NCBI GenBank assembly: GCA_951230915.1
Contig: OX579641.1
Location: 11,966,001-12,030,000 of the forward strand
Direction of reading: 5' to 3'
From: Antitrichia curtipendula
Lineage: Eukaryota > Streptophyta > Bryopsida > Hypnales > Leucodontaceae
Length of the DNA: 64,000 bases
Shown here: piece after piece, positions 1 through 64,000 of the stretch
Layout of the letters: every line of letters begins with the position of its first letter
Position numbering within the stretch: the stretch's first letter is position 1
Notes under the pieces: generated by a model
Database searches by the model: none
What the model was told of the DNA's origin: nothing
What the model saw: the letters and a program-made list of their open reading frames with translations, nothing else
Position numbers and translations under genes: made by a program

Positions 1-1428
1 GTTGGGAGTTATGTGTGAAAGAATGTGAAGAGTGTGTGGGAACGCTAGTAGAAAAGAAGAGAAGTTATAATCAAATCGGAGAGTATGATGTGATGATAAT
101 AGAATTTATAAAGTTAGATCAAGAGGAAATATCATAAAGAGTTTGAACTATAAAATAATTTTGTATAAGTTACAACGGTGATGTATTTATCAATCAAAGT
201 ATTATGAAATGTTTTTTTAATTAAGTGTGTGTAACGAGTGTGACGTATGTCTTGAGCAATTTGAGTTGGAAATAGATTCCTAATTAGAGCTAGAAACCAA
301 AGATCATTTTTTTATTGATATGAAATTTCCATTGATAACCCTGCCTTGGAACAAATTTATTATGCTAAAAGGATAATTTCTAAATTGGTCATTCTTCTCC
401 TTCAACAAGGGACTCATAAGTAGGGCATTTTCTACCACATATTTTCCCCGAACCCTCCAAAATCCTATCTTTATATATCCTCTGACTTTTTCTTTCATTC
501 TTATTTATGGTTTGTTCTCTAAACTTTCAACACTATGGATGAGAGCATGCAAAAGCTCATAGCACTTGATGATGCTATTTTATTGGTGTTTTACATAATC
601 TTGCAAGGAGAGTAGACAAATGTTGTGATTTTGAGTCTTGATAGTCTTGAGAGTTTAGGTATGAGAGAATGTAGTGTATGGAGTTTGAAAGGCATTTTGG
701 TTTTACAAATTGTTTGCTATTGATGTTCTATTACAACAAGATGTTTAAACAAAAAACTTGTGTTTTACGTACTATGTTAAATTTTTACGTGAGAAACTAA
801 GCCCATTTAAAAAAAACTAAATTGTAGAAAGATGATTTCAGTTGAATCAAGGGTTGCAATATTATTAGTTAGAATTGGTACATGGATGGGCAATGTGGAA
901 TTGGAAAAACATTTGAAATTGCACAAAATATGGTATCAAAGATTCAAAGATTGTGAGAGAGTTTTGCAAATTGATGAAAATGAATTTGCATAATGTTTTA
1001 GTTTGAGACACATAATGAAGCCAAATTTAAGGTTTTAGCAAAGGAGTTGGAATCATTGTACGGAATTTCAAACTATTGCATCTATGTTTGTGAACTTTGG
1101 AGATGCAACATATCCCTATTTATAACAATTTTTTAATTGAAAGTGATGAGGTCAAAAAAGATAAGGGAGTATAGAAGCGTACCATGTGTCTCAAATTTCA
1201 AACCACTTTCTCGTATTTGAGAGGAAATAGAAGAAGTGTGACTACCTTCATTGACTTAATTGTTTGAGTACTTTGGGAGAAACTTTGAGAGAGAGATTTG
1301 ACTTGTTTAATGATCATTTTTTGAGTTAATTTTGTTTTGGGTGGTGTTCAATTTAAAAACTTAAAAGGCTTCCTAGTGTGTATAGAGAAGTTTTTAGGTA
1401 CCATGAGGGAGATTTTGATTGAAAAAAG
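1..1428. other. AT-rich intergenic DNA, nothing recognised
   Basis: No open frame with recognisable protein similarity and no clear terminal repeats were seen. Short frames are interrupted. It may be the decayed upstream flank of the transposase relics that follow. Confidence 0.5.
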
Positions 1429-1743
1429 TTGAACTTGGTTTCTTTATTGAAGAAGAACATGAACAATAGAAAAGTGGCGCAAGCTATTGGTTTGTCACAG
1501 TGCATTGTAAATAGGATTAGGAAAAAACATTGTGAGAACATTAACATGCCAATAGTAAGGCATCCAAAGGCTTTGATGCATTATGAAAAGCGATACGCAA
1601 TGCATTTGATTACTATAGGTGGGATCAATAGTGCATTAGAGGTAACAAGAGAATTAAAAAGTGTATTGGGAGTTGATTTAAAAAATAATAATAACAAACA
1701 CCTTGAAAAAAATAAATTTAAAGGCATTTTCTATGGTTTCTAA
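1429..1743 (+). pseudogene. Tc1/mariner-type transposase, N-terminal HTH fragment
   Basis: This 104-residue frame resembles the DNA-binding end of Tc1-like transposases. Residues about 13-32 form a helix-turn-helix (KVAQAIGLSQCIVNRIRKKH). Residues about 52-80 follow the second, paired-like helix bundle (RYAMHLITIGG..SALEVTREL), and a KGIF motif lies near the end. The frame stops before the DDE/D catalytic domain, and none was seen downstream, so this is a remnant. No flanking inverted repeats were identified. The assignment rests on pattern similarity to the Tc1 family read by eye. Confidence 0.6.
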
Positions 1744-1809
1744 TTTAGCTTTGTTTGCCAAAAATGTGAAAGCAAGGTTAGAATTTGCTTGATTGTTCAA
1801 AAAATTAAG

Positions 1810-1828
1810 TCTCTCTTTCTCTCTCTCT

Positions 1829-1878
<50 letters not shown>
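1810..1878. repeat. Compound microsatellite (CT)n-(CA)n-(TA)n
   Basis: A pyrimidine CT run passes into about nine CA units and then about sixteen TA units without interruption. Simple sequence repeat; no gene content. Confidence 0.95.
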
Positions 1879-1880
<2 letters not shown>

Positions 1881-2119
1881 AATTTTGGAGTGCTATATTT
1901 TACAATCTATAAATAAATTTTATTTTTTTCTATATAGATGTTGTTACTTTGTGCTTTATAAATTTTGTGAACAAAGTTTTTGTATTTGATCATTTGATTT
2001 TATAACATTCCCAATAGTTTGAGTTATCGTCAATGGATCTCATATTCCTAAACTAACTCCACTTAGTAGCTAGTAGAAAAAATTACTGCCATTGAAAATA
2101 ATTTCAATACTGTGTTGTT

Positions 2120-2700
2120 GCGACTTACAAGGCATTGTAGATGTCAATTGCATGTTTTAGGATTATGAATTTGAATGGACTGAGAGTCTTCACGATTTAA
2201 CTCTTTTTCAGCAAAAAATGTAAGGAGAGTATGTATGGAAGGAAATATTTTTTATATAAATTAATTGGAGGTGTAGCCTATCCAATTAGGCTTTGGAAGT
2301 AGTGCCCTTCAAGGGTAGCAAAGAAGGATTGAAGTTGTACAAGGTAAATTGGAAACTCATACAATCTTCTACTTCAATAAATGTAGAACATGCATTTGGA
2401 ATTTTGAAGTGCAAGTGGAGGGATATAATTAAGAGGGCAAATGTACCTATTTGAATGTTGGACTTGGACATTATTTTTACTTGCATAATTTTGTACAATT
2501 TGTGCATCATCACACAAGACAAGTTTGGCTCATAGAGGATTGAAGATGCTTAGAAGGACATGATGAAGTGGATCGAAGATGAAGCATTAGTAGGAGGCCA
2601 AGTCCTACAAAATGAACATGAAGCAATTTATCAGATAAGTTCTAGAATTCAAAAATTTGCCATTAGGATTAATGATGAGAATGAACATTAGAAAGCGGGA
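2120..2700 (+). pseudogene. PIF/Harbinger-type transposase relic (DDE_Tnp_4)
   Basis: Joining frames across stops and shifts shows the order of a Harbinger nuclease. First comes a QGIVDVN motif near 2131 (first catalytic Asp region). Then a WTESLHD motif near 2175, a GGVAYPI motif near 2265 (normally GD.AYPL) followed by a stop, and VEHAFGILKCKW near 2391 with the catalytic-Glu helix. A C-terminal helix with IILYNLC lies near 2490. Several in-frame stops and at least one frameshift make it non-functional. It lies downstream of the Tc1 fragment but is a different superfamily, so the two are separate insertions. Confidence 0.7.
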
Positions 2701-4007
2701 TCTTCTTTATTAAGTAAAATGAAAAAAGGTGACAATTTGTTTTGTGAGGCAACAAAAAGTTATAAAGCAATTATCAAAGTATTATGGCAATTTAAACTTG
2801 AAAAGAATATATAATAGAATTTATAGATTTGGATGTAATGAATACTAAACAAAAGCAGCTAAATTTTTTAAATATTTTTGCCATATATCTTCCCATGTTT
2901 ATTAATATAATTGTATTTTTTTGAAAAGTTGTCAAGAAATTAGAGGAATTAGTGACTACTTGCTTCAAAATCCCTTGCAATTTAATGTGAAATTTCTTTT
3001 TTTTCTCAATTGGCTTGACTTTATGAACTTTTGATGATGTTCCTTGATTTGTGAATTTAAAGGCTTCAAATTTTATAGTTGCTTGGTCTTTGTTGTTGTC
3101 CTCATCACCTCTGTAGCACTTGTATATATTGAGTTCCAAATGTTCAATTTATCAAAGAATTTGCACTATTGTTTGTGATTGGTCCATGAATTTTTATTTT
3201 TATTTTGTCATTTTTGTATTCTTTATACAATAACTATAAGCAGTTGAAGTTGTGAAATGGCTCCAACCATTCTAGCTTGAACCTTCATTTTATGGTGTAA
3301 AACCATTTTCCAAGGATTTCTCAATTTCAACCAATTTCAAACTTCAAAACCTTGTCCCCCTTATTTTTTGATTTGGTGTATAATGGGCAAAAATGATATA
3401 TCCACAAAGCTCTTGCAAAGCTACACAACCTCAAAAAATCTTTAAAAAATTCACTTCAAATTGAGACAATAGGAACCTACCTGGACCCAAATTGTCCCCC
3501 GAGGGGACAAGCGGGGCTTTAGGGGTTAACTTCCAAGTGTATATGTAAACTAGTGTGTCATGATAATTACTACCATATAATGTTCAAAGTTTTCATACAC
3601 AAATAATTATTAAGGTGGCTTTAAAGTGCCTTGATTGCTTTTGGGCTCAAAACTATAACTAGGATTGATCCCAAATCCACCAGAAATGTAACCCCAAATT
3701 GTAAAGCCTCTCCTATCTAACTTTTCAGATATTAACCATGAAAGGACCAATCTATTATTTTTAGCAACATAGCGGTTTTGGGCAGGTACTTGTGACTCAA
3801 AATTTGCATATTTTAGGCCCAAATTTCAATAGAAGTTGTGGAAAAAGAATATCTTTCATGTGAATAAAATTTTATGACATTTGGAAATTCGAGTAAAAAA
3901 TTATGGCCTAATATGTTAATTTTTTTCACCTAGCGGGAAGTCCGAGCAGATTTTGAAATATCGTCTTTTTTATGAACAAAAATTTAAAATTGTTTTTTTA
4001 GATTTAT
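2701..4007. other. Intergenic AT-rich DNA with a TTAA-type repeat end near 3520
   Basis: A 115-codon minus-strand frame (2792-3139) was seen but resembles nothing I know. Near 3520-3532 the text GGGGCTTTAGGGGTTAA matches the right terminus of the TTAA-bounded repeat family described at 21085-21671. No matching left end was found close by. Confidence 0.4.
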
Positions 4008-5991
4008 CACTAGTAGAAAAATCTACAACCAAAACAACCAAAAACTGTTGTTTGCACATGTTGTTTCAGTTGCGTTGTTTTGGACAAAAATCAACTAAAA
4101 TATGTTGATTTCTTCTGTTGTTTTGGACAAATCCGGAAAAAAAATTTAATATTTTAATTTTTTAATCCTTTTTATTTATTGCCCAAGTTTTTTGGACAGC
4201 TGAAAAACTATTTTTAAATAAAAATTGCCACATAGGCAACCCCACCACACGGATGGGGTCTCATCCATAAAGATTGAACCTTGGACCTTGTGGTGGAGGT
4301 CCAAGGGGTCATTCATTACACCATGCAAATCTTTGAATGTTGAAGTTATTAGTAGGATTTTATTTAACTAGTTTTCTAATAATTTCTTGTTTGCTTTGTT
4401 AAATCAATAGACTTTGGAGGCCATTTTGGCATAATAAGTTATCTTTTAAAAAAATGTTTGTACTAAGAAAAGTTTTAAAATCAAACTAAATTTCATCTCC
4501 AAAAATGCGTTTGAAATTTCAAGTCTCCAATAAAAAGTTATAGACAAAATTCAGAGAGGATGTTTGAAAAAGTAAAAAATAATGGCCTTTTCAATCCCTC
4601 TCTGAATTTTGTCTATAACTTTTTATTGGAGACTTGAAATTTCAAACGGATTTTTAGAGATGAAATTTAGTTTGATTTTAAAACTTTTCTTAATCCAAAG
4701 ATTAAAAAATTAAAATTTACTATGCCAAAATGGCCTCCAAAGTCTGCTGAGTTAAAAAATGACACCGAATTGTGAATGAATTCAAAAAAATTCCATTGTA
4801 TAGTACCCTCCAAGAAGTCTTGCAACCACACTATAAAGTCTAATAAAAAATTTGTACAACAAATTTCTCAAAATTATAATTAGGCTTTGTAAACCAATTA
4901 AACCATCATGCTCAAGCACACAGATATAGTCATAATATAAGGGTCAATTGGTAAAATATAATTACAACTTAAAAATTTCTATTTAATAAAATTTGGGAAG
5001 GCAACACCTTGACATTGATTTTTTTCTAGTATAAAATTTTCTTATGTAATGTGCATTATGTAATTTTCTTATGTAACGTGCATTTTTTCACAAAGTAAGA
5101 TGAGCACATTGATGTGTCTAAAATATTTTTACAATACAATTTGAAAAGTTCATTAACAATATTTTTCAATCAATTATTATGTAACACAATGAAAAGCACA
5201 CAAAATAACTTACCAAAAATAGGATATTTAAAAAAATAAAAAAATAAAATTGTATATTGATCAAGATTTTATAAAATAATGAATTTAATAAATAATTTTG
5301 ATAGTTCATTCTTAAAATGATAGTATATTCTTCATGCCATTCAACAATCTATATAAGGGATAAAAAAAAAGGCAAATGGTATTACAAAGAATGAATAATT
5401 AAAAGATAAAATATAGGCAATTGCAATCTTCATATTTTAAGATTTCCACAAGATTTTTGAAATTACATTAGTAATTGTATCATTTGATGTTTGGTCTTTT
5501 TCTAAATTCTAAATTGTTCTTCATCAAATCTTTAGCACCCAAATGCCTAAGGTTTTTTTTCAGTTTCTTGGAGTTTGTTCTATATTGAACAAAAAGACAA
5601 TATTTTGATAAATTTCATCAATATTTTTTGAATAGAAATCGTGCAAATTCAAATTAGACATAATATAGATCAAATTGAAAAAGAAAACACAACAATACCA
5701 CTTATAGATTGAAAGGTTATATTGTTTGATAGAAAAAAATTAAAATAGAATTATGCAAATAGAATTAGATTCCAAAAGGTTCCAAAAGATTTTGGAAGAT
5801 TCCAAAAAGATTCTATATTCCCTAAAATTCTGTTGATTCGGTCATTGTACTACTCAAATCAACAGAAATTAAGCCTCATTATGTTGTTTTTCACAAAAAG
5901 TTCACAAATAAGTAAAAATGGTCATTCCAATGTTTCAAATAACAAAAATCAGTTGATTTTTTGTTGTTTTGGTCATGATTTTTTAGTATTG
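4008..5991. mobile_element. Non-autonomous CACTA-like element
   Basis: The left end reads CACTAGTAGAAAAATCTACA, close to the plant CACTA terminus, and continues into ACCAAAACAACC. The right end, reverse-complemented, reads CAATACTAAAAAATCATGAC and then also ACCAAAACAAC. Both are flanked by TAT (4005-4007 and 5992-5994), a possible 3-bp target duplication. Subterminal copies of GTTGTTTTGGACAAA lie near 4070-4135. No transposase frame is present, so the element is non-autonomous. The right terminal base pattern is imperfect, so exact limits are uncertain. Confidence 0.5.
4402..4752. repeat. Long near-perfect hairpin inside the CACTA-like element
   Basis: Positions 4466-4559 and 4597-4691 are reverse complements with two mismatches over about 95 bases, around a loop of about 37 bases. 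Outer blocks 4411-4432 and 4722-4743 are a perfect 22-base inverted match. If transcribed it would fold into one long double-stranded stem. Confidence 0.9.
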
Positions 5992-8900
5992 TATACATAT
6001 GTATGTGGAAAGCTTTGAATCATTCCATTTCAATCAATGAGCCCAAAGTTATAAGGAATTTTAGTTTGCATGCAATTATGGATTCTCTACTCTAAAATAA
6101 ACTTTGAAGTCATTTATTTCATTCAATTTTCAATATTTTTGGAATAAAATAAAAGTTTAGGATGTAGAATGTTTATTACAACATTTCGACAACTGGAATT
6201 GGCATTTTTCAATTCCATAATTAACTTCTTAACAATTTAGTGTTTTGAGCCATTCTCTACTTCTTTCTACTTACTATTTTTTTCCTATATGTTGGGCAAT
6301 TCCAAATGATCTGAATTTTTTTCTAGTATGTAGACAAGTTGCCTTGAAGAATAAATCCAAAGAGTAACCACCATTTTAGATATTTTTTCATATAAATGTG
6401 ACCTTGTAAAGTGCAGCTGCTCGTTTTTTCGCAAGGACCAAAAAAGGATTTTTATCAATTCAAACACTAATATATTGCAATCCACATTGTGAAAAATTTT
6501 GAAAAATTTTCCACAACTTTTCAAACTAGTGTACTACAAGATCCTACAGTTATATGTGTCCCAAAACAAGGTTTTTTCAAAAATTTAGTACTCATGCTCA
6601 AAATGGCAGTTCAGTTTCAATGTTTTGGAGGAAAACATAGTCAAGGAACTTAAGGTGTTAAGAAGAAATGAAATGAGAGTGATTTTACCTCATGCCTCAT
6701 TTGAACATATTAAGTAGAAAAATTTCAAACTAAGATTAGCTAAGAAAACATGGGTGATCAAGTTTTATTTCAACTCCAAAAATTCTTTGGTGATTTGGAT
6801 CCTTCAATCAACGAAAAATTATGGACAAAATTCAAAGAGGGGCAAGTGGTACATTTAACCCTTTTAAGGACATTTTTGTTCCTTAAGGGGCAGCCTCAGA
6901 AATCTACTACAATGATTTCAAACTGGGCAAGTGATGTACTACACCGATCTCAAACAATGTTCATGAATGGCTTTGCTCTCAACTCTAAGGCCCTTGAGCT
7001 CGAGCACCCTCAACAAAACAACCACCCCAAACTATGATCAAGAGCACTATCCCCTCAAGGTAGCTCCCACAATTCCTGTTATTCCCGAGGGGCACAAAAT
7101 GTCCTCTAAGGTAGAGGGCTGTTAAAGCAACCCTTTAAGAGTTGATTGCATTTCTAGGGAAAGCTAAACTCCTTGAAAAAACTTTCAGTAAATTTTACTA
7201 GGAAGGAAAATGGAATTGGCATCTAATCCAAGTCATTTCATATTTTTTGGGGACCTTCGTGGAATTAGTTACAAATTTTTGAAGTTGAAATGCAGTGGTT
7301 TCTAAAAGCGACCCCCTCCTGAAATGTACAATGTTGGTACATTAAAGAAAGTAAAATGTACCTCTGTGTTAGAGGTCGCTTTTACAGACCCCTACCTTAA
7401 GGGTTAATTCCCCTCTCTCAATTGTGTCCACGATTGCATTTTGCTTGAAGAATTCAAATTGCTCTAATTTTTTCATGCACATCCCATCCCATCCCATCCC
7501 AATTACGTTAAGTTATGGACTCGCATCTTCCAACATTCCAAGTGCAAATATCTGCCCCTCCTTTTAGATATTTTCTGCATGATGCTCTACACAGTAACTT
7601 GTTCAGAATGGCAGACCATTTCCCATGAAGAAGCCCAGCGATTGGAGGAGCAGATCTCCGCGCACCAATAACTTTTGTCACTTAACTTACTTTGTGGTTT
7701 TGGGCCATTCATTTGGGTCCCTCAGGCAGAGCAATCAGATGATGCGTATCCGGCTATTATCCTTTGGTCAGAAAACAGAAAAAGTTAATTGCCCAATGAA
7801 CTTGCAAATGTTATAAGGTAAACATGATGCCTACTTATCAAGCAGATTTGCTATCTAGGTACCTTGGGAGAACTTATTTGTGAACTCAACATATATTTTT
7901 CAGAGATTAAGAAGTTTGAGAGAAGCCGTTTGCAAGTAGAATCAAGACATGCCGACAAGAAATGAATTTTATGGGATTTTTCAAAATTTGTTGGGACAAA
8001 ATTGGTAATAAAAGCATGACTAAGTGGACCCATACTAAGTTAAACCACATGCTGAATGTGTCCCCTCCCCAAGTGCATTAATTGTCATGATGCCAAAGAG
8101 TTGCTATGATTGTGGTAATGGGTGGGTGCTTGATGCAAATGGGAGGGTCCAGGAGATATCGAAATTTGGTGACTAAAAACAACATTGGGTTGGGTTGTTC
8201 TATGTAAGGATACCATGACATTTCCACCATATTTTAATAAATCTAGCTAGCAGTCCAATTGGAAAGAAGTTGGAGAGTTGTCTTTTTTTAAAATTTATTC
8301 TTTTTACGGAAAGCCATGGAATAAGAATGTTGACCAATAGATGAGAAAATGAAAAATGCAAAGTTTACATAGCAACACATTTTGTGCATGGTCGTGACCC
8401 TTTTTGAAATGCTCCAATTATCATCAACCCACAAAAATGCTCAAACAAGCAAGACCGCTCAGCTTCTTGAAGAGGACTCTGTATTGTCATAAATTAAAAT
8501 TCAAAATTTGTGTCCCAAATTTTTCAGACTACAAGTCATCTTTTCACCGATTGAAACTCATGAAAAAAAACATATATGGGCCTCAAATAGCTCCGTCTCC
8601 ACCAAAGTTTTTCTAGTGCTCAATCAAAACTTGTGCAGAGGAGTATCAAATAGTCCACCATACACTTCAAAAGGTTTAAAACAGTATCTATCAAGCACCA
8701 ATGCCTTGGGTGAATTTAGAAGTCACGGTGACAGACTATATGACTACTTTTCATCAAAGTAAAGGAAGTAAACTCCAATTTGATAATCCATCAATTCAGG
8801 TGCAAGGCAGTAATAAAGAAGCCATTAATGCTGCAAAAAACCGTAGCATTCCAGCATGTTTATTTCTGCAACACTCACCTGAAGAAGCACATGCACAAAC

Positions 8901-9013
8901 TAAATATATTGAGAGAGCTATGGCACATATTTCCTATTCAATCAATGTAACCTATGTCCTACATGAATCCATGGTTCACACAAGTTGTGTCCACTGCGTC
9001 ACAAGGCAATACT
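5992..9013. other. Intergenic DNA without a supported gene
   Basis: Several frames of 60-140 codons occur (for example 6750-7037 and 8701-9120), but none shows a recognisable domain or splice context. Fragments with CCCTTAAGG-like ends (near 6860, 7130, 7390) resemble TTAA-family termini. A small ATCCC tandem run is at 7480-7500. Confidence 0.4.
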
Positions 9014-9898
9014 GTACTGTACAGTACCCGGCAAGCACGAATCGTCCACTCCATTTTGTCAGTCAAAAGAAAATTGTAGAATGTATCATATGGTTAACAT
9101 TTTTCATCTTGCATAATTAACATTCACTTCTTATGCAATTCCGATCAAGCATAACAAATTTGAATTTCAGAAAATCAAAATTCTATTTTTGGTGAATTCT
9201 TTCATTAAATTTTAATGATTTTATACAATAATTCATTGAAAGATATAGATGATGAATTTTTTTAATTCAATTGCAGCAATATGTAGGAAATACCTACACG
9301 CACATCTTTCCTTCAATAGGCATTTCCAAAAACTTTTAGAATTTCCTCACAAAGGTTTCAAAGGTTGTCATGACAATGTCCAATTTTTGAAAAATAGATA
9401 TTTCTTTATTGTAATTAGATTTTGGCAAAACAACTATACATTCATGTTCGAATGTACAAAATTAGTAACAATATGAAGGTCAAATAGAAAAATCTAATTA
9501 CAATAAAGAAATATCTATTTTTCAAAAATTGGACATTGTCACAACAACCTTTGAAACCTTTGTGAGGAAATTCTAAAAGTTTTTGGAAATGCCTATTGAA
9601 GGAAAGATGTGCGTGTAAATGTTTCCTATATATTGTCGCAATTGAATTAAAAAAATTAATCACCAACGATTTTCAATGAATTATCATATAAAACTATGAA
9701 TTTTAAGTGAAATAATTCACTAAAAATGCAATTTTACTTTTTCAAAACCCAAATTTGGTATGCTTGATTGGAAGTGCGTAAGAATTGAATGTTGATCATG
9801 CAAGACAAAAAATGTCAATCATAATATATATTGTTCAAAGTTCTTTTGAATGGCAGAATGGGGTGGACGATTCAGAGTTGCCGGGTACTGTACAGTAC
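9014..9898. mobile_element. Foldback element with ~400-bp inverted arms
   Basis: The two halves are inverted copies of each other. Termini GTACTGTACAGTACCCGGCAA (9014-9034) and its exact reverse complement (9878-9898) bound the element. The inner arms (about 9250-9419 and 9488-9660) are the best conserved and surround a loop of about 70 bp. A palindromic 12-mer TACTGTACAGTA lies just outside CCCGG at both ends and could be either target duplication or terminus. No coding capacity. Confidence 0.85.
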
Positions 9899-10344
9899 TG
9901 TACAAGTCCTTGATCATCTTCACATTGTAATTTTTTCAATGTTTATTTCAAAGCCTGTCTCCTATGCTTACAAATTTCTGAATCTTTTCTTCTAAACTAC
10001 GACTTACCCTCAAGGGTTCTTATCTCAACTATCTTTTGTAGAACAATCAAGTTAAGAATCAACACTGCTGACCTAGTACACAAACATTCTACAACACACC
10101 TCGGGGCCTAACTACCTAATTCAAGGAAGAAATAGGGTATCCAAGATGCTCTACTCCTGACCTCTTTCTTTGGCACAAATCCTCACATCTTCAGTCCAAG
10201 AATTTAAGTGCTGGAAACTGAAGATGTGCTTAGGCAAGTGTAGTTACTGCCAACCACAATGAAAAGGGTGGGCGGTCGACACTGCTCTAGAATGCTCTGC
10301 AAAGGCATGTGTAGTGGTACAATGTGCGACTAACTTTTACTTAT
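9899..10344. other. 3' flank of the GT8 gene
   Basis: No gene recognised. GC rises toward the minus-strand gene that ends at 10345, so this probably holds its 3' untranslated region. No terminator-type motif can be assigned. Confidence 0.4.
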
Positions 10345-13300
10345 TTACAAAGTATCATCGTGTCTCAGAATTTCATCAGCAAGAGGATTGAGATACTCCC
10401 ACCAAAGCTTGGCACATTCCACCCCTTTGGCTCCACACCGTGAAACCACATCTGCCGAAGCCCCGACTGGCCTGACGCGTTTCCAAGGCTTGAATTTGCC
10501 ATTGAAGTGCAGAATCTTGGCAGCATCCGCTTCAAAAGAAATGAAGGGCTTCCGGTCTGGCTTGTGCTTGTACTTCTTCTCCAAATACTCACGCTCTCGC
10601 TCGCTGAACTCATTGCGTCCAAGCCCTCGGACATTCCACTGTGTGTCTAGCTTCTTATACTTCCCGTAAAGGGCTAGCAAGAAGGGTGGTTGCGAAAGTC
10701 CATACCTGAAAAACAACCCGCCCCAAAGAAATGAGTACTGCAGCACTATGTGTCCTCATTAACTACCGGCGTTCTATAGAGTATCGAAGGGCAACGAAGT
10801 CCTAGCCCAAGTAGAGTAGACTCTACTGTATACATAAAAACCAAAGGTAAATGAAATAACCTCTAGCAACCTCTTTTTTATAATTATTTTACAAGAACCT
10901 AAGCGGGACAGCCTATATGACCAATCATCCACTGAACCCTATCACAAACCCTACTCACTCTGATTAATGGGTTTATGATTAAATAGGGTCTTCAAAGAGC
11001 ACCCTGAAGCCGAAATCAGGGGTCTTCATCTGCAAGGGTCTTCAAAGCTCGGGCCTAGAGGAAGAAACCCTAGAGCCCTAGAGTATGCTGGGTTTCCGCC
11101 TCCGGATGATGCAAACTAGGCAAAAGATTGGACGCTCAAGTAACAGTTATTGCCAAGCTACAAGTATCATCTGATTTCTAGGCACACTTCCAAGATGCAA
11201 ACACTTCAAAAGGGATTAGTTTCTAAAAACCGTACTTGTAAAGTACTTCATCGGCATTCTGAAACTCGTCCATCCACCACAGAATAGCCTCCGTCACATT
11301 CTCTTTGATCCATTGTTTGGTGTCAATCACAAGCACACCTCTGTTGAACACACAAGCCTCAGGATTGATAGGCACATTAGGAACCCAGTCAGGCTTATCA
11401 GACCGTGCCTGGATCTTTGCCAGTTGGTCAAAATCAAAGTAAGTTTGGAGCTTTTGAGAACAGTCCTCCACTGCAGCAGCTGCCCTATCTTCGAGATCCG
11501 TCTGCATAAGCTCCTCAATGTTACCCTGCAGAATAGATAATCCAAACTCAGTGGTTCATTCAGTATGTCATAAGATGGAGCAGATAAGCATTAACCATGA
11601 TCACACCCAATTCAACCCCATCATGACTGAAAAATATCCATTTCAAGAATAGTGAATACGAGTTCCAATGAACATGAGATGATTTGTAACTTCTAAATTG
11701 TTTAACCACGATGTGCACAAACGGCCCAAAGCAGCTGCTTACATATCCACAAGAACCGAACCGAAATAAATCCTTTAGGAAGCTTCAAGGAAGGCAATAA
11801 AATGTATCAACAGGAGGAAGGAATTTATGTCTTAGGTTTTTCAGCAATAGAAATAAATTTTGCAAGTTAGTATGATCGACTATTAGTTTCCAAGGCGGAA
11901 CACCTATTTTTAGCTTGGACAGTTAAGGGTTAAGTAAATTCACAAGGAGGTTGGAGAATTAGTTGCACACCTTCACAACGATATCAGCATCTAGGTAGAT
12001 AAATTTGCCAACATCTGGGAAGTGGCGGGGCAGTAGGAAAGGTATAAAATTGTACACGCTCTGTAGCTCTGGTCTTGCCTTACTATTCTTCCGGAATGTA
12101 ATATGTTCCTCCATCTCTTTCAAGTCAATAGTTTCACTGTAAAATTTTAACAACCTCAGTCTCATATTAACAACAATGAATGGGCTTGAGATACAGAATC
12201 ACCATGAGCAAACCTGCGAAATTGACAAAGTCAGCACTGCAACTAGAGTTTCATGGAAGAGCATAATCACCTGACTATTTCAATCTTCGCATTCCTAAAG
12301 AAAGCAGCCAAATGCTTTGCCCTGAAGCGATGGCTTGGCGGCAACACCAGATGGAAGTGCAGGCGTTCGGGATGCCTATTTCCAAACCGACACCAGTAAG
12401 CTTCGTAACATTACGTCAAAGGAAATTTTAACCCTTAGAGAACCTAGGACTCATGGTTATAAAATGACAAATTCAAATGATCATATTGTGAAAACTATAG
12501 CTCAGATGGGGCCAAATTTATAACCACAAAATCAGTGAAGAACATTGTATGTATTGGGCGTCTTTGTTTGTTAGGGTTTAAGGAAATTGATAGTCAAGAG
12601 GTAAACCCTTAATGAATCGAGGTGACCGATCTAGTCACTAATGCATTGAAGTGCAACAAACTGGACCTTTGGGGGTTAATTTCTCTTGCATACAGAAATA
12701 CTGCATACCAACAGTTAGTCACTTTTTCTAGCACAACTTCGTCCTTGTTTCTTGACATAGTATTAAGACCTGCAGAATGAAGAGGATATTACACTCACAA
12801 GGCATTGGAGATGGTGGAATTCACGAGCACAGCCAGTGGCCGAAAGTCGCTTGCATCCGTGCTCACAAAGATGTGAACCACCTGCTCGCCAGCTTTCTTC
12901 AGGAAAGCCAGAGTATCTTCGTCGTGATTCTCTTCCTGCAACCATTGGTAACCTCTACAATGTCAGAAAGAGCAGGTGTGGGATTTGCTGTGCTTGCACC
13001 ACTGTTACATGGCCTCCGTTTGTTTCACCACCTCCACTGAATTCAAGCTCCTAAATACCTCCCTTTGCACAAGCCAAACTTTTGTGCTTCTTCTCTTCAC
13101 AATAACACTAGCCACAGACATGCCGACAAAGCTCCAGCGAACTCAAAGAAGGTAATGTACAAGTCGTACCGAACTAGAATAGTGATAGAAACACCATAAA
13201 CAGTCGTTCGATGCAAATGCTGTTGGCTTTCATAACCAACAAACTGAATAGCAATCTGAATTCATCATTCTAATTAAGGGGTACTAGTACTGGCGTGCAG

Positions 13301-14532
13301 AAAAAAGGCAATTTCAAGTCACGTTTCAAAACCCTATGGAGGGGCTAGTACTTTGGCGAAAACAGGTTCACGTTGTGGTAACAACCTGCAAATCGGGGAC
13401 CAGGAATTGCAAGGTCTGAGAACCCAATTCGATCATATTTTCATCTAAGGTTTGTACACTAGCTTGCAATCTTGCCATTAACAACATAGTAAAGAACCGA
13501 TAAGAGGTAGAAGAATGCTTAATCAAATTCAAGTTTAGAAAGCCACCCAATATTGGCCCAGTCACGTCAGAATTCAAAGCTGATTCCAATTCTTAAATTA
13601 AAGGGAGTGCAGCTCTACAAGGACAGAAGAATGAAAGCTATGAAGGCGCTACAGACATGACCAAAAGAGAAGGAAATCTCGACACCATATACCCGTAACC
13701 TCCTCATCCAATCTGACTTCCAATTCATATGTGCATTCCAAAACACTTCTAAAACAAGAAAGACTATGAACTTGATAGCTGAGTGTGATGCTGATTCCAA
13801 TTCTCATTCCGATTCAAATTCAAGGTTACACGTTAGCAAGGGCTACAGACATGAAAAGAAACAATGGAAACATCAAATGCTGGACCTCCTCAGTCAAACT
13901 GCTTCCCAATTCATACGAGCATTCGAAAACACTAATAAAACCAATAGGGCTGTGAATTCGATGCCTAAGGGTGATGCTGATTTCGATTCTCAAATTTTAG
14001 GTTGCAGGTTAGCAAGGGTTACAAAAACAATCGTAACACCAAATGCTGGACATCTCCTCAGTCAATCTGATTCCCATATAATTTATTTACACGCATTCAC
14101 CGACCCTTCCAAGCGGAAACAAGAATCTGGAAATTTCACACAGAGAGAGGCAAGAAGAAACTGCACCTGGGCGGCCACGGTGGCATGCGCTTCTTGCGCG
14201 GCGAGGTCCTGCGCTTGCTGCACTTGCACCTCATCCAAGGAGCTGTAGAACGCGTCCTTGCCCGTCTCCTGCACGATCCGCGGCTCCCCGTGCGGCACCC
14301 ATCGCTTGAGTCGGTCTTGCGGGTGTCGCCAATGCGTGGACGGGTACAGCTGCAGCGCCAGAAAGCCGCACATCAACAAGACCGCCACGTACGGCATGCC
14401 CGGCCACGGCTGCGGCGCTGCCTCCAAGTCGGGGCGAATTGTGCGAGACCTGGAGGCTGCCTCGTCGTCCCCACCCCGCTGGGGATGCGGCCTGCGGGTC
14501 GCCATCGTCGGGTACGGCTGGTAGTCTGCCAT
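10345..14532 (-). CDS. GT8-family glycosyltransferase, type II Golgi membrane protein
   Basis: Six exons in consistent phase give 474 residues: 14167-14532, 12799-12935, 12271-12375, 11971-12136, 11236-11525 and 10345-10705. Residues about 47-63 form a single N-terminal signal anchor after a basic tail, the layout of Golgi type II enzymes. The catalytic domain begins near residue 137 (VVHIFVSTDAS). It has the metal-binding DxD in FIYLDADIVV (Asp252, Asp254), the GT8 motif NPEACVFNRGVLVID near residues 290-310, and HFNGKFKPW (421-429). GT8 enzymes of this build transfer sugars, often galacturonic acid, in plant wall polysaccharide synthesis. The signature is HFNG.FKPW rather than that of the well-known GATL or GAUT groups, so the substrate is left open. 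The ATG at 14532 was chosen because it directly precedes the acidic/basic tail and anchor. Confidence 0.9.
13579..14105. repeat. Diverged tandem repeat in GT8 intron 1
   Basis: Three diverged units start at 13579, 13790 and 13976, each opening with GCTGATT. Each contains a GCTACAGACATGA- or GGTTACA-like block, a CTCCTCA.TC.A.CTG.CTTCC block and a CATTC.AAAACACT block. Unit length is about 186-211 bp. The long open frame across it is a by-product of the repeat and is not proposed as a gene. Confidence 0.7.
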
Positions 14533-14823
14533 GCCCACACAACTCTCCACTCTCAACACTCAACACTCAACTCAACTCAACTCGTCCTCCTCAATCACAA
14601 CAATCACCACTGCCCTAGAAAACTCAGCGCAATCCCAGAATCCCCCCAAAACCCCAAAACCCCACAATCCCTCCCAAGCATGAATGAAGTCTGTTTCCAA
14701 ACCCACCCAGCGAGAGGTCTAATTCCCAGTGCTTGATCCCTCACCTCCCACCTCCCATCAGGTTGGGAAAACTAGGATGCAGGGGATGGATGGGAAGGGT
14801 GTTGTAGTAACTTAAGCGGGAAG
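14533..14823 (-). promoter_or_regulatory. GT8 5' leader and promoter region
   Basis: Directly upstream of the start codon is a run of short ACTCAA repeats (14553-14585) within a C-rich leader. A GC-rich frame in the opposite direction begins at 14824, so the region could serve divergent transcripts. No TATA box can be fixed with confidence. Confidence 0.35.
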
Positions 14824-15246
14824 TTGGGGTCGATCTGGGGCGAATCCTTCAGTCCGCGGGACTCCGGAGCGTCGCGAGGTGCTTGTGAAGAGTCTAACTT
14901 CACTGTACACCTTCAGCGGAAGGAAAGTGGCGGAGAATCTCCAGATCTTCGGGGGAAGACCGACGGAGATTTTGTTCGCTCCGTCAGTCCTTCCGGTGAG
15001 GACGGAGGACCCCACTTCTGTTTTGCTGGTGCAGATGCCGACGAGGCAATGACGATGATGATGCTTTCGCAGCAAAGAATTGGGACTTGTCTGTCTCGCA
15101 GTGAGGATTCGCTCGCGGTCCTCGCGGGGGAAGAACAAAGCAAGCGTCCAGTGAAAGGGGTGTCGCTGCCGAATTTCTTGGCTCCCGATCCGACTCACGC
15201 TCTCAAGGGGACTGCAGGCTTTGCATTGCTAAAATTTAGAACATGA
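14824..15246 (+). other. GC-rich open frame, unrecognised
   Basis: A 140-codon frame lies in a GC-rich patch divergent from the GT8 gene, and a 128-codon frame lies on the other strand of the same patch. Neither resembles a known family. It may be an untranslated first exon, a CpG-rich promoter segment, or the first exon of a plus-strand gene whose rest is not visible. No function is assigned. Confidence 0.2.
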
Positions 15247-15367
15247 AATTCATTAAAAAAATGCACTATTTCATGAGAAATGATTTTGCAGAAAAATGAT
15301 TTTAGAACATGAAATTCACAAAAAAATGCACTTTTTCATGAGAAATGATTTTGCAGAGAAATGGAGT
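15236..15367. repeat. Two-copy tandem repeat, 66-bp unit
   Basis: TTAGAACATGAAATTCA starts at 15236 and again at 15302. Both copies run through TTTCATGAGAAATGATTTTG with few differences. A recent local duplication. Confidence 0.9.
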
Positions 15368-15390
15368 TCCTTCTTTGTGAAATTCACATT

Positions 15391-15806
15391 AAGGGTAGTC
15401 ACACCTTCTCTGAAGCCAAAATTTCACTGAAGAATGAGGAGCTAAGGAGAGAAACTTGGAGCCAATTAGGTTCTTAAAATTCTGGAGAAGGTGTGACACC
15501 CCTTTTCTGTTGTCTCGAGGAGGAGTGTTAGAATTGAAAATTTGCATTTGACAAGGATCGTAGGATGAAGCCGCATAACACGCAGGCAATGAGTTTCGCA
15601 CGATGAAGTCACAGATGTAGCAAGCAGGAATGAAGAAACTTTCGCAACTCTCAATATATACCTTTGGAACAGAATAACAAGCGTGGTGAAAACTTCACAG
15701 AAACAATATATTCTGCACTGGAAACTCAACGAGAAGCCAATGCGGAGCCACCCCGTGCACCTTGTCTGGAGAATGCTCTAGCAAGGAACAAGGTGTGACT
15801 ACCCTT
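15391..15806. mobile_element. 416-bp TIR element (MITE)
   Basis: Perfect 17-bp terminal inverted repeats: AAGGGTAGTCACACCTT at 15391-15407 and its reverse complement at 15790-15806. ATT lies immediately outside each end and could be a short target duplication. A further inverted match, GAGAAGGTGTGAC near 15483-15496, repeats the terminus internally. No transposase is encoded; superfamily not assigned. Confidence 0.75.
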
Positions 15807-16770
15807 ATTGTAGACTTCCTACCATTGCAGTATTTATTGAATTGAACGACTCAAATTCAAGAAATTCAAGAAAAAGAAACATTATTTTTCCCAAAAGCTG
15901 ACTCTATTTTCCATGGTACAGAGAGAGGGTGACTTCTAAGACTTTTAGGATTACTCTATTGATTCAACAAATCACCTTGTGAAGTGCATTTTGGTCACTT
16001 TCAACTTTTTAGTAGTGATGTAAATTTAGCAATGAAAAGATGCTTTTTTATTAACCCTTGAGTGATGCTGAGGACCCAAAGTATCCAATGAATTACTTCA
16101 TTGATCATTGTAGAAACAAAGAATGCACCTATTGGTCATATAATTGTAGCATTTAGTAATTACCTTGGTCACAAGGGATTGTATGCTTCAAGGTTAACGT
16201 ACTAAATCCATTTCCAACTAGTACAACCTAGTATCCTTGGTTCATGATTGAAAAATCCATAACTTTCACACCGTAGGCCCAAACACCACAAAAGAAAGTC
16301 CATACACCTTTCTTTATTGAGGGCTTTCTAATGGTACCAAGACCTTGACCAAAGAATGCACAGTTTCTAACATCTCACTCTAACAAACAAACAAAACAAA
16401 CAACCTCCTTAATAATGTAGATATCCATTTCAATTTGAAAAATACTCCAAGATGCAAATATTATGGACAAAGGCTCTCATAGTAGAGCTACTTTAATACA
16501 CTCCTTCAATAGCAAACTTATTTCATTGCTTAACCCTAAAAGCATAGGTTGATCATCAAGGAAATCACCCATTTTGGTACAATGCAAATTATCTACTTAA
16601 AAAAATCAAAAACACTCGTTGAGGGTCAAACTAATTGTGCAAGACCTCCCTTTTTCACAAAAAATTCTAAGGATGAACATATGCACTTCTATCTTACTGT
16701 CTTACATAGAAGGATGTCATCCATCGAACCACTCTGGTTCCTGATTCAAAAGTTTACTCAAGTTCAAAGG
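15807..16770. other. AT-rich spacer with dispersed repeat pieces
   Basis: Segment 16258-16350 (TTTCACACCGTAGGCCC onward) is related to 23673-23770. Segment 16620-16680 is related to 27495-27555. These look like fragments of one dispersed repeat family. An ORF here (16549-16854) is largely repeat-derived. Confidence 0.45.
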
Positions 16771-17685
16771 CTAAAGAAGGTCAATCAACAAAGCCTGAAA
16801 GAAGTGGCGAACTGTGAAATTTGGGTAGCTGCTGAACTTTGCCGACTCAAATAATTCAAGAACATAACTCTGTGTACTCATGCAGCCAGTCATTGTTGAT
16901 GATACATTTGCAAGGAATGACTTAAAATTACCGTAGCTTGAACACTCTAATCTTGAGTTTGTCCCTGATGTTTAAGCGGAACACTCATTCCAGCTCAACA
17001 ATTCTAATGTTCCAAGTCCTTCACAGGCCCAGGTAAGTGTGTAGAAATAATCAAATCCGATTTTACAATACCCAAAGCAATGTGGAAGTGTGGCATCTGA
17101 AGTGGGTAGACACAATAGGCTAGGAAAACAATCGCAATTTTTATTACCCATGCAATTCTTGAACAAGGGGGTAGCATTAGAGAAAAAACAGGTCTGCCTG
17201 CATCAGAAATGCAGAAGTGTCAAAAGATGAGTAAGAAACTGAGTTCACATTACGACAAGACTATTGCAAGAATGCTCAGTTGCTAATTTAAGATCATTGA
17301 TGAGCATGCAAAAATAACCTAACTCAAAACCAACAGGAGGGTATATTGCTTTACCTTAGCAACATCATCACATGCAGAGTGACCGCCTGAGTTCGATGAT
17401 GTCAGTCCAAAGTCTGTTGTGGTAGGCCCTGTACAGGTATCATGAATCACTACCACACCATGTTGTAGCCGTAATCAATCAAAACAACGATGTGGTGTAA
17501 CAATACCGACACTGTCTTGTGTTGGCAACTTCAAATTCTCTCGCAAACCATGGAGAGGAACTTCGTCTTACCAGTTAGATGCTGAGCAACCTTCAAAAGA
17601 TGCAGACCTGAATCTGCCAAAGGTGTCGGGACATCTCCTACTGCTTGGCTTTCCAAAATCTCCACTTTCGGGGCCAACAATTCCG
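16771..17685 (-). CDS. Unrecognised multi-exon gene, 5' end unresolved
   Basis: Four segments join in phase with consensus-like splice signals: 17572-17685, 17355-17428, 17148-17193 and 16771-16964, ending in a TAG at 16771. They give about 142 residues with a good coding look. The first part is leucine-rich and acidic (LESQAVGDVPTPLADSG), then Ser/Thr-rich (TTTDFGLTSSNSGGHS). A Cys-containing stretch follows (TCFFSNATPLFKNC, LECSSYGNF), then an aromatic tail. I do not recognise a domain. Upstream in the same frame is a segment starting at an ATG near 17800 with a hydrophobic stretch (LHVLLLLNG), interrupted by a TGA just before 17685. Either an upstream exon is missing from my model or the gene is broken. 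It lies on the USE1 strand, downstream of it. Confidence 0.45.
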
Positions 17686-18106
17686 CTCAGAGCTTCCAAT
17701 TCAGCAATCCCGCAATTTCAGCAATCCCGAACCTCGGACCATTCAAGAGCAACAAAACATGCAGTGATAGAGTTCTACAAGTACTCATCCCTTGCATCCT
17801 GAAAAGTTTTCTCCATTACCAGTCCTGTAGTGGCTCCTGTTTTTGACCAAAGATTCCTAATACCACTATCCTCACTACCTTAATGGTTCTCCCAAATACA
17901 GAGTCCCAGCTCCAATGCTTCATAGAACCATTACTCACTACTAACAAACTCCATCTTTCAGATTCCACCAATTCAGTGTGAATCAACATCACTCTAGCAA
18001 ACCACGAAAAGAGCGAAGCGCACCGCTGCATCTTTGTCCAACGCATCTAAAGTGTGGAATATGAACCCAACACTACACCAGATCAGGTTGGGTTTGGAAT
18101 GGTGAA

Positions 18107-18349
18107 CGAAGCCAAGTTACTAAGACAGAAACACAGCTGATTTGGCGATGTCTAAGGCATGTCATCGAGTGTGCAGCAATGAGGTACGCTGTCCATGGCT
18201 TACGTAACCGTAATCTAGACCGCCATGAATATGAACATGCCAAGCACCACGAAGACAATGAGTCAAATCAAGCAGCTCGTTTCCAGCTATGGCTCGAAGA
18301 AGCGCCCAAGCGAACACTCGCTCGATTAGGAGAAGTAAGTCGTGCTGAA
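18107..18349 (-). pseudogene. Tandem duplicate of the USE1 membrane-anchor end
   Basis: This 243-bp block repeats the adjacent block 18350-18593, which holds the last part of the USE1 coding sequence. Read on the minus strand it still shows the anchor (SHSWK, then LGMFIFMAV in another frame). One base is missing after the TGGAAA codons, and a TAG interrupts the anchor. It therefore cannot supply an alternative anchor as it stands. Confidence 0.8.
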
Positions 18350-18442
18350 CGAAGCCATGTTACTACGATAGAAACACAACTAATTTGGATATATCACAGG
18401 CGTGAGATAGAGTGTGCCGCAATGAGGTACAATGTCCACAGC

Positions 18443-19219
18443 TCAAGTAACCCTAATCAAGACCACCATGAACAGGAACATGCCAAACACCACGAACAGA
18501 ATGAGCCAAGTCAAGCAACTCGTTTTCCAGCTCTGGCTCGAAAGCGTGCCCATGCGAACATTCGCTCGATTCGTCGAAGCGAGGCTCGCCTCCACCGCAT
18601 CCTCAGTGGAATCCAGCACTTTGTCCGTCTCGTGAAGCGCCTGGTCCATCATCAAGCTGGTCTCCTTCAACTGCGCAGACAGCATCACCATCTCATCCGT
18701 CAACCCCTCCTGCAGCTCCCGGTGCCGCTGCACCAACGCCTGCAAGGAAGCGTCCACCCTCACGGGCGCCCTTTCAGGAATCTGACCTAATGCTGACTTC
18801 ACGTCGTCCCCTCGAAGACGCCTCCGCATAGATTGCGCGGGGACGTAACTACTACTCTCATCCCCTCGATTAGGGTTTCCGTGGTTGAAATCGGCACGAG
18901 AGAGCGTGCTCTGATCGACATCGTGCGCTTGGGCTTGAGCTTGAGCTCGATCCTCGTGCGCTTGAGTTTGGACTCGATTTTCCTCGTCCGCCACTCCGCG
19001 GCTTCGGAGCTTCTGCGCCACGAGGTCGATCTGGTGCGCGTAGTCGCGAGCACGGGACGCGGGGATGGTGGCCAATTCCTGGCGCTGCGGATCGCCCGTG
19101 AGGTCTGCGAGAAGCGACCGCATGGTGGCCACATAGTGCACGAGCTTGGCGTCGTTCGTTTGGTGAACTTGAGCTCGCAACAGGCGTTTGAGATTGATCT
19201 CCGCCTTGCTCACGCCCAT
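18443..19219 (-). CDS. USE1: USE1-type ER SNARE
   Basis: Intronless, 258 residues. USE1 is a Qc-type SNARE that acts with SEC20, a syntaxin-18-type protein and an R-SNARE in Golgi-to-ER membrane fusion. The N-terminus (MGVSKAEINLKRLLRA) is the typical plant USE1 opening, which is why the internal ATG at 19219 was chosen over the upstream ATG at 19540. The SNARE helix spans roughly residues 160-222 (ALVQRHRELQEGLTDEMVML, then LKETSLMMDQALHETDKVLD). A C-terminal hydrophobic anchor of about 20 residues follows (LTWLILFVVFGMFLFMVVLI) and the protein ends five residues later, as expected of a tail-anchored protein. The middle is rich in Gln/Ala/Asp repeats (QAQAQAHD). The final 150 bases are duplicated downstream. 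Confidence 0.88.
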   Translation of the reverse strand: MGVSKAEINLKRLLRAQVHQTNDAKLVHYVATMRSLLADLTGDPQRQELATIPASRARDYAHQIDLVAQKLRSRGVADEENRVQTQAHEDRAQAQAQAHDVDQSTLSRADFNHGNPNRGDESSSYVPAQSMRRRLRGDDVKSALGQIPERAPVRVDASLQALVQRHRELQEGLTDEMVMLSAQLKETSLMMDQALHETDKVLDSTEDAVEASLASTNRANVRMGTLSSQSWKTSCLTWLILFVVFGMFLFMVVLIRVT

Positions 19220-19248
19220 CGTAACAGAGTTTTTGTGCGATCCGATTT

Positions 19249-19262
19249 GTGGAACCCTAAGA
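19249..19262 (-). promoter_or_regulatory. Telo-box-like motif upstream of USE1
   Basis: GGAACCCTAAG, containing AACCCTAA, lies about 30 bases upstream of the start codon. Such telo boxes are common near starts of plant housekeeping genes. Function here is inferred from position only. Confidence 0.3.
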
Positions 19263-19540
19263 AAAGCAATTAGAGTTTGGGATGCAGCTGGAAAAGAAAT
19301 GGACGGGATTGCAGAGGTAGCGAATTCCTCAAAGCAGCAACGGAGGAAACGGTGAGGTAAGCGGGACCCGTCGGGACGATGACGACGGAGCTGGGCAAGA
19401 GAGCTAAACCCGAAACCGAATTCGAATGCAAAACTCCCGAGAGCCAAGTGTCGTAAAGGATTTCCCAATAAAGTATGGATGGAGGTGTCGCAGTTTAATA
19501 CTTTTTTGTTGTTACTTTTTGGTTCAATTGTAGATGTCAC

Positions 19541-20300
19541 TTTTTAGTTCAAATATAGGTGTTACATTTTTGATATTAAAGTTAGTGAACCATGGATTAT
19601 GAATAGCTAAGGGATTTCAAAGACATATTGTTAGGTACTATGTGCATTCACAATCATCAGTACCTAAAATGCAACCCCTACATTTGAACCAAAAAATAAT
19701 ACTAAAACCTTAATATTGATGACACAAGATATATACAATTAGAACATGAGATCTCAAGGAAGTAGTCTAGCATTGATTTTGTGTATACCTATTGAGAATC
19801 TTTTAAAATTTTATAACTTTTTTTTTCAATATCAAAATAGTGTACACTAAAGTGCATTGGAATCCTCTTTTACTTGATTATATGATCCAGTAGCAATAAA
19901 AATTAAGATGTTTTATAGTAGTAAGTATATTCAATTGCTATTATTGTTGATTATAGATTCACTCTTTATATAATTCTAGGGGGGATTCTAAAGTGAATTT
20001 CTAGCTCCATTTAAAAATTATTATTATCAAAGAATATAGGAAGATTTTATCCTTCATTTGTTGTAAAAATTCATGTTGATGGTTCACATTAGGCAAGGCT
20101 CTTTTCATCATGACTCTTCAAGAAAAAGACCTCCTCGTTGGTCTTTGCCCTCCTTGCTTCAAATTTATTTTTCTTTTTGAACTTCCCTCTTTAGAAGGCA
20201 TTCCCCTGAGACAATGGGATCTTGGTCAATCTATGCATAAAATTAGATTTTTTGTTCTATTTGTTTTGCTACAATGAGATCTTCATAACCGTACGTCGTC
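19541..20300. other. AT-rich intergenic DNA
   Basis: No gene or structured repeat recognised beyond simple AT-rich sequence upstream of USE1. Confidence 0.5.
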
Positions 20301-20960
20301 CCATTGTGTTCAGAGTAGAGTATTGTTAAAATGCTCTCTATGAAGAGAGGTGCACATACTTTGTTTTGTAGCCTTTTGACATACAATGGAAAAGTTGTAG
20401 ATTTTTGAATTAATTTTGGATCTTAAATTATCCTAAACTATAGTTTATTTATTTCAATTCTTTGTCATATCCTTTTTGCTTTTGACTTGTGCTTTAATTA
20501 TCTTTTATTTTGTAGTATAATTCTTTTTGATATTATTGATTTTATTACCTTTTACTTTGTATTGTAGTCCCCCTTTCTTTCTCTTTTTTAAAATTATCTT
20601 TTACTTTGTAATAATGTTATTCACCTTGAAAGTCTACAAAGAAATGTTTAGACATTTAAAGTAAGGTAATTTTTATTTTATTTTTGCACTTTCTATATAT
20701 TACCTAGACATTGAGGTAGTATTAGTCTTAGAGGTAGTTGTTGACAACCATAACATATATCCTACTGAATACCTCAATTCTTTGGAGTTGCATGGATTAT
20801 CACCTTCAAAGCTACAATTTTATGTTGAAAGTTCTATCAAGTTGGTTTGGAATATTGCCCCATAACATGATATTTGGAATGGTTCTCGATTTATAGTGAT
20901 GCGCCTAATCAACTATATCATTGAAGTTTGGATTTTAACCAAAAGTCAAGCAAAAAAACT
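20300..20960 (-). repeat. Dispersed repeat, copy A (inverted partner of 22665-23770)
   Basis: Read in reverse complement, this segment matches 22665-23770 block by block. Examples are the GGTGA.AATCCATG block (near 20795 and 22765), the CTACCTCAA.GTCTAG block (near 20715 and 22855) and the ACTTTGTTTTGT.. block (near 20365 and 23705). Copy A has no insertion where copy B carries the Stowaway-like element. Related fragments occur near 16258-16350. Confidence 0.75.
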
Positions 20961-21084
20961 ACATTCATTTTAAGAATAACGCTACAACCAACAATAGCAG
21001 AAGTACCTTTCAAATTCTCTAGATAACAGTGTTCTATGAAATTGACTTTTGCTATGACAATTAACAAATTTCAACATCAATTTG

Positions 21085-21671
21085 TTAACCCCTAAAGTTC
21101 CAAGGCCATTTTTTTGTCAAAAAACACTCAAAACTGCCATTTATGTTGCATTCATTCAAGGAAGCAGAAAAATCTTTTTTTTTTAAAGAATCTAATCGTA
21201 CGATCTTGTGTTTCACTTTCTTGAAATCATGTAGTAAAAATTTCATCAAATTTGACCGTATCGATTGGAAGATTTTAGCATTCAAAGTTTGACAAAAAGT
21301 GTTTTTTTCAAGAACATCCTTAGATTGCCCGAAAAACAAGATTGTCCATAACTTTCTCATCACTAGTCCAAATAGAATGAATCAAAGTTTTCCATGTAGA
21401 CAAAATACAATATGTTAGGTAAAAAATTTAATTAAAATTCTGACTTTTAGTGATTTGGGGGGGCATGCCCGCCAACCTCCATTTTTGGCTTTTTGTGCAA
21501 TAAGTTTTGCTTCCAGGCACTGATTGAATTAAAATTATATTCCCAAGAAGCTCATGTATTTTTCTAGCTTTACTCAAAGTTTTAAGTAATTATGATGAAT
21601 ATTGAGACCGTATGAGCCTACCCAAAATCGCATTTTGGCCCTCATAGGGCCAATGGGACTTTAGGGGTTAA
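21085..21671. mobile_element. TTAA-bounded TIR element, copy 1
   Basis: Begins TTAACCCCTAAAGTTCCA and ends, in reverse complement, TTAACCCCTAAAGTCCCA, giving 587 bp between and including TTAA at both ends. Related copies lie at 42997-43915 and, inverted and truncated, at 25360-25790. Isolated termini occur elsewhere. No transposase is present. The TTAA border followed by CCC recalls piggyBac ends, but this is not proof of superfamily. Confidence 0.7.
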
Positions 21672-21913
21672 ACATGAAGGTGTAGATTTGCAAACCTTGG
21701 TGTTCTTCCATTGTCAATTGTATGTAGCACTTTCTCAAACAATATCCATCCATTTGTTGAAAGTGTTTTCTAAACACGTACAAAAAACAATGAATATACA
21801 ATTAGTTTGATGTTGTCCAAGAATGAATGGATGGATGTTGTTTGAGAAAGAGCTACATAGAATTGACCATGAGATAACATTGCACTTCGCAAATCTACAC
21901 CTACATGTTTAAC
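21667..21913. repeat. Foldback repeat, 247 bp
   Basis: GTTAAACATGAAGGTGTAGA at 21667 and its reverse complement ending at 21913 differ by one base in about 25. The inner arms also pair (TTTCTCAAACAA.ATCCATCCATT). It overlaps the TTAA end of the preceding element. Confidence 0.75.
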
Positions 21914-22664
21914 AAATTAGCTTTGAGATTTTTTTATTCATAGCAAAAAACAATTTTACAGAATATTGATGTCTTGATAATTTGAAATGTACTTTTGTTG
22001 TTGTTGGTTGTAGTATAATTCTTGGAATGAATCTAGTGTCTTTGCCATGGCTTCCGATTAAACTTTGGACTTCAATAACATGGTTGTGTAGGATCATTGC
22101 AAGAAACACCCCCCATTTTCTATAGCATTTTGGCAAACTTTGCATTTTTGCCCGAAGGTACAGGAAGTACTAGGTAGCAAAAGAATTTCAACCATTGATT
22201 AGAAAAATCAACATTTAAAAGTATTGTTGCATGTACTATGGACTACTTCCAAGTACTGAAAATAGTACTATGAAAAATAAAAAGACAAATTGTTGCTAAA
22301 GATAAAAACAATGAGGTATAAATTAATAATAAATAAAAAATCATTCACAAAAAAATCCTAAAAATTGACCCACTTAGTGTGGGAATAGACCACCAAAATT
22401 TCAACTCTAGATCATTCAATTTGGTACATTGAACGCAGTGAAAATCCCTAAACCTCAAAGTGTGATAAATTGTAAATATTCAATTATAATTTTATAATTC
22501 TTTTTTCAAGAAAATTGAGGAATGTGAGTACTATCAAGTTAGACAAGTCCAATAATTATTTCATGTCCTTAGGACTTGAGATTCAAAACTTATAATGTAA
22601 GAGAAAAAATTACTCCAATTGTGATATAGAATAGGACATGTATTTCTTGCAATGACCCTTTTGG
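21914..22664. other. AT-rich spacer between inverted repeat copies
   Basis: Nothing recognised; the frames present are short and lack domain similarity. Confidence 0.45.
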
Positions 22665-23770
22665 CACGTCACTATAAATCAAAAATCATTATAGAGACTA
22701 CAATTTTGGGGCAATATTTCAAAACAACACAATAGACATGCAACCTCAAATTGTAGCTTTAAAGGTGACAATCCATGTAAATTTAAGGAATTGAACTATT
22801 TAATAGGATATATATTATGATTGTCAGCACCCACCCCTAAGACCAATACTACCTCAACGTCTAGATACTACTCCCTCTATCTTGAAATAAATTCGGGGTT
22901 TCCTAGAAATGGCTAGATTTAGTGCGTGAATTAGCTCCTATTTACAAAGGATTGTGGAGTTATTGTAGCTTCTACTAAACCTCACTAGGTGTGAAAGAAT
23001 GGAAGTCAACAATGAAGCGGTACATGTTGAAAACAAGTGACAAAAGTGACAAATTTTTGCCCTTTTGGGAATTGCTCTAAAGGTATTAATATTGATCACT
23101 TTTCAAGCTATGCTGGTGTAGTGTTGTCCATTAACGTCCATTGTTTTCAATTTTGACAACATCTTGTGATTCAAGTCTAGGAAATTCTCAACAAGAGATT
23201 TGTTAGTAACAATTTATGTATAGTTGCTGGTTGAATTCTTCGACTTTGGTTGGTTACAGTTTGCATTTTGATTCCCTTTGCAAGGATCAAATTGCTATAT
23301 AATCTTTAGAGCATAGTATCTATAGTTGTTTTTTTCTTTTAGATATTCAAACTAGCTTCAGTAGTTGTCCATCAAGTTGTAGAGAGCCAATTTCTAATTT
23401 AATTTGAGATAAGTATATTTGGAAACCCTGGATTTATTTCGAGATGGAGGGAGTATATAGAAAGTGCAAAAACAAATAAACAAATAAACAAAAAAACACC
23501 TTGCTTAACATGTCACTTAAGACATTTCATTATACACAACCAAAGGTATTAATATTCTTACAAAATAAAAGATAATTAAAGCTTAAGCCAAAAGCAAAAG
23601 AGATATGACAAGAAATGAATAAATGATCCTTAATTTAGTATAATTTAAGATCTAAAAATAACTCAAAAATCTATAACTTTCACATTATATGTCCAAAGGT
23701 CACAAAACAAAGTTCATGCACTCTTCCTTGTAGAGAGCTTTCTAATGGTACCATGAATTAGACTAGGAGA
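22665..23770 (+). repeat. Dispersed repeat, copy B, interrupted by a Stowaway-like element
   Basis: Inverted counterpart of 20300-20960. Flanks of the insertion (GTCTAGATAC before, TATATAGAAAGTGCAAAAAC after) are contiguous in copy A, which defines the empty site. Confidence 0.75.
22871..23453. mobile_element. Stowaway-like (Tc1/mariner) element, 583 bp
   Basis: Termini begin CTCCCTCTATCTTGAAATAA and, in reverse complement at the other end, CTCCCTCCATCTCGAAATAA, with four differences over about 33 bp. CTCCCTC with a TA target duplication (22869-22870 and 23454-23455) is the signature of plant Stowaway elements. It is longer than most Stowaway MITEs and has no transposase frame. The empty site is near 20699 in the paralogous inverted repeat. 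Confidence 0.9.
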
Positions 23771-25359
23771 CACATAGTTCCAGAGATCTCACTATAACAA
23801 ACAAACAATCTAATTCAATGTATAGATCTTCACAATAATTTTTATTAAACTATAGATAAATTATTCCAAAAATAAAATAAAAAACAAAAACAAGACCAAA
23901 TCATGATAGAAATTGGGCCAACGGCATGGAGCTACACTAATAGACATCTATATGACATTAGAAAGCCTCCCATGTATATGGATTCAATATTAAAAATTCA
24001 AAAAAATATTATATGTTGGTCTGAGCACTAGTGAGGGCAAAAATGACCAAAAAACTCCAAAATTGTCAGTGGTTTACAAATACCATAAATTTAGGGCACA
24101 ATCAATACATCTTGGCTGAATATTTATTTATTTACAAAAAATAAGTTTTGACAGATGCTAAAAGTTTATATTTTTGAAACATTATTTTATATACTATATA
24201 ATTATTTTATTTTTTTGAAAAAATAATTTTCCTAAGATTTTGGCAACTATTTTTAGAATTATTTTTTGCCAAATGTGTCCTATAACTACAATAAACATGA
24301 AATAGAACTAAATTTGAATAAAAATTCCTTGTGCTTACCTTGATCATAACTATTGGTGCTATCAAAATATCAAAATATGATTTAAAAATCATTTTTCATC
24401 ACTAATTAATCCCTAAATCGTTTTGGCCATTCTAAACTATGATTTGTTTTAAAATACCTTGTTCCAAAACAAATGCAAAATCTTTGTCTTCATTATTTTA
24501 AAGTGGATCCAACCATAGTATCCTTTAATCAACTTCTTGGAATACATCATCCAAAAATTTCAAAGTGAAAAACACACTTATTGCAAGACCATGGTTCTTG
24601 AAGTTCAAAGTCTAACTTTTTCAACCTATTACATGCTTGGGTGAAGTTTCAACTTCCTTACTTTCTATTAAAAAATATGTATATTTATCCTACATTGTGA
24701 AGATAAAAAAGTCTTATGTTGTGAAAATAAGTTGAGATTACATTTATGAATGATATTAAAAAATATTAGAGCTATTCCATAATTTATAAAATGTCACCCT
24801 TCATTTATCCCTCTTTCATTTCTTACTCTAAACTTTATTTGAATTGTGATTCAGTTTTTATTTTCTTAAATGGCAACAAATTGGCATTATTAAGTCACAA
24901 TAAAAAAATGTTTAACCATTTTTTAAAACTTTATAAGTGGGATCACAATGTCCATTTTGAAAAAAGATTAATTCAATATACAATCAAAGTATTTCAAACT
25001 TGTAGAAGTGAAAACAAAATTTTAATATTGGAAGAAGACATCTCAAGGTGATTAAAATGTATGCAATCATGTTTTTTTATTCCAAATAAATAACAAATTG
25101 AACCATAATTCAAATACAATCTACAATAAGAATTGAAGGAATGACCAAATAAAGGGTGACATTTCATGACTAATGCAAGAACTCTTTTGATTGTTGTGCT
25201 TTAAAAAATGCCACCAAACACTTTCAAGGCCATTATGCTTAAATTCTAAATTTAAAAAAATGCATATAGACAAACCTTGTACTTTTCAAGAAATTTAAAA
25301 TTTGTTTGACATTCATAATTAATGATTTCTATTGATTATATTCAAAGCATAAAATGGCA
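23771..25359. other. AT-rich intergenic DNA
   Basis: No gene recognised. A 86-codon frame at 24791-25051 lacks similarity to any family I know. Confidence 0.45.
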
Positions 25360-25790
25360 TTAACCCCTAAAGTCCTACTATTCTATGGGGGACAAAATCA
25401 ATTTTGGGTAGCAAGTGTAACCTCAATTTTTGACATGATTTTCTAAAACTCTTTCTTAAGATGTATAATCACATTAGTTTACAGGAATATGATTTTTTTC
25501 CAATCAATGTTAAGGAATAAAAGTTATGCTACAATGAACTCAAAACAAGAAAGACTAGGCAACCAAAAAATCTACAAAAACCTAAATAAACTAAAATAAA
25601 TAAATTTCATAGATTGTATTTTTTTTCTATGTAGAATTTTTTGACTCATTTCATTTGAATTAGTTATGTGAAAGTTATGAAGCTTCTTGTTTGTAAGCAA
25701 TCATAGAAACTTCTTGAATAAATAAGAGACTAGATTTTCTTTTGCATTCAATTTTTACAATTTTATATTAGAAAAAAGTTTCACAAGGTT
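25360..25790 (-). mobile_element. TTAA-bounded element, truncated inverted copy 3
   Basis: Opens TTAACCCCTAAAGTCCTACT and matches copy 1 in reverse order. This includes the TTTTGGGTAG block, the CATTTGAATTAGTTATG block (ATTTGGACTAGTGATG in copy 1, reversed) and GAAAGTTATG. The opposite terminus is missing. Confidence 0.6.
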
Positions 25791-27552
25791 AATCCCTCAA
25801 GGCCTACCAACTTCTTGAGAATAATAGTGGTAAATGAGTTGTTCCACATTGATTTTTTGCATATATAGATGTGCTTGAGATTTATAATTTTAACTAAATA
25901 AAAGTAAGACTACTTTCTCTAATACGCATGGAATTAATTGTGAAAAATATTGACCGTTGGAATTTTAGATTATAACAATTTTGGAGGATCAACTTATACA
26001 AAAAAACTAGAAAAGGTGCATCTTTTGCGGAAGAAAATCTTATTACAAGATGAATATGATTTTCCCCTCCAAAGAAGTTGGATTTGAAACTAAGTCAAAA
26101 TAATGTAGTATTTTTTGAATTGAAGAACTGAAAAAAGACTCTCAGATTTGTAAACATTTTAAAACAGAAGTGCTTAAAACTACCAAAATTAACCAAATTG
26201 GATCCTACAAAATTTATAAAATTTATAAAAATAAATAAATAAATAAATGAATTATATATATATATGAGTCAATTTTTGAAATTCAATGGTTGATATTATC
26301 AACATATTTTTTGAAACAACTTCAAAAGAAATTCCACCATTCCTTTCATTGGAACCCTATCCAAAATTTATGCTTGTTCCCTGAGTTGTTCCCTGAGTTG
26401 TTCCCTCGGTTGTTCCCCTCCTTGTACAAGATTGCATTTCCTAACTAAATTTTTCAATTCTTTTCACACTGAAATTTCAAAATAAAAAAATGCAACAAGT
26501 ATGTGAACTTGTTACTCTACAGGTGATTCTATTTTACAAAATATTGAGATTTGCTTCATTCTACCAAGAATTTGTCATTGAAAATTTGAAGACAATACAT
26601 TTTGACCTCTTAAACCTTGAAGGGTTACGTATGCTTGCATGAACAATCTTACTATTAGAATTACGGTGTGTTTAATTCCATCTTAGTTAGAGCTATTAAT
26701 GATTTATTTTTTCCTTTCAATCTTATAACAACTTGTACTTAATAAATTTTTAAGGTATGAAAATAATGTTTTTAAATTATTTTCCTAGACTTTCAAGTCA
26801 AATCCTAAACATATATAATTTTTAATTCAAATATTTTAGTGAGTTTTTTTTAAGTTAAGAAGATTCAAAGCCAATAATCTAGTCAAAGAATGTACTCAAA
26901 AATTGCTTTCTTCACTTTAAATGTAAATATCTTGCAATCTATTTGATGAATGTTTCTGAAACTTCTTCCCCACATTCTTATACTAGTTTAGTTGAAGATT
27001 TTATGGCCAGGTGTGAAGAAAAAGAAGTTTGTTAATTTTTTTTCTCTTTGCAATAGATAGAATAGAATGTTTTTTATTTATGAAAAAGGGCCTTCAGTTG
27101 GGACTTAGGACTTATAGGAGGTAACATGTTACAAAATCACAACATGAGTTTTAAGTTCATTCCAAATTTGGTGTTCTTTTTAATGCAAGGTTCATTCTAC
27201 TGCATAATCTCATGACTCCTATTCCTGGTGTTTGAACATTTCTAAAAAAATAAAGGAATTTTGGAGATATCATTTAAAATAAAATAAAATTGTAATAAAA
27301 AAACACCAAATGATGCAAATTAGTATTTAAAAGTAAATAAATTCTGAATCACTTTTTCCAAGTGTATTTAATTAGTTTTCAAAAAAACTAACCACCCGGT
27401 ACAATATTAACCTTTAGGACAGAGTGGTGCCCATGGAGTCATCCATTTTCATATTGTGTGAATCAATGGTTTCAAAAAAATCTAGAAGTACTCATTGGAA
27501 GTCAAACTACTATAGAAGACCTCCCCTTTTCACACAAAGTTTGGAGGATGAA
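25791..27552. other. AT-rich intergenic DNA
   Basis: Contains a four-copy 12-bp tandem repeat at about 26372-26420 (TTGTTCCCTGAG units) and a TTAA-type left end near 27407. No gene recognised. Confidence 0.5.
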
Positions 27553-27802
27553 TCATTACAAAAAATATGAGGCCTCAACAAGGCCGTGAGTGCTGATTTT
27601 CGGGACCCGCGGGTGATATTACGGAAAAAAAATTTGAAAAGTGACGTCACGCTGATGTGGCGCTGACGTCAGCGCTGGCGTGGAACTTCGACCACGTCAG
27701 AATTTCAGTTTCTGAATTTTTTTTTTGGAAAAAGAACTCCGTAGTATCACTACAGGGTCCAGGCTTAACGGCCTTCCGGAGGCCTCATATTTTTTGTAAT
27801 GA
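27553..27802. mobile_element. 250-bp MITE with GC-rich core and TGACGTCA palindromes
   Basis: Perfect 24-bp terminal inverted repeats: TCATTACAAAAAATATGAGG at 27553, paired with its reverse complement ending at 27802. The core is far richer in GC than the surroundings. It carries a 10-bp palindrome GTGACGTCAC (27641-27650) and a 16-bp perfect palindrome GCGCTGACGTCAGCGC (27660-27675). No clear target duplication was seen. Confidence 0.8.
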
Positions 27803-29321
27803 GTTGCACTTCTGTTCCACATTGAAAGATTTTTTGTCATTCATTGGCCAAAAAATGGCCACAACGTCATTATGGGTTAAGTCTTTTTACAAAAAATTAG
27901 AGGAAAATCCCTTGGATATCGGATGTGTGTGTTTTGGCAAAATGGCCCTAGAGAGTCAATGTTCACCTTGTACTATACCTTCATAGAATAATTATTGTAC
28001 TGTACTTGAATGCAAAAGTTTCAAAATGATCCCAGTTGTATTTGACTCAATATGTTTGCATGATCAAAGTTCAATGAAGTTGCAAACTAATAAGCAAACC
28101 ACACTTGAAGTGACCCCCTTCTAAAACCAATCATTAAAATGTGTTTCTCCTATTTATGAAGGTTTAGTGTTGCTTTGAATACACCTATTTTCAATACTTT
28201 GAAAACTCACAAAATTTATCCATCAAGTGTCCAAAAAATGTACTAAGGTAGTCTGCTATAAATCCGTCCATCTTCTTCAAACCACTTCTATAATTAGCTC
28301 TAGAATGGATTTGAGGTGGTCCTTGAACCAACCACTTTAGTCATTGAATGCATCGAGGAAAAAAAATTATTTATTGTGAGAGCCAATCGTTCTCCTTGAT
28401 TTCTTCACATCTCTTTACAAGTTGGAAGTGGACAGGTTTTAGAAGACCTATAGTCACAAACAGGTGCCTAGGACAGAACTCTTTGAAAATTCATAACTAA
28501 TTCCAAGAACGTCCAAAAAATATGAAACGATTTGGGTTAGATAACAATTCCACCATTCTTCCTACGAAAATTTACTGAAAATTGTTTCAAGGACTTTAGC
28601 TTCCCCCCCAAAAGCCAATCAGCTCTTAAAGAGCAGATGACCTTACCTCCATTTTTGAAAAAGACCTATGATTCCTTTGTGTTACAAAAGAAATATTGGT
28701 CTTTTTAAAAAACAAAGGGAATATAAGAAGAGAATCTAGAATGCTCATTTTTATCTTCCAACAACTTCCAACCAAAAAATAGGCAATCTAATAATAGGAA
28801 CAATGCACAATTGTTTATTAGGATGCAATCAAGTGTAATTACCTTACTCATTTTGAATCTAAGTTTTTGAGCAATCAAATTTCAAAGTCCTCAACAAATA
28901 TTGAGTACCGGTACACAGATAAAAATTCGTTCGAAAAATCAATAAAAATGGAAACTATATGTATGGAATACAAAATTGATTTTTTTGGTCACATGATTTG
29001 TGCAAATCTGTGAGGGATACCCCAAAGAGGTGACAAACTTTATTTGTAGAGTACTATACAGTTGCAGGACGCACGCTCACTCCAATGAAGTGTCCCTGAA
29101 AATGCAATGGGCATTTGCGACACGAAAACTGCACCAAAACCAGAAACCATCAAAAACAGAAAACAGCGAGCTAGAAACTAATCCATGCCGAGCTCTCTTT
29201 TTCTTTCAGAAGAAGAGAAAAATACTGAGCGCTACTGAGGTGCAGGATCGGCACTGCTGTAAGGGTCTTGCGTTTCCTGCACAGAGCAGCATTTACTGAA
29301 TATATAAGAACGATATAAGAA
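27803..29321. other. Intergenic DNA downstream of SCC3
   Basis: No supported gene. The last 300 bases are less AT-rich and may be 3' untranslated sequence of the cohesin gene. Confidence 0.4.
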
Positions 29322-32300
29322 TTACAAAAGATAATGGATATATAACCCCCAGTTTACACAATGAAGATTCATGCCTTTCACTACCTCAAGTTGATGATTT
29401 CGTTGTCCGATCATGCCTGTCACGAAGACTTTAATAATGGAGAAACAAAAAGCCCCGCTTTCAATAAACAGAAGAGTGAGAAGGAAATGCTGAATCCCCA
29501 CCTCGTCAGATTCACGAGAAATAGGGGTCAAACTTGTACCAAGACCACCAAGTTGCACTGGAAGTTGTTCTTCAGTTGCGGAGCCTATCATTGGAGGGTC
29601 AAGAGGATCCACAGGCCCGGGGTGGAAAGCCTCCATAGAATCTAACCTATCCTGATCTTCCAGAGCTTCGGCTGATAGAGTGATCTCAGCTGGCGTTGCT
29701 TGTACAGAATCGTGCTCAGGAACCTTGGCAGCTGGAGAAGAATCCTTTTTGGATCGACGAAGTGTTTGTCGCACATTAAAGAGTGGTGTGTTATCATCTT
29801 CGTCATCGTCCTCTTCAGCATCCTCAGACTCACTAGGTGGTGGTGTTTCTTCATCACTGCTTGTTTCAGGATTCTCGAAAAGTTTCTTACCTTTCAAATC
29901 GCGCTCTTTCCTACCAGGTCTAGGGGGTCTTTCTGTTACAGTCAAAATATACATTCTGAATATACCTCGTGAAAACCTCAGAGAAAAAAAAAATGCATAA
30001 ATCCTCGGTCTAGACGCTAGTGCAAGACGCAAAACTCCTGCCTCAATAGATTGATACCTGGAAAACTTTCTCAACGTAAATTTAGAATGTGTCTCATACT
30101 TCTTATTCTAGATGCTGTTGGAGACATTAAACAATGAACACAAGCAACTTCTCCCTCGATTCGAGGAATCCGAAAATCACAGTTAGGAATGTCAGCGAAT
30201 AGTAATACTCCGTACAACGGCAGTAATTGAAGTCTTACCAGTCGGTTCAGCACGCGCGATCTTCTCCCGAAGAGCTTCAACAAAAGAAAAATAAGGTTGC
30301 CATTCAGCGGAGTCTGTACCTATGTCGATTCCCTCCACGTGCTTTTCCACATCAGTCACACTACAAAGAAAAGGACAACTTTCAGTACGGTGGGTTTACA
30401 AATTCTTGTGGAAAATTAAGTCGATTTCACATGCGCCTTCGATGCGTACATTTAATCCACTATATGAGTGGTAGTATTATCGAAAAGTACATTTTTGGAA
30501 ACCTTTATACTTAGTAAGAGATAAAAAAATGAATTGCTGCAAAAATATGTTCACAGATAAGCCCTTCTTGCCCAATAAATAAAATAATTTCTGTGTTCAA
30601 AGCTTCCCAAAGTTTGATTCTCAGCGCCAAGTGTAATAAAAGGAAGAACTCACATATCCTTAGTATCAACAACTGATAATTTCTGTGCAAACTGCAAAAC
30701 TCCCACTTCCAGAAAAGAAGTTCGCTTTGGTGCATCAATAAATGCAAAGTCAATGCCACCCTTGACGATGCCCAAGATGCTGGGGCGAAACTCCTTTCTT
30801 TGAAACCCAAAGAAAGTGCTTGCTAGTCGATCCCCTAGGTCTTTGCACAATACGTAAGACTCACTGCGCGTCAAATCCTCATCGCTTCCCGTGATCTCCC
30901 CAAGGTGCCTTTCGTACGCCTACCATAATCCCCAGCTTCACAGTATCAGTTTCCGTGTGAAACAACCCAATCAACTAGAAGTGCAAAATACTATAAAGAC
31001 TTAATAGACTTATTCAAATGTCCACCATGTCTAAACGTAGATTTACCTGTCTTCGTTGGACAAACGCGAATTTTTCAAAAGATTTCAATCATTGCAAATG
31101 CAATTGCGTATTCCAGCAAGGAAATCATAAAGCTGCTCTTAGACACGAAGTAGAAACAAATATATAAAATCAAGACCCTAACAGAAATAAACTGGATCTC
31201 TTCGCTCCACCAATAGAATGGCAATCACTGCCACCTCATGTGGATGCTTTAGGCTCAATTCCTCGCTCTTTTTTTGGAAACTAAGAAGTAAATCCTCATG
31301 ACTACGCAAGGAAAAAAAAGTTCTTCACCAGCCGACACGGCTCCAGCTAAAATGAATAAATACAAACGTCATTGAGAAGAAAGAATACCCGTTTCATGGC
31401 GTCCAGGTAGATATGAGAAAGATCCTCGAGGTTAGTGTGCTTTTTTAATTGTGTCAGCAATTGTTTGACAGTTTCTTCCACAATCTTCCCATGGAGAATA
31501 AAGTGCGACAATATTGCAGGTCCAAGATAGTCCTGAGGCATCCATCATGCAGATAGTGAGCAGGTTCAGTATTTGCAAGAAATAATATTGAACCATGCAT
31601 GGAGATATAACTTGGCAGGCCACTGAATTCCTATAAGTTTTAATGACTACATTTCCTGAGATAGAACATGCTACCTTGGGAACCAAATCCAGAGCAACCA
31701 GCTTTGCTGCACATGATACAACAGCTTCTTTTTCATTCATATACTCGGCATTCTGTAGTTTATCTGGTAGTTCTTCATCACTGTCATCTGCACCAGTGAC
31801 ATCTCCAGTTAAAACCTTCAGCTAAATAAATTTCTAGTTATACCGTCTCAAACTCATAAGAAACTGCTATTTACTACACTCGGGTAGCAGATCGGTGAGC
31901 ATGCTTCCACAGGTGTCGGAATATTATCAAAGAAAACAGAAACTTTTGAAAAAAAGAAAAAAGAAGAGTAGAACTCTGCCTACCGGGGACGCTCAGACGA
32001 TATTCGCAAAGCTTCCAAAATTGCTGCAGCAGTTGCTTGGAGGGGCAAAAGCTCAAAGCCTGCAATTTGGTGCCTTCCAATTTGACCTGACTGAACAAAC
32101 TCCACAAGTCTGATAATACCGCACACATCTGCTTAACAACACAATCAGCAAGATTAGTCTCCCTAATGAAGTTACTCCCTTCATCATCTCCATCTTCCTA
32201 CCTCTCCCTCTCGAAATTGTTCTCAAAAATGAAAATCATAAATCTATTCCACCACTAGCCAGTCGTTAAGAAGGCATACAGTACAAGTCAACATGTTGCG

Positions 32301-35300
32301 GGCGTCGGCTTGTTGCCAGCTGCGTAAAAGAGTGTCAAGTGTGCTCTGCAACTGCTCCGTGACTATAGTTCTCTTCCTGAGCACTTCCTTGACAGCATTA
32401 TCATCAGGCTTGTCGAGATCAATCAACTTTAAAGCCCATGTCAGGTGTACAAACATGTTCAATAGAACCAAACGAATCACCTGAGATACCACAAAGCCAC
32501 AGGTAAAGAAATTGCCCACACTTCATTCATGGCTCAAGAGTGAGGGCTGGACATCGTTACAACCGTGGCACAACGATAAGAGAAATTCATTATTGATCAA
32601 AGAAATTGTTCAGCGAACCAAGTGGATCCGCATCAATGAAATTAAGAGACAGGAAGCCAGATTACCTCATCCTCCAAGTTGCTGAAGTCGTTAAGGATCC
32701 TCTGTAGATCAGTGAGCAGGTGTGTGTCTGAGATGTTCACTGCCAGTTGAAGCTGATAAAGGCGCCTCAGATTCACTGTCAAAGAATAGTCGTCTTCTGA
32801 TTCCTATAAACCCATGACATATCGTTGGACAACGCGAAGTAAAACCAGTCAAGGAGTGACATGATACAACGATCAAGCCATAAAATCAGGATGAATACAT
32901 CATTTTTATTACTAACCTCAAATCGACGATGACAACATCACCAAAATGGTCGCTTGGAACCAGATCAATCAATATCTTCTACTTTTAAATATTCAGCAAT
33001 ACAAATGAGTGAAAACGAAACAACACATATAATCATATCTATGAGAAGACTTACTCCGGCCTGTGCGATAGCTGACCGCAATTTCACCAAAAGGTTATCA
33101 GCTGTCTCCTTGATAACTTGATTAGCTGAGTCTCGTAAATCTCCCTGACTTTCATTTGCAGCAAATGACATCACGTTTACGCAAGTCTTCAGTATATTTT
33201 CATCTCCATGTTTGAAAAAAGCCTCTTTGATGAGGTTTAGAACTACCGTGAAATTCTGCATCAGAGAACATACAAGTAAAACACCCAAGCAGGTGAGAAA
33301 AGTAAGCCACACTTGTGCATTCCAGATTGCGGAGTAACATAAGGCTCTCGCCGGATTTACAACAAGCTATTAAATTCTCATCTCATTATCAGGATATCAC
33401 CATGATAGAGTGCCAACTCAAAATGCACAATTCTACACAAATGCCAACCAAAAACTTGCCTGCTCCTGGCGTTTCAAGGAGTACAATTCAAGCTGCATGT
33501 ACATGCCGATCTCAATAATTGGAGAAACTTTTGCAGTATCTGCTAGATACTTGCGTAGCAGCTTGGCATGTGACTTCACCATAGCCAAGGTCATATCCTT
33601 TTTTTTGTTTTCTTGCGCTTCCTATTTTCATACAATCGACCAGTATGCAAATTATTTGACCAGAAATAAGCTAATCACTTGGTATCCAAGAAAATACGAA
33701 GAGATAATATCCAACCTGTTATGAACAGGTACATAAGGTACTACAAACAATCTGCATTTTAGCTCTGACGTAGATAACAACAGAATCAACGATTTTTTAC
33801 TAGCTACAACGAAGGCTAGACAAGATCAGTCGTTTCCGCTTTGGAACACCAACGAGTAAATACAATCCATTAAAAGCAGGTACGTAAAAACTACCAACAT
33901 CAGATTACGGTAGTCATAATAAGAACCGTAAGACCTTAGAACGAAAGATGTCAAAATGTCAGATGACAATGTGATGCAAAATCAGGGTTCCAGAAGGCAT
34001 CCGGAGGTAATGAGAATGAAAACGGTAAGAACCTCATCTGTCACCAAACATCCGTGCATAGAAGTGAAATAAGCGATATACCTTCTGAGTTCTGTTGAGT
34101 GAATGAATTTTGCGCTGCTCAGTAGCAGGAACTATCTTCTCACCAACCGCCTTCTTCACAGATGCCAGTAGAACTCGCACGAGTATAGTGGTATCCTCTT
34201 CATCGAGTTCTTTGCTCCTTGTATCCTCCAGAAGCATAGTAATCATACATTTCCAATCCTAGAAGACATAAATTTACGTCCATTAAGGAGACGACATTAG
34301 AGAAAAGATATAATCACTTAAATGAGTCGAGCGCCATATTCACCTTCATTGCTGAGCACTTATCCCAAAGTGCATCAATGACATAATCACACAAAACTGG
34401 ATCAGCACCAAACTCCCTTAATATCCTCAAGACCCGCTCCAGCTGCTCATATAAGTCCTCATCGTCCTCGCCTAGAATTCATTTTTACACACCCATCAGA
34501 ATTCAGTAGCCAAATATGTGAATGTACGAAATATTATCAGCATCAGAGACTCCCTGCAGAAATTTAAGAGCACGAGAGTAGAATAAAAGTGATCCTAACG
34601 TAGTTTCTAAGTGATAGAAGAAATCATTACTGTAGTTAGACGCATATGTAGCAAAACAAACCTTCTGAAGATTGAGCAATCAAATGGTCATAGACCAAGT
34701 CTGCTACTGCATGGCGGATTTGTGGAGATTCATCAATGAGAAGATCAAACAAAGAACCCAGATCCTCGTCGTTTAGAAGATGATGCCTACAAAATCCGAA
34801 ATAAGAATGAATACCTGTGAATCAACAAAACTAACGGGTGCTGCTGTGAACCCCTTTCACGGGTCATGAGCTATTGAACAACAAAAATTAAAAAGTTGAA
34901 CTCACTTGAGTAACTGCTTCAGCAAACCAATGGAATTCACAGCAACAGTTAAATCCATATCATCTGCCATCTCCACCATGCGGTTTGAAAATCGCGCAGA
35001 AAAGAGAGAGAGCGATGGCACATGATCGTCCACTGCATATAAAGCTTGAAGCGCACCAATTGAACTGTTTCGAACAGCAGGATTCTGCATTATTCAGGCA
35101 ACATATGGTCACTGTCAAAATCAAATTATGTTGAGATCAGATAACGCACAAATTGGAAAAAAAATCCGTGTTTAGCCCCCGGAAATTGACGTGTCATGTC
35201 TACTATTCTGACAATGAATAGAAACAACTGCAAAAGGCGTCCCTCTACATGGATAACTTATAAGTTTCCAGAACATAGTGGCAAGAAAAAAAATCGATTG

Positions 35301-38300
35301 TGAGTTAGAAATTTTGAATCAGTCGCCTGTAGTTTAACCCTTAAAGGACAAATAGGCCCAAATTCGGCTTCATGATTGTTTAGCACTTTTAAGTCCGTCA
35401 TATAGGACATTTCTTTTGTTCAATTTTATTTATTTTCTTACCAACATATGCAATGTTCTACACTGATTCTGCTCATATAGTATTCGTTCTCGTCTGAATT
35501 ATAGTTCTCAAATAACGATCAATCATGAAAAAACATGAAATCTCGTCCTTCTCGAGGATAAAGCCTTAAGAATCCAGTAATCTAGAGGAGCTTCAAGTAT
35601 ATTATACCAACAACACTGATACCGCTTGAGTACATGAATCCAACTAATCATCAATCAATACCAGAATAAACTCTGATTTTGTCAACGGCCAATCCCCAAA
35701 TGCACAGAAGAAGACGGACCTTATCATTCAGTGTCCAGCCAATGTACTTTAAGTACAGATCCTGCAGAAATAGTGACGGGTAAGAGACGATCCAAGACCC
35801 CATGGCACTGATGCAGACCTGTCGAATTTCAGGATCGGTATCCCTGTAACGATGCATGAAAAGCCTGTAGGAGCAAGGTTTTCATTCTCTCCCGTCAGTC
35901 ATAAAAAACAGAACGAAGTCTAGACAAATTATTACTAAAGTAATCTTAGAAAGTGTGTAGAATTGCAAGACTTGGAATCTAAAAAAATACTACTATTGAC
36001 ACATCAGCCTAGGACGTGATAGATCTTTGACACTCCTAAACTAAGAATGATATGTTCACTAATCTAAGGTCTGGCTCTAAGTCACATTCAACGGAAATTC
36101 CAACAGAGGTGAAGAAACAACGAACCCTGTAAAAATCTTTCGCATCATCTCCTCGACCATTGTTATCTTCTCATGCTTCTCTGATAATTGCTTATTGAGA
36201 GAATCAATACGTGCTCCTTCCTTGCGCTTTTTTCTCTCAGCATTCAGCTGACGCTGAGTAGTCTCTCGAGACTGTCCTAAAGTATTTGCAACGGAAACGA
36301 GTGATGTCACCAGCTGCAACCCAATCAGAGTAGCAACGTGGCGAAAAACCCTTGGCGGGGTGCTGGTAATCACACAAGCAATACACCAGCAACCAAAAAG
36401 TACTGTTAGGTCAAGGACCAGGGCGACAGTCTCTAGATAAGAGATGCAGAACAAGTTGCACTTTTTAGAATATGTAATGGCCTCAAAGACTTTCTAACTA
36501 TAATCTTTGGCATTCAGTACGAGCAAACCAACTCACACACGACACTTGTTCCTTGAACATAGAAGCGCAAAAAAGATAGATCAAGGAAAACTTGTCTCGA
36601 CAGTGATCAAGTCTGCAAAAATCCAGTTTGCACGAACCCCAGAAATACCCCCTGTAAGCATAATTTGTACGCACAAAAATGTTGTCGGTAAATTGCTTGG
36701 TTCTCCCTCTGTATAAGCCCATCTTAATCTCAAATACAACCACGTTTACCCGCAACTTCAAGAAGACAATGTAGAAAAGAAAAAGAAGAAAAACATAGTG
36801 TAACGTACCACGACAGAGCAATGGTGTAATCCATGCACTTGTCCATCAGCTGCTGATCAAAGAGGGCAGCCTCCTGGGATTCACACACAAGAGTGTCCCA
36901 GAAAGAAAGTAGGTTTTCTTTGAACTTCCGTCCATCTTTCTTCGACCCCGGATAGTCCTCCATAAGGCCCTAACCGTTGGATTAAGGATGAACATCTCCA
37001 ATCCAAATGTAAGAGCATGCATCCTTTCTTATCTGGAAGTCAGAGTACTATGCATCCGTGTTAATACTCTTACTAATTATCTGCTTCTTGCTTCTGCCAG
37101 TGATCTCGAAAGAAAAGATCATACAACATAAATCCTACTCATAAAAGGATACTTGCTTTGCCTTTGATAGCATTTCCTTCACTACATCATCGACGTCAAG
37201 CTCCATGTAAGACTCTTCATCCAAGTCAAGGGTCACGCCACATGCCTGTAGTCAGAAGCAGGTTTTCTTAGATGATTGTATTAACCTCAATGTTCCCTTC
37301 AGTAAACAGCTACTATCCAAAACTCGTACGTCAACAACCATTCACCAGATAGAATTCCACTCATAATCAGCAATAGGCAGCAGGAGCATTAGAACCAGAT
37401 CTATCGAGAAATAGTATCCAACCTCAAACATCGTCATGAGCAGCTCATTTAAGCCGTCAACAGGATTGGCCTCGTAGCGTTCAAGCCATTTCAAAGCTTC
37501 TTCGCCAACATACTTGGATTTTTGCTTGATGATTTCTGATCATCAAACAAAATAACAGCATCAATAGCCGTAAATGCAGCACGCCCTTTGTTCCTCAAGG
37601 CCAAATATGCTTTCTGGGACTAAACGTGCACAAGCCCATTCCCAAGCCAACAAGCTAATATATTTTGAATTTAGCTCCATCCAACAGCAGTCAGAAAAGC
37701 TCCAATATTCTGTGCCACCAACATTCTGGAGTTAAAGATATACGTATCTTACCGATTAAGCTCGTTGTTCCAATGTCAAGCTTTGAAGCGACGTTCTTGG
37801 ATGGCCTCCTGGTCTTCGCTGTACTCTCCTTCTCTCCCTCCCCTCCTCTCTTCGACTGTTTCTGAAAAAATGAATGGCGAAACATAAGCCTCTAGTAAAA
37901 ATCTTGCAATCTAGAGAACTAGAGTTATAAAGAACGAGACAATACCATGCCATGTTTTGCACGTTTCTTTGGAGGTTCGTCATCCAAATCCTCCTTATCA
38001 CTGTTTCCCTCGTCACTGCTCTCCATAAGGCTGCAAACATTGTAACGTTTAGAATACTAGAAAATCAGCTCACAGCAATGACATTGCCATTCAGCCATAC
38101 AGGCATTACGTCCTCGCGCGGTAATTACAAGGTTATCGACACAACTTTCTCAGCGAGTGCGATTCTAGGGGAATGCAAAATCAAGTCTGAAAAGGAAAAA
38201 CAAAACTACATACAGATATCGCTCGAATGTACTGTCATTAAAAAAAACGAGAAAGAACATTTTAATATCCTTGAAGTTAACTAAGGTATACAGCAAGGAC

Positions 38301-38431
38301 TTCAGAAAACCTAGAATGAAGAAGTTGCAACGTCAAGCAATCCTACGGACTCACTCTTTCATCAATTGAGAATTCAGAACAGCTTGACGCCGATTCCTCT
38401 TGTGACTCTCGATCTCAGGGGTTTCTTCCAT
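29322..38431 (-). CDS. SCC3: Cohesin subunit SCC3 (STAG/SA family)
   Basis: SCC3 binds the SCC1/REC8 kleisin and loads and holds cohesin on sister chromatids. Twenty-two exons join in phase: 38355-38431, 37946-38030, 37753-37861, 37423-37535, 37153-37245, 36809-36969, 36126-36362, 35720-35864, 34906-35084, 34662-34786, 34344-34471, 34082-34258, 33460-33621, 33055-33255, 32666-32803, 32280-32480, 31984-32128, 31675-31787, 31389-31532, 30654-30919, 30239-30360 and 29322-29932. That makes up to 1243 residues; the Arabidopsis protein is about 1100. The most diagnostic part is the stromalin conservative domain (about residues 293-380) with [19 protein letters not shown] and [11 protein letters not shown]. 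An acidic/basic N-tail and an acidic Ser-rich C-tail ([14 protein letters not shown]) frame the HEAT-repeat body. Intron 13 uses a GC donor (CAG|GCAAGT). The last exon may be spliced again (GAG|GTGGGG near 29500), giving a shorter C-terminus. Confidence 0.93.
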
Positions 38432-39030
38432 GTTGCAATAGCCTTAACAACTTCTCAAATACGGTGAACTGCGAGTGAATCGCCGGAGCCGGAGAAGCGT
38501 TAATTCACACAACCCTTTCAGCACGCGCACGCTCTTGCTGAGACCACCGCCTGTAGCGTTCCACCTAAAAAACAATCCATCATAAGGCTGTCACAAAATG
38601 ACGCGCAGAGTGCTTGAAATGCATATCATTAGCCTGGAAGTACACGTCCAAGGAAACAAGGACAAAAGGTCGATCAGCTACCAAACTATAAGCAATACTA
38701 ATTGATAAAAAATAAAAAAAGGAAAGGAAACGCACCGCAGTCCCCTCGAGAAAATCCCTGATTAAGCCTCGCAACTAATGCTTCAGCATCAAGAATCACT
38801 CTGCCGTGTGCGACTCGGGGCAGAGTATGAAGAGGTCCGAGGGATTTGGCGGGACGAGGGAGCCCAAAGCCCCAGGCGTCAACGTCGAGAGTCGAAGAGT
38901 TCACTTTCTCAGTTTTGAACGGGTATTCAATTTTGTCATACCCGTCGGGTAAGGGTATTGGGTACTTTTGTAAGGGCATGAGGGTAAGGGCACGGCTCCC
39001 ATGACTTAGGTAGTGACCAAAATATTTCAA
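38432..39030 (-). promoter_or_regulatory. SCC3 5' leader with probable upstream intron
   Basis: GC-rich sequence continues above the start codon. A possible donor (GACTGCG|GTGCGTTTCC near 38736) suggests a spliced 5' untranslated exon. A 110-codon frame here has no recognised domain and is treated as leader. Confidence 0.35.
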
Positions 39031-39600
39031 TTATTGGATCAATAGGTGTATTTTTTATTTTTTTCAACCACTAGACCTTTTTGGTTCACAGCATCCGTTT
39101 AGGGTTAAAAATTGAAAGCTATTAAAATATGAAAGGATTCCAATTTACTTTTGAAGTTGGCTTCAAATAAAAGTTTGTTCATTTTTGTTTTCCACTTGCA
39201 ATTCATATAAATTACAAAAGTGATTTCAAGATTACTTTGTTGTAAAGGATTCTATACTAAGGATATAATTTGTTGGATGTAATTTGTTGTTTATATTTGT
39301 GTTTTAATTAAAGTGTGGTGTATAGTTAAGAGTGCATATTTAGATATTGTACTCTCAAATATACACCTCCTTCCAAAATATTTGCAATCAATGATTTATT
39401 ACAAAGATTTGTCAATAAGGATATGGACACAAATTACTCTCACTAACACCTTAGAAATGTTCTCATTACAAAAATCCAATATTGACACAAAATTGCATTG
39501 ATAAAAATATGCAATTGAAATTAAAAGTCCATATTGAGACTATTTTTAGATAAATTATTTGGACATTTCAATTTTATATGGAAATTGATCTTATATTTTA
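39031..39600. other. AT-rich intergenic DNA
   Basis: Nothing recognised between the SCC3 leader and the hAT-type element. Confidence 0.5.
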
Positions 39601-40164
39601 CTCGGGGAGGTCACTTAGAGTGTCCATTAGAAACCACGTGCGATCAAAACTTTGGACCCCCTATTTACTTTTTGAATTTTAAATAAAATTTAAAATAAAA
39701 AGTATGAACAGATTTTCCTACTTTGAAAGTTTATGTTTTGAATTATTGATATTTTTATTTGTTAATAATAATTAGTTACAAATTTTTGAAGTAAAAAGAT
39801 ACACTGTAGAACTGAAAAATAACTTTCACACCCCTATATTATATAAGAAAAAATTGTCTAAAAAATGAACAAAAAATTCCTAAAAATAACTCTCTATTGA
39901 AAGCTCATTTTGAGTTGAATATTGATTCAATGGTCATCTAAATGTGTTCTCTATAATTGTTTGAGTTGAAAAACATGTCATTTTAGTTCATTTTCAACCT
40001 CTTTTAGAAATCATTTCATATTTTATTTGAGTTTGAAATTTTGGCAATAGAAACCTATAGTCATTATTAAACAATGCTCAAAATTTTAGGTTGAAATTAT
40101 AGTTTATTAGAAACCACTTGTTTGCACGTGGTTTGTTGTAGTAGAACTAAGTGACCTCCCCGAG
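39601..40164. mobile_element. hAT-type MITE, 564 bp, with 8-bp target duplication
   Basis: Terminal inverted repeats CTCGGGGAGGTCACTTAG (39601-39618) and its exact reverse complement (40147-40164) are 18 bp and perfect. An inner inverted block AAACCACGTGC also pairs. The flanks are identical 8-mers ATATTTTA (39593-39600 and 40165-40172), the target-site length of hAT elements. No transposase frame. Confidence 0.9.
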
Positions 40165-40172
40165 ATATTTTA

Positions 40173-42996
40173 TCAAATGAGCATTTGTGTAACTTGTGAA
40201 TGTAAAGTATGGACTAATTTTATACGAAATTGAGATTGTTATGGTTTTTGTAATAAATGAGACGTGTGGACCCCCGAAAATCACCTACAAAATCACATAT
40301 TGAAGCAAGTTGCAAATGTGTTGCACTCACAAAACAAACTCATTGAACCTTGCAGACGAGCTTGCAGAACAAAGAAGGTGTGTAATTGCATAACTTGAAC
40401 TATTTAGTTACTTATTTAATACTTACATTTGACGAGTCCTCCTTGCAACAACATTAAAGATAATCCTTCTCAGCATCCACATCTAGTGCAAGCCTCTTCG
40501 ACAATAAATAGTAACTTTAACATGTTTGCAAATCCAAATCTAATATATAAGCAAAAATACTTCTTGACAAATCAGCTTCGCTCATAAAAAACTACACCCA
40601 CTAATGACAACATCTTCTCCAAAAGAAACCCGTATTCAATATGAAATCTACAATAGATGGGAAGCTAAATCCTAATGGACAATGCCTATTCATGGAAATC
40701 TCTGAATTCCAAACACTGATCTCATTACACAACGCTACTAGACCAATAACCTGACCATTTATCCAAACACAACATCCATTTGAAAAATCCAGTTATGAAA
40801 TTAAAGACACAAGAGAGAAACAAAAAAATGAAATTGAATTATTAATTGAATGCAATCAATGCTCAACTGATAATTAAAGGTGCACAATTTAACCTTCTTA
40901 AATAGTGGTACACTTAACTTCTTATGTCCTAAGAACCCCAACAATCTAATTTTCCAAATTGTAGAGAATTTTTGCATTGAATTATACAAAGATCAAAGAC
41001 TAGATATAAAACCTCAAAATTGCATAACTATCATATTAATTTCAATGGTTGTGGCATCATCAACAAATGCCAAACATTACTCTAAACTTCACATGGTCCT
41101 AGTGCTTTGTCTGCCACAAAAATGTGCTATCTATCAATATTCAACTCCTATCTGACAGCTAATCTAAAAAACCTTACAGAACCTAATTTTCCAAGTGCAG
41201 AGAGTTATTGAATTAAATTGTGTGAGAATCACAATCTCGACACAAAGTGCAACAAACTACTATTGAATTTTCTTCTTTTTAGCTTCCACAATTTATAGCT
41301 TCTCCTGCAATTAGCCACTATTGATCTAACTTTAGTTTTGATGTATGTTGATACCATCAGGATTAAGTTAAATATCAAAGCAAAAATACAGGAGTGGAAT
41401 TTCCTGCCTTTTATTGACTACATTAGGCCTAAGTATTATCTAAAAGGAACATGCATAAACAAAAAGCAATAGAGTATGTAAGTGAACATAAGAAACAATA
41501 GACAAAGATGAAATAAGAGTGGTTAAATAGACATAGGGTAGAACAAACAATTTAGTGTGGCACCTCAACACATTAAAATAGATTTTTGCACCTAAGAAGT
41601 TGTGTCTTCTCATTATCAACTCCTACCACTAGCAAGCTTGGCTACTTTATGTTTCTTCACACAAACGCTCTTCCAATTTGTAATCTTAATTTCACGATGA
41701 CTGCTCAAATGCGTTCACCTGATCAAAAAATTCAAAGATACTAAGGACTCACTACAAGGACTTCATTGCAATTTACAACCCTAATTTCATTACAATTGCA
41801 GAAATACGTTTTGTTGTTCAAGAAATTTGAAGACGAGAATGACTTCACTACAATTTGCAAACCGAATAAACGTTAAAATGCGCTTGTCAATTGCAATTGC
41901 AAGCAATTGAGAAACAAGGCGTTTCCTCCGCGTGTCCATAATGTTCCCAATGTTCTCTCGGACCTTGCCTTTAGCATTCACTAGTGCGGCGCAAAACTTC
42001 ACGAAGTCAAGGGAACATCACTTTTTTTAGATGGGGCCCCTAAGTGCCTAAGCGACCATATATGGTCGATCTGAAATTTCAGGCTCATTTTGGTATGGGC
42101 AGTTAAATTCGTTTGACCGGTTTAAAAAAAAATTCGGGTAGTTTTTGGGGTTACTATTAAAAACTTTCATTTTTCACTGAAAAAGGTACATATTTGATTG
42201 TTGAGAGGTCTCCAAAGCCATATATGTCCATTTGTGGAAGAGTAAAGCTTGCTTATTTTACTTCATTTTTCAACTTTGAGCAATTTCACTTGATTTGGGA
42301 TCTAAAAACTTGTACTCATCCATTTGGTTTGAAAATGGTCCCAATGGAAAGAGGAAAGTGTTTTCATGATTTACACCATTGAAATTTTTAAAATAAAATA
42401 TTGATTTAGATTTATTTGTGATTTATACTTATTATAAAAAATTGCATCTCAACAATTGCAAGGTGGATTGTGTAATGAGTTTAATAGCTTTTTGTGTGAA
42501 ATTAAGTTTTTTAAAAGTGTAATTTAGTGTACTAATACAATTTGTAGTTGTTCATTTCACCTCTAATTCCAAAAAAAATTATGTGCAAATTTCTGAAACA
42601 TTGTGGGGAGGGGCAGCATACTAAAAATAGAAAACTTACATTTCTCTTATTATAATCTCACAATTCTTACGCAATTTTGCACTCAAAATTGGTGTGTGTA
42701 CTAATAAGCAAGCTCTTTAAGCATCCATACGGTTAGATTTTGAAAAACAACAATTTGCTTCAATGGGGATAACTATAAGCCAATGCTCTTTTTTCATAGT
42801 CAAAACACATTGGAAAATGCTTAGGCATTTAGGGGTTAAAAATGATAATAAATTACTAACCATTACCAAAAAATCTAATTAATTAAAAGATTCTTCTCAA
42901 GGTGTAAAAAACAATTGAGAATGGTTTAAGAAATCATCAATTAATTTTTGTTTTCTTGCACCCTGATCACCCTTAACTATGCCTTTTGAGTCAAAA
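40173..42996. other. AT-rich intergenic DNA
   Basis: Several short frames lack any domain signal. A TTAA-type right terminus (GCATTTAGGGGTTAA) is near 42824-42838. No gene recognised. Confidence 0.45.
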
Positions 42997-43915
42997 TTAA
43001 ACCCTAAAGGACCAAGACCTATTTTCTACCAAAAAACACTAAAAATTGCCATTTCTATAGCAAAGAGTAAAAAAAATTGAAAGTTGTTTTTTTTGCATAT
43101 CTAATTGTACGATATTTTACTTTACTAGTATGAAAATGTGTGGAAAAAATTTCAGAAATTTTGACAATATAGATTGCGAGATATTTGCATTTAAATTGAA
43201 AAAAACATGTTTTTCAGCACATTGCAGGACTAGATTATTTGACTTTGAACCTTTTTACCTTTAATTTTTTGCACTATAAAGTTTTGAGCTTTAAATCTTT
43301 ATAGTGGAAAAAATTGAGTTGAGAATCGAGGGAAAAAAAAATTCAAAAAAACTTAATTTTTCATACTTCAAAAAATTGTTAAGTAGAAGAAAGTACAAGA
43401 TAGAAGGAAAAGTTAAATTATTAATATCTCTAAATTTGGAATTAAAATGCACTAAATCCAATGGTGAGATTGTCCTATCAAGCAAACTAAACGATATAGA
43501 ACTTTGTTTTTGAAAAATTGTAAAAATTGCATTAAAAAATGAATCCTACAGCTTATTTTTTCTGAAAGATGCTCTATTTGCCTCCAAAACAAGATTGTTC
43601 ATAATTTTCTCATAACAAATACAAATGGAATGAATAAAAGCTTTCCATGTAAACAAAAAATTTGGATTCTTTTTTGCTGCCCCTCCTTCCTCCCCCCCCC
43701 TCCCCCTTTTTTCCTTCTTCATTGTTTCTCAAATTGTTTTGAGCATAATTTTTGTTACTAGGCACCAATTGAAAAAAAATAATATTCCGATGAAGCTAAT
43801 CAATTTTTCTATCTTCAAAAAAAATTTAAGAAAATCAAGACAAAAAATGAGACTGTAAGTACTTGCCCGAAATCCCATTTGTCTTCACAGGGACAAATGA
43901 TCCTTTAGGGGGTAA
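42997..43915. mobile_element. TTAA-bounded element, copy 2 (919 bp)
   Basis: Left end TTAAACCCTAAAGGACCAAG and right end TCCTTTAGGGGGTAAG (TTAA decayed to GTAA). The interior follows copy 1 (CAAAAAACACT.AAAA.TGCCATTT near the left; CTCATAACAA..CAAATGGAATGAAT further in) and holds about 330 extra bases. Confidence 0.65.
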
Positions 43916-44052
43916 GATTGTCATTACCATAGATATATCTTCAAGCCAAAAGAATTTATTTATTTAAAAAAATAACACTTGAATATTTAATTTGTTTATA
44001 AAAAAATAATAACATTCTAAAAGAGATATTAGTATAATTGAGTGGTGTACTT

Positions 44053-44170
44053 CACTAGAAGAAATTCGTGTTTTAGGTGACAAATTTTAGATGACATCCA
44101 ATGCAACCACTTGTGTATTTTTATGTCAACAATAATGTCTAATGTAACTTGTTGGATGGATATTTCATGT
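44053..44170 (+). mobile_element. CACTA-family terminus
   Basis: CACTAGAAGAAATTCGTGTT followed by a segment (ACTTGTGTATTTTTATGTCA, then ACAATAATGTC) that recurs inverted at 61545-61670. The opposite end of this copy was not found. Confidence 0.5.
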
Positions 44171-45813
44171 TTAATTAGATTTTGAATTGGTATCCTATAA
44201 CATTAGAAATCATAGCAAACTAAGTTCAAAATCATAAATTAATATCTTTAATAAAAATATTGAAAATTCACAAATGTCTAAGTAAAAAATCCATTTATAA
44301 AAAAAATTTAAACATGAATTTAGTTAATAGATAGAATTCTTTGTAGATCAACATCTTTATCTTAAACCTTTATAATAAAAGACATTGTACTATTGAAAAA
44401 TATAAATTTTATTTGTTTAGACATTACTTAATATAATATTATAAAAAAGATACTTTGATCTTCAAATATAAAACCTTTTATTTTTCCAATTTTAAAAGAT
44501 GTTGAGTCTTTTCTGTTATAAATTAGATTTTGTTTTTTTGATAAAAAAATAATAATATAAAGATTCACCTTTAAGTTAAAAAATAGTGTTGTATATTTTT
44601 GGTGAAAGAATGAAAAAATTACTTTGCAATTACTATTGCTATGGCTTTAACTTCAGAATAGATACCATTCTTGGTACAGTAGTCAAGATTGGCAAAAAAA
44701 AATAATTCAAAAAATTGATTCAAAAAAATTTGGAATTAAACAAAATTATTATTTAAAATAAAATAAAATAGTATTAATAGAATATTTTTAGTTTCAATAG
44801 ATTAAATAATTATTTGGCAAATAATGTTGAACCTACCTTTTGGGTATGATAATCTACAATATATATTAGAAAAAATCAGAATTTTTTTTTGCAATGTTTG
44901 TAATTAATTCTTAGTTTCAAAACCTTAAGGACAGACAGTTGCACAAATCAATGAATATATTTTTTAGAATAAAAAAAAGTCTCAATGAAAAAAACAATAA
45001 CATTTTTTGTATTATTTAATGTTTTTTAGTGAACAATAGTTTTAAATCAAAGAAAATAAGATATACATGAGCTTTCAAAGGTCACTCAAAGAAGGTAATT
45101 AAATATTTCTAAGTACATTAGAAAATGAATGAAATACATCCTAATACAAATGGAAAAGCATTTTCACTACTCTTCAATGATGTGACCAAACTAGATAATT
45201 GGTTACTTGATGCTTTATGTTTTGGTACACGAGACTAAATCAATTCTTGTAAGGATGGAAAGAAAAAAATACTTACAAAATTGAAATCATCATATTTCTA
45301 AATTTCTCTCATACCACAATTTATTTTGATTAAAATTATTGAAATCTTCACCCAACTAACATTCCTCTCCCTATTAGAAGCTCTTAGGGTTAATCTTTAC
45401 AATATCAGTCCTTGCTGCCTATAGTAGTAGTACCTTTAACCATTACTATACCCATAATTTTCACCTCTAAAATCTTGAAAAATCTTGAGAAGTAAATAGA
45501 TGTGATTACAAGGGTGTACTACATCTGAATATCAGACCCTAGTGTTGGTATTAAGGACATGTACAATAGTCTTTTGAAAAATTCACAACATATTCTCACA
45601 TTGTCCAAATAATACATTTAAAAGTGCACAAGAACTATTTTTCTTTTGCTAGTAGGGTCCAATAATTTGTTGGATGTGTATTAGTAGACATCATGTCCAA
45701 AATCTTTAAATTAATATTTATATATTAGATAATCGATGAGCTGCGCTAGCGACGAATAGGTTATCTAATACATAACTGGTTATTAAGTTTTTCAATCACA
45801 ACCTTTAACCTTC
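44171..45813. other. Very AT-rich intergenic DNA
   Basis: No gene, RNA or structured repeat recognised. Confidence 0.5.
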
Positions 45814-47157
45814 ATGATCCAAGGGTGTAAGAAGCAAGTCGAAAGAAAAGAAAGTTATGAGTTGCAACGTGTAATGACAGTGGGGACAGGTTGCCAGTGG
45901 GGCGGTGCCACGTTAGCGTTGAAAGTCAACAACCGGTTACACTATGGGTGCTGCTACCTTAAGTTCACTTCGCCTGTCAGTTCCGTCTCCGCCGGATTGC
46001 GTCGGCGACTGTCCCGGCGTTGCGTGGTGCTTCCCCTAATTGATGAGGCTGCTTCCTTGTGCTTCCCACTGTTCCCAGACCTTGCTTCGTGGTCATTCTC
46101 GTCGTTTTCGATTTCTTCTTCATACGTTGGTCGTGTTCACCTTGTTCATCTTGCTGAAATCATTTTGTGACTGAAATACCCTAATTTAATGCTGTGAGGG
46201 TGGAGTAAATGTCTGTTAGTGATGTGGACTTGTTTGTTCGCTCTTCTCGTGTGGCTATGGCATTGGGAGAATGTGGTGATTGGGAGTGAAGCCCACGTTA
46301 CTCTAACCACTACCGGAAGGAAACATTTGCTGCAATTGCAACGACATCACGAATTACAGAATATAATGCACAAATCGCTCACTTCACTGTTGCAAAGTAA
46401 TGAATTTGATCTGCTACCATGCCCATCCGCATTTGAATATCTCTGGAGCCTGAGCCTCTGATGATTTGGAGCTCGCTCGCTCGCTCGCTCGCTCACTCAC
46501 ACAATTTGAAGCCCATTCTAAGCTGCATCTCAATTTGTTATGTAATGGTGACCATCTGGATTGGTACTTCATATGTTGTCGTAATTTCTCAATTTCATAA
46601 TGAAATCGTGCGAGTATAACTGAGAGGATAACTGGAAGCAAATTTCCTTGAATTTCTGAACTTCTTTGCGTTCTACGAAACCTTCCCACAGGAAGGCAAT
46701 TGCTAAGTAAACAGTCGAAGAAACGTCAACTAAACCGCGTTCAACGTAATATTCAAGTTCTGCGGAGACTTAAAAACCCATTCTCGTTTACAGGCCTGCC
46801 AATCGAAGCTTCCAATGTTAAGATTGTCGCTTGCAACTTCAGGAAATCAGGTTCCAAGAGCTGATCGAAGCTTTTTGGGTAGACAACAAAACTCGTGCTA
46901 ACAACGGAAGTACAGAGGATGGACGGACGATCTTTTCTGATTTCATCCCATTCCTGGACGAACTGAACGTTTCGTCCCGTTCGCCTTGCCCGCTGGGAAG
47001 TGGGTGGCTCCCCTGGCAGGCCAAAGAATGGCAAGTGAGTGGCTCTGCCCTCGCAGCCATTCCCTGCACGACTCATGTCCATGCAAGGCCTTTCTCTGTG
47101 GCTACAAATCCACTTCACTTCCAACACCCTTTCGGCACTTTTTGCTTTTTTAATTAG
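45814..47157. other. GC-richer island with unassigned frames
   Basis: Base composition is gene-like, unlike the flanks. Plus-strand frames lie at 45814-46170, 46219-46461 and 46831-47157, and minus-strand ones at 46414-46689 and 46753-47127. A segment bounded by an AG at 46842 and a GT near 46966 reads EIRFQELIEAFWVDNKTRAN onward and looks exon-like. No domain was recognised on either strand. It could be an unrecognised gene or a noncoding transcript. Confidence 0.25.
46470..46500. repeat. (GCTC)n microsatellite
   Basis: Five to six tandem GCTC units followed by CACTCACTCAC-like variants. Confidence 0.9.
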
Positions 47158-47859
47158 ATTGCCTTATCTTACACTAAGGTACATGATAGAAATTTAAGAC
47201 TTAATATCTACCAGAGAGGTACATAACATGGACCCAAATTTTTTACATCCACCAATTCAGATAATTTTGGAAATTAGTGCCTCCTTTTCGGGTTCACTTT
47301 ACAATTAAATTTCTATATTCAGCACATACAACTACCAAGTAAATTTAAAAAAAAAAATTTGTGTATCTCCAAAATTGGTACATAAGAGAGATTCAATCTA
47401 TTCAATTTTATAAAATGTCAAAAGGTAGTTTTGGTGTTGGCCGTTTTGAATTCATTGCCTTATCTAACAGGAGTGTACATGACTAATTTAAAAAAAAAAA
47501 ATTTGTACATGATCTAAGACGGAGCGTACATTATAGAACTGAGAATAGCCTTATCTATGAATTGGATGGTTTGCGAATTTAGTGCTGGGAAAGCCAACGA
47601 CGGAGGCTCTTCCATCGTCTGACTCCGAAGCGGAAGACGCCGGAATGCGTGAGTGGTGATGAATGTCCGAGTGAATCTTATATCCACACATTATCTGCCG
47701 CACACTGCAATCTCTTGGGTAGGCCGTGGTCTGTCTCCTACTCCACAGATTGAAGGGTGCCGCTAGAATTTGAGTATCCTCCGTCTCTCCCCCCTTCCCT
47801 ACTCTCGTTTTGCGTTATCCTCTGTTTCTGAGAGCTTGTGGTTGGAATTCGCTGCTCCA
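47158..47859. promoter_or_regulatory. FNR upstream region and 5' leader
   Basis: AT-rich up to about 47560, then GC rises toward the gene. The pyrimidine-rich segment near 47780-47810 probably belongs to the leader. The reading frame stays open upstream to an ATG at 47770. Confidence 0.35.
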
Positions 47860-49368
47860 ATGGCGCACGCTGCGTGCTTGCAAGCTTCCGTCGCAGCTCA
47901 TGTGGGCGTGGCGCACGTCGGGATCTCGTCCACAACCACCTCCACGAGCGCCGACGCCTCGCTCTTCTTCACGGGACGCCGCTTGCCGGCTTTGCAATGC
48001 ACGGCCGTGTCCTCCCGCAATGGGGTGGCGCCCCGCCGTTTCGTTGCTCCCCTCGCGGCCCTAACGGAGCAGACCAGCAAGGTGGCGCTTACGGGCGACT
48101 TGGACTCCGCCCCTGACCCCCCGATGCACTTGTTCAAGAACAAGGAGCCGTTCATCGGGACGGTGAAGTCGGTGGAGCGTATCGTCGGGCCGAACGCCAC
48201 CGGTGAGACGTGCCATATCGTTATTGAGCATAACGGGGACATGCCGTACTGGGAGGGCCAGAGCTATGGCATCATCCCGCCTGGGGAGAATCCGAAGAAG
48301 CCAGGGCAGCCGAACACGGTGCGCCTATATTCCATTGCGTCTACCCGCTATGGAGACGAATTCGACGGCAAGACTGCGAGCCTCTGTGTTCGCCGGGCGG
48401 TGTTCTGGGACCCGGAGCTTAAGGCCGAGGATCCCGCCAAGAAAGGTATCTGCAGCAACTTCTTGTGCGATTCCAAACCGGGCGACAAGGTCCAGGTCAG
48501 TGGTGTTTTCTCAACTCCTTTTCTTGATACTCTGCTGAAATATTCTATGTCATGCGATGCATTTTCACAAAGATTATTGATGTTTGAGTATTACTCTCGA
48601 ACCACTTTAATTTCACCACTTTGGCTCCAACTTTTTCGCGATGCCATAGTTTGATTGTGTGACAACTGTGTCATAGTTTGAATTGTGAGAAGTCTACGAT
48701 AATGAATGATACGAAAACAAGTGTGCAGGATATTCCAGATCAGAGAACGGCATGTTAAAGAGATCTGGTTAAATTGCGATAGTCTCCGGTGTGTTGAAAC
48801 TTTGTTTTGCGTTTTTTGTGGGGGTTTGTTGATGCGAACACTTCGTGTGAAATCACTGCAGATCACAGGGCCATCCGGGAAGGTGATGCTTCTCCCTGAG
48901 GACGATCCGAACGCAGTCCACATCATGGTGGCCACGGGAACCGGCATTGCGCCGTACCGAGCCTACCTCCGACGCATGTTCATGGAGGATGTTGCCACCT
49001 ACAAATTCGGAGGCCTAGCGTGGCTCTTCCTGGGCGTGGCCAACTCGGACAGTCTCTTGTACGACGACGAATTCTCCAAGTTCAGGGAGCAGTACCCGGA
49101 CAACTTCCGGTACGACATTGCTCTCAGCCGTGAGCAGACGAACCAGCGGGGTGGGAAGATGTACGTGCAGGACAAGATCGAGGAGTACAGCGAGGAGGTC
49201 TTCGAGCTTTTGGACAAGGGCGCGCACATTTACTTCTGCGGTCTGCGGGGGATGATGCCCGGCATTCAGGACACGTTGAAGCGCGTGGCGGAATCGCGGG
49301 GGGAGGTCTGGGAGGACAAATTGGCTGCGTTGAAGAAGAAGAAGCAGTGGCATGTGGAGGTGTACTGA
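47860..49368 (+). CDS. Ferredoxin-NADP+ reductase, root (non-photosynthetic) type, plastid
   Basis: Two exons, 47860-48495 and 48862-49368, give 380 residues. The enzyme moves electrons between NADPH and ferredoxin using FAD; the root type runs toward reduced ferredoxin for nitrite and sulfite assimilation. Residues 1 to about 65 form a Ser/Ala/Thr-rich plastid transit peptide. The FAD site is RLYSIAST (155-162) and GICSNFLCD (196-204). The NADP site is [11 protein letters not shown] (235-245). The C-terminal aromatic Tyr380 (HVEVY) stacks on the flavin. Root-type marks include [18 protein letters not shown] and [10 protein letters not shown] in place of the leaf-type sequences. The ATG at 47860 was chosen because [10 protein letters not shown] starts a normal transit peptide; an in-frame ATG at 47770 is the alternative. 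The single intron is 366 bp. Confidence 0.94.
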
Positions 49369-51471
49369 GGAGCCTAGAGTGTAACCTGTTTGTAAGGTAG
49401 AGGAACCTCCTTTGAGTTTCAGCCGGCGAAGTGTAGTTTTTATTTGTAGCACGGCTTTATTTTTTTTTAATGGTTATTAATCCCAATTTCAAGGGCATTC
49501 CATCGCAGTAAATTATGTACTATTTGGATATTGTATGAATATGGATATGCTTTTTTCAAAGCTCTGTCTTCAAAGTACATCACAGGATTTAATTAGTGTT
49601 AAACTTACAGGGGTACTTCGACCTCGGAGACTTCACACACGCCGGGGATTGGCATTCACGCGGATGAACACTTGGCGGATAATTCTAATTGAATTGTCTC
49701 GTTCGAATCTTGGAAAGTGCTATTTTCGACAGGGCAGAAAAGGTGGAGGAAGTAAAGCAACGGTTATGTACTGTTCTGTAAGCTTTGATCCTCCAGTTGT
49801 TGAATGTATATTAGGGGGCTCAATAGTTGATTGCAGTGATCTTATTGAATTCCAAACTTCACTCCTATTCTCTTGTACTGCATCCGCCGTCTCATGGCGC
49901 AAGAAGGCAGATGGTTTGGTAGTGAAGTCTGATTGTGTTCTCCATCAAATTTCATCTTCTCCCATTTTGTTTGTCTCAATAAGGTAAGGTATGTCGACCT
50001 AAAACGAACACTTTTTTTTCAAACCAAAAATATCAGATCATATTTGCAAATGCAATTGGTTTGAGAATTTTTAGAGTTTGTATGAAAATACTACTGACTT
50101 TTAAAGTTGAGGTTATAGGAACACTTGCCATAATTGGACATTCTTGAAATATTCAAGAGTTCAAGAAGATGCTCAAGTTTTTGTCACATTTGGGCCAATG
50201 AGTTCATGAAGAGTTCAAGAATGTCCAATTATGAAATATTTTGTCACATTTGGGCCAATGAGTGGATGTGAAGAACTCTTTATTCTCGCTGCTGGAAAAA
50301 TGTATGGTGTTGCAAAAGAGTGAGATGCATTGATAGGTCTCAAGACCGGATGGCAGAATGCGCTTGAGCATTTTCTTGAGGTTTTGCATCTTCTTTTTCT
50401 GTGCCTCTCTTCCACGCTTTCTCGCATTTTATCTTATTGAAAACCTGAACCAAATTAATGAACCACGCCCTTTTAATGAATTGAATTGCAACAAGCTGGG
50501 GAAATTGAATAGATTCACTGAAAATGGAGATTGCCCCTTTTTGTCATGCTCATGTACGATTTGTCTTTCACGATCTTAGTCGAGATGCAAAAGTTATTGA
50601 CAGTGTGGGCCGCATGTCTTGCGTATACAGATGACCCAATGATTCCATCTCCGTGATTCTCTTGTTTATCAACAAAATTGTACACAATTTTGGACTTCGG
50701 GGAAAGTACTACTGTTTCACTTCAGAGTTTGGGAAGACGATTCGGAAATTACCTTCTTCGCAGGCCAGGGCCAAACCACATTTGGTCGACAACCTCCCAC
50801 TTCGAAATTGCTCAGCTACAGTGAAAATAATTTAATCTCCGCAGATTTTGCTCTTGTAATCACAGTCATTTCTGCACTGATTCCTCGAAAATCACTCCTA
50901 CAAAAGCTAAAGTGACTGACAAACAGGATCCTCTTCCTGATGTTGTACAGTATTAGTGTTCAACCATGATATTTTCAGTTGCGGGACACACGGCACTGAG
51001 TTCACAGGTGATGCCATCCAGTCCACCCCCTCCCATGCATCAATCGCAGAAAGTATGCTCCAAGCTCCACTCCACTATAGAAATCCACCAATTCAGGATC
51101 AGGCCAAGGAAATTGCATGTGCTTCTTACTAGAAACTGCTTGCGCTCCGTGCAACGAATTTCCAGCCCCTTGTAATCCTAAAAACATCGTTCCTACACAG
51201 TATATTAGGGCTGTCACAGTTCGCAAATTCAGCAACGACTTTTCTTTGCAAAGCTGCACCATTCCAAGCTTGTCTCAATGTATTACGTCCCTCGTAGAAT
51301 CTTGAAATCGAGTTGCCTAAAATTGCCCCTTCTCCTTTGTCAGAGCGCACTGACTGCTGTTTGATGTATCTGAACACTCATGCAACTTGCTCTCACGTGA
51401 TTCAACTGAATTCCACTCTTTGCAAATTCTACTGCGAAGTGAAAGAGTCTCTCTGTTTTCTAGCTAGCTTA
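49369..51471. other. Intergenic DNA after FNR
   Basis: Starts with FNR 3' sequence. Frames at 49535-49987 and elsewhere show no domain. Contains the hairpin described at 50131-50234. No gene recognised. Confidence 0.4.
50131..50261. repeat. Hairpin and overlapping direct repeat
   Basis: CATAATTGGACATTCTTGAA (50131-50150) is an exact inverted match to 50215-50234. TTTGTCACATTTGGGCCAAT recurs at 50181 and 50241 as a direct repeat. The two structures interleave. Confidence 0.85.
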
Positions 51472-51577
51472 GAAATCTGCAACAGAAGCGTAGAAATCTG
51501 CAACAGAAGCGTAGAAACCTGCAACAGAAGCGTAGAAACCTGCAACAGCAGCTTACAAATCATCAGCAGGAGCGTAT
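51472..51577 (+). repeat. Five-copy 21-bp tandem repeat before the NmrA-like gene
   Basis: Units of the type GAAATCTGCAACAGAAGCGTA follow one another from about 51472. The first three or four are nearly identical and the last is diverged. The array ends about 17 bases before the start codon at 51595, so it lies in the promoter or the leader. Confidence 0.9.
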
Positions 51578-51594
51578 AATAACCCGAGCGCAGC

Positions 51595-52503
51595 ATGTCG
51601 AAGCCCGTGGTGCTCATCACCGGCGGGACGAGCCGCACCGGCCGCGCCTTAGCCAAGCTCCTCTTACCCTCCAACAATTTCACCCTCCGCTTAGGCGCAC
51701 GCGACCCATCCAAGCTTGCCCCTCTCGTATCCCAGGGCGCCGAAGCTATCTTACTGAACTCCACATTAGATTCTATGCAATCCGCTCTCAAAGGCGTAAA
51801 CTCCGTTTTTTTCATCTACCCCGCTCTCACAGGTGGCCCCGGCGACACGCTCGTCGCAAACTTCTTCCTCGCATTGGCACAACCCCACACCATCACTCAC
51901 ATCGTCTACCTCTCCTCCATGCGCACCTCCCCCAACGACGCCCACTTCGAGCTCGCTTACAAGCACTGGCGCAACGAGCAACAGTTGCTCCAAACCCTAA
52001 TCCCTTACACCATCCTCCGCCCGACGTTCTTCCATGAGAATCTCGTCACGAACTTCGCGGAGGAGATTAAACGCAACGGAGAGTATCGCACAAGCGCGGG
52101 GGATGGCGTGTGGACGAGCGTGGCGGTGTGTGACGTAGCTGCAGTGGCGATGGCAGCGATTGCGAATCCTGATTTGCATACGAGCAAAACATATGAGTTG
52201 CGGGAGGAAGCGGTGACGCATGAGCAAGTCGCGGAGAAGATTAGTCGTGTGAGTGGGAAGAAGGTGAAGATGGTGAACTTGACGCCGGAAGAGCACTATG
52301 AGCTGGTGATGAAAGCTTGTGCTGGAGCTGGGATCGGGAATGCGACGGCGCTTGCGGATCAGGTGGTGCGCTCTGATAAGGAGAAGCGTGATGGGGTGTA
52401 TAGCGTTGTGACGCCCGACTTGGAGCTGGTGTTGGGGAGGAAAGGTGTGACCTTGGATGAGTTTCTGGAAGAGCATGCTGGGGATTTCAAGAGAGAGCAG
52501 TGA
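51595..52503 (+). CDS. NmrA-like NAD(P)-binding (atypical SDR) protein
   Basis: Intronless, 302 residues. The N-terminal nucleotide-binding motif is GGTSRTGRALA (residues 10-20) in a Rossmann fold (VLITGGTS). The middle has the SDR-a arrangement with LSSMRTS, KHWRNEQQLL and PYTILRPTFFHENL (about 103-145). The C-terminal part resembles the NmrA substrate or regulator domain. The family contains redox sensors and quinone or isoflavone-type reductases; no substrate can be given. The start at 51595 gives the normal length with no N-terminal extension. It lacks introns, unlike most genes here, and its codon third positions change from C-rich in the first half to G-rich in the second. Transfer from bacteria or fungi is possible but untested. 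Confidence 0.85.
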   Translation: MSKPVVLITGGTSRTGRALAKLLLPSNNFTLRLGARDPSKLAPLVSQGAEAILLNSTLDSMQSALKGVNSVFFIYPALTGGPGDTLVANFFLALAQPHTITHIVYLSSMRTSPNDAHFELAYKHWRNEQQLLQTLIPYTILRPTFFHENLVTNFAEEIKRNGEYRTSAGDGVWTSVAVCDVAAVAMAAIANPDLHTSKTYELREEAVTHEQVAEKISRVSGKKVKMVNLTPEEHYELVMKACAGAGIGNATALADQVVRSDKEKRDGVYSVVTPDLELVLGRKGVTLDEFLEEHAGDFKREQ

Positions 52504-53550
52504 AGATCTGCTGTCTCTTGGAATTGAGGTAGCGGCTGGCACCTTGAATCGGAGTCAGTATTAGCATTTTCCAGTGTCTTCTGAGGAGCCAAATCGTAAG
52601 AATTTTCTTCAACCAGATTAGCAAGTTGTGGTGAAAGATGTTGTAATTAGAATTGAGAACGTGTTGTAAACTTTCAAGGGCAGTATGTTGTAGGTTCCTA
52701 CAATGGATCATAGACTCATTAGGAAATAGCACATTTGGAATCTTGAAGCTATAGAGAGAGATGCATGAATAGCATCACCTGTAAATAGCCACTTTGATAA
52801 TCTACTCAAGTTTGAAATAGGAGATTGATAGTTTCACATGCAGCAGATTTGGTTTGCTATTAGGCAAAAAAATAGGAGTTTGTTCTAGTTATTTGGTAGT
52901 TTTAGGTGCCACTATCATACCTTACAAGAAATTTGGTACTCATCAGTTTGGTCCCCCAATTCAAAAAGTGCTATCTCCATTGCAACACACTCTGTAATTG
53001 TACATTCTCTGCATGAGATTTTTTCATGATTGTGTGCACATTTGATTGGGCAATTTTCAGATGTAAAGTTTGATGTTCAAGTGGAAGTTTTCATGTAAGT
53101 TACAATCTAAGCTTCATATTGTGACACTCCATGATATGGCAATATTCATGACATTCTTGAAATAGTTGAAAGAACATCATTTTGGAAAAAATGATGATTA
53201 GGGTGTTGGTTTGTTGTGGAGCTATGGGAATGACGAAGATAATAGTGGACAAGATGGTGGGAGACTCAAGTTGTTGCAACAAGCTGATTATGTATTATCA
53301 AGTGGAAGTAGTACAAATACATAATGCCAAGTCTGATTTTCGAGGCAAATTTGTCACCAGAGATTTTCAGAAAAGCGTTATAACTCATAACGCAGCCCCC
53401 TCTTTCTACACCCTTAGATTTGCAAAAAGTACAGATATGGACGTTTGCAATGAACTATTAGACTTGGCATTATGTCCCATAATGCTCTCGAGAGCATTAT
53501 GTAATCCATTTTCCTGTCATCAGCTCAATCAATCAGCCTCCTCTGGATTG
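52504..53550. other. Convergent 3' flanks of two genes
   Basis: Lies between the stop codons of the NmrA-like gene and the minus-strand trihelix-Ulp1 gene, so it mainly holds 3' sequence. A plus-strand 132-codon frame (53182-53580) overlaps the latter gene's final exon and shows no domain. Confidence 0.4.
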
Positions 53551-56500
53551 CTATTGGAAGGCCTCAGTCTGGGTCTCTAAGTGCAACAAAACCTGCCTAA
53601 TAGCTGTCCGCATCGTTATGGCCGTAGAAGGCTCCCACCAGTCTGTGAGCTGTGGGCATCCATCGTTACATTAGCAGAGTAAACTATCGGCACTTCATGA
53701 GCAGTTCGTACAATTACGTAAATTACGCACATGACACATTAGAGAATGGAAATTGAAGAAAAGAAAATGGTGCACAAGAGAATGACTGGCACAAATATTT
53801 GTGAGCAAGAAGAAAACGAAACAAGCACTTACAAATGTAAAGCCTTGAGTTTGAGCCAAGCTGAAGGTTTCAGGTCCATTCTTCAAAAGAAGTTCCGCAT
53901 ATTGCAATATCAATAGACCAGTATCGTCGCAATCTTCCTGTTGTGGGACCTTCAAGTAGAAAAGAACAGGAAGAACGGTTATTCACTCTCAAACAAGTGC
54001 AAGACAGAGGACACCTCATCGGTTTCAAATACATGGAAAGAAAAGGAGATGTCCAGGTGAATCATCCACCAATCGCCAAAAAGGAGAAAAGCAAGGGTAC
54101 AGCTTAATCCTAATCAATTTAAATTTCCTAGACTCTGACGGACCATTCGTATGAAAACTAAAGAAAGCAAGGTATTGCTCACCGCGACTGGGTAGAATGG
54201 GATATCTGACACGTGTTGTGGAGCAACATGGCCACCGTGATGCCAAAGCCACTCATAATGCAGTATACTGCAAATCAACCAGGCACTTTCAGCAAACATG
54301 AATCATGTAGCTCACAGGAGAATCTAGTCACACGTAAGTAGGGAGTAAAGGACCTACTAATCCAAATCCTATTATCATGCCAAAACGATTTGCTCTAATG
54401 TCCGAACGTCAGATGAATCATGATCAGATCATTACAATCTCATATGTCTCTCCAAATCTTGATGAGCCTTTTGTCGTGATGGATTGAGATGCAAAATGCA
54501 AGGCGCTACTATACTCGATTCCATTCCTTCTGCACTCCACCCCAGTTGTCTTGTCATAATGTTAAGCTTGCAGTAGAAAAATCAAAAATTGGAATTATAG
54601 CGACAACTTCACCTAGACTTTTGAAAGAAGCAAGGCAGACTCTTTCCATGAGAAGTAATAACAGTTCAGAAAGTGCTCCTTGTACACCTGAATTTCGAAT
54701 TACCTGCAATAGGTCTTCCAGGGAAACACATGACAATTAGGCTCCACTGTTCCCTGTTTTCAGCACAACAAGGAAATGCAGGTGTGATCAGATGGCTCTT
54801 TTCGTAGGCTCCAAATTCAAAGACACGAAACGAATTGCAACTATCTATCTCTAGAACTTTGTAATGCAGAAATATGTGCAGAGACGTACTCCTTAAAAAC
54901 TGGGATTATAACATAGCTCTTGTCAAAAATACTTTTCATCCAATGTCGTACGCTTCCATATCTAACTACGTTTAGATTCGCCGACACATTCTTTGTGAAA
55001 GTTTTGAAGATTTGTACATCAGGAATTCGTGTATTACCACAGTGAAGATACCTGCAAGGGAAAACAATATCATCGCAAGATAGGTTAAAGATGACTGATC
55101 CATGCCTACCAAGTTTAACCCAACGTGGACAAGGACCATTTCGAACAGGCAAAGAGGGCAACAACAGCAACATCAACGTGCCAGTTCACTCTATCTGATG
55201 CTCAAATTTTTCCAAACCAAACATTTTCGGTTAGGCAATTCTCTAGGTCATCGAATGGAACTGAAAAACAACATCTAGACTCTAGATCTCTGCATGTGCT
55301 GAAACGAAGAACTCATTAGAAGACACTCAAAACAAGAGACAGGCACACCATCAGGTTTCAGATCAAATAATGCCACTTACTTCAAATAGAAATTTACAAT
55401 GCTGTCGGATAACTGTCCCCCTGGCTCAAGAGACTTTATGTCGTCATGTGTGATGGTTACAGGGTCTGCATCATCAGGGGGCCAGACAATATTGCTGAAG
55501 GTTTTTCCAACGCCGTTGATCCTATCAAGGGAACGAAATTGTCACTGCGAGTGAAAACAAAACATGATGATAAAACATACAAAAATCAACGTGTCACTCC
55601 AGATTCTCACTAAGCAGTTCTGTGATCCCAAGTGAAAACTGTATGGAAGTCCCCAACCTTAACCTCTACAGGACCAAGATGCACAGATTGAGCAGCAGGT
55701 CATACAGGGACTTTCTTTTATTCAAAATTTAACCAATAACTGCAATGTTCTTCAAAGACTCTGATGATACAAGATTTGGCCCCAACATCATCAAGCCATA
55801 ACTATGAGTCCTTGGTACTTGAGGGCTTAAAAATGAAGCAGCAACAGTCCAGATGCCCAAAGCAAAACAGAAATCAGCAGTTAGGACACTAATGTATTTG
55901 TAAAGGAGTTTTCAGAGTAAGAGTTGGAATCACATACCTAGGTTGCTCGATGTTTCTGTGCCTCTCCGAAAATGCACGCACATTATGCTCCACGAGATTC
56001 CATTCACGTTTGTCAATTTTAAGAAGATAAGACTCTGTGACGAGAAACAGATGGTTGTCAGATACTAGTTAATCCAAATATGTTTTGAAAATTGTTTTGA
56101 AAATTGCTATAAGTTACTAATAGCTTCCAAAGTGAACTTCCTATTCTAGCATGTGAACTTACGAGAAAAGGACTATAACAGAAAGTTGGAACAATGAATA
56201 CATGTAACAGCACAGCTTCCTCGAAATCTAGACGAACGAGTAGATAACACGAAGCACAGTCTATCAAATGCTATCAACGTAACGTACCAGAACTCGTAAA
56301 CTCCGACGCACTCTTCAATGCTGACAGCACAGATTGCAGAGACGCCACCACATTCATTTCCACAGCGTCACCATTGTCTTCCGAAAGCTCCACACTATTT
56401 GCTTCTACAGTTCCCCTTCTGGCATATTTCCTCCCACACGACTTATCCTGCTTCGTTTGGCAAGAAATGACGCGCTCAATATCTTTGATCAGAGTCCCAA

Positions 56501-57257
56501 AAGCAGAGGCAATCCCAGGTGACTGCGCCACAGAAGTTGGACTCGATTCATGTTGTACATATCCAGCGTCACCAGAAATCCCTCTCACATGATTTCCGTT
56601 CCCCTCAGAGCCCGCTTCAACAGGAGCTCTATACGAAGTCACAGAATAATCTTCAATGGTCGGTCCAGCCTTGGTTGAAGCTGGAGCCTCCACCAGCAAT
56701 GGCGACGTCGCAACTTTCTGCGAGCTTCCACTTTCAATGGGCTTCTTCCCCCTCCTCTTCCCAGGCTTGCAATCCGCTATCAACTCGTGCCACTTCTGCG
56801 TATACTCTGAAGGAATGAATTTCAAGAATTCCCTGTTGGAGTCCAGAATCTCGACATAGGTTTCGTTGGTCTTGGAAGAGCGCTCTTCAATGTCCATGTA
56901 AACTCGCCTGAGTGTGTCCCACCGTTCACCCACATGCTTCCCGGATCTCGGTGTGAAGTGCTCCTTGAGCTGGGACGCTATCTCGTCCCATGCACTGGAG
57001 CCTTTGGGGCAGACCTTGCGGTCGTCTTTGTTTAGAAGCTGTCCTTTTCTTAATATAAGGAGTTGCAGCGTTTCTGCTTCACTCCAGTTTGAAGACCTTT
57101 TCCGCTTCTTTCCAGATGATTCTTCCTGTGTAGCCGCTGTGGTTTTGTGTAATTGTATGGTGCTATCGTTCTCTGCTTCCTGGCATTTGCTGTACGCCAC
57201 CTCTAGGAGAGGGATCATCGACAGTGGCACGCCCCCCTCGGCCCCTCCAGGCTCCAT
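53551..57257 (-). CDS. Trihelix DNA-binding domain fused to a Ulp1-type protease fold with substituted catalytic residues
   Basis: Eight exons in phase give 578 residues: 56288-57257, 55938-56034, 55381-55521, 54890-55051, 54688-54753, 54183-54267, 53833-53949 and 53551-53649. Residues about 57-125 are a trihelix (Myb/SANT-like) domain with spaced tryptophans at the start of each helix (SNWSEAETLQLL, SAWDEIASQL, GERWDTLRRVY). It is flanked by basic stretches KKRKR and GKRRGKK that suggest nuclear import. From about residue 373 a Ulp1/SENP fold follows: VTITHDDIKSLEPGGQLSD, EEQWSLIVMCFPG, SILHYEW, VPQQEDCDDTGLLILQY, DWWEPSTA. Active Ulp1 enzymes have HW, a following Asp and DCG. Here these read QW (Gln459), Glu484 and DTG (Thr517), while the oxyanion Gln511 is kept. 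The protein is probably an inactive SUMO-protease-like regulator on DNA. Exons 5 and 6 depend on my choice of donor at 54688. Confidence 0.75.
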
Positions 57258-60200
57258 GTTCGTCGCTCCCCTACGAAATGGGATGAAAAAACACAAGCCA
57301 CAGTTATTGCATAGACAATGGTACTGAGAAAAAACAATGCTAGATCAATACTGCTGATTTATATCTAAAGGAGGACACTGAATCTTATACAGTATCCACA
57401 ATATTAGAACGGCAATCTCTGCTCACGTCTCACATAATAATAACAGAGGTTCTCATTTCTTGCCCATCCTCTGATTTATGACTTTCTGATTGTGTATCTT
57501 GAGGACGTTCCGGAGAGATAGATGCTCAATCTATATTCTTAGAGAAGTCTGAGTTTGTGATATCAAATGGAAGCCTCTGTTGCTACTAAGGTATGTACAC
57601 TAGGAAAAGAATTTAAGCACGGTTCCTGTTGTTAGACTTACTTAATTTTGTTGGATCTTATTGGCATTTGAAACAATCCCAACACATCTTAGTATGTTTA
57701 CTTCAGATACCAAATCCTTAATCTCTGAATTGATTCTCATTGTACCCCAAATCGACCACAGTCTCTCATGTTCAAATCGTGTACATTTTAGGCAGGGATC
57801 TACAGGGGTAAGGGTGACAATTAGGAGTAGTTACCTTAAACCCACCCCATAAGTGACTCTTCAGTGTCCATAAAAGGAGAGTGATATAACCCCAATGGCA
57901 TTCTCTAATCCTCGATCGCTCTTAAAACATGAGCAACCCAACTGCAATGTTGAATGACCCTTGAAAATCAAGTCTACCAAATGTGATCATACGCCACACA
58001 ATCTCCTTCGTCTCATTGATTTGACCAATTCTACTACAAAACTGAAAGCCTAATCACTTTCAGAATCTAAAAGAAAACAAGAATCCTACCCCCACTCACT
58101 GTATCGTCACTATTTAAACCCTAAGTTCCCTAATAAACGTCCATTTCCAACACATGAAAACAAAACGAATTCATCTAACTTCCAAAAACTCCCCCTCGCA
58201 AGAAACAAACGCAATTGAATTTCCGCAACAGAATTCAAGGTGATTCCCAAAACGACTGGCTACTTCGAGACCCTACTAATAAGATATTCTCTAGTCTTGA
58301 GTACGATTGACACGCAATTTGAACCCCCATTTCAAACAGCAAGATGCACTCAAGTCTGTTGCAGAAAGAGAAGTTAGGAAAGGAAATAAAGAAGGACCCT
58401 AATCAAATGCCACAACAGTAGCCTGTCATTCTTGGAATTGCAATTCCCAATACTCTAAGAACACGGAAAAAGCCAACCAAAAAGGGAACAAAAGCAAACA
58501 AGAAGAGAGAGAAATTCTCCGAACGTCTGCAAGAGAAACCCCACTTCTTAAACAGATGGTTCGCAAGCATACCCTAATTGACTCCTCGTGATCATATTAG
58601 CCGTGGAAACACCCCGCCATCTCCGGCCAAACACCCAAATTTTAGCTTCGAAACGAGCTCTTGGACCACATACAAAGAGAAGGAATGACGCCTGTATTGC
58701 AATCGAAGAAAGCGCGTCATGAAACCGAAGCTACCTGCAAATTTCGGCAGCAAGCGACCAACTCAACCCACTAAAACTCCACGAACAGCGACTGCTGGAT
58801 CACCAAGACTTGTTCTGAGAGGTCTCCTGATAGGTCTCCTGATAGCAGGTTGGTACGTAGCAGCCTAGATACCCGGGAAGGACCATTGTATTAACGGTAC
58901 CTCAATCTGGGGATATTTTGCGTCTGATTTTAGCGAAGGTTCCCCGTATACCCGGTATCAACGGTGTATGAACGACGGATGCTTACCCATAAGGTAGTCT
59001 GCTCCCCAAGCGACCACATGTGAAAAAAGTTTAATTGTTGTTGATAAATAAACACATTTCATAATGGTGCCCCCTCTAACATTCAATTTTTACAACTAGT
59101 TTTAAAATTACTGAAACAAAACCTACATGATATGCACAAAGATCTTGTTCTAAAAACATCCAAATGCATAAAACTATCAAAAACTAGAAAGGCATGCTTC
59201 TTTTAATATGTAAGTTATGAAAAGAAGTTACTGTGTTAATGTCAAAAGATGCTACGTTTGCATCTTTGGGGCACATAGTCATTAACAAACACTTCTTTAC
59301 TTCCTTTATGCTTTGTGTCATTTATTTATGAAATGTGCACTTGTATGATTGGTGTAAACCCTATATTACTAAGAAAATACAATTTGTAGATCCAAGGATT
59401 AAAATGCCTTGTATAGACTCACGTGGATTTCTTCCGCCAATGCCCCTAAGATTAAATGTTAAAATAAAAATAAATTAGAAAATATTATTAAAAATGTTGG
59501 TTTGAATAACATTTGGAGATTTCTAAGGAAAGTGAGGACAAGCAACCTCAATCACTATCACAAATCATCTAAAAGTTGCAATGGAAGATATTTCATTCAC
59601 TTTATATAGTTTCAAAAATAAAGTGACCATGAATAATTATGAAAAGTTTAAAAAATGAACAGAAAAATTTGAATGAGCTTTGAACCTTCACATATGGAAT
59701 GGTATATTTATACATAGTAATAGATTCTACTAAATTTTTATTAAAAAAAACCATTTCAATTCAACAAATTGCTTTGAAGGATAGTAACTATTTCTTACAC
59801 TAAATATAAACTTGTCAAATTTCAAAAGTATAAGAGGGTTCCTAGTGTAAGCTGTGTGCCATGACTATTTTTTGGTTAATTTGGCTTTTAATAAGGGCAT
59901 TTGAATAATATTTTCTAAAATTCCTACAAAATGTGTACAAGCTTATATCTTTTGTCAAAATTTTCATCAATAATGACTCTGTAAGAATTGTTCCTAATTT
60001 TCAATGGTCTATTTTTCACTCAATTGTTTATTAGGGGTTAATCAACTATAAAATGATGTATTCAAATTGTTGATACCAATCTCTAACTATTTATCACTTA
60101 TATTGCATATATAAAAAATGGAACAATACATTGGAAGGGTTATTCTTAAATGGTTATTTGCACACTTATATTCAACAAATGCAAATGAATGAACTTTTTG

Positions 60201-60604
60201 AGGTTTTACCTTAGAACATTTCTAATTTTTGTAATAATTTTTATATTGCTAAAGATTCACTCTATTTAAACTATATTTTTAGAATAGGTTTTGAAATGAG
60301 AATTCATGTTAAAACTCATTATCTAATTTGTATTGTATTTGCCTATGCATTTCTTAGTGTAAAAAATTTTCAAGGCGTTAGTAAATAAACAAGTCTATGA
60401 CATCTTATAATGTGCTTTTTGAGACTCTGGCAATTTGACACTTTTTTTACACTTTTTTTCAACACATTGTTAGTGCATTTTTATAATTCTTTTATTGACA
60501 TGATATTTGACACTCTTTTGGATACTATCACCTAAAGATATCCAATCAAGTAGTGTCCATATCCTATATTCCATATATAAATGTATAGATACAAAATATT
60601 AATA
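57258..60604. other. Intergenic DNA upstream of the trihelix gene
   Basis: The first 1.5 kb is less AT-rich and probably holds leader and promoter sequence of the trihelix gene. A short duplicated AGGTCTCCTGATAG lies near 58820-58845. Beyond 59020 the DNA is AT-rich with nothing recognised. Confidence 0.4.
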
Positions 60605-60634
60605 CATGTAATGGATATATATACATACACATAC

Positions 60635-60669
<35 letters not shown>

Positions 60670-60673
60670 TATG

Positions 60674-60751
<78 letters not shown>
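60605..60751. repeat. (ACAT)n-(TA)n compound microsatellite
   Basis: CATACATA units pass into about 35 or more uninterrupted TA steps. Frames across it encode only Tyr-Ile runs and are not genes. Confidence 0.97.
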
Positions 60752-60754
<3 letters not shown>

Positions 60755-61544
60755 GCATTTCAAAAATAAATATCATCCCATTTCAAAACCTATAAATTTC
60801 AGCATGATCTTAAGAAAACAAGAGCATACTTCAAGTACATTTGGGAAGAAAGGTAGCTTTTTTATTTTTTTAAATGCTACAATTTTTTGGTATTGTCCTT
60901 TTGAAATTCTAAAGCGATCTACCTTGACAATACAAAACCATTTATAAAGTGGATTCATAAATATCATTTAAACAATCCATAATTGCTCTTCCATATTTCC
61001 TGTAATACTTAATTATTAACCATGTAATATTCAATAAGTTAGGAGGTATGTGATCCTATCTCCAACATGCACCCCCCTAAATCCATTAAAACACAGTGAT
61101 GTCATTGGCCTCAAATCTAGTGTATCTAAAATTGCCAACTAAATCTCTATTGTTTTTCCATAGTCCTATTTAAATCATATAATCATGCATTGCAGTGATT
61201 TTTTCAAAAAATAAATGGATTTGAATGATTTTTTGGGTGGTATTAGGGCGAAAAATAGGATTAGAGAATTAGAAAACTAATAAAAATGGACTTGTCTACC
61301 TTACTTCTAGTAAAATAGCCCATAAATTCATACTTTATCATCTTTGTACAAAGTGAAAAATAATATAATGAAAGCACTACATGATCACACAATGATATGG
61401 TTGCACTATCCCCTGAAAAGGGATGAACATAGATCTTGTTAATTAATTAACCACCATCCAAATCAAAATAATTAAATAAAACTCCTAATTTGACCCCAAA
61501 ATCAAAACCTAAAAAACTTTGATACAGACACAATATAACAACCA
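60752..61544. other. AT-rich intergenic DNA
   Basis: Nothing recognised. Confidence 0.5.
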
Positions 61545-61670
61545 AAATACCAGATGTTACATTGGACATTATTGTTGACATAAAAACACAAGTTTGTTCT
61601 ATTAGACTTCACCTAAAGTCTGTCATGAAAAATTATAAAACGCTACATAAAATATATGTTTCTTATAGTG
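61545..61670 (-). mobile_element. CACTA-family terminus, inverted copy
   Basis: Ends TTTCTTATAGTG (CACTATAAGAAA on the minus strand). It shares the block TTATTGTTGACATAAAAA with the 44053 copy in opposite orientation. The flanking trinucleotides differ between the two, so they are separate insertions. Confidence 0.5.
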
Positions 61671-61699
61671 ATTACAACAAAAAAAGATGTTCATTTAGA

Positions 61700-61960
61700 C
61701 TTAGTGGACATTAGGTGCATCCATCCCAACGTTTGCCAACAATAAAGAGGATTTATCCTTGGTGGACTAGAGAATAAACTTTGGTGGGCGGGTGGACATG
61801 ATGTGACTTTTTGTGAGTGTTGGCAATGGATTTTAGCGGACAATTGCCCCATATGAGAAAATAGCAAACAATTTGACAAACAAAATGTGACTTTTGACAA
61901 ATATAGCAATGAATTTTATTAAGCAGACAATTGTAAAAGTTTAGAGTTACTTGTGTAAGT
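61700..61960. repeat. Dispersed repeat with internal subrepeats, copy 1
   Basis: Shares ACATTAGGTGCATCCATCC, then a GGTGGGCGGGTGGAC.TGATGTGACTTTTTGTGAG block, with 63138-63480. Inside, ACAAAATGTGACTTTTG-type units recur about every 65-75 bases. Confidence 0.7.
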
Positions 61961-62549
61961 GTTGTGAGGAGGGACTTGAGCGCCAAATGCTTAGAATAGA
62001 ACTAGCAAATAACTAATTTAAGGTCTAAGAAAAGTTTTAAGTTGCTTATTCTTGATTTTTTAATATAGACTAGTAGCCATTCATCAATGTCTAAGGTGCA
62101 AGAGCATTTTTAGAGCCAAAGAAGAAATTGAAATGCAAGTTGTTAGCAACTTTTTTTTTTTTTTTTTTTTGACAAAGTACCAAGATGGTGATTATTTAAA
62201 TTTTGGTGAAGCATTATATTTCTACATTCATCCATCTTTTGAACCAAAAAATATATTTTTCATTCACATTCATGCATTTTTCATCCAAATTTGGCAAATT
62301 CATCCACATTTTAAATAGAAATGAAAAAAAATTGGCAAAAAAAGATTTTGTTTATTTGGCGAAAAGTAGACAATTATTTTGAAATGGTGCAATTTGGCTC
62401 CATGGTGCCAAAAAAAAGGGTTGGTTGTCAGTACATCACATCTAATTTTAGATTTTACACATATTTTCACTTTGATTTAGATTTATACGTAAAAGAGGTG
62501 ACAAATCTAATACGATTCTGTATGTGACATTGTGGTGCATATTTTGTAG

Positions 62550-62677
62550 GAGGAAGAAGCTGATGACTATGGACCAATGATCATGCCTATTTCAATTATT
62601 GCTAATCATATTTATATGAAGACTGAGGAATTATTACATAAATTGGGAACAAGAGTAAATGCTAAGCCAATTGTGAT
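62550..62677 (+). pseudogene. Isolated exon-like segment
   Basis: A 128-base open segment is framed by TTTTGTAG before and GTAAGT after. It reads EEEADDYGPMIMPISIIANH and continues MKTEELLHKLGTRVNAKPIV. It has a coding look but no neighbour exon was found on either side, so it may be a captured or orphan exon, or part of a gene extending past the window. Family not recognised. Confidence 0.35.
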
Positions 62678-63137
62678 GTAAGTGGAATACACATTTTGTC
62701 TTAATTTCACAATCATTGAGACAATTGGTTTTATTCTCAAAGAATAGCTATTCTAAACCAATAGATTTGTAAGTGGAAGGTTCAAGAGTCTCATTGTTGA
62801 AAGAGTAGCCATTATGTACTTGAACTTCTATTTGCCTTATAGTAGATCTGCAAGCCTATCATCATTGTATTGGGATGTTTCTATCCATGGATATATATTT
62901 GGGAGGAGATTATTTTTTGAAGGTCATGCATGCATAATTTGGCTAACATATTGAACCAAGTTGGAAGAAAAATAACATCTTTGCCAATTTGTCTTTGAGT
63001 TATACCTTCACTCACAAGTAATACAGTTGACAATGCATACATTTTTGCTCTTTGGGAAATTTTGTGAACTCTCTACTTGGACATCTTTTGTCAAATTACA
63101 TTAGAAAAAGACGTTCATCCAAATTCTAAACGTAGTA

Positions 63138-63480
63138 AACATTAGATGCGTCCATCCTAGAATCTACAAAGGATAAATAGGATTCATCTTTGATAGATAA
63201 GAAAACAAATTTGGGCGGATAAGTGGACGCAATGTGACTTTTTGTGAGCGTGGCGATGGATTTTGGCAACAATTAAATGAAAAAATGTTGAACAATTTGA
63301 CGGACAAAATGTAACTTTTTGTAAGTAGCGATAGATTTGGGTGGACAATAAAATGAAAAAATGGTGAAAGATTTGACAAACAAAATGTGACTTTTGGCAG
63401 ACGAGGCTATGAATTTTGGTGAGTGGACACATGGATAAAATATAAATTTTGGCAAACATAGCGAACCGCCAATTAAACCA
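63138..63480. repeat. Dispersed repeat with internal subrepeats, copy 2
   Basis: Second copy of the repeat at 61700-61960, in the same orientation. It has three to four internal units of roughly 65-75 bases, each with AATGTGACTTTTTG or AATGTAACTTTTTG and GCGATGGATTTTGG-like blocks. Minus-strand frames here are repeat translations. Confidence 0.7.
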
Positions 63481-64000
63481 ATATGTGACCTACAAAAAGT
63501 ATTGTCATCTTGCACATGGTCAATCAAGGTGTCTTTACTTATATGCCATAGATGATGCACCTCTTGGTCTCTATGCAATTTGAAAGTTGAAACCATGTCC
63601 ATCAATAAAAATTCACTTACCGTCATGCTATTTTTAATGGGATTGCAAAAGAAGTACCAACTCCACCTTTTAATTCATGGAAAAACCCTTGCGTGAGTGT
63701 AGGCTTGTAAGATGTGTTGTCGATAATATGCTCACTTGGTAAATAGACCTCCATGCCAATTTTCCAAAACCTAAAAAAACTTCCCACATCATAAGAAGTT
63801 TATATAGTATTAGGCATATTCATGCCATCTACAACTTAAACCACCTTCGCATACCACTTTCTTCATACCCCCAAAATAATACTAAATAGATGCCTTTTTG
63901 CACCAATGTTATTGCAATTTTTTCAATAAGACTATTGGAAGGAGACTCACAAGGCTTCAATTGTTCATCAACACCCCTCATAATCAATATAGACCTCCCA
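63481..64000. other. Window end, unassigned
   Basis: Less AT-rich than the preceding kilobase, but no frame or domain recognised; a feature may continue past the window. Confidence 0.35.

Follow-up and report, generated by a model that had tools for sequence, protein, structure and literature searches.

Closest described systems

Among the closest described systems are the ULP2-type SUMO proteases, represented by SPF1 and SPF2 in Arabidopsis and by the moss loci L033 and L034, together with human SENP6 and SENP7, all of the same Ulp subfamily as the gene reported here by best structure match. We know of no trihelix domain in SPF1/SPF2-type ULP2 proteins or in SENP6/SENP7. All Arabidopsis ULPs are described in PMC6117582 as having His-Asp-Cys, and the same account places the catalytic domain of Arabidopsis ULP2 in the centre of the protein. 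An 'SPF-like' ULP2 group has been named for bryophytes, lycophytes, and ferns in a Plant Cell review (PMC11371177); as presented there it is a ULP2-like branch of non-seed plants, and may include some of the genes discussed below. The words trihelix, Myb, and inactive do not occur in the review's main text.

Ulp domains are also encoded by Mutator-like and Ginger1 transposons and, as those elements are outlined in PMC2836005 and PMC6117577, the Ulp domain is coded alongside a DNA-handling protein, a feature in common with the present gene. Unlike these transposon proteins, the protein described here has no transposase domain: a Pfam search of its 604 amino acids found no DDE_1 transposase domain. 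Mosses also have Ulp-trihelix proteins (L029-L032 in this genome; P0010, P0011, P0013, and P0017 in Ceratodon), which combine these two domain types in the reverse order, within one protein or, at L029, L031, and L032, along one strand. No published trihelix-Ulp fusion was found among the matches listed in a search of open-licence papers by titles and abstract openings. This agrees with an earlier note on this DNA, which knew of no described plant family with this architecture, but the existence of the Ulp-trihelix order in mosses makes the fusion less isolated than that note implied.

Structure of the trihelix-Ulp gene

The window is the whole stretch of 64,000 nucleotides of Antitrichia curtipendula DNA that was analyzed. 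The trihelix-Ulp gene is on its minus strand (57257-53551), with an ATG at 57257 and a stop at 53551. The predicted protein is 604 amino acids long and, in a model built by hand, is read in a single frame across nine GT-AG exons with introns of 136 to 416 bases. The features of the gene are as follows.

56288..57257, minus strand: exon 1, with the N-terminus, the trihelix domain (residues 56-132; Pfam PF13837), and a linker
exon 1, basic stretches: KKRKR and GKRRGKK
exon 1, conserved helix: NVVASLQSVLSALKSASEF
55938..56034, minus strand: exon 2, a conserved stretch after the linker and ahead of the Ulp domain, ESYLLKIDKREWNLVEHNVRAFSERH
55381..55521, minus strand: exon 3, in which the Ulp domain begins, IVWPPDDADPVTITHDDIKSLEPGGQLSDSIVNFYLK, with Gln392 at the SUMO-tail aromatic position
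54890..55051, minus strand: exon 4, Ulp domain as far as YVIIPVFKE
54704..54753, minus strand: exon 5, EEQWSL, with Gln459 in the catalytic His column
54436..54529, minus strand: exon 6, absent from the earlier note, PCILHLN, with Asn489 in the catalytic Asp column
54183..54267, minus strand: exon 7, FILHYEW, which is not the catalytic Asp segment
53833..53949, minus strand: exon 8, VPQQEDCDDTG, with the oxyanion Gln537 kept and Thr543 in the catalytic Cys column
53551..53649, minus strand: exon 9, with the last, C-terminal part of the Ulp domain and the stop codon

A protein search matched this protein to a hypothetical protein from Ceratodon purpureus (M758_10G052100, referred to here as P0001), with 69% identity across 99% of the query. 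Spliced alignment of P0001 to the raw DNA returned the identical nine exons with identical internal boundaries. The aligner was written for this analysis and its scores are in its own units; the Ulp part of P0001 scored 1020 on the real sequence, and the best of 20 two-base-block shuffles scored 49.

The earlier note had proposed one phase-consistent fusion of eight exons. The single minus-strand frame joining trihelix and Ulp domains stands; the exon count is nine, because the exon at 54529-54436 was missing from the earlier model. This sixth exon (EGMESSIVAPCILHLNPSRQKAHQDLERHMR) encodes APCILHLNPSRQKAH. It was recovered unprompted in the spliced alignment of P0001, and masking it lowered the score of the P0001 Ulp part from 1020 to 862, a loss of 158. 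The intron that follows it is a phase 2 intron ahead of FILHYEW, and its position and phase recur in L029, L035, L037, L040, and L041, while the other five of the ten loci compared with the same aligner (L030, L032, L033, L039, and L042) have another phase or no intron at this site. When exon 5 was joined straight to exon 7, using GT donors within 54691-54720 and AG acceptors within 54183-54420, no open join kept ILHYEW; two joins stayed open and both lost this segment. A spliced alignment of SENP7 to the window took up no more than fragments of exon 6, leaving the HLN segment unaligned, and it is P0001, the five loci with the following intron, and a phmmer alignment that carry the case for exon 6.

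In the profile search that the earlier note had proposed, both domains exceeded their Pfam cut-offs in the one frame of 604 amino acids: Myb_DNA-bind_4 (PF13837) scored 41.7 bits against a cut-off of 27 over residues 56-132, and Peptidase_C48 (PF02902) scored 33.0 bits against a cut-off of 20.7 over residues 392-564. Three core tryptophans and binding to GT-type DNA elements are typical of the trihelix (GT) family; the tryptophans, W58, W90, and W113, were invariant across nine aligned sequences. The top solved-structure match by sequence was SENP7 (E 2.4e-16), followed by SENP2, SENP1, SENP5, Ulp1, SENP3, and Ulp2, with 17 distinct sequences reaching E 0.1; SENP7 was likewise first among solved structures for P0001. 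By these sequence matches, the C-terminal Ulp domain belongs to the ULP2/SENP6-7 branch. It forms the C-terminal end of the protein, not its middle. AlphaFold2 models of the Ceratodon protein had a mean pLDDT of 37.9 from one sequence and 36.3 from three sequences, so the argument for an intact Ulp fold is drawn from the primary sequence.

The genome comprises 400 Mb in 303 contigs. Among the 54 matches to P0001 listed for it, close identity was found at this locus only, and the trihelix-Ulp gene is apparently a single-copy nuclear moss gene.

Loss of the catalytic residues

All three catalytic positions had been reported as changed, and for two of them the new residue was named correctly. The nine-exon model and the column alignment bear out the replacement of His by Gln459 in EEQWSL, and in DDTG the Cys is indeed replaced by Thr, numbered 543 here and 517 before. 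The oxyanion Gln is kept, as had been noted (Gln537 here, 511 before). The proposed change of Asp to Glu484 in ILHYEW was placed in the wrong segment. PCILILD of SENP7 aligns with APCILHLN of exon 6, and the Asp column is therefore Asn489. The Glu of ILHYEW, residue 510 in the nine-exon model, was rejected for this column; it lies 21 residues past Asn489, at a place where relatives have YVLQAW, YLVEEW, or LLSSEW. The third column thus holds Asn, and its reading as a further killing change is not supported. Asn489 was also rejected as proof of inactivity, for Asn is found together with intact His and Cys in L040, L041, L042, and P0009; because of these relatives, the case for a dead enzyme rests on the His and Cys columns.

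The Ceratodon protein is alike in having the trihelix before the Ulp domain, no catalytic His or Cys, and Asn in the Asp column, and when aligned to the window it yields the nine exons given above. It differs in the residues that took their place: the three columns read Gln459, Asn489, and Thr543 in the window, and Leu, Asn, and Ala in P0001, which is therefore expected to be dead too. Variation of this kind (Q459L, T543A) is expected if the chemistry of those columns is no longer used. The two mosses have no common substitute near the site: where the window has Cys540, Ceratodon has Ser. L033 and SENP7, unlike the window gene, have His-Asp-Cys. The Ulp domain is predicted from these columns not to cleave SUMO, and the most fitting description of the gene is a pseudo-protease fused to a DNA-binding domain.

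Possible function of the Ulp domain

The explanation we lean toward, and consider somewhat probable, is a trihelix DNA-binding protein whose C-terminal domain of the ULP2/SENP6-7 type no longer cuts and now acts as a docking surface. From what is known of the trihelix family, the trihelix domain would bring the protein to DNA and its basic stretches would serve nuclear entry, while the dead Ulp fold may have been retained so that another protein can dock there. The docked partner could be a SUMO-modified protein, another ubiquitin-like protein, or a partner unrelated to SUMO. Pseudo-deubiquitinases are described in PMC10919355 as acting as scaffolds or activators.

A more specific explanation is that the dead domain reads or shields SUMO, holding it on DNA-bound partners and guarding it against active SUMO proteases. 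Precedent is found in a Cys-to-Ser Ulp1 fragment, catalytically dead, which is reported in PMC5774762 to trap SUMO and to bind SUMO1 with nanomolar affinity, and the nearest solved relative of the window domain, SENP7, is described in PMC10919355 as a SUMO-chain protease. Trp460, the oxyanion Gln537, and Asp395 of an LND-like motif are also kept in the window domain. However, the domain has drifted at positions on which relatives that keep His and Cys largely agree. Family-invariant columns were defined by at least 85% agreement among 13 such relatives. The window kept 19 of 28 such columns and Ceratodon 20 of 28, whereas each of the 13 intact relatives, compared with the other twelve, kept from 25 of 30 (SENP7) to 29 of 29 (83-100%). 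The lost columns include the His, the Cys, and parts of the FFNSFF motif, in which one residue is deleted: HFFNSFFF has given way to IFKTF-TKN in the window. At the SUMO-tail aromatic position of the Ulp domain most relatives carry Phe or Trp, L040-L042 carry Cys, and both mosses carry Gln392. The loss of 9 of the 28 family-invariant columns and the Gln at this position make SUMO binding in the usual groove less likely. On balance a SUMO reader or shield seems rather unlikely, and SUMO as a ligand of the dead domain in any capacity is only slightly less doubtful.

Other Ulp loci and the origin of the Ulp part

Twenty other Ulp loci (L029-L048) were fetched from the genome. Seven of these (L031, L038, and L044-L048) gave no reliable reading; in all 13 that were readable at both columns (L029, L030, L032-L037, and L039-L043) both His and Cys were kept. 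L033 and L034 are ordinary ULP2-type genes.

At four loci, L029-L032, a trihelix domain comes after a Ulp domain, both on one strand. A single open frame of 301 amino acids in L030 holds the trihelix together with the final Ulp segment, YDCGLHILHYIE; here the trihelix passes its Pfam cut-off, but the Ulp remnant falls short of its own (17.6 vs 20.7); the L030 Ulp domain itself comes from spliced alignment. Pfam found no family in the stretches chosen from L029 and L032, whose trihelix domains were identified by tblastn, and tblastn with the window's own trihelix gave no match in L030, L031, or L032. A search with the pieced-together L030 protein returned nine relatives, of which four are from Ceratodon and five have both Pfam domains; P0013 had PF02902 alone in the precomputed Pfam list. 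His and Cys were intact in five of the six Ulp-trihelix proteins that were read (L029, L030, L032, P0010, and P0013). Ceratodon P0010 has His-Asp-Cys, and P0011 has Ser in the Cys column.

Eleven of the 20 loci (L035-L045) had a same-strand match to the DDE_1 transposase on the 5' side of the Ulp domain, the match being confirmed by Pfam for L040 only. The presence of these DDE_1-Ulp copies raises the possibility that the Ulp part of the window gene is of transposon origin. In the Ulp trees, the window and Ceratodon domains joined L040/L041 with support of 86/92 (15 rows) and 93/95 (18 rows), and the Asn, with a one-residue insert after it, is common to the window and L040/L041. In the 18-row tree (which covered neither L042, which is near L041, nor L031, L034, L036, L038, and L043-L048), the six Ulp-trihelix rows formed their own group (100/99), and trees in which the window was held with that group (p-AU 0.043) or with L033 and P0018, which are of the SPF type (p-AU 0.017), were disfavored. 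The join to L040/L041 is nevertheless unsure because both branches are long, and its support was not starred. Plain Ulp identity to the window is 32% for L040, against 34% for L033 and for L030. The introns from FYLK to VPQQ also speak against the element as donor: all five of the window's introns match those of L029 in position and phase, four are common to L033, and three are found in L040. Because L040 has only three of the five, the window gene does not appear to be derived from an L040-like element; as a donor it would need to have regained the two introns found in both the window and L029. Together with the lack of a transposase domain in the protein, this makes a transposon origin improbable. 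Most likely, the Ulp part is a host ULP2-type gene that was acquired with its introns.

The Ulp-trihelix proteins are unlike the window gene in their reversed order and in their trihelix. In a tree of trihelix domains, which carried a long-branch warning, the window domain was apart from the C-terminal trihelix domains (89/93), although a join between them was not rejected (p-AU 0.077). Two separate unions of the trihelix and Ulp domain types are therefore likely but not proven.

Conservation in a second moss

The search of other bryophytes suggested in the earlier note did find the same fusion in a second moss, as P0001 carries both domains, trihelix then Ulp, and is without the catalytic His and Cys. 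Identity between the window and Ceratodon varied along the protein: 30 of 50 residues in the N-terminus (one indel), 67 of 77 in the trihelix, 33 of 40 in the helix region after it, 65 of 127 in the linker (51%, five indels), 20 of 23 in the next helix, 35 of 42 in the exon 2-3 segment, and 170 of 231 in the Ulp part (74%, zero indels). Such a pattern is consistent with selection for the Ulp fold without its catalysis. The gene is probably working, since a second moss has the same dead fusion, and the loss of catalysis most likely predates the split between the two moss lineages.

Other explanations would be two adjacent genes, an error in the gene model, or a decaying pseudogene. Seven further predictions (P0002-P0008) include exon 1. 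In six of them the reading continues past its 3' end through unrelated residues, from a few up to about 35, before a stop; the other, P0005 (411 amino acids), joins exon 1 directly to exon 2 and stops about 16 codons later, before the Ulp domain. The early end of P0005 speaks for such an explanation, but its intron-free junction of exons 1 and 2 is transcript-like. The seven predictions neither show nor exclude a Ulp part in their organisms. Also against it, the same architecture is annotated in Ceratodon P0001 (itself a hypothetical protein), all nine exons are free of stops, and the Ulp part is free of indels. We consider this group of explanations very unlikely.

The first protein search scored the 7998 candidates sharing most words, and a search with the Ceratodon Ulp part matched P0001 and P0009 only. 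An alignment that included the exon-1 orthologs left the Ulp part unaligned, and an exon-1 peptide alignment scanned against viral contigs and genome contigs found no relative. As judged from these predicted proteins, the trihelix-Ulp fusion is known from two mosses.

Continued catalysis through other residues, such as Thr543, which occupies the Cys column, or Cys540, three residues away, was rejected as close to untenable, because these are Ala and Ser in Ceratodon and the Trp is without a neighboring His in both mosses.

Implications

The favored reading, a DNA-bound protein with a dead Ulp domain as its docking surface, has parallels elsewhere. Dead ubiquitin proteases are already known as scaffolds, as covered in PMC10919355, and dead Ulp1 is already in use as a laboratory SUMO trap, as set out in PMC5774762. 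A natural, conserved, DNA-binding dead Ulp would directly test whether plants read chromatin SUMO with a former eraser. One could speculate, at long odds, that mosses pair an active eraser (Ulp-trihelix) with a dead counterpart (trihelix-Ulp), a reader or shield through which SUMO would be retained at selected sites of the chromatin. The occurrence of both domain orders in mosses suggests that trihelix-guided control of SUMO may be a theme of this lineage.

Ulp loci of opposite domain order

Four of the 20 other Ulp loci fetched from the A. curtipendula genome encoded a Ulp2-like domain ahead of a trihelix domain, an order opposite to that of the window gene:

L029, C1:40.95 Mb, Ulp2-like domain, then trihelix domain
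L030, C6:11.11 Mb, Ulp2-like domain, then trihelix domain
L031, C6:11.73 Mb, Ulp2-like domain, then trihelix domain
L032, C6:11.69 Mb, Ulp2-like domain, then trihelix domain

The catalytic His and Cys were both intact in L029, L030, and L032; L031 could be read through in part. The same Ulp2-like-to-trihelix order was found in three Ceratodon proteins (P0010, P0011, and P0017), one of which, P0011, had Ser in place of the Cys.

Transposase-associated Ulp loci and repeated trihelix frames

Eleven of the 20 fetched loci (L035-L045) had a match to a DDE_1 (pogo/Tigger-like) transposase 5' of the Ulp domain, and the two may perhaps form a single transposon protein. Their Ulp domains fell into two subtypes that differ at the Asp column, one having Asn there and the other Asp. 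Passages of the paper on Ginger1 (PMC2836005) name Ulp1 in Mutator and Ginger1 elements, pogo not being among those they name.

A PF13837 search of the same genome gave at least 150 scored trihelix-type matches. Several of these were open frames repeated at equal length (543, 310, 288, and 272 aa), and because of this repetition they look like mobile elements.

Short prediction and neighboring frames

Two features on the plus strand were recognized near the window gene:

51583-52503, +, NmrA/NAD(P)H-binding open frame without introns (PF13460, 60.6 bits; PF05368, 48.6 bits), past the 3' end of the window gene and on the opposite strand
47767-49368, +, open frames that by eye look like ferredoxin-NADP reductase exons

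P0005, a predicted protein of 411 aa from a 1555-base contig, matches exons 1 and 2 of the window gene. Here exon 1 runs into exon 2 without an intron and a stop is reached approximately 16 codons later; P0005 may represent an alternative transcript without the Ulp domain.
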